A stretch of DNA of 35,570 bases, taken from Clostridia bacterium. GTDB lineage: Bacteria > Bacillota > Clostridia > Oscillospirales > CAG-272. The stretch's first letter is position 1, and the number at the start of each line of letters is the position of its first letter. The stretch is from the NCBI GenBank assembly GCA_017467105.1, contig JAFTSU010000029.1, positions 1-35,570 of the forward strand, given 5' to 3'. The notes under the pieces are model-generated. The model was not told where the DNA came from. It did no database searches and saw only the letters and a list, made by a program, of their open reading frames with translations. Shown here piece after piece: positions 1-35,570 of the stretch. The position numbers and the translations under genes are program-made.

Positions 1-120
1 AAACAAAAAGAACCTTTCTGGACATTGAGTTATGCCGATGATTGCTTATCCTGGAATGACGAAGCACAAACGCGCAAACTATATGAAGAGGCATTCTCTT
101 TTCATCGTCAGAAAAAATGA
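1..120 (+). CDS. 3' end of an unknown protein (partial)
   Basis: The first 40 codons are open in frame 1 and end at a TGA at 118-120. They read as a charged, soluble protein tail (ending AFSFHRQKK). A strong intrinsic terminator begins 34 bases after the stop, which supports a real gene end here. The start lies outside the window and I do not recognise the family. The overlapping frame starting at 32 runs through the terminator and is rejected. Confidence 0.5.
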   Translation, partial: KQKEPFWTLSYADDCLSWNDEAQTRKLYEEAFSFHRQKK

Positions 121-153
121 ACTGTATACACCTTTTTACTGTTCTTTCGTAAC

Positions 154-192
154 AAAAACGCATCTTTGTTTTGTGACAAAGGTGCGTTTTTT
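154..192 (+). terminator. Intrinsic terminator after the partial first gene
   Basis: A 15-bp stem (154-168 with 177-191, one G-U pair) closes an 8-nt loop and ends in a T run. It sits 34 bases after the stop at 120. Confidence 0.8.
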
Positions 193-508
193 GATGATGT
201 TTTCCTGCGGCAAATGGTGTTGACTATGCCAATGATGACAGCTTTGTCTAATGATGTGTGACTGCGTTGCTTTCAAAAAATATATCGGAGACGGGTTGCA
301 AATCGTAGCCTGCCGTTTGTATTATTTTCCTGCAGATGCAAATTATTACGCTCTAGAATAAATCGTCTGAAGTATCGCTTCGCTGTGTTTGATTACGTGT
401 CGAGAGTTTGTTTTCTCTCAAAGGAACATACATTCAAAGGCAAATCCTCGAGAGGGAACATAAATATGAGCGGAATGTAAAATAAATTTATATATTTTTT
501 CATAAATG
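193..508. other. Non-coding stretch, nothing recognised
   Basis: About 315 bases between the first terminator and the promoter of the DUF5685 gene. I see no convincing open frame with a ribosome binding site on either strand, no tRNA-like fold and no tandem repeat. The mixed composition could be decayed coding DNA, but nothing identifies it. Confidence 0.4.
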
Positions 509-539
509 TTAACAAAAAGCTCTCGAAGTATGATATAAT
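509..539 (+). promoter_or_regulatory. Sigma-A-type promoter of the DUF5685 cluster
   Basis: TTAACA (509-514), a 19-nt spacer and TATAAT (534-539) with an upstream TG giving an extended -10 box. Transcription would start near 546, so the in-frame GTG at 556 lies almost at the transcript end. This favours the ATG at 613. Confidence 0.55.
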
Positions 540-612
540 ATAAGTTAAGAAAAAAGTGACGGCTCGCCGAAGAAGCGGTTTTCGCCCGGACGGGTCGGTA
601 GGGGGTGAAGAT

Positions 613-1494
613 ATGTTCGGCTACGTAAAGCCAAAGAAAAGCGAGCTTTTGGTCAAGGAATACGAGTTCTATCGCGCCACCTATTGCGGAATCTGCAGAG
701 CGATGAAGCATCACACGGGTAGCCTCTCACGAGTCACGCTCAGCTATGACAGCGTCTTTTTGGCTCTCGTAAGAATGCTGTATATATCTCCCGATACCAT
801 ATCCGCGCATAAGCACCGTTGCATAGCTCACCCACTCAGTCTGAAGCCGATGCTTGAGGGAAACGAGGCGTTAGGCTACGTTGCCCGAGCATTCGCCATT
901 CTTACTTATTACAAGCTGCAGGATGATTTAAGTGACGAAAAACCGTCAAGACGTGTTGCCATTTCTGCTCTTTCGCCTATAGTGAGCCACGCAAAGTGCA
1001 GGGCGGGGGAGGATGAGCTTGCTGAATTCGTCAAAGATAAGCTTGACCGCATTACCGACCTTGAGCGATCGTCTCACCCGGGCGTTGATGAGCCTGCAAC
1101 TCTGTTTGGTGAGCTGCTCGGTGAGATTTTTGCACACGGGCTCGATGAAAAGGATAAAACAGCGCCCTATTACGTGGGATATCACCTAGGCAGATTTATC
1201 TACGCGGCTGATGCGGCGGAGGATTACGGAAAGGATCTGAAGAGCGGAAGCTACAACCCTTACGTTATCTCCTACGGAGGCGCTCCGCTTACGAGAGAAA
1301 ATAAGGAAACCATCAAGTGCGCCCTTCTTCTTGAATGTAAAAGGCTGGAGTCGGCGGTAAACCTTCTTCCGTTTGGCGATCTCGCCACTATCGAGAACAT
1401 AATTTCAAACGTAATATATCTTGGACTTCCCGAGCGCATCAGATTTCTCGATGAGGATAACTCGGCGCCTCAAGTAGAATCAGAAAAATTATAA
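613..1494 (+). CDS. DUF5685 family protein
   Basis: The 293-residue product begins MFGYVKPKKSELLVKEYEFY and carries the CGIC pair at residues 25-28. I recognise this N-terminus as the Clostridia family DUF5685, whose function is unknown. It is mostly helical and soluble, with no signal peptide. The ATG at 613 follows a GGGGGTG ribosome binding site. A longer reading from GTG 556 adds 19 Arg- and Gly-rich residues that look like translated leader. It is followed 21 bases later by a J-domain gene and then a membrane protein, all on the same strand and probably one operon. The C-x-x-C pair suggests metal binding or redox chemistry, which is inference. Confidence 0.75.
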   Translation: MFGYVKPKKSELLVKEYEFYRATYCGICRAMKHHTGSLSRVTLSYDSVFLALVRMLYISPDTISAHKHRCIAHPLSLKPMLEGNEALGYVARAFAILTYYKLQDDLSDEKPSRRVAISALSPIVSHAKCRAGEDELAEFVKDKLDRITDLERSSHPGVDEPATLFGELLGEIFAHGLDEKDKTAPYYVGYHLGRFIYAADAAEDYGKDLKSGSYNPYVISYGGAPLTRENKETIKCALLLECKRLESAVNLLPFGDLATIENIISNVIYLGLPERIRFLDEDNSAPQVESEKL

Positions 1495-1515
1495 TCCAAA
1501 AATGAGGTAACAGAA

Positions 1516-2133
1516 TTGAAAGACCCTTATTCCATACTTGGAGTATCTCCTTCGGCAACGGATGAGGAGATCAAAACCGCATATCGAAATCTCGCCCGTA
1601 AATATCACCCGGATAACTACGGCGACGACAATCCCCTGAAGGATCTTGCAAACGAAAAGATGCAGGAGATAAACACCGCGTACGACGAGATCCAGCGTAT
1701 GCGTTCAGGCAGCTCATCGGGAGGCTCTTATTCATACACGGGTAGCACCTCGGGCGTTTATTACGAGATAAGAACGCTGATAAATCAGAGGCGCTTCAAT
1801 GAGGCGGGCAAGCGGCTTTCTGCCATCCCGGACGTTGACAGGAGCGCGGAATGGCATTATCTGAACTCCGTGATTTTGGTTCAGAGAGGCTACGTAAACG
1901 ACGCTATGCGTGAACTTGAGATGGCGTGCAATATGGATCCCTCAAATATGGAGTACCAGCGCGCAAAGGAGATGTTCAATACATCCTCCCGCGGCTACGG
2001 CAGCACCTATTACGGCGGCGGTACGTATCACCGTCGCTCAACGGAGAACGATGCCTGCGATTGCTGCATGAATCTTATGTGTCTTGACTGTCTGTGCGAA
2101 TGCATGGGCGGTGATCTTATACGCTGCATATAA
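1516..2133 (+). CDS. J-domain (DnaJ-like) protein with Cys-rich tail
   Basis: A 205-residue protein with an N-terminal J domain (residues 1-65) including the HPD motif at 31-33, which in this family stimulates DnaK ATPase. It lacks the G/F zinc-finger layout of full DnaJ. Residues 75-165 look like a TPR-type helical region ([20 protein letters not shown]). Residues 170-205 are Gly/Tyr-rich and then carry at least seven cysteines ([16 protein letters not shown]). The start is TTG at 1516, preceded by ATGAGGTAA; no ATG fits because the J domain begins at once. It is probably co-transcribed with the DUF5685 gene. A specialised co-chaperone is likely; its client is unknown. Confidence 0.85.
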
Positions 2134-2141
2134 CCGAAAAG

Positions 2142-2666
2142 ATGAAAAACACTAAAAAATTAGCTATATCGGCAATGGCTGTGGCGCTCGGAACGGTTAT
2201 TATGAGCATTGGCGCTATGATAGACGTTATGGATCTTACTCTTTCCGCCGTTGCTTCACTGCTGGTTGTGCTGATATATATTGAGATAGGCTCGCCGTAC
2301 ACGTGGCTTGTGTGGCTTGCAACATCTCTTGCCACGGCTATAACGTACTTCGGTAGCGCGGTATGGGTGGAGTATTTGCTAGTTTTCGGTATCTATCCGC
2401 TGCTAAAGGCGTATATAGAGAGACTTCCGAGATGGTCCTGGATTCCCATCAAGCTTCTCTTTGTAAATGCTATGTCGTTTGCGCTTTTTACCCTGTGCCA
2501 GTTCGTTCTGGGAATACCGTTTTTAGAGGCAGAGAGCGATATTATGCTGGTCGCCACGTTTGTTCTTATCAACGTCGCCTTCATAGTTTACGATAGCTTT
2601 ATATCCGTTATGGTCAGACTCTATATTTTGAAATGGCGCAAACGCTTTGAACGGCTTTTTAAATAA
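2142..2666 (+). CDS. Small multi-pass membrane protein, unknown function
   Basis: A 174-residue very hydrophobic protein with about five predicted membrane segments and a short basic N-terminus (MKNTKKLAISAMAVALG). That start resembles the substrate-binding S components of ECF vitamin transporters, but I see no diagnostic motif and would not assign that role. It begins 8 bases after the J-domain gene, so it is almost certainly in the same operon. The ribosome binding site is weak (GAAAAG), consistent with translational coupling. C-terminal residues are basic (KWRKRFERLFK), suggesting a cytoplasmic tail. Confidence 0.7.
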   Translation: MKNTKKLAISAMAVALGTVIMSIGAMIDVMDLTLSAVASLLVVLIYIEIGSPYTWLVWLATSLATAITYFGSAVWVEYLLVFGIYPLLKAYIERLPRWSWIPIKLLFVNAMSFALFTLCQFVLGIPFLEAESDIMLVATFVLINVAFIVYDSFISVMVRLYILKWRKRFERLFK

Positions 2667-2754
2667 TCTCTCTACATTGTACGGTAAGATTTTTGTACAT
2701 TTTTGATTGAAAATTAAATTCTAAAAGTAAAAAAAGTAAAGTTTGGTATACAAA

Positions 2755-4080
2755 ATGACTAAAATTGGCTTTATTTCACTCGGATGCTCCAAGAACCTTG
2801 TAGATACCGAGGTTATGCTCTATAATCTTCACTCCGCCGGATACGAGATAACTCCGAACGAGGAGGAGGCAGAAATAATAGTAATAAACACCTGCGGCTT
2901 TATCGAGAGCGCAAAGCAGGAATCTATAGAGAATATTCTTGACGCCGAGGAGCTGAAGAAGTGGGGCAAGTGCCGTCACATCATAGCTACCGGATGCCTT
3001 GTGGAAAGATACAAGGACGAGGTTATGGAGCTGCTCCCGGAGGTCGATGCGGTTCTCGGTGTTGGAAGTCTCGCTGATATTGCGGAGGCTGCCGATGCTG
3101 TTATGCGCGGGGAGAAATATTCATCCTTCAGAGATAAAGAGACCTGTAAGCTTGGCGGTGACAGAATAGTGACCACGGAGCCTCATACAGCCTACCTGAA
3201 GATCGCGGAGGGCTGTGACAACAAATGTACTTATTGTGCGATCCCTCTGATACGTGGCAGACTTCGCAGCCGTCCCATAGAGGACATCGTAAAGGAGGCA
3301 CAGGACCTTGAGTCTATGGGAGTTAAGGAGATTAACCTTATCGCTCAGGATACAACAAGATACGGTCTTGATCTATACGGTGAGTATAGTCTTGCTCGCC
3401 TTGTGCGCGCTATCACAGACGGCACGGACATTCCTTGGATAAGGCTTCTTTATTGCTATCCCGACAAGATCACGGATGAACTTGTGGAGGAGCTTCGTGA
3501 TAATCCCAGATTGCTCAAATATATGGATATTCCCGTTCAACATATTTCCGACTCAGTTTTGCGCCGTATGAACCGACACGGTGACGGAGCGACTATTCGT
3601 TCGGCCATCAAGCGTCTTCGCGATAACGTTCCCGGTCTTACTCTCAGGACAACCGCTATGGTTGGTTTCCCGGGTGAGAGTGATGAGGATTTCACGGAGC
3701 TTTGCGAGTTTGTCAAAGAGATCGGTTTTGACAGATTTGGCGCGTTCACGTTTTCAAGCGAGGAGGGAACAGCCGCCGCTGAGCTTGACGGTCAGATAGA
3801 CGAGCAAATTAAACAGGACAGATACGATATCCTTATGCAGACACAGCTCCTTATCACCGAGGAGAAGAACGAGGAGAAGATAGGCATAACCGTCAGAGTT
3901 CTTTGCGACGGATACGATACGGTAGCGGAGATCTACTACGGCAGATCTGAGGCAGACGCGCCTGACGTTGACGGAAGAGTATACTTTAAATCTAAGCGCA
4001 GGATCAATCCGGGCGCCTTCGTAGACGTTAAAATCACAGAAGCTCTTGACTATGATCTTGTGGGTGAGGTTTTGGTTTGA
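2755..4080 (+). CDS. rimO: Ribosomal protein S12 methylthiotransferase RimO
   Basis: A 441-residue radical SAM enzyme that, in the characterised family, adds a methylthio group to a conserved aspartate of ribosomal protein S12. The N-terminal UPF0004 domain has the three cluster cysteines C11, C47 and C81. The radical SAM motif CxxxCxxC is at C154, C158 and C161 (AEGCDNKCTYCAIP), and the C-terminal ~65 residues form a TRAM domain. The RGRLRSRP stretch after the motif and the overall length favour RimO over MiaB. ATG 2755 is chosen because the protein then starts at the family N-terminus (MTKIGFISLGCSKN); the ribosome binding site is poor. pgsA follows after 66 bases. Confidence 0.93.
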   Translation: MTKIGFISLGCSKNLVDTEVMLYNLHSAGYEITPNEEEAEIIVINTCGFIESAKQESIENILDAEELKKWGKCRHIIATGCLVERYKDEVMELLPEVDAVLGVGSLADIAEAADAVMRGEKYSSFRDKETCKLGGDRIVTTEPHTAYLKIAEGCDNKCTYCAIPLIRGRLRSRPIEDIVKEAQDLESMGVKEINLIAQDTTRYGLDLYGEYSLARLVRAITDGTDIPWIRLLYCYPDKITDELVEELRDNPRLLKYMDIPVQHISDSVLRRMNRHGDGATIRSAIKRLRDNVPGLTLRTTAMVGFPGESDEDFTELCEFVKEIGFDRFGAFTFSSEEGTAAAELDGQIDEQIKQDRYDILMQTQLLITEEKNEEKIGITVRVLCDGYDTVAEIYYGRSEADAPDVDGRVYFKSKRRINPGAFVDVKITEALDYDLVGEVLV

Positions 4081-4091
4081 TTTTTCACTTA

Positions 4092-4116
4092 AGTCCTACC
4101 CCGTGTAGATTTTTTG
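4092..4116 (+). repeat. Recurrent CCCGTGT motif, copy after rimO
   Basis: Just after the rimO stop the sequence reads AGTCCTACCCCGTGTAGA followed by six Ts. A near-identical string follows murC (13743-13766), and related forms follow mgtE and the CaCA gene. On its own this copy has no matching right arm, so it is not an ordinary hairpin terminator. Confidence 0.4.
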
Positions 4117-4146
4117 CTAATAATTACTCATATCAAGGAGAAAAAT

Positions 4147-4743
4147 ATGAAAGGCTCACTTAATATTCCAAATACTCTTTCCATTATCAGAGTAATGCTT
4201 GTGCCCGTTTTCGTCGCTACGCTTCTCTTTATGCGTGACGTTGAGGTATGGGGCTTGATAGTTCCCGCGATAGTTTACGTGCTTACGGGACTTACCGATA
4301 TGCTTGACGGCAAAATAGCGAGAAAATACAATCTCGTTACCGACTTTGGCAAGTTTATAGACCCCCTTGCCGACAAGTTTATGGTCCTCTCGTCTATGAT
4401 CGCTATACTCGTTTGGATGATCATTCGCGGTGAGACCACTCTGGCTCTCGTCTTCGTGTGGGTCGTTCTCGTCATTCTTCTCAGAGAGCTTGGAGTTACC
4501 AGCCTCCGCCTTGTGGTTGCGGGTAAATCGGGTATAGTGGTTGCCGCGAGTATGCTGGGCAAGATCAAGACGGTATCCCAGATGGTTGGCACGGTTGCTC
4601 TTATCATAGAGCCTCTTATTCCCGTATTCGCGGAAAATCATATTCTTTCTTACTTCTTCATGGCGGTAATGGCGTTCACTACGATTTTCTCGGGTATTGA
4701 TTATCTGAAGGCGTATCTTCCTCATATAGACTCAAATAAGTAA
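4147..4743 (+). CDS. pgsA: CDP-diacylglycerol--glycerol-3-phosphate 3-phosphatidyltransferase
   Basis: A 198-residue integral membrane enzyme of the CDP-alcohol phosphatidyltransferase family, making phosphatidylglycerophosphate for phosphatidylglycerol synthesis. The diagnostic motif is complete: D51, D54-G, A58-R, G68, D72 and D76 (DMLDGKIARK then GKFIDPLAD). About five to six membrane helices follow the usual family pattern. The ATG at 4147 has AAGGAG six bases upstream; the longer frame from 4114 has none. It sits behind rimO, a frequent order in Clostridia, and ends at a bidirectional terminator shared with the TetR gene. Confidence 0.9.
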   Translation: MKGSLNIPNTLSIIRVMLVPVFVATLLFMRDVEVWGLIVPAIVYVLTGLTDMLDGKIARKYNLVTDFGKFIDPLADKFMVLSSMIAILVWMIIRGETTLALVFVWVVLVILLRELGVTSLRLVVAGKSGIVVAASMLGKIKTVSQMVGTVALIIEPLIPVFAENHILSYFFMAVMAFTTIFSGIDYLKAYLPHIDSNK

Positions 4744-4792
4744 CGCTCCGTATACGGTAAATTGGATTGATCAGCGATTGCTTTGTGAACAG

Positions 4793-4825
4793 AGAAAACG
4801 CAGAGAATGATTCTCTGCGTTTTCT
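4793..4825. terminator. Bidirectional terminator between pgsA and the TetR gene
   Basis: A perfect 15-bp stem (4793-4807 with 4811-4825) with a 3-nt loop, between convergent genes. AAAA and TTTT tracts in the arms allow termination in both directions. Confidence 0.85.
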
Positions 4826-4858
4826 GCTTTATTGAATTGCCGCTCATATCGTATAGGA

Positions 4859-5431
4859 TTATGAGATACACCTGCGGACTATGGCTCCGACCTCGTCTGC
4901 AAGTGCCTCGGGGGACTTGTCCTTTCCATTCTTTAGCCAGGTGTATATAGCGTTGGTTACGCCGCCTACGAGCATACAGGACAGCACCTCCGGGGAGGCG
5001 TTTATGCGCAGTCCTGCGGCAACACTCACCTTAATTCTATCATAGGTATCAACGTAATTTTGCTCCGAGAGGATGTTCATAACCACGGATATCAGCGGAC
5101 TCCGCATAACGTGGTCTATCTCCTTCTCGTGACGCATAATGAAGGCTATGACCTGCTTGGCGTACATTACGTAGTATTCCGGCGTATCGTCAGGCTTTCC
5201 GGATTTCCAAATTATGTTATCAAACTTTGAGCGTAATCCACGTGTGAATGATGCGATATAGTCAAATTTATCATTGAAGTGCTTGTAGAAGGTGGTGCGG
5301 CGAACGCCCGCCCTCTCGCACAGCTCGTTCACGGTAATATCCTCTAAGCTCTTTTCCTTCAGAAGCGACATAAAAGCCTCTGATATAGCTTTTTTTGTTT
5401 TTCGTACTCTGAGGTCCTCTTTGACAGCCAT
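4859..5431 (-). CDS. TetR/AcrR family transcriptional regulator
   Basis: A 190-residue repressor-type protein. Residues 10-55 form the TetR DNA-binding domain, with helix-turn-helix residues near 33-52 (VNELCERAGVRRTTFYKHF). The rest is the helical ligand and dimer domain, resembling the C-terminal domain seen in DhaS-type regulators. It is divergent from pgk across a 213-bp gap that holds a promoter for each gene, so pgk is one possible target, but autoregulation alone is equally possible. Ligand unknown. The ribosome binding site (AAAGTGAT) is modest. Confidence 0.85.
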   Translation of the reverse strand: MAVKEDLRVRKTKKAISEAFMSLLKEKSLEDITVNELCERAGVRRTTFYKHFNDKFDYIASFTRGLRSKFDNIIWKSGKPDDTPEYYVMYAKQVIAFIMRHEKEIDHVMRSPLISVVMNILSEQNYVDTYDRIKVSVAAGLRINASPEVLSCMLVGGVTNAIYTWLKNGKDKSPEALADEVGAIVRRCIS

Positions 5432-5502
5432 TTTAGTATCACTTTCTGAATTGATGTGAAAACATTTCTCCGACCGCTATTCTGTCGGGCGTATTGTACA
5501 GT

Positions 5503-5531
5503 ATTTTAGCACTTATTAAAGAAAATGTCAA
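5503..5531 (-). promoter_or_regulatory. Promoter of the TetR gene
   Basis: On the minus strand: TTGACA (5531-5526), a 17-nt spacer and TAAAAT (5508-5503). The leader to the ATG at 5431 is about 65 nt and contains a short CCGAC/GTCGG inverted repeat near 5471-5488 that could be an operator. Confidence 0.7.
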
Positions 5532-5576
5532 GTAAAAAAAGCAAACAGAAAATTGTTAAAAAATAAACAATATCTA

Positions 5577-5603
5577 TTGACTATAATAAAAAACTGTGAT
5601 AAT
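5577..5603 (+). promoter_or_regulatory. pgk: Promoter of pgk
   Basis: TTGACT at 5577-5582 with GATAAT at 5598-5603 (15-nt spacer, TG extended -10) or TAATAT at 5600-5605 (17-nt spacer). It is followed by AAAGGAG just before the pgk ATG. Confidence 0.6.
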
Positions 5604-5644
5604 ATATAAGGGATGTAAAAATATAATAATTAAAGGAGAAAAAA

Positions 5645-6961
5645 ATGGCAACTTACAACAAGAAAAACATTGAGGACGTAGCCGTAGCAGGCAAAACCGT
5701 TCTGGTTCGTTGCGACTTCAACGTTCCTATGAAGGATGGCGTTATCACCTCTGATAAGAGAATAGTAGAGGCTCTCCCCACAGTTAAGTATCTTCTTTCA
5801 AACGGCGCAAAGGTTATTCTTTGCTCTCATATGGGTAAGCCCCACAACATCTTCACAGAGGGCTTCGGTCTTACCAAGAAGGAGAAGAAGGCAGTAGAGA
5901 AGCTTCCCGAGTCCGAGCAGGCAGCAGCTAAGGCAGAGTATCTCTCCAAGGCTGTAGCATCCGATAAGAAAAAGCTCACGCTTAAGCCCGTATGCGACAG
6001 AATAAACGAGCTTCTCGGTGAGAATAAGGTTACCTTCGCATCCGATATTATCGGACCTGATGCTAAGGCTAAGGTTGCCGCTCTCAAGGCAGGCGAGGCA
6101 GTTCTCCTTGAAAATACAAGATTCGACGCAAGAGAAGAGAAGAACGGCGCAGACTTCGCTAAGGAGCTTGCATCTTATGCAGATCTCTTCGTTAACGATG
6201 CCTTCGGCGCAGCACACAGAGCTCACGCGTCCACTGCAGGCGTTGCGGATTATATTCCCGCAGTATGCGGTTACCTTATCGAGAAGGAGATCTCTGTAAT
6301 GGGCAAGGCTCTTCAGAATCCCGAGCGTCCCTTCGTTGCTATCCTCGGTGGCGCTAAGGTTGCAGATAAGCTTAACGTTATAGATAATCTTCTCACCAAG
6401 GTTGACACCCTCATCATCGGTGGCGGTATGGCGTTTACCTTTGCGGCTGCAAAGGGTCTGTGCGTAGGCAAGTCCCTGCTTGACGAGACCAAGCTCGACT
6501 ATTGCCGCGATATGATGAAGAAGGCAGAGGAGAAGGGCGTAAAGCTTCTTCTTCCCATAGACAACGCTATAGCTGACAGCTTCCCCAACCCCATCGACGG
6601 TCCTATTGACGTAGAGTACGTTGACAGCGATAAGATCCCCGAGGATAAGGAGGGCCTTGATATAGGTCCCAAGACCGCTAAGCTCTTCGCTGACGCTGTT
6701 CTCTCCGCAAAGACTGTTATATGGAACGGTCCTATGGGCGTATTCGAGAATCCCACTCTTGCTAAGGGTACCGTAGCAGTGGCAGAGGCTCTTGCATCCA
6801 GCTCCGCGATCACCATTGTTGGCGGTGGCGACAGCGCGGCAGCTTGCGAGCAGCTTGGCTTCGCACCCCGTATCACTCACATCTCTACAGGCGGCGGCGC
6901 ATCTCTCGAATTCCTTGAGGGTAAGGATCTTCCCGGCGTTTCCTGCCTCCTTGACAAGTAA
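5645..6961 (+). CDS. pgk: Phosphoglycerate kinase
   Basis: A 438-residue cytoplasmic glycolytic enzyme transferring phosphate from 1,3-bisphosphoglycerate to ADP. Family motifs: RCDFNVP at 22-28, SHMGKP at 61-66, ENTRF at 156-160, the HRAHAST substrate loop at 191-197, [14 protein letters not shown], and the nucleotide-binding GGGDSAAA and [13 protein letters not shown] near the end. It is about 40 residues longer than usual. The excess is one Lys/Ala/Glu-rich insertion at residues ~67-109, between the first substrate loop and LTLKPV, which looks like a helical surface excursion. AAAGGAG precedes the ATG. Codon choice is strongly biased, as expected of an abundant protein. tpiA follows after a repeat-filled gap. 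Confidence 0.97.
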
Positions 6962-6969
6962 TTTTTGGT

Positions 6970-7213
6970 GATAACCGCCGATCTTTACCGATCTCGCCGT
7001 AGGTTTCTACGGCTTCGGGTAAAGTTCGACGCTTCTCCCACAAAAATGCAAAAAGGCGATAACCGCCGATCTTTACCGATCTCGCCGTAGGCTTCTACGG
7101 TTTCGGGTAAAGTTCGACGCTTCTCCCACAAAAATGCAAAAAGGCGATAACCGCCGATCTTTACCGATCTCGCCGTAGGTTTCTACGGATTCGGGTAAAG
7201 TTCGACGCTTCTT
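6970..7213. repeat. Three tandem 88-bp structured repeats between pgk and tpiA
   Basis: Copies begin at 6970, 7058 and 7146, an exact 88-bp period. Copies 1 and 2 are identical except at two positions; copy 3 breaks off after about 67 bases. Each contains a nested hairpin: in copy 1, TTTACC (6984-6989) pairs with GGTAAA (7018-7023), and inside it CCGTAG (6997-7002) pairs with CTACGG (7007-7012) around a 4-nt loop. Both between-copy differences fall in the tetraloop or the internal loop, so the stems are untouched. It is not CRISPR, because the intervening 21 bases are also identical. No open frame with a ribosome binding site explains it. It may be a dispersed palindromic element, an RNA-stabilising or attenuating block, or a small RNA. 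Confidence 0.85.
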
Positions 7214-7303
7214 CAAACAAAACATTAAATACAACAAATACTTTAAATTTTGGCAAATCTTACGGGGTTTGCCAAAATTAAATATTAGAATAAGGAAAGA
7301 AAA

Positions 7304-8062
7304 ATGAGAAGAACAGTAATTGCAGGCAACTGGAAGATGAATATGACACCTTCCGAGACCAAGAAATTTATATCCGAGCTTGCTCCAATGGTAGAGGGGA
7401 TGGATAAGTGCGATATCGTACTGTGCGTTCCTGCCATAGATATCTCCGCGGCAGTTGAGGCGGCAAAGGGAACAAATATTAAAATAGGCGCAGAGAACGT
7501 GCATTTCAAGGAGTCCGGCGCATATACGGGCGAGATCTCCGCAAAAATGCTCGTCGAGGCAGGCGTGGATTACGTAGTTATTGGACATTCCGAGCGCAGA
7601 CAGTATTTCGGTGAGACGGATAAGACTGTAAACCTTCGTACTCTCGCTGCTCTTAACGCAGGTCTTAAGGCTATAGTTTGCGTAGGTGAAACCCTGGAGG
7701 AGCGCGAGCTTGGCTACACCGAAACGCTTCTTAAGTTCCAGACTAAGATGGCGCTTACCAACGTTACCGCGGAGCAGCTTAAGAACGTTATTATCGCATA
7801 CGAGCCCGTATGGGCAATCGGTACAGGAGTGACCGCTACCGCTGATCAGGCAGACGAGGGTAACGGCTTTGTACGCGCAGCTGTAGCAGAGGCTTACGGC
7901 GCTGAGGCGGCAGAGGCTATAACCGTTCAGTACGGCGGCTCTATGAACGACGGCAACGCAGGAGAGCTTCTCTCTAAGGTTAACGTTGACGGCGGTCTTA
8001 TAGGCGGCGCGTCTCTTAAGACGGATAAGTTCACCGCTATAGTTAAGGCTGCGAACGCGTAA
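7304..8062 (+). CDS. tpiA: Triosephosphate isomerase
   Basis: A 252-residue TIM-barrel enzyme interconverting dihydroxyacetone phosphate and glyceraldehyde 3-phosphate. All catalytic parts are visible: N9 and K11 in GNWKMN, H95 in IGHSERR, E167 in AYEPVWAIGTG (the mobile loop), and the phosphate-binding GGS near residue 214. Length is normal. AAGGAAAG precedes the ATG. It follows pgk on the same strand 342 bases away. Whether it is read from the pgk promoter through the repeat block or from its own promoter is unclear; no good -35/-10 pair stands out. A strong terminator closes it. Confidence 0.97.
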   Translation: MRRTVIAGNWKMNMTPSETKKFISELAPMVEGMDKCDIVLCVPAIDISAAVEAAKGTNIKIGAENVHFKESGAYTGEISAKMLVEAGVDYVVIGHSERRQYFGETDKTVNLRTLAALNAGLKAIVCVGETLEERELGYTETLLKFQTKMALTNVTAEQLKNVIIAYEPVWAIGTGVTATADQADEGNGFVRAAVAEAYGAEAAEAITVQYGGSMNDGNAGELLSKVNVDGGLIGGASLKTDKFTAIVKAANA

Positions 8063-8085
8063 TAATTCAACCGAATATACACTTA

Positions 8086-8131
8086 CCGACTCAGGTATAA
8101 AGCAAATGCCTATACCTGAGTCGGTTTTTCG
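8086..8131 (+). terminator. Intrinsic terminator after tpiA
   Basis: A 14-bp perfect stem (8086-8099 with 8111-8124), 11-nt loop and T-rich tail, 24 bases after the tpiA stop. Confidence 0.9.
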
Positions 8132-8557
8132 TTTTGTTGTAAAAACGCTTAAAAAGTAAATAATTAGTTACAAATATGCAACAAACAAGCTGGTATTACG
8201 CTGTTTAAACCTTCAAGCATTGCAAGCATCTGAATTGTGTCCTTGTTGTTTTTGCCGTCGCTTATTGCAAGCATTTGAATCGTAGCCTTTTTTATTCGGC
8301 GAAATACGCACGTAAGCCCGAAAGAAAGAGAAGCGGTAGAGCGAAGCACAGAATAGTAAATAGCCCGGAAGATATTGTAATTTGCAAGTAAAGCGGAAGG
8401 TATTCAAGAGCTTGCCAACTTAAATAAATGCGATTTGCAGTAAATTGACGATTTTCTAATAAATTAGAGAATAATTAGCCCGATAGCTAATGTTCACAAA
8501 TAGTCCACACGTTTTTTGGCAAAACTGCACAATGCGCGGAAGAAAAAATCGTAACAA
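8132..8557. other. Non-coding stretch with a 45-bp-period repeat
   Basis: No gene with a ribosome binding site is evident. The string ATTGCAAGCAT(C/T)TGAAT occurs at 8219-8235 and again at 8264-8280. On the minus strand the 45-base spacing keeps frame and reads as two copies of a TIQMLA-containing 15-residue unit, within an open stretch at 8164-8349. This may be the remnant of a repeat-containing gene or a dispersed repeat of this lineage. Nothing else is recognised here. Confidence 0.35.
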
Positions 8558-8564
8558 TTGCCAA

Positions 8565-8593
8565 TTGGATTTTTTTCTTCCTTCTGTTATAAT
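8565..8593 (+). promoter_or_regulatory. Promoter of the sugar ABC ATPase gene
   Basis: TTGGAT (8565-8570), 17-nt spacer and TATAAT (8588-8593), with TG one base upstream giving an extended -10. The leader to the ATG at 8633 is about 33 nt and includes AAAGGAG. Confidence 0.75.
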
Positions 8594-8632
8594 TGTAGTG
8601 TTAAAAATATTTTTTCAAAGGAGATATGCACA

Positions 8633-9766
8633 ATGGCAGGTCTTTCACTCAGACACATTTACAAGAAGTATCCCGGCGGCGTTACCGCCGTATCCGACTT
8701 CAACCTTGAGATCAAGGATAAGGAGTTCCTCATCTTCGTAGGTCCCTCCGGTTGCGGTAAGTCCACCACTCTTCGTATGATCGCGGGCCTTGAGGAGATC
8801 ACCGAGGGTGAGCTCTACATAGGCGACAGATACGTTAACGATATCGCTCCTAAGGACAGAGATATCGCGATGGTGTTCCAGAACTATGCTCTTTACCCTC
8901 ATATGACCGTTTTTGATAACATGGCATTTGGTCTTAAGCTTCGTAAGGTTCCCAAGGAGGAGATCAAGCGTCGTGTTGAGGAGGCTGCAAGAATTCTTGA
9001 CATAAGCCATCTTCTTGAGCGTCGTCCCAAGGCTCTTTCCGGTGGTCAGAAGCAGAGAGTTGCTCTTGGACGTGCTATCGTTCGTAACCCCAAGGTATTC
9101 CTTCTTGACGAGCCTCTTTCCAACCTTGACGCTAAGCTCCGTGCATCGATGAGAACTGAGCTTACCAAGCTTCATAAGAAGGTTGAGACCACCTTCATCT
9201 ACGTTACTCACGACCAGGTCGAGGCTATGACCATGGCTACGCGTATCGTTGTTATGAAGGACGGTATTATCCAGCAGGTTGATACTCCCCAGAACCTTTA
9301 CGATTCTCCCTGTAACCTCTTCGTTGCAGGCTTCATAGGCACACCTCAGATGAACTTCATCACCGGTAAGCTTGTTAAGCACGACAACGATCTTTACGCT
9401 ACCTTCGGTACTACCGAGGTTAAGCTTCCCGCTGACAAGGCTAACAACCCTGATCTTAAGGAGTACATCGGTCAGGATGTTATCTTCGGTGTTCGTCCCG
9501 AGGCTATTCACGACGAGCCTATGTATCTTCAGACCCTTGCAGACACCACAATGTCCGTTGACGTTGACGTTACCGAGCTTATGGGTGCTGAGATCTACCT
9601 CTACCTTGGCTTCGAGGGTATGGAGGACGCTACAAACGGCAAGAACCTTATCGCCAGAGTTTCCTCTCGCTCCAGAGCACAGGCAGGCGACAGAATCACC
9701 GTTGCTATCGACACCTCCCGTATCCACATCTTTGACAAGGATACCGAGAAGTGCATTTGCCACTGA
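8633..9766 (+). CDS. ugpC: Carbohydrate ABC transporter ATP-binding protein (MsmK/UgpC type)
   Basis: A 377-residue ATPase of the MalK/MsmK/UgpC subfamily. Walker A GPSGCGKST is at 37-45, the signature LSGGQ at 135-139 and Walker B VFLLDE at 155-160, followed by the D-loop SNLDAK and switch His in YVTHDQ. Residues ~240-370 form the TOBE/MalK regulatory domain. The ATG at 8633 follows AAAGGAG; the upstream frame from 8558 lies over the promoter. No permease or binding-protein gene is nearby. In several Firmicutes such an orphan ATPase powers multiple sugar importers, and its strong codon bias and own promoter and terminator fit that. The symbol follows family naming, not a known substrate. Confidence 0.92.
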   Translation: MAGLSLRHIYKKYPGGVTAVSDFNLEIKDKEFLIFVGPSGCGKSTTLRMIAGLEEITEGELYIGDRYVNDIAPKDRDIAMVFQNYALYPHMTVFDNMAFGLKLRKVPKEEIKRRVEEAARILDISHLLERRPKALSGGQKQRVALGRAIVRNPKVFLLDEPLSNLDAKLRASMRTELTKLHKKVETTFIYVTHDQVEAMTMATRIVVMKDGIIQQVDTPQNLYDSPCNLFVAGFIGTPQMNFITGKLVKHDNDLYATFGTTEVKLPADKANNPDLKEYIGQDVIFGVRPEAIHDEPMYLQTLADTTMSVDVDVTELMGAEIYLYLGFEGMEDATNGKNLIARVSSRSRAQAGDRITVAIDTSRIHIFDKDTEKCICH

Positions 9767-9786
9767 TTTAGACATTGATTTATACG

Positions 9787-9820
9787 AAATTGCCCTGCGT
9801 CACAGCAGGGCAATTTTTTT
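9787..9820 (+). terminator. Intrinsic terminator after the ABC ATPase gene
   Basis: A 12-bp perfect stem (9787-9798 with 9805-9816), 6-nt loop and T run. Confidence 0.9.
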
Positions 9821-9956
9821 GACTTTTTAAGGAGATTTTGCTCATTTTGTAATCAGTAATGTGCATTTTTGCGCAAAATGAACGAATAAATCTCTGCACG
9901 TACACCAAAAATCTCGATTTATGACAAAAAAATCTTAAAAAATATTTTCATACTTA

Positions 9957-9985
9957 TTGACACGTATAAATTATTTTGATATAAT
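9957..9985 (+). promoter_or_regulatory. Consensus promoter of the Gln-heptad protein gene
   Basis: TTGACA (9957-9962), a 17-nt spacer and TATAAT (9980-9985), plus a TG extended -10: a perfect match to the sigma-A consensus. Transcription from about 9992 makes ATG 9995 almost leaderless, which favours ATG 10031. Confidence 0.85.
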
Positions 9986-10030
9986 AATGTTGATATGAAA
10001 CACCGCATAGCGGAGAAAGAGGTAAAATCA

Positions 10031-11695
10031 ATGAGTGAGACTGCAACCATGAGCAAAAAAGAAGTCAAGGCTTATGTAGCCGAGCTTTACAGCACCATTT
10101 CCGAAAATAAGAAGAAAGTGAGTCACGAGCTTGGTCTTTACAAGGCTGCTGCCAAGGACGTTGCAGGCTCTGCAAAGTACTTCGCTAAGGCAGAACGTGC
10201 ATACGAGAAGAAGCAGAGCTCCAAGAACGAGGTCAAATACGAGGAAACCAAGTACGACCTTCTGGAGTGCGCCGCTACATACAACAGCATCGGCGAGTGC
10301 ATCAATTCTCTCATAACCGATATTCGCGCAGCATACACTGAGATAGTTGCCCTCCTTGCTGACAAGAAGGCAGCTAAATATGCTTCTGAGTGCGACAAGT
10401 ATCTCATCGGCATCAACAACGATATCAACAAGATCCAGGCTATCACCGAAGGCATTCAGCTTCCCGCAGCTCCCGCAGCAGAGCCTGTTATCGAGTACGT
10501 AACGGAGGAGGCTCCTGCTCCCGTAGAGGAAGAGGAGGCACCTGAAGAGGAGGCTTGCCAGTGCAGCACCGCTTCCGCAGCGAAGGTTCTTCCCGTTTCC
10601 GTTGACGTAACCTCTATAGTAGAGAAGGCAATTGCGGCAACTATGCAGAAGTTCGTTCTCGCATTCGACAAGCGTATAGAGAACTTCCTTATGGAGCATC
10701 CCGTTAACATTCCTACGGGTGGCGTTGCTGTAGCAGCAGATCCTCAGGCTCCTGTTACTCCCACTCTCGTTTCCAGAACCTACGGCGCAGACGAGATCAT
10801 GGCTCTTGAGAGCTCCATTCTTGATGATGAGCAGTTCCTTATCGACAAGCTTTCATCTATGATGGATAATCTTAAGACCTTTACCGCAAGCATGGCAGAG
10901 CTTACCGCTCTTTACACCGAGCTTTCCGACAAGCAGAATGAGATCAACGAGTCTCAGAAGCAGACCAACGATATTCAGCGTCACACTCTTCGTGAGCAGC
11001 AGGGTATCCAGGTTAACCAGAGAGTTATTGCGCAGGATCAGATCGCTATCGCACAGGAGCAGACGATGCTCATCGAGCAGCAGAGATCTATGGCAGAGCG
11101 TCAGCAGAATCTCACAGAGGCTCAGCAGACCATGGAGGAGACTCAGCGCGTACTTATTGATACTCAGTCCACTCTTGAGGAAGCTATGAAGGCAGTTATG
11201 CAGGCTCAGAAGGACATTATTGCTACTCAGCAGTCCATCATTGCAGGCAATAACAAGAACGCTGATCTTCAGGCAGAGATCGCAGAGCGCCAGGCAGAGA
11301 CTCTCGCAGCACAGAAGGAGGCTCTCACCTCTCAGAAGCAGGTTCTTCGTGAGCAGAGATCAACTCTTGAAAAGCAGAAGGACGTAGAGGCAGGAACTCC
11401 CCGCAGAAAGACTCGCGCACGCAAGGCAGCAGAGGAAGTAGCTGAAGCTCCTGTGGCAGAGGAAGTAGCCGAAGAGGTAGTTGAGGCTCTCGCAGTTGAG
11501 GAGACAGCACCCGTAGTTGAAGAGGCTCCCGTAGCTGAGGAAGCTCCCGTAGTTGAAGAGACTCCTGTAGTTGAGGAAGCTCCCGTAGCTGAGGAAGCTC
11601 CTGTGGCTGAAGAGGCTCCTGTGGTTGAGGAGGCTCCCGTAGTTGAAGAAGCTACTATAGTTGAAGAAGCTCCCGCAGAGTCTGTAGAAGAGTAA
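10031..11695 (+). CDS. Long coiled-coil protein with Gln heptads and Glu/Val/Pro repeat tail
   Basis: I do not recognise a family for this 554-residue protein. It has no signal peptide or membrane segment. Residues 1-140 are Lys/Ala/Glu-rich helices; 155-200 is an acidic Pro/Glu linker with C-Q-C; 200-300 is mixed. Residues 307-453 fall into 21 consecutive heptads with no skip ([21 protein letters not shown] and so on). Gln occupies position 3 in 19 of 21, and position 6 is mostly Ile, Leu, Met or Val. A basic patch (RRKTRARK) follows, then nine hexapeptides of the PVVEEA type. ATG 10031 has GAGG upstream; ATG 9995 has none. Codon use matches pgk and tpiA, so it is probably abundant. A filament, scaffold or polar organiser is plausible but inferred. 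Confidence 0.85.
11510..11671 (+). repeat. Nine in-frame 18-bp repeats coding PVVEEA-type hexapeptides
   Basis: Tandem imperfect 18-bp units code for PVVEEA or PVAEEA variants, the last being TIVEEA. They form an acidic, extended C-terminal tail. Synonymous differences between units argue against very recent expansion. Confidence 0.85.
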
Positions 11696-11730
11696 TTTTC
11701 TTCTTAAAAGAATTTCTTAAAACGAAAAAA

Positions 11731-11756
11731 CCTACCGCTCATGGCGGTAGGTTTTT
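11731..11756. terminator. Terminator between the coiled-coil gene and spoVG
   Basis: An 8-bp GC-rich stem (11731-11738 with 11744-11751) with a 5-nt loop, an A tract before it and a T tract after. It can serve both convergent genes. Confidence 0.85.
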
Positions 11757-11811
11757 ATATAACAGCTTTAACCGTTTTATAATTAGAAATTAGAAATCCG
11801 ATTTATCACGG

Positions 11812-12117
11812 TTATACTATAACCGCGTCATCCGCATAGGCTTCACCGTCGTGCTGCATAGAAACAAGCTGGACGTGATATGCATCTATTACAGCTTCCT
11901 CAAGCTCTGCTCTGAAGCCTGAATTGATTGGGTGTACGATATCTCTGTAGGTTCCGTCAGGATTTTTCCTGGAGGGCATCACGATAAAATATTTGTCGCG
12001 CGCATAAATAACCTTGATGTCATGGACAGCCAGACAGTCGTCAAAGGTTACCGAGGCAATTGCCTTCATAGGTCCCTCATCGAAGAACTTTCTGATTCTG
12101 ATATCCGTTAATTGCAT
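11812..12117 (-). CDS. spoVG: SpoVG family regulator
   Basis: A 101-residue protein matching SpoVG across its length: start MQLTDIRIRKF, core VTFDDCLAVHDIKVI, then the very typical MPSRKNPDGTYRDIVHPINS. In characterised Firmicutes SpoVG is a small nucleic-acid-binding regulator affecting septation, sporulation and capsule or virulence genes. The strong AGGAAGGA site upstream fixes the ATG at 12117. It is divergent from murC. Its presence is compatible with a spore-forming ancestry but does not prove sporulation. Confidence 0.93.
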   Translation of the reverse strand: MQLTDIRIRKFFDEGPMKAIASVTFDDCLAVHDIKVIYARDKYFIVMPSRKNPDGTYRDIVHPINSGFRAELEEAVIDAYHVQLVSMQHDGEAYADDAVIV

Positions 12118-12349
12118 TGATTAAATTCCTTCCTAAATTGTTAAAATATGGTTATAGTATACTATAATATTATTAAGAATATTCAATAATATAGCAAATT
12201 TTTTAATACCATACTGTTACTAAATTGTTAAAAATATCCAATTTTTTGTAAAAATAGGCATTTTTGTATCTCTCTTATCAAAAAAAGCATAATATATTAC
12301 TGTTTTGAACGCGACTGTTTTTATGCTAATAACTGTATCGGGAGGTCAA
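12118..12349. promoter_or_regulatory. AT-rich divergent promoter region of spoVG and murC
   Basis: The murC side has TTGTAT (12264-12269), an 18-nt spacer and CATAAT (12288-12293). The spoVG side is very AT-rich (12150-12200) with several possible -10 boxes, including the palindrome ATAGTATACTAT, but no single clear promoter. Confidence 0.45.
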
Positions 12350-13744
12350 ATGGCTGAAAGAAAGAAAACGAACGCACCCAGCAGTATCAGAGCTTTTTTG
12401 CGTAACGGATACTCATCAAATCGAACGGTCTATTTCATCGGGATAGGAGGCAGTTCTATGTACACGCTCGCTGTGCTTTCGATGAGAATGGGATTTCGTG
12501 TCTTGGGTAGTGACCGTTCTGCAAATTACAGAACCCGTAGCCTTATGGATATGGGGATAACGGTGTATATAGGTCACGATCCATCTCATATTGACGGCGC
12601 TGATCTTGTGATATATACCGGGGCGATATCCGAAAAAAATCCTGAGTATCTTAAGTCTCTTGCCCTCGGTATACCAACTCTTCCCAGAGCGGAGTACCTC
12701 GGACTTCTGATGAAGGATTATAAGAATAGGATAGGTGTCTCCGGAACTCACGGAAAAAGCACTACGGTTGCAATGCTTGATATGATTTTTCACGAAGCAT
12801 CGGCGGAGCCCACAACCCTGTCCGGCGCGGAGCTGTCCGGCGGAGATCTGTTGCGCATAGGAAAGGGCGAGCTTCTAATATACGAGGCGTGTGAATATAA
12901 GGATTCGTTTCTTAGCTTCACTCCGAGCATTGCCATAGCCTTGAATCTAGAGCTCGACCACACCGATTATTTCCCTGATATTTCAGCGCTACAAAGCTCC
13001 TTTTCATCGGCGATGTCAAACGCCTCGTCATTTTCGCTAATCAATTATGACGACCCAAATCTCAGACAAATCATATCGGATATTAAATCTCCCGTTATTA
13101 CCTTTGGGCAGAGCGAACGGTCTGATTACAGGTACTCGATCAATAATTTTGGCGATACGTTTACTGAATTTACGGTATTCAGACACGGCGTAACGGCAGG
13201 AGTATTTAAGATCAATGTACCCGGTGTTCACAACGTGACGAATGCCGCTGCGGCAATATCCGTAGCGCTGGAATACGGGATAGATAAGGATCGCATAGCT
13301 GCCGCGATGAATGACTTTAGATCGATTCCTCGCAGAATGGAGCTTGTAGGAAGTAGGCGGGGTAGGGAGGTATACTACGATTACGCCCATCATCCAACGG
13401 AGATCAAGGCAACTATAAGCGCCCTAAGGCTTGTGACCGGAACGCCTATAACCGTAGTATTCAAGCCCCATACCTACTCACGTACCGCGTCGCTTTGGGA
13501 CGGTTTTTTGTCTGCTCTTTCTATGGCAGATCACGTTGTAATGACGGATATTTTTCCGGCAAGAGAAGAGCCTATAGCTCAGATCACCTCGCGCAGAATG
13601 TCGGATAACCTTGGAGAGAAGGCAATGTTTTCGCCCGACGGTGAGGTTTCTTCTTACGTGGATAGCTTTACCTGCGGAGCTATAGTCGTCATGGGAGCGG
13701 GGGATATGGAAGAGATCAAAAACAGCTTGATAAGCGAGCCTTAG
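12350..13744 (+). CDS. murC: UDP-N-acetylmuramate--L-alanine ligase
   Basis: A 464-residue Mur ligase that adds L-alanine to UDP-N-acetylmuramate in cytoplasmic peptidoglycan synthesis. The N-terminal nucleotide-binding loop is GIGGSSM (31-37) and the ATP P-loop is GTHGKSTT (132-139). The central region has EACEYKDSFL (179-188) and LELDHTDYF, and the C-terminal domain has YYDYAHHPTEIKATI. The EACEYK form replaces the EADESD of proteobacterial MurC and is common in Clostridia. The ATG at 12350 is set by GGGAGGT upstream; the frame from 12305 lies before it. It is monocistronic by layout, and the CCCGTGT motif follows the stop directly. Confidence 0.9.
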   Translation: MAERKKTNAPSSIRAFLRNGYSSNRTVYFIGIGGSSMYTLAVLSMRMGFRVLGSDRSANYRTRSLMDMGITVYIGHDPSHIDGADLVIYTGAISEKNPEYLKSLALGIPTLPRAEYLGLLMKDYKNRIGVSGTHGKSTTVAMLDMIFHEASAEPTTLSGAELSGGDLLRIGKGELLIYEACEYKDSFLSFTPSIAIALNLELDHTDYFPDISALQSSFSSAMSNASSFSLINYDDPNLRQIISDIKSPVITFGQSERSDYRYSINNFGDTFTEFTVFRHGVTAGVFKINVPGVHNVTNAAAAISVALEYGIDKDRIAAAMNDFRSIPRRMELVGSRRGREVYYDYAHHPTEIKATISALRLVTGTPITVVFKPHTYSRTASLWDGFLSALSMADHVVMTDIFPAREEPIAQITSRRMSDNLGEKAMFSPDGEVSSYVDSFTCGAIVVMGAGDMEEIKNSLISEP

Positions 13745-13766
13745 TCCCACCCGTGTCGAGTTTTTT
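13743..13766 (+). repeat. Recurrent CCCGTGT motif, copy at the murC stop
   Basis: AGTCCCACCCGTGTCGAG followed by six Ts, overlapping the murC stop codon. It matches the copy after rimO (4092-4116) with a few differences. The rest of the gap to 13958 shows nothing recognisable. Confidence 0.4.
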
Positions 13767-13958
13767 GGAAATGGCGAAAAATAAGTCAATAACTGTTAAA
13801 GATGCGGAGCAAATAATTATGTGCTGTCAGTCTCCTTTGATGTCCGCTTTGAAGTTAAAGTCAAGGGCAGACTGCAAATAAATTGAATTAAAAAAAGTGC
13901 TATATAAGGCGTTCAATACAGAGACAAAACATAGACTCAAAGGTCTGGAGGAAAAAAT

Positions 13959-14393
13959 ATGAAGCCGGCTCTAATAATCAGCGCCTGCCTTCTCGGCAAC
14001 CCCTGCCGTTACGACGGCAAAAGCGTGAAGAAAATAGACGTTTCAGAGCTTTCAGAAAAGTACCGTCTTATTCCGGTGTGCCCGGAGGTCGACGGAGGAC
14101 TTCCCACACCCAGAACTCCAAGTGAGAGAATAGGAGAGAAGGTTCTTATGCGTGACGGCAGAGACGTGACGGAGAATTACAGAAGGGGCGCTGAGAAGAC
14201 CCTTGAGGCTGCGTTATTATCGGGAGCTAAGGCGGCGCTGCTTAAATCACGCTCGCCGTCCTGCGGAAAGGGGAAAATATATGACGGAAGCTTTTCCGGC
14301 GCGCTTACAGACAGAGACGGAGTGACAGCAGAGCTTTTACTCTCGCACGGAATTGACGTTTACGGCGAGGAGGAGCTTTCAAAGCTGCTATAG
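13959..14393 (+). CDS. DUF523 domain-containing protein
   Basis: A 144-residue soluble protein with the DUF523 pattern: ISACLLGNPCRYDGK at the start, PVCPEVDGGLPTPR in the middle and LKSRSPSCGKGKIYDG later. The four cysteines in these motifs are conserved in the family and suggest a metal or redox site, but the function is unknown; homologues occur alone or fused to DUF1722. CTGGAGG upstream supports the ATG. It is followed by the mgtE promoter region, so it is probably transcribed alone. Confidence 0.88.
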   Translation: MKPALIISACLLGNPCRYDGKSVKKIDVSELSEKYRLIPVCPEVDGGLPTPRTPSERIGEKVLMRDGRDVTENYRRGAEKTLEAALLSGAKAALLKSRSPSCGKGKIYDGSFSGALTDRDGVTAELLLSHGIDVYGEEELSKLL

Positions 14394-14489
14394 CAACAAG
14401 GCGGAGCTGATTGTTTAATATCACATGGCTTTATCGTACAGAGAAGTATGCATTCGTTCTCTTTATCGGTATTGGTGCTTTTCTCGCTA

Positions 14490-14518
14490 TTGACAAATAA
14501 TAATTTTGGATTTATAAT
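14490..14518 (+). promoter_or_regulatory. mgtE: Consensus promoter of mgtE
   Basis: TTGACA (14490-14495), a 17-nt spacer and TATAAT (14513-14518). Transcription from about 14525 gives a leader of about 135 nt. Confidence 0.85.
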
Positions 14519-14524
14519 AAATAT

Positions 14525-14659
14525 ATAAAAAGAAAGATGAGGTGATATTTGTGTCCGACGGCAGTCGAAGTACATACCCGTGTATTAATATTAATATTCA
14601 GACGGCAGTCGGCGCAGCGCAGCTCTAAAGCTCCTCCCCTCTGCCTGAGAGGAGGAAAA
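14525..14659 (+). promoter_or_regulatory. Structured mgtE leader with a hairpin over the ribosome binding site
   Basis: Three structural elements are visible. GACGGCAGTCG occurs twice (14557-14567 and 14601-14611), each able to form a small GAC/GTC hairpin. AGCT-CTAA-AGCT forms another at 14621-14632. CCT (14633-14635) plus CCTCT (14638-14642) pairs with AGAGG plus AGG (14648-14655), burying the GAGGAGG site of mgtE. This suggests translational control. Known mgtE genes are often under the Mg-sensing M-box; the CTAAAGCTC string is reminiscent of it, but the leader is shorter and I cannot confirm that class. An inserted dispersed repeat is the alternative. Confidence 0.45.
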
Positions 14660-16075
14660 ATGGAAGAGATCAACGCAGTAACAGAGAATCTCCACAGCAT
14701 AACCGACAGTGATATGCTTTTGGAGGTTTCATCCTTTGCGGAGGATTGCTTAAAAAACAAAAATTACAGGGAGCTGAGGGAGCTCGTATCAAATCTTCAG
14801 GCGGCTGACGTTGCTGAAATGTTCATCGAGATCCCGGAATCCTATCATACGGTATTCTTCAGGCTTTTGCCTAAGGAGCTGGCAGCTGAAACTTTTATAG
14901 AGATGGAGGCGGACACTCAGCGAATGCTGATCGAGTCCTTCACGGATCTTGAGCTTTCCGATATTCTCTCGGAGCTTTATATTGACGATACGGTAGATAT
15001 TATTGAGGAAATGCCTGCTTTTATTGTCAAACGTATACTGAAGTCATCTTCGGAGAGTGACAGAGCTGCGATTAATACTATACTTAAGTATCCAAAGAAC
15101 TCTGCCGGTAGTCTGATGACTACCGAGTACGTGCGTTTCCTCGAGACTATGGACGTTGAGGCAGCTCTCACACATATCAGACGTGTCGCTATTGACAAGG
15201 AGACTATATATACCTGCTACGTTACCGACAGGGACAGGCATCTTCGCGGTATTATAACCGCAAAGCAGCTGCTTACCGAGGAGCTGTCTACTATGCTGGT
15301 CGATATAATGGACGAAAACTATATCGCAGTTCACACCGGTGACGATAGGGAAGAGGTTGCTCACCTGCTCAACAAGTACGACTTTATGGCTATGCCTGTT
15401 GTGGACTCTGAGGAAAGGCTTGTCGGTATTATAACGCTCGACGACGCTGTGGACGTAATCAAGGAGGAGTCCGAGGAGGACTTCGCTAAGATGGCGGCTA
15501 TCACACCGACGGAAACGCCATACCTTAGAGCCTCTGTGCTTTCACTATGGAAATCCCGTATTCCCTGGCTTCTTATACTTATGCTGTCGTCTACCGTGTC
15601 AAGCACTATTCTTACAGGCTTTGAATCTGTGCTTCCGGCGGTGCTTGTGCTGTTCGTTCCTATGATAATGGGTACGGGCGGAAATTCCGGTGGACAGGCA
15701 TCTGTCACCGTCACCCGTAGTATCTCGCTCTCCGAGGTTGAGTTTTCGGACCTCTTCCGAGTCTTCTGGAAGGAGCTGCGCGTAGGTGTGATGTGTGGCG
15801 CTGTGCTCGGCATAGTAACCTACGCTAAGGTAATGCTTGTCGATATGCTTCTGCTTCAGAACGGAGATATCAACTCTCAGGTGGCTCTGACAGTGGCGCT
15901 TTCGCTTACCGTCACGATAATCGCCGCCAAGGTCATAGGAGCGGTGCTTCCCCTGTTAGCCAAGAGGATTGGACTTGACCCTGCGGTTATGGCGTCGCCT
16001 CTTATCACGACGCTTGTAGACGCGCTGTCCCTACTGGTTTACTTCTTGGTATCATCGGCGATACTGACAGCTTAA
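14660..16075 (+). CDS. mgtE: Magnesium transporter MgtE
   Basis: A 471-residue Mg2+ channel/transporter. The N-terminal MgtE_N helical domain spans about 35-135 (LVSNLQAADVAEMFIEIPE). A pair of CBS domains lies at about 135-255 and acts as the Mg sensor in the family. The C-terminal ~190 residues form five membrane helices with the pore signature PMIMGTGGNSGGQAS. ATG 14660 is fixed by GAGGAGG; the longer frame from 14549 translates the leader and is rejected. Gene length is normal. Regulation is probably by the structured leader. A bidirectional terminator ends it. Confidence 0.94.
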   Translation: MEEINAVTENLHSITDSDMLLEVSSFAEDCLKNKNYRELRELVSNLQAADVAEMFIEIPESYHTVFFRLLPKELAAETFIEMEADTQRMLIESFTDLELSDILSELYIDDTVDIIEEMPAFIVKRILKSSSESDRAAINTILKYPKNSAGSLMTTEYVRFLETMDVEAALTHIRRVAIDKETIYTCYVTDRDRHLRGIITAKQLLTEELSTMLVDIMDENYIAVHTGDDREEVAHLLNKYDFMAMPVVDSEERLVGIITLDDAVDVIKEESEEDFAKMAAITPTETPYLRASVLSLWKSRIPWLLILMLSSTVSSTILTGFESVLPAVLVLFVPMIMGTGGNSGGQASVTVTRSISLSEVEFSDLFRVFWKELRVGVMCGAVLGIVTYAKVMLVDMLLLQNGDINSQVALTVALSLTVTIIAAKVIGAVLPLLAKRIGLDPAVMASPLITTLVDALSLLVYFLVSSAILTA

Positions 16076-16106
16076 GTTATGTCAATCTTATGATCACACA
16101 AATATA

Positions 16107-16150
16107 AAACGCCCACCCCGTGTCAATTTTTCTGCACTGGGTGGGTTTTA
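16107..16150. terminator. Bidirectional terminator between mgtE and the glycosidase gene
   Basis: CCCACCC pairs with GGGTGGG, inside flanking AAAAC/GTTTT and around an inner GTG/CAC pair. The left arm and loop contain the CACCCCGTGTCAATTTTT motif also seen, without a right arm, after rimO and murC. Confidence 0.8.
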
Positions 16151-16151
16151 T

Positions 16152-18341
16152 TTACTGATTAATTTTGCATCCTTCAAGTGCCTCTATCAGCTTATCACGG
16201 TCACCAGCTGAAAGATACGCCTTATCTGAAACGGATACGGTTATTGTGTTGCTTTCTTTCTTGATCGGGAGCTCATTGCCAACGAATTCATCCTTATACG
16301 AGATGTCTTCTCCGCAAAGTCCGAGGGTGAGAGAGCATTCTCCCGTTTTATGCCAAAGAGTAGCGTATGATCTTCCCTCGTATTCAAAAACGTATGCTGT
16401 AATATCCGACGGAGTCTTTACTCTTTCATACTCAACGAGCTTATATCCAACGTCTGTTTTTAAAAGAGTATGCTCTGTATCCGGACTTCGAAGCATCAGC
16501 TTCTCCTTGTCAGTCAGCACTTGGCGATATTCTTCCCAGCGGCGAAGAACCTCAAGGTTATCCTTTGTGCGTGGGTTGGATCTCAGTACGGGAAGATTTG
16601 CAATCATAGTGATAGGGCAGTCAAAGGACGCCGCTCTGCTGGTTCCGAATTCGTATATATCAGGCTCTGTTTGCGGGAAGTAATCCCACCAGCCGAAGTT
16701 TACGCGCGTGAAGTCATCGCACATCTGCAAAGCCTCGATAAATGGAAATTCCATAATCTGCTTTTTGAAGGTCTCTGAGGGGAAGATATCAAAGGCGTTA
16801 CCGCCGCTCATCCAATGCCATCCGAAGTGAGTCTTAGCCGCGCCCTCACAGTAGAGAGGTGCGGGGTTAAGCTGCTTCAGTACTCTGTATTGAGCGTTTG
16901 ATACGTGATAGTCGAAGGGGTCGTTCGCTCCCTCTGAGCCGTCAAAATAGCAGTAACGGAATCCAAGATTATAGATATCAGCGATCTTTTTCGCGATCTC
17001 ATCCTGAAGGGATGAATTTTGATCCGGGTATACGCTTGTAGCTCCAAATTCGGAAATATCAAGGGTGCCGCCTATCTGACCTAACGGGTGGCTCGTAACG
17101 TTGGTACCGAAATGACCTCTCTTGCAGCCGTAGAAGGCGTAAGGATACTCATCGGTATATCCCTCATAGCTTATCAGCTCTCCGCCAAATTGCAGAACAC
17201 GGCAATCCTTCTGCAGCGGTGCATCAGCAGTTGATTGCTCCACGTAAACCGTGGTGCTCTCCGCGTCAAGAGGCTTTGACAGAGTGAAGTGACGGGTAAG
17301 GTGCAGGCGATGATCTGCAATAGGGGTTACGTATTTAGTGCAAATGCCTATATGTGTGTGCAGAGAGTGCAGACCAGGGATAAGACCTGCATCAGTTACA
17401 CGGCGAAGAAGCTCCGAGACGTCTTCAGCACCGTTAGGATACGTATCACGGTACTCGTAGTTTCCGCAGAATTTGTATCCGAGCTCCTCTTTGAAGAAGC
17501 ACTTATAGTAGAAGAGAATAGATTTTGCTCCGGCCATCTTGGCAACGTCGATTATCTCGTCAATATTTTCGAGAGTTGCGTTTCCTGTCCAAACGGATCC
17601 ACTGTTCAAAAGTCCGCTTCTCCGACTTTTAACTCCCCGAGGAAGCCCCAAGTTTTCCTCCAGTGCATCCAGTGCATCCAGCATGCTCTCCTGCCCCTCG
17701 GTAACTATAAGGGCGGCAGAGCAGTCGATGAGCTTTATACCTCGTACGGCATCAGCTGTAAGCAGCAGACCGTCGCCCGACTTTTCGTGATCGATTCTCG
17801 TCTCTGGCATTGCTGCTACTACCGCCACAGCGGCGCCTTCATCCCACGTTACGTTCAGCCATTCTCCAAAGTGCTTCAATCTCTTGACAGGTAAAGCTAT
17901 AAGGCGGAACTCATCTACGGGCGGAATATCCATATTAAGCTTATCGGTACTGGTGGGACCAATACGGAAGTCATCGTCTGTAATTATAAACTCTCCGAGA
18001 CGGAAAAGAACGTATTCGTCACTGATATCCACCTCTATCTCAGCTCCAAAGGTTACCAGATCAAAATAGACAGTAAGCTTTCCGTCCGTAAGGCTCGCGT
18101 TCTTAGCGGCAAAGGTGGTTCTCTTGTTCGGATGCATAAGCTTGATCTCATTGTTATACGGGCGTTTCTCAGTCAATGAGAAGATCGGGCAGAGTATAGA
18201 TTTATCGATCAGCTCCCTGTCATTTGATTTGAGAATCAGACTTTCGCATATTGCGTTTTCGTTTATACGCATAATGAGGTGACGGTTCTCTATAATTATT
18301 CGTCTCGCTTCGTCATAGCGCATTCCGTAGGTCTTCTTCAT
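16152..18341 (-). CDS. Putative TIM-barrel glycoside hydrolase
   Basis: A 729-residue protein without a signal peptide. Residues ~1-240 are beta-rich, ~245-600 look like a TIM barrel, and ~640-729 form a beta domain. Barrel-like motifs include GAKSILFYYKCFF, DAGLIPGLHSLHTHIG, FRYCYFDGSEGANDP and YCEGAAKTHFGWHWMS. The acidic YFDGSEG strand end resembles catalytic loops of retaining alpha-glycosidases such as GH36-like enzymes, but I cannot name a family or the catalytic pair. An inserted beta module (VLQFGGELISYEGY to CKRGHFGT) interrupts the barrel. GTGAGG precedes the ATG. It is separated from the upstream cyuA-like gene by a terminator, so it is its own unit. A cytoplasmic glycan-processing role is inferred. 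Confidence 0.6.
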   Translation of the reverse strand: MKKTYGMRYDEARRIIIENRHLIMRINENAICESLILKSNDRELIDKSILCPIFSLTEKRPYNNEIKLMHPNKRTTFAAKNASLTDGKLTVYFDLVTFGAEIEVDISDEYVLFRLGEFIITDDDFRIGPTSTDKLNMDIPPVDEFRLIALPVKRLKHFGEWLNVTWDEGAAVAVVAAMPETRIDHEKSGDGLLLTADAVRGIKLIDCSAALIVTEGQESMLDALDALEENLGLPRGVKSRRSGLLNSGSVWTGNATLENIDEIIDVAKMAGAKSILFYYKCFFKEELGYKFCGNYEYRDTYPNGAEDVSELLRRVTDAGLIPGLHSLHTHIGICTKYVTPIADHRLHLTRHFTLSKPLDAESTTVYVEQSTADAPLQKDCRVLQFGGELISYEGYTDEYPYAFYGCKRGHFGTNVTSHPLGQIGGTLDISEFGATSVYPDQNSSLQDEIAKKIADIYNLGFRYCYFDGSEGANDPFDYHVSNAQYRVLKQLNPAPLYCEGAAKTHFGWHWMSGGNAFDIFPSETFKKQIMEFPFIEALQMCDDFTRVNFGWWDYFPQTEPDIYEFGTSRAASFDCPITMIANLPVLRSNPRTKDNLEVLRRWEEYRQVLTDKEKLMLRSPDTEHTLLKTDVGYKLVEYERVKTPSDITAYVFEYEGRSYATLWHKTGECSLTLGLCGEDISYKDEFVGNELPIKKESNTITVSVSDKAYLSAGDRDKLIEALEGCKINQ

Positions 18342-18432
18342 ATAAGTACCTCACTTTTTGTTATTAGGGCTTACTTGCTTACATTCTATCACAAGAATTA
18401 ATAAAAGTATTTGTAAAATAGTAAAACGTATG

Positions 18433-18444
18433 TACAATATTGTA
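18433..18444. promoter_or_regulatory. Palindrome TACAATATTGTA upstream of the glycosidase gene
   Basis: A perfect 12-bp palindrome about 90 bases upstream of the minus-strand ATG at 18341. It is a possible operator; no regulator is identified. The nearest -10-like box on that strand is TGATAGAAT, with no good -35. Confidence 0.3.
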
Positions 18445-18496
18445 AATAATTATTATGTATGATAAAGGGCATAATCTACCGTTTTTTACCACATAT

Positions 18497-18533
18497 AAAT
18501 TTTCCCGACAGGTTTCGCTGTCGGGAAAATTTT
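18497..18533 (-). terminator. Intrinsic terminator of the methyltransferase-esterase-desulfidase operon
   Basis: A perfect 13-bp stem (18499-18511 with 18518-18530), 6-nt loop, extended by A/T pairs, just past the last gene of the minus-strand operon. Confidence 0.85.
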
Positions 18534-18551
18534 TGAAAAAGTAAAAATCTC

Positions 18552-19841
18552 TTATTTAGAAGAAGTCTCCAGCATAATTTTTATTATTTCGCGGTCTGTT
18601 TCTGACATACCGTCCTTTGCAAGTCTGCCTACGTTTCTGATTGTGTTTTCCACGCCCTTTGTAACTATGCCGTCGCCACCGTAGAATTGCTTATCACTCC
18701 TCGACATCTGATAGCCGAGTATACCCGCCTCTACAGCCATAGCGATCTTGGCGGCGCATGATGGCTTAGCGCCGTCACATATAGTACCTGAAAGGATAGC
18801 TACCGCGTTAACTATTGTATGAGCTACCGCCCTGTAGTCTCCGCCATTAAGATAGCAGATTCCTGCCGCGGCGCCCACGCCTGCGCTTATAGCTCCGCAA
18901 TACGCGGACAGAGTACCGATGCCCGTCTTCTGATGAACGGTGACAAGGTCGGATACTATCAGAGCGCGTAAAAGCGCCTCCTCGCTGTATCCACCGTCTT
19001 TTGCATATATTACAACCGGGACGGAAGCGGTTATTCCTTGGTTGCCGCTGCCTGAAATAATGCACACGGGTAGCTCGCAACCGCTCATTCTGGCGTCAGA
19101 TCCGGCTGCTGCGTATGCTCTGGCACGGGTTGGAGTGCTATTGTCCGACGAGAGAAGGATCTTGCCAATAGACGCTCCCCAATCACCCTTAAGACCTTCC
19201 TCGGCGATAGCCATATTAAGTTCGACCTGGCGTTGAAGCAGAGGAGCGACGGATGAAATATCGCATTCATCAGCAAACAGAAGTATATCCTCTACGCTCA
19301 TCATAGAGCGATCCAGAGAACTTTGCTTTACTTCCTCAGAGGAGCGATAGGTGTACCTCTCGGTAACGTTATTTTCATCAAGGATGACCTCGGTTACGTT
19401 TGTATGCTCTCCGACGATCTTTACCATCGCGCTGTGGCTTGGAGATCTTCCGTTGATTACAAGTTCGAAGGTACAGCCGGAGCTTATCTCACTGATATTG
19501 ATCTGAGTGCTGTTTTTGATCTTCTCGATTTTCTTGCTTGCGTTCTCCGGTAGTGCGGTTAGAACCTCAAGATAAAGATCTGGCCTGGCGGAGAGCAGTC
19601 CTGCGCATATAGCGGTATCTATTCCGTAGCCACCGTTTGTCATAGGCACTATGACGCTCTTCACATTTTTTATAATATTACCGCTGAACCCTGCGTCAAC
19701 AGCGACGGCATCCTCTCCCAGAGCGTGTCTGAGTATAGAGGAGGCATATGCTATGGCAATAGGCTCTGTACATCCCATAGCGGGACGAAGCTCGTCTCTC
19801 AGTATATTCTCATAGAGAGCGAATTTGGAAGAATTATGCAT
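18552..19841 (-). CDS. L-cysteine desulfidase / L-serine dehydratase-like protein (UPF0597)
   Basis: A 429-residue protein of the UPF0597 (YhaM/CyuA) family. Members break L-cysteine into pyruvate, sulfide and ammonia, using an iron-sulfur cluster related to that of L-serine dehydratase. Visible motifs: RPAMGCTEPIAIAYA (C24), SGNIIKNVKSVIVPMTNG, ISGSGNQGITASVPV (262-276), YCGAISAGVGAAAG (C315) and TICDGAKPSC (C355 and C362). The cysteines are the likely cluster ligands. ATG 19841 is preferred over the TTG at 19850, which nearly touches the AGAGAGG site. It is the last gene of a three-gene operon, 31 bases after the esterase gene. Substrate (cysteine or serine) is not decided by sequence. Confidence 0.82.
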   Translation of the reverse strand: MHNSSKFALYENILRDELRPAMGCTEPIAIAYASSILRHALGEDAVAVDAGFSGNIIKNVKSVIVPMTNGGYGIDTAICAGLLSARPDLYLEVLTALPENASKKIEKIKNSTQINISEISSGCTFELVINGRSPSHSAMVKIVGEHTNVTEVILDENNVTERYTYRSSEEVKQSSLDRSMMSVEDILLFADECDISSVAPLLQRQVELNMAIAEEGLKGDWGASIGKILLSSDNSTPTRARAYAAAGSDARMSGCELPVCIISGSGNQGITASVPVVIYAKDGGYSEEALLRALIVSDLVTVHQKTGIGTLSAYCGAISAGVGAAAGICYLNGGDYRAVAHTIVNAVAILSGTICDGAKPSCAAKIAMAVEAGILGYQMSRSDKQFYGGDGIVTKGVENTIRNVGRLAKDGMSETDREIIKIMLETSSK

Positions 19842-19872
19842 GAAATGCAAACCTCTCTTTACAATTAAGCTG

Positions 19873-21516
19873 TTAATCCTTGTAAATATACCATATTTGA
19901 TTATCCTCTTCCGGCCTGAATCCGTGAGAGGAATTTTGTAAAATGCGTATTTCCTTTGCGGCGTGTAGCGCGTTGTAGTATGTCATAATATCGGGCACCG
20001 GGCAAGACTCATCTCCGAGAGAGGCGCGCGTGACAGTCACGGGACATTTTATCAGATGGGCAAGGTTTGTGGGATCAAAGTAATCCATTTCGGGTACGTA
20101 GCTTTTCGTAAGTCCCATGCATCCCTTGGTATTGCACATTGCCGGCACGTCCGGATAGGAGTGGACTATCGAGAACGGGTCGCACTTATCCTTCATAAGC
20201 TCAGCTAGAGCGGGCATCATGCTTGCCTGATAGCCGCCCATACTTCCGCCGGAGAAGATTATCTCACCGTTCCACCTATCCGAGAGTCCTTCTATTTCGG
20301 AAGTCATTTTCCTTGAGGTTATATATCTGAGCATCTGCAAATTTCTGAGCCAGAAGTAGGTCATATAACAATCGTGGGGGTCATTGTAATCCGAGTTCGG
20401 ACTGCCGTTTAACCGTCCATAATTCTCACATATGCCACCGGGACCGCTCAGCACCTTGTAGTAGCCTTCGCTTGGTTTAGCAAGCTCATAGCCGTGATGG
20501 GTGCAATGAAGTCTGATCTCGTTATCGGAATACACAGGCATGGGCATATAAGCAGAATATCCGTCGTAGGTAATATGTATTGGCATCTTTTTTTCAACAC
20601 GGGGCAGGGTTAAGTAGCCGCTTGCGTGGCATGGACCCGGAGACTTTAAGTAAACCTCGTAGCTGTCATGACTGCAAAGCACGTCCTCTGAGGGCGGTGT
20701 ATAACCGGCATCACGCAAAAGATCGAGATACTCTCTGTCAAACCTTCTTATTCCGTGCTTATTCTTTCTAGGCATATCGAATTCGTACAGAACGGATCCC
20801 TCATAATCAGAAGGGGTATCATCCATAGGATCGACCGTAAAAAGTCTTTCTATTTCTGTGCGCCAGAAATCCTCGATATCCTTCTCAGCTCTTCTATCCA
20901 TCACTATTCCGCGACGGTCGAAAAGCACTCCGCCAAAGCCTGTGTTGCATCCCGACATTGCCTTGCCGCTTTCATCAAAGACAACAACCTTTGCAAAGGC
21001 ATATCCGGGCTTCGACAAGGTGAAATCTACGGTGAGGTTTGCAGTATTTTCTGCTATCTTTTCTCCCGTCTCTGTGCCGCACCTCCACATTGCTCCAAGC
21101 CTTGACACGCTTTTTGGCGTATCGCTGTCTCTGCTCTTCAGCGTGAATTTTACGGTAGCCTTGTCTCCCGGCATAAATTCCGTGGCAGGATGAGGGACAT
21201 CGCCGTCCTGGGTGGATTTAAAGGTCTCAACGGTGAAGTAACAGCCACCGCTCATATCGTCATCGTCGTACAGCACCAGGCTGTCACGTATATCCAGACC
21301 GTAGCTGACGTTATAAGCCTCGAAGAACTTATCTATCAGATTTATCAGAGTATCACCCATACCCGTGTCGAATTTATTCATATCAGATAGATATTTTTCG
21401 TCTCTTTTTGCGCGCATTGATACGTTGTAGAGTATATTCATTTCAAGGGTAGTCACCCGCTTGAATTCCTTTTTTGCAACTCTCTCGTATATTCTGAATA
21501 ATTTCTCAGCCAGCAT
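19873..21516 (-). CDS. CE7-type (acetyl xylan / cephalosporin C deacetylase) esterase with N-terminal extension
   Basis: A 547-residue protein. The C-terminal ~300 residues are an alpha/beta hydrolase of the AXE1/CE7 type: nucleophile S425 in GGSMGGYQ, acidic D502 in SLGDESCPV and H531 in SSHGF. CE7 enzymes remove acetyl groups from xylo-oligosaccharides and other small substrates, usually inside the cell, and no signal peptide is present. CE7 proteins are normally about 320 residues. The extra ~200 N-terminal residues include a beta-rich part (FMPGDKATVKFTLKSRD) that looks Ig-like. The second ATG (21516) is 7 bases from AGGAG and is preferred over the first. Middle gene of the operon. Confidence 0.75.
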   Translation of the reverse strand: MLAEKLFRIYERVAKKEFKRVTTLEMNILYNVSMRAKRDEKYLSDMNKFDTGMGDTLINLIDKFFEAYNVSYGLDIRDSLVLYDDDDMSGGCYFTVETFKSTQDGDVPHPATEFMPGDKATVKFTLKSRDSDTPKSVSRLGAMWRCGTETGEKIAENTANLTVDFTLSKPGYAFAKVVVFDESGKAMSGCNTGFGGVLFDRRGIVMDRRAEKDIEDFWRTEIERLFTVDPMDDTPSDYEGSVLYEFDMPRKNKHGIRRFDREYLDLLRDAGYTPPSEDVLCSHDSYEVYLKSPGPCHASGYLTLPRVEKKMPIHITYDGYSAYMPMPVYSDNEIRLHCTHHGYELAKPSEGYYKVLSGPGGICENYGRLNGSPNSDYNDPHDCYMTYFWLRNLQMLRYITSRKMTSEIEGLSDRWNGEIIFSGGSMGGYQASMMPALAELMKDKCDPFSIVHSYPDVPAMCNTKGCMGLTKSYVPEMDYFDPTNLAHLIKCPVTVTRASLGDESCPVPDIMTYYNALHAAKEIRILQNSSHGFRPEEDNQIWYIYKD

Positions 21517-21547
21517 AAGCATTCTCCTATAGCGATATCAGACGGGT

Positions 21548-22546
21548 CTATATACCCGTGTATTCTTTTATGAATTCATCGAAATCCCCAGGCGCATCCT
21601 GAGAGCCTGTCTCCGTCATTTCGAGAAGCTTCTCAAGCTTCAGCGCTCTGTGCCTTGATTTCAGGAAGTTTTCTATCCAATAGATAAATTTTGTTCCGGG
21701 GCTTAATTTCTCAAGGGGTTTCATTCTCACGTACATAGGCTCTCCGTCAGATGCGTCACGCCACGTATCAACGAACGCCACGTCGAAACGCTCCCCCGGC
21801 ATTATATGCTCCGCGTATTCAAACGCATCGGACTGTACGATCTTCACCTTGTGCTTGTTTGGAAATTGGGGAAGTATATGGGTCTTGAAAAGCCTGATTA
21901 CCTCTTCGCTTATCTCCACCACGGTGATGCTCTCCACCTCCGGCTTCTCGGAAACCATATACGCATAATATCCGAGTCCCAGCCCAAAGGTCACCACCCT
22001 ACCGTGAGCCGCCTCTATCGCCTCGACAGAGGTATCCAGATCCACGGGAGTGAGTGTCATCCATTCGTTTCCGTTCTCCAGCACCGCTGGAAAATCAAAC
22101 CTTTCTGCAAAAAAACCAAGTGGAGGTATCTCGCTGAAATCGTCGTTCATTATCATATCAGCGGCGATAACGGCTCTATACGGAGGATAATTCTCCAGCT
22201 TGTATTCCCAGCTTCCCTCACGGATGTTGTCTATTCTGATGCTCTTGTAATAGGGGTCGCTTCGGTATTTCTCTCCGTCCAGTATTCTGACTGACGGAGT
22301 AAGATAATTCATTATAATCGCACGATCCTCGCTGTCAGCAAAATCCAGACCGAAAAGCTGTGAGAGTATAGCAACGAGAGCCTCCTCCCGTGTGATATCA
22401 CCGCCCTCTGTCAGAGCATCCACCATCTCGGCCTGTATAAGCTCCGGATACCTCTCAAGGTATTCCGCGTACATTCTTGTGATTCTGTAGTTTCTGGAAA
22501 CCGTTTTCTTCAGTCTCTCAAGCTTTATTCTGTCTATATCCTTCAT
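21548..22546 (-). CDS. Spermidine-synthase-like SAM-dependent methyltransferase
   Basis: A 332-residue cytoplasmic protein. Residues 1-165 are a family-specific helical region. Residues ~180-300 form a Rossmann methyltransferase core with the glycine loop FGLGLGYYAY (187-196), the strand-2 acid E211 in ITVVEISEEV and FDVAFVDTWRD near 255-265. This resembles the polyamine-synthase branch, yet the putrescine-site motifs are not evident, so the reaction is unknown. ATG 22546 follows TTGGAG with 6-nt spacing; the TTG at 22558 has no ribosome binding site. It is the first gene after the promoter at 22575-22603, and the esterase gene follows after 31 bases. Confidence 0.7.
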   Translation of the reverse strand: MKDIDRIKLERLKKTVSRNYRITRMYAEYLERYPELIQAEMVDALTEGGDITREEALVAILSQLFGLDFADSEDRAIIMNYLTPSVRILDGEKYRSDPYYKSIRIDNIREGSWEYKLENYPPYRAVIAADMIMNDDFSEIPPLGFFAERFDFPAVLENGNEWMTLTPVDLDTSVEAIEAAHGRVVTFGLGLGYYAYMVSEKPEVESITVVEISEEVIRLFKTHILPQFPNKHKVKIVQSDAFEYAEHIMPGERFDVAFVDTWRDASDGEPMYVRMKPLEKLSPGTKFIYWIENFLKSRHRALKLEKLLEMTETGSQDAPGDFDEFIKEYTGI

Positions 22547-22574
22547 CGGAAGCTCCAAATATATTACTATGTAT

Positions 22575-22603
22575 ATTTTACTTTATTTTACAGTTAAAGT
22601 CAA
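22575..22603 (-). promoter_or_regulatory. Promoter of the methyltransferase-esterase-desulfidase operon
   Basis: On the minus strand: TTGACT (22603-22598), a 17-nt spacer and TAAAAT (22580-22575). The leader to ATG 22546 is about 22 nt. Confidence 0.75.
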
Positions 22604-22747
22604 GAGATTTGCCATCCTATAGGAGAAAAAATAAAAAAGAACGTGTCAAACCGCAACGCTAGATCGGCTGTTGTCGCACACGCTTCTAGATCTACTGTAG
22701 CAAAATAACACTTAACTGTATTTTTCAGCGCCACCAAAATCTACTAC

Positions 22748-22784
22748 GAAAAAAGGGTGAGGAGGAGCACCGCTCCCCTCACCC
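22748..22784 (-). terminator. Intrinsic terminator after the (GGES)9 lipoprotein gene
   Basis: A 13-bp stem with one bulge: 22755-22762 pairs with 22777-22784 and 22764-22768 with 22772-22776. It is followed on the minus strand by six Ts. Confidence 0.85.
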
Positions 22785-22814
22785 AAAATCAGCAGCTACA
22801 GTAGCAAAGCCGAC

Positions 22815-24677
22815 TTATGATTTACAGTATTCAATTATTGCTTCTCTGGTGATAAGCTCCTTAAGCGAGTCGTATATTGGAAGGATCACGTCGTAGCCAA
22901 AGGCAATAGCCTCAAGATCGGCGTCGGTTACCGTCAGAGTGACAGAGGCTGAATTCAAAGCCTTCTTGTTACTCTTAGCAAAGTCATCCTCAAAGCTGTC
23001 TATATGCTCGGTCTGAATGAACAGCATAGGTATCTCCATACTTACAGATTCGTATTTCTCACTTTCCTCATCGTAAACGAAGAAGTACATAGTCTTGAAT
23101 TCAATGTCATATCTTCTCGACGTCGCTTTGCCGTTCGTTAAACCCGCAAGACCAACAAGAGTTGTATGAAGGGTATCGTCAGCGCCGTTTATGTAGATGG
23201 TGTCAGCGTTAGTGCCGTTCATTTCGTCAATTTTCTTGATTGAATTAATTCCTACGAGATCTATAAGCGGGAACCAATATGTGTTAAAGATTATTCCGTC
23301 AACGTCCTCGCGTACCTCAGTACCAACGAGCTTGCCACTCTCGTTCGAGTAGATCTCGCAGTTTCTGCTGTCGCTCGTGGGAATGAAATCGCCCTTAGTT
23401 CCAATGATAACGGTATAGTCCTCACCTACCTCTATCATTGCGCTGGTACCGATAACGTCAATTCCGCCGACGGTAAGATACTCGTACACGCATCCAACCG
23501 TGTTTTCCTCGTCATCCCTAGAGAACTCAACGAGCATAGCTGCAGAATTCAGTATATTTAGAGCAAAGGTAAATGATTCCCCGTTTACACCGTATTTTAC
23601 AACGGTGGTATCGGTGAGTTGAATTCGCGCGCCGTACTCCTCGTCGCCTATATTGGAGTACAGAGTTACGTTTACGGGTCCTATTGACGCGTATAGGAGA
23701 TATTCGCTCTCGGTGATCTCGATAGAGAAGTTGAACTCGCCTGCGTTACCGCTGAAGGATTTATAATCATCGGGCGAGCCGTCAAGATATGCGGAATACA
23801 GACTCTTGATAATATTCATAGCGCCGTAGATCTTATTGACGTATGACGACGCAAGCTCCGTGTACGTGAGAATACCGTAAACCATATTCATCTGCTTGCC
23901 CATTCCGTTAAGAGGGATATCTTTGACGGCAACAAAATCGTCGTACGTTACTTCCGAGTCAACCAGACGGTAATCCGGGTCAAAGGAATCGGGAAGAAAT
24001 TCCCAAGCATCCGGAACGGAACCAAATGAGTCTATGACGTCACTTGCCAGTATACCGATGGAGAGCTTGATCTTGAAGCTTACGTTCAGGATAAGCTCAT
24101 TATAGTTTTTGCCGCTGAACACTATTTGAACGTCGTATGCGCCCGGCTCGGTAATACCGTCTATTTCCTTGCCGTCAAGATAATACTTAACGTCAACGTC
24201 GCTTGCGGGATCACCGCTATATGTGGGTAAATGTGAGTTTCCGTCCTGTTTTACAGACTGCTCTGGCTCCGCTGACAAACCGGTAATATCCGCTTTGTTT
24301 ATTTTGAGAACTGCGTTAAGAGTAAGTGTATTGTAGCCGTTACAGCTGATTTTTGCGGTTGCTCTGTATTCTCCCGCATCAGTTGCGCTTGCATTCGTAT
24401 ACTCTACTTGTGCTCCGGTAGGCAAATTTCCGGATACGGTTATGCTTTTTTTGCTACCGTCGTAGGTGAACACGCCGTCAAAGAAGCTTACGTCGGTAAA
24501 CTCCTTGTTAGATTCGCCGCCGGACTCGCCGCCGGACTCACCGCCGGACTCACCGCCGGACTCACCACCGGACTCACCGCCGGACTCGCCGCCGGATTCA
24601 CCACCGGACTCGCCGCCGCACGCCGTAATGGATATAACCAAAACAAGCGATAAAAGAATAAGTAATAGTTTTTTCAT
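22815..24677 (-). CDS. Secreted lipoprotein with (GGES)9 linker and MBG-type Ig domains
   Basis: A 620-residue lipoprotein. The signal peptide (MKKLLLILLSLVLVISITAC) ends in a lipobox with C20 as the lipid-modified residue. Nine GGES repeats (21-56) form a flexible acidic tether. Residues ~60-205 contain two bacterial Ig-like modules of the MBG type (FFDGVFTYDGSKKSITVSG; ISCNGYNTLTLNAVLKI). The remaining ~400 residues are beta-rich with no recognised domain and may be a ligand-binding or structural outer module. GGAGG precedes the ATG. It lies 23 bases after the XRE-membrane gene on the same strand, so the two are probably co-transcribed. Function unknown; surface anchoring is well supported. 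Confidence 0.8.
   Translation of the reverse strand: MKKLLLILLSLVLVISITACGGESGGESGGESGGESGGESGGESGGESGGESGGESNKEFTDVSFFDGVFTYDGSKKSITVSGNLPTGAQVEYTNASATDAGEYRATAKISCNGYNTLTLNAVLKINKADITGLSAEPEQSVKQDGNSHLPTYSGDPASDVDVKYYLDGKEIDGITEPGAYDVQIVFSGKNYNELILNVSFKIKLSIGILASDVIDSFGSVPDAWEFLPDSFDPDYRLVDSEVTYDDFVAVKDIPLNGMGKQMNMVYGILTYTELASSYVNKIYGAMNIIKSLYSAYLDGSPDDYKSFSGNAGEFNFSIEITESEYLLYASIGPVNVTLYSNIGDEEYGARIQLTDTTVVKYGVNGESFTFALNILNSAAMLVEFSRDDEENTVGCVYEYLTVGGIDVIGTSAMIEVGEDYTVIIGTKGDFIPTSDSRNCEIYSNESGKLVGTEVREDVDGIIFNTYWFPLIDLVGINSIKKIDEMNGTNADTIYINGADDTLHTTLVGLAGLTNGKATSRRYDIEFKTMYFFVYDEESEKYESVSMEIPMLFIQTEHIDSFEDDFAKSNKKALNSASVTLTVTDADLEAIAFGYDVILPIYDSLKELITREAIIEYCKS
24511..24618 (-). repeat. 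12-bp minisatellite coding (GGES)9
   Basis: Nine tandem 12-bp units with only third-position differences. Unit number could change by slippage while keeping frame, altering the length of the lipoprotein tether. Confidence 0.9.
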
Positions 24678-24700
24678 AATAATCCTCCAAGATTTATGTA

Positions 24701-25642
24701 TTAATAATCCAAATCGACCGCTTTTCCTGCCTTCACATCAGCTATATCCCTGTTTATCTTGTGCAATACGTATGGGAAAACAAACGGGGCTATCAGAAGT
24801 CCGAGCGCTAGTCCAAGTGCTGCGCAGAACAATCCAAAGATAAAGCCAAGCGCCGCAAACAGCAGCTTCATACCAATCAACCAGAGTATTCCGTCAAGAT
24901 CCCACGTGAATATCAGTCCGGGCCATTTAATAGAAGCTGTACACATGTATTCGATCACGTTTATTACGGGCGTGTCGTAGAACAGGGAAGCGACAAACGA
25001 AAAGATTGCGTATCCAAGAATAATACCGCTGATAATATATGACGGATCCAATTGAGTAGCCAAAACGTAAATGAAGGCGATAAGATATATTCCGGTAATG
25101 ATCGATGCAACGATCAGACTCTTTTTTCTTTTTGCTTCTATTACATATATGGCTCTCTCTCTTTCCTTTACCTCCTGTTTTCTTCGCTCCGCTTCCTCAC
25201 GCGCCTTCTTTTCCTTTTGACGTCTCTCGGCAATGCGCTCAGCCTCCAGACAATTTTTACATTTTACTACAGGCTCACGCACACCAAGATTTCCCCCTGT
25301 AACGGCAATACCGCATACTTTACAGTATCCAATCGTTTCCGGCGTGCTCTTCATCCTTTCATCAATAACCGTTGATACGGCATCGGCGATTACGTCAGAA
25401 TCAATACCGTGCGTGCCAGCGGAGGCTATGACAGGCTGAGCTTCACCGCTTAAATCTATCAGCTCATCAAGCGAAACCTTGTATAGAGTAGCCAGTGATC
25501 TGAGAGTGGCAAGATCCGGCTCCGCAAGATCGTTTTCCCATTTTGATACAGCCTGCGCGCTTAAGTTAAGGTAGTCACCCAGCTGTTGTTGTGTCAGATC
25601 CGCGAGCTTGCGATAGTTAGATAGTTTTTTTCCTAAAGTCAT
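24701..25642 (-). CDS. XRE-family regulator with zinc ribbon, coiled coil and membrane domain
   Basis: A 313-residue protein with an unusual domain chain. Residues 5-62 are a Cro/CI helix-turn-helix (LTQQQLGDYLNLSAQAVSKW). C107, C110, C128 and C131 form a likely zinc ribbon. Residues 133-172 are a highly charged helix (ERRQKEKKAREEAERRKQEV). From about 173 onwards there are four or five membrane segments. It would tether a DNA-binding domain to the membrane. GGAG lies 8 bases before the ATG. The lipoprotein gene follows in the same direction after 23 bases, and a second XRE gene is divergent upstream. Sensing an envelope state and controlling the lipoprotein gene is an attractive inference. 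Confidence 0.82.
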   Translation of the reverse strand: MTLGKKLSNYRKLADLTQQQLGDYLNLSAQAVSKWENDLAEPDLATLRSLATLYKVSLDELIDLSGEAQPVIASAGTHGIDSDVIADAVSTVIDERMKSTPETIGYCKVCGIAVTGGNLGVREPVVKCKNCLEAERIAERRQKEKKAREEAERRKQEVKERERAIYVIEAKRKKSLIVASIITGIYLIAFIYVLATQLDPSYIISGIILGYAIFSFVASLFYDTPVINVIEYMCTASIKWPGLIFTWDLDGILWLIGMKLLFAALGFIFGLFCAALGLALGLLIAPFVFPYVLHKINRDIADVKAGKAVDLDY

Positions 25643-25669
25643 GAGGTCATCTCCTTGTTTTTTGCTTTT

Positions 25670-25698
25670 ATGATACCACGGCTGGTTGATAAATACAA
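25670..25698 (-). promoter_or_regulatory. Promoter of the XRE-membrane and lipoprotein genes
   Basis: On the minus strand: TTGTAT (25698-25693), a 17-nt spacer and TATCAT (25675-25670), about 28 bases upstream of the ATG. Confidence 0.5.
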
Positions 25699-25750
25699 CA
25701 TATCATCAGTTGAATTTTACTACTTTTGGTAGAAAAGGACAAAATTATCT

Positions 25751-25808
25751 AATGTATACATTATATAATATAAATGTCTATTTGTCAATCCCGAAAATAA
25801 TATATAAT
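25751..25808 (+). promoter_or_regulatory. Palindrome and promoter before the small XRE gene
   Basis: AATGTATACATT (25751-25762) is a perfect 12-bp palindrome in the gap between two divergent XRE genes. TTGTCA (25782-25787) and TATAAT (25803-25808) form a promoter with a short 15-nt spacer. The palindrome is a candidate operator for either regulator. Confidence 0.4.
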
Positions 25809-25839
25809 TTCAATATTAGAAGAAGCGAGGGAATCATTT

Positions 25840-26046
25840 ATGAGACTTCGGATAAAGGAAATATTGGCGGAAAAGCAGAAAACAAAGTATTGGTTGTATA
25901 TTCAACTTGGCCTCAGCTATCAGAACTTCAATAGGCTGGTAAACAACGAAACCTCCGGAATAAAGTTTGAAAATCTCAAGGCTTTATGTGATATTCTGGG
26001 CTGTACTCCAAACGATCTTTTTGACGAGTATTATAAAAATCAGTAG
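25840..26046 (+). CDS. Small XRE-family (Cro/C1-type, HTH_26-like) regulator
   Basis: A 68-residue stand-alone helix-turn-helix protein. The recognition region is KTKYWLYIQLGLSYQNFNRL followed by FENLKALCDILGCTPNDLF, the typical end of this small class. It has no effector domain, so it probably acts as a dimeric repressor, perhaps of its own promoter. GAGGG precedes the ATG. It is divergent from the membrane-bound XRE gene. The lower GC content than its neighbours is compatible with acquisition, but this is weak evidence. Confidence 0.85.
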   Translation: MRLRIKEILAEKQKTKYWLYIQLGLSYQNFNRLVNNETSGIKFENLKALCDILGCTPNDLFDEYYKNQ

Positions 26047-26075
26047 GTTTATCCACGATAATGTAAACTATAATT

Positions 26076-26110
26076 AGAAAAACTGCAGTCATCCAGACTG
26101 CAGTTTTTCT
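26076..26110. terminator. Bidirectional terminator between the small XRE gene and dapA
   Basis: A perfect 15-bp stem (26076-26090 with 26096-26110), 5-nt loop, with A and T tracts in the arms; it abuts the dapA stop codon. Confidence 0.9.
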
Positions 26111-26990
26111 ATACGTAATCACTAATAGCTTTAGCTATTTCGATCTTTGTAGATTCTCTCGGCTCAGAGAGGGGCAGACGTACGTCAGAGAGACAGAGGC
26201 CCATAAGTGACATTGCGTACTTCACGGGTGAGGGATTCGTCTCGGCAAACAGCACCTTGATCAATGGCAAAAGCTTATGCTGCGTCCTCAGCGCTGTCAA
26301 CGGGTCGGGGAGAGAGGGTGTCGCTATTCTTTTTACCTCCCCCGGCAAAATATTCGATACTACTGAAATTACTCCCAAACCGCCAAGTGCCATCGTAACG
26401 TAAATCTGCGAGTCGTTGCCGGCATATAAGGGCAGCTTATCTGCAAGCACGCTAAGCTCTACCAGCCTGTCGGCGCTGTCGCTCGCCTCCTTGATACCCA
26501 CGATTTGCTCGTGCTCGCCCAGCCTGCGCAGCAGATTAATCCCTAAGTTAACACCTGTGCGCGAGGGAACGTTGTATAGTATTATCGGTATTTCGGAGCA
26601 GTCGGCTATACTCATATAGTGTTTGTATACGCCCTCCTCGGTCCCTTTATTATAGTATGGAGTGACCGCCAGCGCGCCGTCCGCTCCGCATTCAGCGGCG
26701 AACCTTGTGTGACGTATTGCGGCTGAGGTGTCGTTGGTTCCGGTACCAAGCACGACCTTAGCTCTGCCGCCTATACGCTCCGTAGCGTATGAGTAGAGAG
26801 TATATCGCTCCTTTTCGGTAAGGGTAGCTGCCTCGCCGGTAGTGCCACCAATGACTAACGCGTCAACTCCGGCATCCAGCTGCATATCTATCAGACTGTC
26901 TAGCTTGGCGTAATCGATCTCTCCGTTTCTGAATGGGGTAACCAGCGCCGTGCCAACGCCGGAGAAAATAATTTTTTTGTTTTTACTCAT
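26109..26990 (-). CDS. dapA: 4-hydroxy-tetrahydrodipicolinate synthase
   Basis: A 293-residue class I aldolase-type TIM-barrel enzyme that condenses pyruvate with aspartate semialdehyde, the first committed step to diaminopimelate and lysine. Key features: GGTTGEAATL at 48-57, Y112/Y113 in TPYYNKG, Y139 in LYNVPSRTG and the Schiff-base lysine K167 in GIKEAS. The length matches the family. The ribosome binding site is poor, with only AT-rich sequence before the ATG. It is divergent from queA. No other lysine or peptidoglycan gene is adjacent. Confidence 0.94.
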   Translation of the reverse strand: MSKNKKIIFSGVGTALVTPFRNGEIDYAKLDSLIDMQLDAGVDALVIGGTTGEAATLTEKERYTLYSYATERIGGRAKVVLGTGTNDTSAAIRHTRFAAECGADGALAVTPYYNKGTEEGVYKHYMSIADCSEIPIILYNVPSRTGVNLGINLLRRLGEHEQIVGIKEASDSADRLVELSVLADKLPLYAGNDSQIYVTMALGGLGVISVVSNILPGEVKRIATPSLPDPLTALRTQHKLLPLIKVLFAETNPSPVKYAMSLMGLCLSDVRLPLSEPRESTKIEIAKAISDYV

Positions 26991-27019
26991 AACGTGTTAA
27001 ACTCTTTTCCGGTTATGAC

Positions 27020-27048
27020 TTGAAAACCGTATAGCTTTCGTGTATAAT
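27020..27048 (+). promoter_or_regulatory. queA: Promoter of queA
   Basis: TTGAAA (27020-27025), a 17-nt spacer and TATAAT (27043-27048), giving a leader of about 75 nt before ATG 27132. The leader has a short AGCTCCGTATACCGTATAT stretch with partial dyad symmetry. Confidence 0.7.
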
Positions 27049-27131
27049 ATTAAGTCGTACGGGCTTATTTAAGCTCCGTATACCGTATATAAGTATTTTA
27101 TGTTTTATATCACGCAGAGGTGACCGTTCAT

Positions 27132-28214
27132 ATGTCAGAGAGCAGAAATATTATAACAAACGAGAGGATCGATACAGATCTCACAACACATGATTTTTAT
27201 TACGATTTGCCTGAGGAGCTGATAGCTCAGTCTCCCAGCACACAGCGAGACGGATGCAGGCTTATGGTGCTGAACCGTGACACGGGTGCGGTGGAGCGCC
27301 GTATTTTTAGGGAAATAATAGATTATCTTCGTCCTGAGGATATGCTGGTAGTTAACTCCTCAAAGGTTATCCCGGCGAGACTTCTCGGAAAAACAGATAA
27401 GACCGGCGCTGATATGGAGCTTCTCCTTCTCAGGTGCGTTGGTGAGGATGAGTGGGAAACCCTTGTTCGTCCCGGCAAGCGCGCCAAGATAGGCGCAAGC
27501 TTTACCTTTGCGGATAAGCTTTTCGCAACCGTTACGGGAATAGTTGAGGGCGGTAACAGAACGGTCAGATTTTCCTACGATAAAGAAAAATATTCAACAA
27601 TATATCAGGTACTCGACGAGATAGGCAATATGCCACTGCCGCCCTATATAACGAAAAAGCTTGAGAACAAGGACGATTATCAGACGGTATACGCGAAGGA
27701 GGAGGGCTCGGCCGCAGCTCCTACCGCGGGACTGCACTTCACTGATGAACTGCTTTGCAGGATCAAGGAAAAGGGCGTTGGCTACGGCGAGGTAACACTA
27801 CACGTAGGTCTTGGAACCTTCCGTCCTGTTAAGGTTGATAAGATCACCGACCACGAAATGCACGGAGAGCTTTTCCACATAGAAGAGGACGTGGCAAGCG
27901 AGATAAATCGCCGCCGCGCGAACGGAGGCAGAATTATTGCCGTTGGTACCACAGCGTGTCGAGTTTTGGAGAGCGTTTCCACGTCTGACGGCACCGTTGT
28001 TGCAGGGGAAGGAGAAACAGGCATTTTCATTTATCCGGGATATAAGTTTAAGGTTGTGGACGCCCTTATAACAAACTTCCACCTCCCCGAATCCACCTTG
28101 ATTATGCTTGTCAGCGCTCTAGCAGGCAAGGAAAACGTAATGAGCGCTTATAAAACGGCGGTAGAGGAGAGGTATAGATTTTTCTCCTTCGGCGACGCGA
28201 TGCTGATACTATAA
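27132..28214 (+). CDS. queA: S-adenosylmethionine:tRNA ribosyltransferase-isomerase QueA
   Basis: A 360-residue enzyme of queuosine synthesis that moves the ribosyl part of SAM onto preQ1-modified tRNA to give epoxyqueuosine. Signature stretches: [12 protein letters not shown] near the start, [13 protein letters not shown] in the middle, [13 protein letters not shown], and [18 protein letters not shown] near the end. ATG 27132 follows AGAGGTG; GTG 27120 lies inside that site. tgt, its frequent neighbour, is absent. The last 27 coding bases, plus one base beyond, are repeated at 29815-29842, so the gene end is also the left boundary of an insert. The product is intact. Confidence 0.94.
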
Positions 28215-28215
28215 A
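28188..28215 (+). repeat. Left direct repeat (attL-like) at the queA 3' end
   Basis: A 28-bp stretch that includes the queA stop codon region. It matches 29815-29842 at 26 of 28 positions, with GACGCGATGCTGATA as the shared core. Two C/G differences are the only changes. Confidence 0.75.
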
Positions 28216-28484
28216 AGAAATTCAAAAGGGTGAAAAAAGCTCAAAAGCACTACATTTCAAAGAATTTGTGTAGTTGTTAATTTATCATACACATACTCCT
28301 AAACAACCGCAAAAGGTTCTTCTTTAATCTTTTTGTGATGCGATGTTCATGGAATTAACTTTAGCAAAACTTTCACATACTTCAATAGCATTATTGGAAA
28401 TATTTGGGAATTTGCCGACATAATTTTATCGATTTCACATTAATAAAATGATATAATACATTTGACCAAATTATGATACTATTA

Positions 28485-28530
28485 ATTTTTGTCGATTGGA
28501 GTTGACAAAAATCGAAATTTGAGGTATAAT
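28485..28530 (+). promoter_or_regulatory. Consensus promoter with overlapping palindrome upstream of the ImmA/IrrE gene
   Basis: TTGACA (28502-28507), a 17-nt spacer and TATAAT (28525-28530). ATTTTTGTC (28485-28493) and GACAAAAAT (28504-28512) form a perfect 9-bp inverted repeat around 10 bases, covering the -35 box. This is a classic layout for a repressor site. Transcription starts near 28537, so in-frame starts at 28489 and 28534 are excluded. Confidence 0.75.
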
Positions 28531-28617
28531 GTAATGGGTTATTATGATTATAAAATGCTTGAATCAAAAATGACATATGAAAAATGTTGCAAACAAAAAT
28601 TGAAGGAAGGTGAAACT

Positions 28618-29151
28618 GTGACAGCAAATCAATTACATAAGAAAAGTGCAAAAGAAATTTTATTTATGTGTGATCAAGATAGTGCGGTTCCAGTCGATAT
28701 TAAGAAGATACTAAAAAAATTAGATATATCTGCTATGCCCATAGATTTTTCCAGCATAGAGAAAAAATTGCCCGAAGAATATGAAGGATTGAAAATTTTA
28801 GGCGCTATGGCATCCAACGATGATAAAATCGCAATATGGTATAGATCTGAGGATAAAGAAGATAGTCATAGAATGCGTTTTACCATTGCACATGAGCTGG
28901 CACATTGTTGTTTACATGGATCTAGACATCATTTAGAATTTAGAATTGATGGTGATTTGGATGAAGATGAAATATTGGCCAATACATTTGCGGGTGAATT
29001 ATTAATCCCAGAAGATTCTTTGAAAAGAACAATTGATAAGTTGTTTGTTCCGACGTTGAATGCTCTTGCGGATATTTTCGATGTTTCAGTTAATGTAATG
29101 CGTGAGCGAATAAAATTCTTACAGTTGGAAGATAAAGTCGCTACTGTTTGA
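28618..29151 (+). CDS. ImmA/IrrE-type zinc metallopeptidase
   Basis: A 177-residue protein with the COG2856-type peptidase domain: HELAH at 92-96 (zinc ligands H92 and H96, catalytic E93) and the downstream helix DEDEILANTFAGELLIP supplying the third ligand. Family members such as ImmA and IrrE cleave a DNA-binding repressor to switch on mobile-element or stress genes. The GTG at 28618 follows GAAGGAAGG with 7-nt spacing, and earlier starts lie in or before the promoter. A membrane-protein gene begins 19 bases after its stop. No XRE partner is next to it; the nearest XRE gene is at 25840, outside the element. Substrate unknown. Confidence 0.85.
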   Translation: MTANQLHKKSAKEILFMCDQDSAVPVDIKKILKKLDISAMPIDFSSIEKKLPEEYEGLKILGAMASNDDKIAIWYRSEDKEDSHRMRFTIAHELAHCCLHGSRHHLEFRIDGDLDEDEILANTFAGELLIPEDSLKRTIDKLFVPTLNALADIFDVSVNVMRERIKFLQLEDKVATV

Positions 29152-29170
29152 AGTGTTTAGGGTGACAACT

Positions 29171-29692
29171 ATGGACAAACAGAAAGACAAAGATACGGAT
29201 CAATTAAATTTAGGCATCTGTGATACAACTGAAGAATCCCAAGATTTTAACGGCGAGAGCGAAGAACACGATTTTGAATCTATTTTTAGCGAGATATTTT
29301 CGGAGCTAGAAAATCAAATTCCCTCTAAATCTAAAGTTGAGGTCAAAGGCGAAAAAAACGGCAAGAATAAAATTGATGATTATAATAATGACATCATTAA
29401 GATGTATTTGGAGGGGGAACACGCACATTTAAAGGGGCAAAAACCCGTCAGCATTATTATTGCAATAGCCGTTTTATTACAGATTATTGCATTCAATGTT
29501 CTTATTTTCATTGTAAGTTTAAGAACATTTGATAGTACAAAACTGGAGCTCTTGCTTGATTTTATGAAATATTATACTGGGGCCGTTATTGTAGAAATGT
29601 TAGGCTTGTGCCTAATCATTGTTAAAGGTGTTTTCTCTATGAGCCTTGGTAAAATGGTAGAGCACATACTGAAAAAGAAAAAGGATTTATAA
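29171..29692 (+). CDS. Two-helix membrane protein with acidic cytoplasmic N-terminus, unknown
   Basis: I do not recognise this 173-residue protein. Residues 1-90 are hydrophilic and rich in Asp/Glu (EESQDFNGESEEHDFESIF) with a Lys-rich part (55-68). Two membrane helices follow at about 93-117 and 134-157, then a basic tail (KMVEHILKKKKDL). Both ends are probably cytoplasmic. ATG 29171 follows AGGGTG; GTG 29153 starts just past the stop of the peptidase gene and has no ribosome binding site. The tight spacing makes it an operon partner of the peptidase. It could be the protease substrate, a membrane effector or an immunity protein; the sequence does not decide. Confidence 0.75.
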   Translation: MDKQKDKDTDQLNLGICDTTEESQDFNGESEEHDFESIFSEIFSELENQIPSKSKVEVKGEKNGKNKIDDYNNDIIKMYLEGEHAHLKGQKPVSIIIAIAVLLQIIAFNVLIFIVSLRTFDSTKLELLLDFMKYYTGAVIVEMLGLCLIIVKGVFSMSLGKMVEHILKKKKDL

Positions 29693-29698
29693 TCAAGG

Positions 29699-29741
29699 AA
29701 TCGGAGAGTTTGGTATTTTGCGATATTCTCCGATTTCTTTT
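29699..29741 (+). terminator. Intrinsic terminator after the two-gene operon of the element
   Basis: A 9-bp stem (29699-29707 with 29727-29735), ~19-nt loop and a T-rich tail directly after the membrane-protein gene. Confidence 0.75.
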
Positions 29742-29763
29742 TAATTCATTTGAGAGATACGTT

Positions 29764-29804
29764 TATAAGATTTGTGCAACCTTACCAATCGGTAAAATCT
29801 TATA
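29764..29804. repeat. Nested inverted repeat at the right end of the element
   Basis: TATAAGATTT (29764-29773) pairs perfectly with AAATCTTATA (29795-29804). Inside, TTACC (29782-29786) pairs with GGTAA (29791-29795), competing for one base. It lies 10 bases from the right direct repeat and has no T tail on either side, so it is not a plain terminator. Confidence 0.5.
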
Positions 29805-29814
29805 TAGCATCAGC

Positions 29815-29842
29815 TTCGGGGACGCGATGCTGATAGTATAAA
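29815..29842 (+). repeat. Right direct repeat (attR-like) copy of the queA 3' end
   Basis: Matches 28188-28215 at 26 of 28 bases. It carries no coding function here. An AGCATC/GATGCT inverted pair (29807-29812 and 29826-29831) straddles its left half. Confidence 0.75.
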
Positions 29843-29960
29843 TCGTCCAATACTGCGTTAAAGCTTCGACTTTTCGCTGTTTATGTAATAACGTATTCCT
29901 GCGTAAAAAGAAAAATAGTATTATGATACGAGCGAATAGCTTTAATGCAAATAAATATAC

Positions 29961-30029
29961 TTGACAAATAAGCATCAATATGATAAAATGTTCTGGTAAA
30001 AAGCTCATAACCTCGGTTATGGCTTTTTT
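29961..30029 (+). promoter_or_regulatory. mntP: Promoter and 5' hairpin leader of mntP
   Basis: TTGACA (29961-29966), a 17-nt spacer and TAAAAT (29984-29989). Transcription from about 29996 would begin inside a hairpin, CATAAC (30006-30011) with GTTATG (30016-30021), extended by AGC/GCT and A/T pairs and ending in six Ts (30024-30029). It has terminator form yet sits between promoter and gene. It is too short for the yybP-ykoY manganese riboswitch, which often controls mntP. Confidence 0.55.
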
Positions 30030-30051
30030 AATGTAAAAGTAGGAGATAAAA

Positions 30052-30648
30052 GTGCTGGATTTTTTGTTTTTCTTTAACAGTACACTTATCGGCATAGGGC
30101 TTGCTATGGATGCGTTTTCGGTATCTCTGGCAAACGGTTTGGTCGACCCGTGTATGAAAAAACGCAAGATGTGTCTTATGGCGGGTGTATTTGCATTCTT
30201 CCAGGGACTTATGCCTCTTATCGGGTGGATATGCGTTCATTCTGTAGCCTCTCACTTCACACAGTTTGAGAAGCTTATTCCTTGGATAGCTTTGGGACTT
30301 CTCTCGTTTATAGGGGGCAAAATGCTATTTGACGGCATTGGAGAGCTTAGATCCGGATGCCACGAAAGCTGCTCCTGTCCTAAGAAGACGGGCACCGTAG
30401 AGCTTTTGGTGCAGGGAATTGCCACGTCCATAGATGCACTGTCCGTTGGCTTCACCATATCTGAATACGGCTTACCCGAGGCGCTTATCTGCGTTCTTAT
30501 TATTGCTGCAGTTACGTTTGCGATCTGCCTTGGCGGCATTCAGATCGGCAAAAAATTCGGCACGGTTCTTAGCGGCAAGTCTGCCATATTCGGCGGCTCA
30601 ATTCTTATAATCATCGGACTTGAAATTTTTGTTAAATCATTCCTTTGA
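30052..30648 (+). CDS. mntP: Manganese efflux pump MntP
   Basis: A 198-residue six-helix membrane protein of the MntP/YtaF (DUF204) family, which exports Mn2+. The two repeated halves each start with the family motif: GIGLAMDAFSVSLANG near 14-29 and QGIATSIDALSVGFT near 121-135, whose aspartates sit in the membrane. A Cys cluster in the middle loop (CHESCSC) is less usual. The start is GTG at 30052 after TAGGAGA. It is followed 55 bases later by a CaCA exchanger gene with its own ribosome binding site, likely co-transcribed. Control may involve the 5' hairpin. Confidence 0.9.
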   Translation: MLDFLFFFNSTLIGIGLAMDAFSVSLANGLVDPCMKKRKMCLMAGVFAFFQGLMPLIGWICVHSVASHFTQFEKLIPWIALGLLSFIGGKMLFDGIGELRSGCHESCSCPKKTGTVELLVQGIATSIDALSVGFTISEYGLPEALICVLIIAAVTFAICLGGIQIGKKFGTVLSGKSAIFGGSILIIIGLEIFVKSFL

Positions 30649-30703
30649 TCACTCATCAGCAAGGCTTTGATAGTTTTATAAAAAAATAATTAGGAGACAA
30701 ATT

Positions 30704-31714
30704 ATGTTTGACTTTATCCCCACTGACTATTTTCTGTTAGCGTTCGGATTTATTCTGCTTATCAAGGGCGGAGATTGGTTCGTCGATGCGGCATCCGGAA
30801 TAGCAAAGCGCTTCAGGCTTCCCGAGATACTTATCGGTGCCACGGTAGTATCTATCGGAACCACGCTTCCCGAGGTTATGACATCTGCTATGGGAGCAAT
30901 AAGCGGCTCGGGAGCAATAGCATACGGAAACGCCATAGGCTCAATAATCTTTAACACCTCCGTTATAGCGGCGATGACTATTGCCATCCGCCCATCAAGC
31001 ACGGACAAAAAGGCTCTCGTTTTCCCGGTATGCTTCTTCTTTGGTACTGCGATATTCTATCTTTTGAATTCGTATCTCGCCGGCGGCTTTGACAGATGGA
31101 CGGGCTTTGTGCTTCTTGCCGGATTCGTTGCGTATATGATCATAAACGTCATAAATATGAAGAGAAACCCTGCAGCTATCGACTCAAGCTCTATTGATTC
31201 CGATGAAGCTGAGGATACAGCATCCACGGCGTCACTCTTTAAGGATATTCTCTTCCTCGCCTTTGGCGCTATTCTTATCGCGCTTGGCGCATACCTTCTT
31301 GTAGAGAGCGCAACCTCTATAGCGGAGCAGCTTGGCGTTCCCGAGTCGGTTATCGGACTTACAGTTGTTGCTATTGGAACCTCGCTTCCCGAGCTTGTAA
31401 CAGCCATCACCTCGCTTGCTAAGGGTCACGGCGCGCTTTCTCTTGGAAACATTATTGGCGCGAACATCTTTAACCTTGTTCTTGTATGCGGTGTTTCCAT
31501 TACTATAAGTCCCTTCGATCTTCCTGTGAATTCTCTCCTCTTCGGTCAGAACGCATCCCTGATACTCGACCTTCCCGTTATGATGGCGGTTATGGGCATT
31601 ATGACTCTTCCCACTGTTTTTACAGGAAAGCTGAAGAGGTGGCAGGGATTATCACTTCTCGCAATATACGCATTCTTTATGACTATGCAGTTTGTGTTCG
31701 TAAAGGGTGTATGA
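30704..31714 (+). CDS. CaCA family sodium/calcium exchanger
   Basis: A 336-residue membrane protein of the YrbG-like Ca2+:cation antiporter family, with about ten helices in two inverted halves. Each half has the alpha-repeat motif: IGATVVSIGTTLPEVMTSAM near 44-63 and GLTVVAIGTSLPELVTAITS near 217-236, followed by NAIGSIIFN and NIIGANIFN. A variable acidic loop (SIDSDEAEDTAST) separates the halves. AGGAGA precedes the ATG. With mntP it forms a divalent-cation pair. The ion is inferred from family, not from sequence alone. Confidence 0.9.
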   Translation: MFDFIPTDYFLLAFGFILLIKGGDWFVDAASGIAKRFRLPEILIGATVVSIGTTLPEVMTSAMGAISGSGAIAYGNAIGSIIFNTSVIAAMTIAIRPSSTDKKALVFPVCFFFGTAIFYLLNSYLAGGFDRWTGFVLLAGFVAYMIINVINMKRNPAAIDSSSIDSDEAEDTASTASLFKDILFLAFGAILIALGAYLLVESATSIAEQLGVPESVIGLTVVAIGTSLPELVTAITSLAKGHGALSLGNIIGANIFNLVLVCGVSITISPFDLPVNSLLFGQNASLILDLPVMMAVMGIMTLPTVFTGKLKRWQGLSLLAIYAFFMTMQFVFVKGV

Positions 31715-31757
31715 CCATACCCGTGTTAAGAAAAACCGGGATCATAGCGACAAATAT

Positions 31758-31816
31758 AAAAAACAGAAGCCGTTCCACACTCCTGTACGGAGTTGGATAG
31801 GCTTCTGTTTTTTGTT
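31758..31816. terminator. Bidirectional terminator between the CaCA gene and the hydrolase gene
   Basis: A 14-bp stem (31758-31771 with 31800-31813) encloses a second helix (ACTCC with GGAGT). A and T tracts in the arms suit both convergent genes. Confidence 0.85.
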
Positions 31817-31818
31817 TT

Positions 31819-32946
31819 TTAAATTCCTAAAACCGCCTTATATACGGTGTCTCTCAGATACGGATGAAGCTTATCGTATGAATAGAGGCAGTCCATAATA
31901 TGCTGAAGATAAAAGACTGACAGTCGGTTATCGGGATCTATAAGCGAATACGCGCCGCCCGCGCTGTCCCAGCCGAATTCTCCAATAGGACTTTTGCCAA
32001 GGGATAGGGCTGGATTGATATGTACTCTGCAGCAAAGCCCCCAGCCGTAGCCGTATCTCTTCACAACGGAATAATCCTCGAGCGGATCGCCATCCAGCAT
32101 ATTTACTCGAAGCATCCTTAAAGTCTCGTCTTTCAGCACACGGTATCCGTTTTTCGCAGTACCGCCGAGAGATAGCGCCGTTATGATCTTGGAATAGTCT
32201 CGGCAGGAGCCGAAGAGTCCGGCTCCTCCGCTATCGTAGTCCGGAGAGAGACGGAACACGTTGGTATTATCGGGCTTTCTGACGGATATGCCCGCGCCGT
32301 TTTTGTACACGTACATAGGCGCTATCCTTTTTGCTTGCTCTGCTGAGGGATGGAAACCCATATCCTCTATTTCAAGGGGATCAAACAGCCTTTTTTTCAT
32401 ATAATCCCGAAGTCGCATTCCCCCTGCCACCTCAATAACGGCGCCCAAAACGTCGTGACAGAGGCTGTATAAGAAATGAGTGCCCGGCTCAAAGAGCAGA
32501 GGATCCTTTGCCATTGCGTTAACAAGTCCCAGGGTGCTTCTTTCACTTGCGGACTTCACGTTCTCGGTACGAAAGTCGTAGGATAAACCTCCGGTCATAG
32601 TGAAGAGATGCTTTACCAGAAGAGCATTTTTCGCATCGGTTACAGTGCCGTCCCGGGAACGCACCTTAAGATGCTCGTATGCGGGTAAATATTTTGACAC
32701 GGGGTCATCTAAAGCGATTTTCCCCTCCTCCAGAAGCTGCATCGCCGCTATACACGTTACGACCTTGGTGGAGGAGAATAGCCAGTATAGATCATTCTCG
32801 CTGCATGGAACGGTTTTTTCGTCATCGTTATACCCGACGCATCTGTGATATACAGTCTCGCCGTCAAGCTTTATCATAAGTTCACCTGACGGTATGCCCG
32901 CATCACAGAGTCCGTCCATAAATCCGTCTAATAGTTTTACGTTCAT
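31819..32946 (-). CDS. Serine hydrolase of the class C beta-lactamase-like family
   Basis: A 375-residue protein of the beta-lactamase/transpeptidase-like superfamily (PF00144 type). The SxxK motif is S58-S-T-K61, the Tyr motif is Y160-S-L in THFLYSLCHD, and GWDSAGG near residue 335 replaces the KTG/HxG motif. No signal peptide is present, so it is a cytoplasmic esterase or peptidase rather than a secreted lactamase. MTGGLSYDF is the typical loop after the nucleophile helix. GGGAG precedes the ATG. It has its own promoter and a structured leader. Substrate unknown. Confidence 0.85.
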   Translation of the reverse strand: MNVKLLDGFMDGLCDAGIPSGELMIKLDGETVYHRCVGYNDDEKTVPCSENDLYWLFSSTKVVTCIAAMQLLEEGKIALDDPVSKYLPAYEHLKVRSRDGTVTDAKNALLVKHLFTMTGGLSYDFRTENVKSASERSTLGLVNAMAKDPLLFEPGTHFLYSLCHDVLGAVIEVAGGMRLRDYMKKRLFDPLEIEDMGFHPSAEQAKRIAPMYVYKNGAGISVRKPDNTNVFRLSPDYDSGGAGLFGSCRDYSKIITALSLGGTAKNGYRVLKDETLRMLRVNMLDGDPLEDYSVVKRYGYGWGLCCRVHINPALSLGKSPIGEFGWDSAGGAYSLIDPDNRLSVFYLQHIMDCLYSYDKLHPYLRDTVYKAVLGI

Positions 32947-32964
32947 TTTTTCTCCCGTAATTAT

Positions 32965-33051
32965 TTTGCGGAGAAATAATCCGAGTCATTTGCCTGATCC
33001 TCAGGAAAAATTCCTCCGCAAACTTATAAAATTGTAATTAATTGTTTACAA
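32965..33051 (-). promoter_or_regulatory. Promoter and stem-forming leader of the serine hydrolase gene
   Basis: On the minus strand, TTGTAA (33051-33046), a 17-nt spacer and TATAAG (33028-33023) form a promoter. The leader then starts with a stem: TTTGCGGAG at 33022-33014 pairs with CTCCGCAAA at 32973-32965, around an inner CCTGA/TCAGG helix. Function unclear; it may only stabilise the RNA 5' end. Confidence 0.45.
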
Positions 33052-33058
33052 AAAGCGA

Positions 33059-34486
33059 TTACTGCTGCTCTGTGGCTGTTTTTTGCTGTTTTTTTGAGGT
33101 AATATAATTTGCGAGTGCTCCGAATGCCATTATGATCGCGAATACAATTAGATACCACACGTTAGCCATTCCGTGCTTCAGTATGCTTGCCGCGACTATT
33201 ACACCTATTCCGATGATCGCCAGGGAGGGAAGGGCAAACCTAATAAGTGGGTTCAGGTCCTTTTCCTTTATCATCATAACGATGAGTATCGGAACGTACA
33301 TAGGGTATATAGTAATTATCGGAAGCTCCGAGGAGTCAAAGCCGTACTTGCTTATTACACCGAAATCGAAGAGTCCAAGTCCCATCAGTATGAAATAAAC
33401 GAACCATATGGCGCAGGCAAGCAGTGCGAACGCCGCGGAATTATGAGGCATATTGGTCTTCTTGTCGATCTGACCGAACACCTCGGGTGAGATACCCTCG
33501 TTTCTTGCGGAGAGAGAATAAATACCGCGGCAGCATCCAAGCATCAGACCGTTCAGCGTGCCGAGACAGGATATAACTATAAATACCTTGATAAGAACGG
33601 AAAGAACGCCGCCAAGCTTTGAGAATGCTGCCATCGTACCCTCGTTGGAAATGGTCACGATGTTTTCGAGACCGAGTATACCAACGTTGTACAGCGTATA
33701 TGCCGCAACGATTATCAGAGTACCGATGCACAGAGCAATTGGCAGATTCTTCTTGGAATCCTTGATCTCGGAGTTTATTGAGGTCGCGACTATCCACCCC
33801 TCGTATGCGAATATAGTGCTGCATATAGCAGGGAAGAGACCCGTCGCAGCATCTGAGGACTGATTGATAGCGTCAGTATCCACGCTGGAAAGATCAAAAT
33901 TCGATTCCAGATTTCCGTTGATCAGACCGATTATCATACCTACGACGCCAATAAATACGATAGGTATCAGCTTAACGAAGGTGGATGAAACCTGAAATTT
34001 ACCGGCTATCCTCGGAGCGATGGTGTTAAGGAAGTAGATCAGCACCAGATAGAAGAGAGCCAAGGTTATAGTCTCCGGGCTGTTAAGCGAGCTCTTTAAA
34101 TCTACGAATATCGGCGCCTCGTGATAACCGAACAGCACCAGAGTGTAACGGGCGGATACCCACGCGAGAACCGACGTCATAGCAGGATAATAAACTAACG
34201 ATAGAAACCAGCCGACGAAATAAGCGTAGGTTTTACCGCAGGTGGCCTCCGCATAGTCTACAACTCCGTTGACCTTCTCGTATTTCGTTGCCATAATGGC
34301 GAAGCAGGTAGCTATAACCACCATTACAAGGCCGGATATTATCCACGCCAGCACGCTGTACCATGCGTTGCCGTCAGCGGCGATAAGCACGTCCTTGGTT
34401 TTGAAGAATATTCCCGAACCGATAACGATTCCCACAACCATACATATTGCTGTAAATAAGCCGTATTTTTTCTTTAAGCCTTCCAT
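33059..34486 (-). CDS. APC family amino acid permease
   Basis: A 475-residue membrane transporter with about 12 helices. Helix 1 carries the APC substrate-site motif MVVGIVIGSGIFF, and helix 6 has FAYEGWIVATSINSEIKD. This layout matches the LAT/SteT-like branch that moves neutral or aromatic amino acids, often by exchange. AAGGAG precedes the ATG. It has its own promoter (34561-34588). I see no T-box or other amino-acid riboswitch in the short leader. Substrate cannot be told from sequence alone. Confidence 0.9.
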   Translation of the reverse strand: MEGLKKKYGLFTAICMVVGIVIGSGIFFKTKDVLIAADGNAWYSVLAWIISGLVMVVIATCFAIMATKYEKVNGVVDYAEATCGKTYAYFVGWFLSLVYYPAMTSVLAWVSARYTLVLFGYHEAPIFVDLKSSLNSPETITLALFYLVLIYFLNTIAPRIAGKFQVSSTFVKLIPIVFIGVVGMIIGLINGNLESNFDLSSVDTDAINQSSDAATGLFPAICSTIFAYEGWIVATSINSEIKDSKKNLPIALCIGTLIIVAAYTLYNVGILGLENIVTISNEGTMAAFSKLGGVLSVLIKVFIVISCLGTLNGLMLGCCRGIYSLSARNEGISPEVFGQIDKKTNMPHNSAAFALLACAIWFVYFILMGLGLFDFGVISKYGFDSSELPIITIYPMYVPILIVMMIKEKDLNPLIRFALPSLAIIGIGVIVAASILKHGMANVWYLIVFAIIMAFGALANYITSKKQQKTATEQQ

Positions 34487-34560
34487 ATTGTCTCCTTGTA
34501 GTTTAAAATTGGGGTTTATATGGCGTTTCTTTGTATTTTTCCTAACAAAGTATTACTTTT

Positions 34561-34588
34561 ATTATACTACAAATCTTGATAATTACAA
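34561..34588 (-). promoter_or_regulatory. Promoter of the APC permease gene
   Basis: On the minus strand: TTGTAA (34588-34583), a 16-nt spacer and TATAAT (34566-34561). The ~65-nt leader has a weak CTTTGT/ACAAAG hairpin. Confidence 0.65.
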
Positions 34589-34898
34589 TAGAAAATTGCA
34601 ATAAAAAATGAAAAACGGCTGTCAATGAGCCCAAAATGCAGCTTTTAAAAGCTTGCTTTGCATTCATTATTAGTAAAATCAGAGTGGAAAAGTGAAGAGC
34701 TTGCCTCTGAGATTACCATTTTAAATCATAGATATCAGCGAAAGATGTTAATAAATTGTAAATTTTAGCGTGCGTAAGGGATAATTTTTTAAAATATATA
34801 GATTTTTTTAAATTTATGTGGTAAAATATTACGGATTGCTACAAAGCAGTCATTTAATCGGATTATCAAAAAAACATATATTTATGGAGGAAATTAAA
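34589..34898. promoter_or_regulatory. Intergenic region with the ppdK promoter
   Basis: About 310 non-coding bases. TTGTAA (34756-34761), an 18-nt spacer and GATAAT (34780-34785) are the best ppdK promoter, giving a leader of about 105 nt. CGGATT occurs twice in that leader, once before a small ATTGCT/AGCAGT hairpin. AGCTTTTAAAAGCT near 34640 is a perfect palindrome of unknown meaning. Confidence 0.4.
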
Positions 34899-35570
34899 AT
34901 GGCAAAGAAGTATTGTTATCTTTTCTCCGAGGGTAATGCAAATATGCGTGAGATCCTCGGCGGTAAGGGCGCAAACCTTGCAGAGATGACCAACATCGGT
35001 CTTCCTGTTCCCCAGGGCTTCACTATCTCTACCGAAGCCTGCACACAGTACTATGAGGACGGCCGTCAGATCAATGATTCTATCATGGCTGAAATCATGG
35101 AGTATATCGTAAAGATGGAGGGAGTTACCGGCAAGAAGTTCGGCGACCTTGAAAATCCTCTTCTCGTATCCGTTCGTTCCGGCGCAAGAGCATCCATGCC
35201 CGGTATGATGGACACCATTCTCAACCTTGGTCTTAACGAGCAGGTTGTAGAGGTTATGGCTAAGAAGTCCGGCAATGCTCGTTGGGCTTACGACTGCTAC
35301 CGTAGATTTATCCAGATGTATTCCGACGTCGTTATGGAGGTTGGTAAGAAGTACTTCGAAGAGCTCATCGATAAGATGAAGGAAGAAAAGGGTGTCAAGC
35401 TCGACGTTGAGCTTACCGCTGACGACCTTAAGGAGCTCGCTAACCAGTTCAAGGCAGAGTACAAGGCGAAGATCGGTTCTGACTTCCCCTCTGATCCTAA
35501 GGAACAGCTTATCGGTGCTGTTAAGGCAGTATTCCGTTCTTGGGACAACCCCCGTGCAAACGTTTACCGT
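34899..35570 (+). CDS. ppdK: Pyruvate, phosphate dikinase (5' part)
   Basis: 224 codons, open to the window edge. The N-terminus [20 protein letters not shown], then [24 protein letters not shown] and [20 protein letters not shown], is the nucleotide-binding domain of PPDK, which interconverts pyruvate, ATP and phosphate with PEP, AMP and pyrophosphate. The full protein is usually ~875 residues, so about a quarter is visible. GGAGG precedes the ATG. Codon bias is strong, as in pgk and tpiA. In many anaerobic Clostridia this enzyme replaces or complements pyruvate kinase. Confidence 0.95.

Follow-up and report, generated by a model that had tools for sequence, protein, structure and literature searches.

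The gene cassettes of integrons form arrays of small cassettes in a single orientation, which carry toxin-antitoxin cargo and have palindromic sites whose attC boxes are RYYYAAC and GTTRRRY. A different organization is seen in the dif modules, where XerC/XerD-type sites of 11-6-11 bp occur in inversely oriented pairs, and these modules are found on plasmids. The CIMEs are defined, in the portion of the IME review that deals with them, as cis-mobilizable elements that retain attL and attR (PMC5704250). In regard to the integrases themselves, a section of another report states that the identical repeats are shorter for serine integrases than for those of the tyrosine type (PMC5883640). For the Pseudomonas islands that lie near queA, the excerpt of the published account indicates the involvement of the tRNA-Leu beside queA. 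Among the matches listed for open-licence PMC, no paper described the 3' end of queA as an integration target, and the literature matches listed likewise contained no chromosomal cassette system of the kind considered here.

The DNA analysed in this work, referred to as the window, is the whole stretch of 35,570 nucleotides from a Clostridia bacterium. In this window, the final 29 bases of queA are found again 1,627 bp downstream, and a search of the window for repeats identified the two copies as a direct repeat of 29 nt with 27/29 identical positions. The features of this locus are as follows.

27120-28214, forward strand: queA (Pfam Queuosine_synth, E 2.3e-138), the last codons of which are the target site and the reading frame of which is intact
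28187-28215, forward strand: left copy of the repeat, attL-like, with the minimal core 28194-28214, GACGCGATGCTGATACTATAA (repeat search and genus core scan)
28215-29841, forward strand: inserted cassette of 1,627 bp, counted up to the end of the right core (direct repeats; relatives without the insert)
28502-28530, forward strand: promoter-like site TTGACA-17-TATAAT, 12/12 consensus bases
28618-29151, forward strand: gene for an M78 (ImmA/IrrE) peptidase with a HELAH motif (Pfam Peptidase_M78, E 1.9e-11)
29171-29692, forward strand: gene for a membrane protein with two hydrophobic stretches by hydropathy, at residues about 89-121 and 133-163
29695-29744, forward strand: terminator-like hairpin followed by T-rich sequence (fold of 29690-29745, z -5.54)
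29782-29795, forward strand: tail motif TTACCAATCGGTAA, common to other queA cassettes
29798-29814, forward strand: conserved right-end arm TCTTATATAGCATCAGC, partly complementary to GCTGATAGTATAA in the core
29814-29842, forward strand: right copy of the repeat, attR-like, with the core 29821-29841, GACGCGATGCTGATAGTATAA
29842-29871, forward strand: displaced native sequence from downstream of queA, the start of a genus hairpin repeat, truncated
Predicted circle junction, from the right arm and core to the left end: ATAAAAGAAATTC

The initial annotation of this DNA had reported a 28-bp repeat with 26/28 matches, which is the same repeat minus the first base of the 29-nt version, and had described the DNA between its copies as AT-richer, with two cargo genes and no recombinase. 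All of these observations were confirmed: the G+C content drops from 0.49-0.50 in windows of queA to 0.28-0.35 within the insert (32.3% overall), and neither of the two genes found there encodes a recombinase. That annotation would have been contradicted if the 28-bp match were common elsewhere in the genome, and no such abundance is seen in the assembly from which the window derives, which is 56.6% complete (1.68 Mb, 29 contigs). With the left copy as query, a third copy is absent from this assembly at E 0.001, and of the 18 places that the right junction retrieves at an E limit of 10, just these two are the repeat. A common genomic repeat was rejected as its identity on the basis of these searches. 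Beyond the two copies, the best match in the window on either strand is at most 20/29, and a tRNA or tmRNA was discarded as the target, none being present within the window.

The right copy of the repeat continues into sequence that sits behind queA in related genomes. Directly adjoining it is the truncated form of a hairpin repeat that has no match in Rfam and is found behind queA in many members of the genus; positions 29807-29871 match a repeat unit of G001 at 88%, and in G002 the sequence of 29842-29871 occupies the equivalent place behind queA. In seven relatives mntP is located behind queA, and in four of these (G002, G014, G062, and G075) the gap between the two genes is only about 0.25-0.27 kb; that of G014 contains a second copy of the core, but the cassette genes are absent. 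The other three have 1.4-3.3 kb at this place and no second queA end at score 16. As native sequence follows the right copy, and as four of the seven relatives have the short gap only, the 1.6 kb is an insertion. The initial annotation would also have been contradicted if all relatives carried the same two genes at the same spacing, and these four relatives lack the insert; its suggestion of an integrase-type insertion at a gene 3' end that keeps the gene whole is supported by the complete queA frame and the two copies of the repeat. Of the other cargo and integrase that it had suggested might be found in relatives, other cargo is present at the same place, but none of the relatives recovered combines an integrase with the same junction.

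The distribution of these sequences was examined in 55 queA loci from the same genus. The terminal 36 nt of queA recur downstream in 10 of them (local score at least 16) and have no second copy in 45 at score 16, whereas for a control 36-mer from the interior of queA no locus (0/55) has a downstream copy at the same threshold. In eight of the 55 loci, one of them cut by a contig end, the end of queA is duplicated 99-162 bp downstream with the hairpin alone in between. The 21-bp core GACGCGATGCTGATNGTATAA occurs 19 times, including the right copy of the window, in 183,358 bases from 59 sources, and all 19 copies are on the queA strand with none on the other; 200 shuffled cores gave no occurrence each in the same DNA. 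The site is an imperfect palindrome, and the arm TCTTATATAGCATCAGC, which overlaps the right repeat copy by one base, is a part of the junction. Small pairs of toxin-antitoxin type are present behind queA in six other genomes. Among the seven genomes with such cassettes, a copy of the core is found on both sides in the window, G063, G079, and G080; the cassettes of G030 are divided between contigs, and the right end of the cassette is without a core copy in G001 and G064 (17/21). The right end of the window cassette (29772-29846) is common to G079, G063, and G030, with 85-91% identity over 72-75 bp, and their cargo is unrelated. Behind queA this genus has several cassettes of this sort, that of the window included, as well as hairpin-only units, and the occurrence of other small cassettes, for the most part pairs of toxin-antitoxin type, at the same spot in some relatives points to an integration hot spot. 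The earlier suggestion that the element may be a satellite or remnant at such a hot spot is upheld as regards the hot spot with other cargo, and is refined in that the element is one of several small cassettes, mostly of toxin-antitoxin type, some of which have the same right end.

Comparison of the cassettes with queA revealed that the former are closer between species, which is clear in three of the four pairs. For G030b the identities in the cassette and queA are 585/660 and 720/1045, respectively, with G063, and 554/660 and 731/1046 with G079, while for the HigBA-like cassettes of G064 and G080 they are 528/639 and 726/1039. In the sister pair G063 and G079 the two values are close (616/710 and 893/1050). 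The cassette DNA of G030a is identical to that of G063 at 311/345 positions and to that of G079 at 309/345.

The cargo looks like an independent transcription unit consisting of an M78 protease and a two-helix membrane protein. The frame of the M78 gene is open from 28489, and a GTG start preceded by GGAAGG is proposed by reading. A promoter scan gave 14 promoter-like sites compared with 9.9 expected in shuffles, and that at 28502-28530 is the single one with 12/12 bases; a simple terminator scan with a loop limit of 8 listed none, with 0.9 expected in shuffles. The M78 protein matches CapP (9.2e-5) and IrrE (0.0041) in the PDB, and capP (3.7e-20) and RmrA (from 1.5e-12) in PADLOC; its resemblance to the spr1629 antitoxins, at 33.6 bits, is far under the cut-off of 335. 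At the limits applied, searches of NCBIfam, Pfam, PADLOC, and PHROGs assigned the membrane protein to no family. Of the two proteins only the M78 protein matches in PHROGs, where no matched family is an integrase, and its relatives in six phage records are partial and distant only; the membrane protein has no relative in phage or plasmid records. No relatives of the cargo were found among the genome contigs or viral contigs searched. In G129, which belongs to another family, a homologue of the membrane protein is located behind an M78 gene, constituting the same pair. Based upon the company that it keeps and the relatives of the M78 protein, the cargo may tentatively be viewed as a toxin-antitoxin-like or defence pair.

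The insert in the window is probably a recombinase-less, CIME-like cassette that entered queA by site-specific recombination with a recombinase supplied from elsewhere. The cassette (28215-29841) would have been integrated at the 3' end of queA through recombination within the core GACGCGATGCTGATNGTATAA, bringing its own final base pairs of queA, by which the gene would be kept whole; the whole queA frame and both copies of the repeat are evident in the sequence. The left copy contains GGC, which is typical of the genus, and a CTA codon, which is atypical, and the right copy contains GGG and GTA (genus-typical); these two mismatches would fit a crossover between 28193 and 28209. As the cassette is without a recombinase, strand exchange would depend upon an outside enzyme, which may be that of a phage or integrative element of this specificity or a host recombinase. 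Counting against this interpretation are the lack of a recombinase of this specificity in the queA loci examined and of the extended junction in viral contigs, the missing right-end core copies of G001 and G064, the similar cassette and queA identities of G063 and G079, the three relatives with 1.4-3.3 kb before mntP and no second queA end, and the 45 loci with no second copy at score 16.

No tyrosine integrases or large serine recombinases were found in the 55 genus queA loci, 12 of which have less than 2 kb downstream, and no parent element with an integrase was recovered for the window cassette. Six loci that carry serine recombinases of the genus showed no queA-type junction. Matches to PF00589 in G005, G012, and G059 are on the same contig as queA but about 45 kb or more from it, and in G470 a fragment matching PF00239, at the edge of a contig, is about 28 kb away; these candidates were rejected. 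In G023, phage-like DNA has the same right junction as the window, and its contig starts before any integrase is seen; G023 also has a 15-bp exact match to the left junction of the window. A generic queA-end pattern was present in four IMG/VR contigs, of which only the provirus L302 matched queA by tblastn, and the extended junction patterns gave no matches in the viral contigs of this database. One end of L302 is in queA, adjoining a PF07508 large serine integrase that is 38% identical to that of Faecalibacterium phage FP_Brigit. In another lineage a Doc cassette is located behind queA with a 31-bp exact repeat. In other genera, integrases are found 3-12 kb downstream of queA (L042, L044, L047, L049, and L170) or upstream of it (L193), and L038 has two serine recombinases more than 10 kb downstream.

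The origin of the cassette may be accounted for in more than one way, either as a decayed element (CIME) or as part of a system of cassettes mobilized in trans. It is quite conceivable, if on balance not what we would expect, that a full element or phage in queA decayed with loss of its integrase, leaving two genes between attL and attR, and that the units in tandem are remnants that built up by accretion. Such a history would be a particular form of the cassette insertion proposed above, in which the insertion is the same and the origin different; the phage-like DNA of G023 that ends in the same junction and the provirus L302 adjoining queA are in its favour, as is the route of decay and accretion set out in part of the IME review (PMC5704250). 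However, because there are several short cassettes, each a two-gene unit and some with the same tail, and the genus queA loci yielded no fragment of an integrase, a small moving unit appears likelier than repeated independent decay. The broader proposal of a chromosomal cassette system, in which recombinase-less two-gene units, mostly of toxin-antitoxin type, that share a tail and a 21-bp core identical to the last queA codons, build an array at queA and move between species by a recombinase acting in trans, in the manner of an integron but with no integron integrase, is for the present doubtful.

Duplication of the end of queA with the hairpin repeat by slippage in an array, the cargo having come otherwise and the cassettes being swapped by homologous exchange through shared repeats, is unlikely. 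The eight loci with the hairpin alone between the duplicated ends agree with it, and the arm TCTTATATAGCATCAGC also terminates several of the hairpin-only units; therefore, copying or slippage in the array could explain some junctions. Homologous exchange, however, is disfavoured by the identity of only about 69-70% in queA between the exchanging species and by the shortness of the shared stretches. A chromosomal integron-like array, in which an integron integrase would recombine folded sites, would explain the cassette organization, the toxin-antitoxin-type cargo, the single orientation, and the imperfect palindrome, but it is very improbable: the TIGR02249 cut-off for integron integrases is reached in none of 69 genus genomes (incomplete MAGs), no GTT and thus no GTTRRRY box is seen on reading 29798-29842, and a promoter-like site is present within the window cassette itself. 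An artefact of assembly or binning is hardly credible, although the sequences come from MAGs and contig ends interrupt some of the arrays, as a single 35.6-kb contig joins queA, the insert, and mntP, several MAGs show the same signature, and the order of queA and mntP is as in seven relatives.

In comparison with the known systems, the window cassette resembles the CIMEs, as described in part in PMC5704250, in the att-like repeats on both sides, the lack of integration and transfer genes inside, and tandem accretion at a gene end; it differs in its target, queA, its very small size, and its toxin-antitoxin-type cargo, in part with a common tail. A gene for tRNA modification, such as the conserved queA, is also the target of SGI1 at trmE and of the dusA islands, and the latter similarly restore the reading frame after integration; however, according to the relevant portions of the same source, SGI1 (43 kb) and the dusA islands carry an integrase and the dusA islands use the 5' end (PMC8409611). 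To large-serine-integrase phages such as FP_Brigit there is a likeness through L302, where an integrase of that type is beside the 3' end of queA, whereas the repeat in the window, at 29 bp, contrasts with the shorter repeats of serine integrases. As an integrase of its own and phage or packaging genes are all absent from 28215-29841, the cassette does not conform to a phage satellite or prophage. The integron cassettes differ from it in that here no integrase is above the cut-off, no GTTRRRY box is present, and there is an own promoter-like site. The dif (pdif) modules of Acinetobacter, in the part of PMC13141974 that describes them, are likewise small, with short recombination sites at the edges and often with toxin-antitoxin genes; here, in contrast, the copies are chromosomal, end in queA sequence, and are all in one direction (19/19) rather than in inversely oriented pairs. 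If small toxin-antitoxin-type cassettes, some sharing one end, do move between species although they encode no recombinase, the defined 45-bp site would provide a handle for finding the enzyme, and the ideas of dif modules and CIMEs would be extended to the chromosomes of gut Clostridia.

The insert behind queA in the window belongs to a set of several probably mobile cassettes, for the most part of toxin-antitoxin type, and some of these have a common end. Features of the window are the following:

22815-24677: predicted protein, lipoprotein-like at its start, followed by a series of GGES repeats
25840-26046: gene for a small Cro/C1-type regulator (HTH_26, E 2.4e-16), lying in locally AT-richer DNA
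27120..28214, + strand: queA
28187-28215: left copy of the direct repeat (21-bp core, 28194-28214)
28215-29841: insert
28618..29151: M78 (ImmA/IrrE) peptidase gene
29171..29692: membrane-protein gene
29814-29842: right copy of the direct repeat (core, 29821-29841)
29842-29871: truncated start of the hairpin repeat

The initial annotation had described an AT-rich island at the queA 3' end between 28-bp repeats. The repeat is real: its copies are identical at 27 of 29 positions and are 1,627 bp apart, and the best other place in the window, with both strands scanned, reached at most 20/29. Nor is the 28-bp match common elsewhere, no third copy being found in the same assembly (1.68 Mb, 56.6% complete). 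The G+C content falls to 0.28-0.35 inside the insert in sliding windows and is 0.323 for the insert as a whole, and the window contains neither a tRNA nor a tmRNA. Directly 3' of the right copy lies ATCGTCCAATACTGCGTTAAAGC, and queA of relatives is directly followed by the same type of sequence. A 15-mer of the left junction (GCTGATACTATAAAA) is seen again in genome G023 (L267 5647-5661, contig G023:C5), where a gene for a large serine recombinase lies some 1.4 kb away; apart from G023, it was present in 2.9 Mb of compared loci only at the window's own locus, and the G023 copy may be due to chance.

A queA gene is present in 60 of the 69 genus genomes, including the one studied here. Loci with partial genes (G015, G017, G035) were excluded and, among the 56 other loci, that of G018 stops within queA, leaving 55 that were scored; between 112 bp and 17.5 kb of DNA was available downstream of queA in these (<2 kb in 12). 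In seven of these loci mntP is located downstream of queA as in the window, with a gap of about 0.25-0.27 kb in four (G002, G014, G062, G075) and of 1.4-3.3 kb in three (G022, G071, G012), the gap in the window being 1.84 kb. When the window flanks were joined without the insert, they matched the native queA end of G002 in 254 of 343 aligned columns, the join itself showing few differences; for G075, G062 and G014 the values were 234/348, 233/340 and 247/337 columns, respectively. The short gap in four of seven mntP-bearing relatives and the alignment of the flanks with native ends thus bear out the proposed insertion at the queA end. The short gap of G014 contains a second core copy. In the three longer gaps no second queA end was detected at the score used (16 or more), indicating that enlargement of the gap is not always accompanied by this signature.

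The last 36 nt of queA recur downstream of the gene (score 16 or more) in 10 of the 55 loci, as compared to 0/55 for a control 36-mer from within queA. This second copy is 99-162 bp away in eight of the ten, with only a hairpin between, and in G063 and G080 cargo is present between it and the queA end. The 21-bp core was searched for in 59 sources (183,358 bases), comprising the window, as much as 4 kb of DNA past the queA stop in each of the 55 loci, and three stretches (L249, L254, L258) added because the junction had already been seen there. At ≥17/21, 19 copies from 15 genomes, this one included, were observed, every one on the queA strand; one of them is the window's right copy and five are in the added loci. 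In the same 59 sources and 183,358 bases, there were no copies on the opposite strand and none for each of 200 shuffled cores. A version of TCTTATATAGCATCAGC is located upstream of many core copies.

The hairpin repeat, 110-130 nt in length, occurs behind queA in many genus members (L087-L116; alignment A2). In 17 chosen sequences, 12 of the 33 predicted pairs show at least one two-sided compensatory change, and no match was found in Rfam. At queA its outer arms are the last codons of the gene; away from queA it often lies within locus-specific inverted repeats (as judged by eye) and also in tandem arrays.

The M78 gene of the window matches Peptidase_M78, CapP and IrrE structures (PDB) and the capP and RmrA models (PADLOC), its match to the spr1629 repressor/antitoxin model being far under the cut-off. 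For the membrane protein there was no family match, and none of 59 other genus genomes gave a hit; in 391 class genomes, two weak partial matches besides itself were identified (G129, G300). In G129 (L199 5462-6594) the homologue comes immediately after an M78 gene (42% and 32% identity), so that the two genes form a module; no M78 hit adjoins the G300 match. The G129 pair, in another family, appears by eye to be close to an antirepressor-like gene. The window pair lies between a promoter-like site with a full consensus match and a strong hairpin whose tail is rich in T, and we infer a toxin-antitoxin or defence role for it.

In keeping with the suggested hot spot, relatives carry different pairs at the same site: RelB/DinJ-type and YafQ-type genes in G001; a Gp49-family (HigB-like) and an XRE-type gene in G064 and G080; and DUF4160 (under the DhiT toxin model cut-off) with DUF2442 in G063, G030 and G079. 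Direct hits place cassettes at queA in 5 of the 55 loci; G079 is added to these, its queA contig and the array contig overlapping by 124 identical bases. As the query proteins came from these same loci, other pair types may escape this count. The five direct-hit loci, and no others of the 55, have the motif CCAATYGGTAA or TTACCRATTGG in the 12 kb that follow queA. The right end of the window (29772-29846) matches G079 (91%), G063 (86%) and G030 (85%) over 72-75 bp, and G061, G023, G001, G077 and G014 over shorter parts; no overlap was found between the queA contig and the G030 contig with the shared end, whose link to queA is putative. A core copy is present at both cassette sides in the window, G063, G079 and G080; none was found at the right end of the G001 and G064 cassettes.

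Cassette DNA is more alike than queA between G030b and G063 (585/660 vs 720/1045) or G079 (554/660 vs 731/1046), and similarly for the HigBA-like cassettes of G064 and G080 (528/639 vs 726/1039), which favours horizontal movement of these sequences. The queA-linked G030a cassette DNA is identical at 311/345 positions with G063 and 309/345 with G079. For the close pair G063-G079 the values are near each other (cassette 616/710, queA 893/1050). The window copies differ at 28193 (C) vs 29820 (G) and at 28209 (C) vs 29836 (G). Of the 55 genus queA ends, 39 have GGC and five have GGG as the glycine codon; as last sense codon, GTA is used by 24 and CTA by none. One exchange between the mismatch bases would give a left copy with the host left half and the element right half; such a single crossover is a plausible reading of these bases, GGG being found in hosts too.

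No tyrosine integrase (HMM built from 20 genus integrases) or large serine recombinase was detected in the 55 queA loci, nor an integron integrase above cut-off in 69 genomes. Matches to PF00239 occur in 24 of 69 genomes, on the queA contig only as a G470 fragment about 28 kb away, and those to PF00589 in 55 of 60, sharing a contig with queA in just G005, G012 and G059, at least about 45 kb away; the window's own, incomplete assembly has neither. The same junction is present at G023:C7:23480-23525, preceded by 23.5 kb reaching the contig start and followed by a hairpin and the methyltransferase gene that in relatives comes after queA. Upstream of it, 5 of 8 scanned proteins match PHROGs, including a MazF-like gene; queA was not found in this assembly, nor an integrase linked to the junction. 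In phage-like DNA of L254 and L265 (G023:C7), the end of a phrog_2889-matching protein resembles by eye a diversity-generating retroelement target. In IMGVR_UViG_3300010163_000924 (61,364 bp; part examined L302, 1,473 bp), the last 42 residues of a queA product adjoin a gene that encodes PF07508 and a recombinase zinc ribbon. Its product shares 38% identity with the integrase of Faecalibacterium phage FP_Brigit, a phage that PMC5883640 lists with a large serine recombinase. The L302 provirus end lies within queA, and the junction extends the queA frame by about 15 codons. Based upon the G023 junction and L302, phages probably use queA 3' ends too, and the L302 enzyme suggests a type different from that implied by the 29-bp repeat.

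In other lineages, a second 28-mer copy (≥21/28 within 8 kb) was observed in 6 of 80 named queA loci, as compared to 1/80 for the reversed control; one of the six, L164, appears to be a chance match. The most evident case is L149 (Ruminococcus sp. RUG10655), where queA, a small gene and a Fic/Doc gene are succeeded by a 31-bp exact repeat and then by tgt (around 11023-11660). Its queA-tgt gap is 633 nt; in 14 of the 20 loci carrying a downstream, same-strand tgt, this gap is 8-71 nt. L184 (1497-4300) has a longer partial duplication of the queA end around small genes; these appear toxin-antitoxin-like by eye, resembling BrnT and YoeB.

No record of queA as an integration target was present among the literature matches listed, and the initial annotation, in proposing an insertion there that lacks a recombinase, was right in the main. 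Passages of PMC2647930 and PMC6390507 describe islands in or beside a tRNA-Leu adjoining queA. A cassette system driven in trans is also a possible reading. Among known systems, dif modules are described in PMC13141974, precedents for tRNA-modification genes as targets are trmE and dusA (PMC8409611), and the window insert is filed as a CIME-like cassette, a CIME being a cis-mobilizable element that keeps both attL and attR (PMC5704250).
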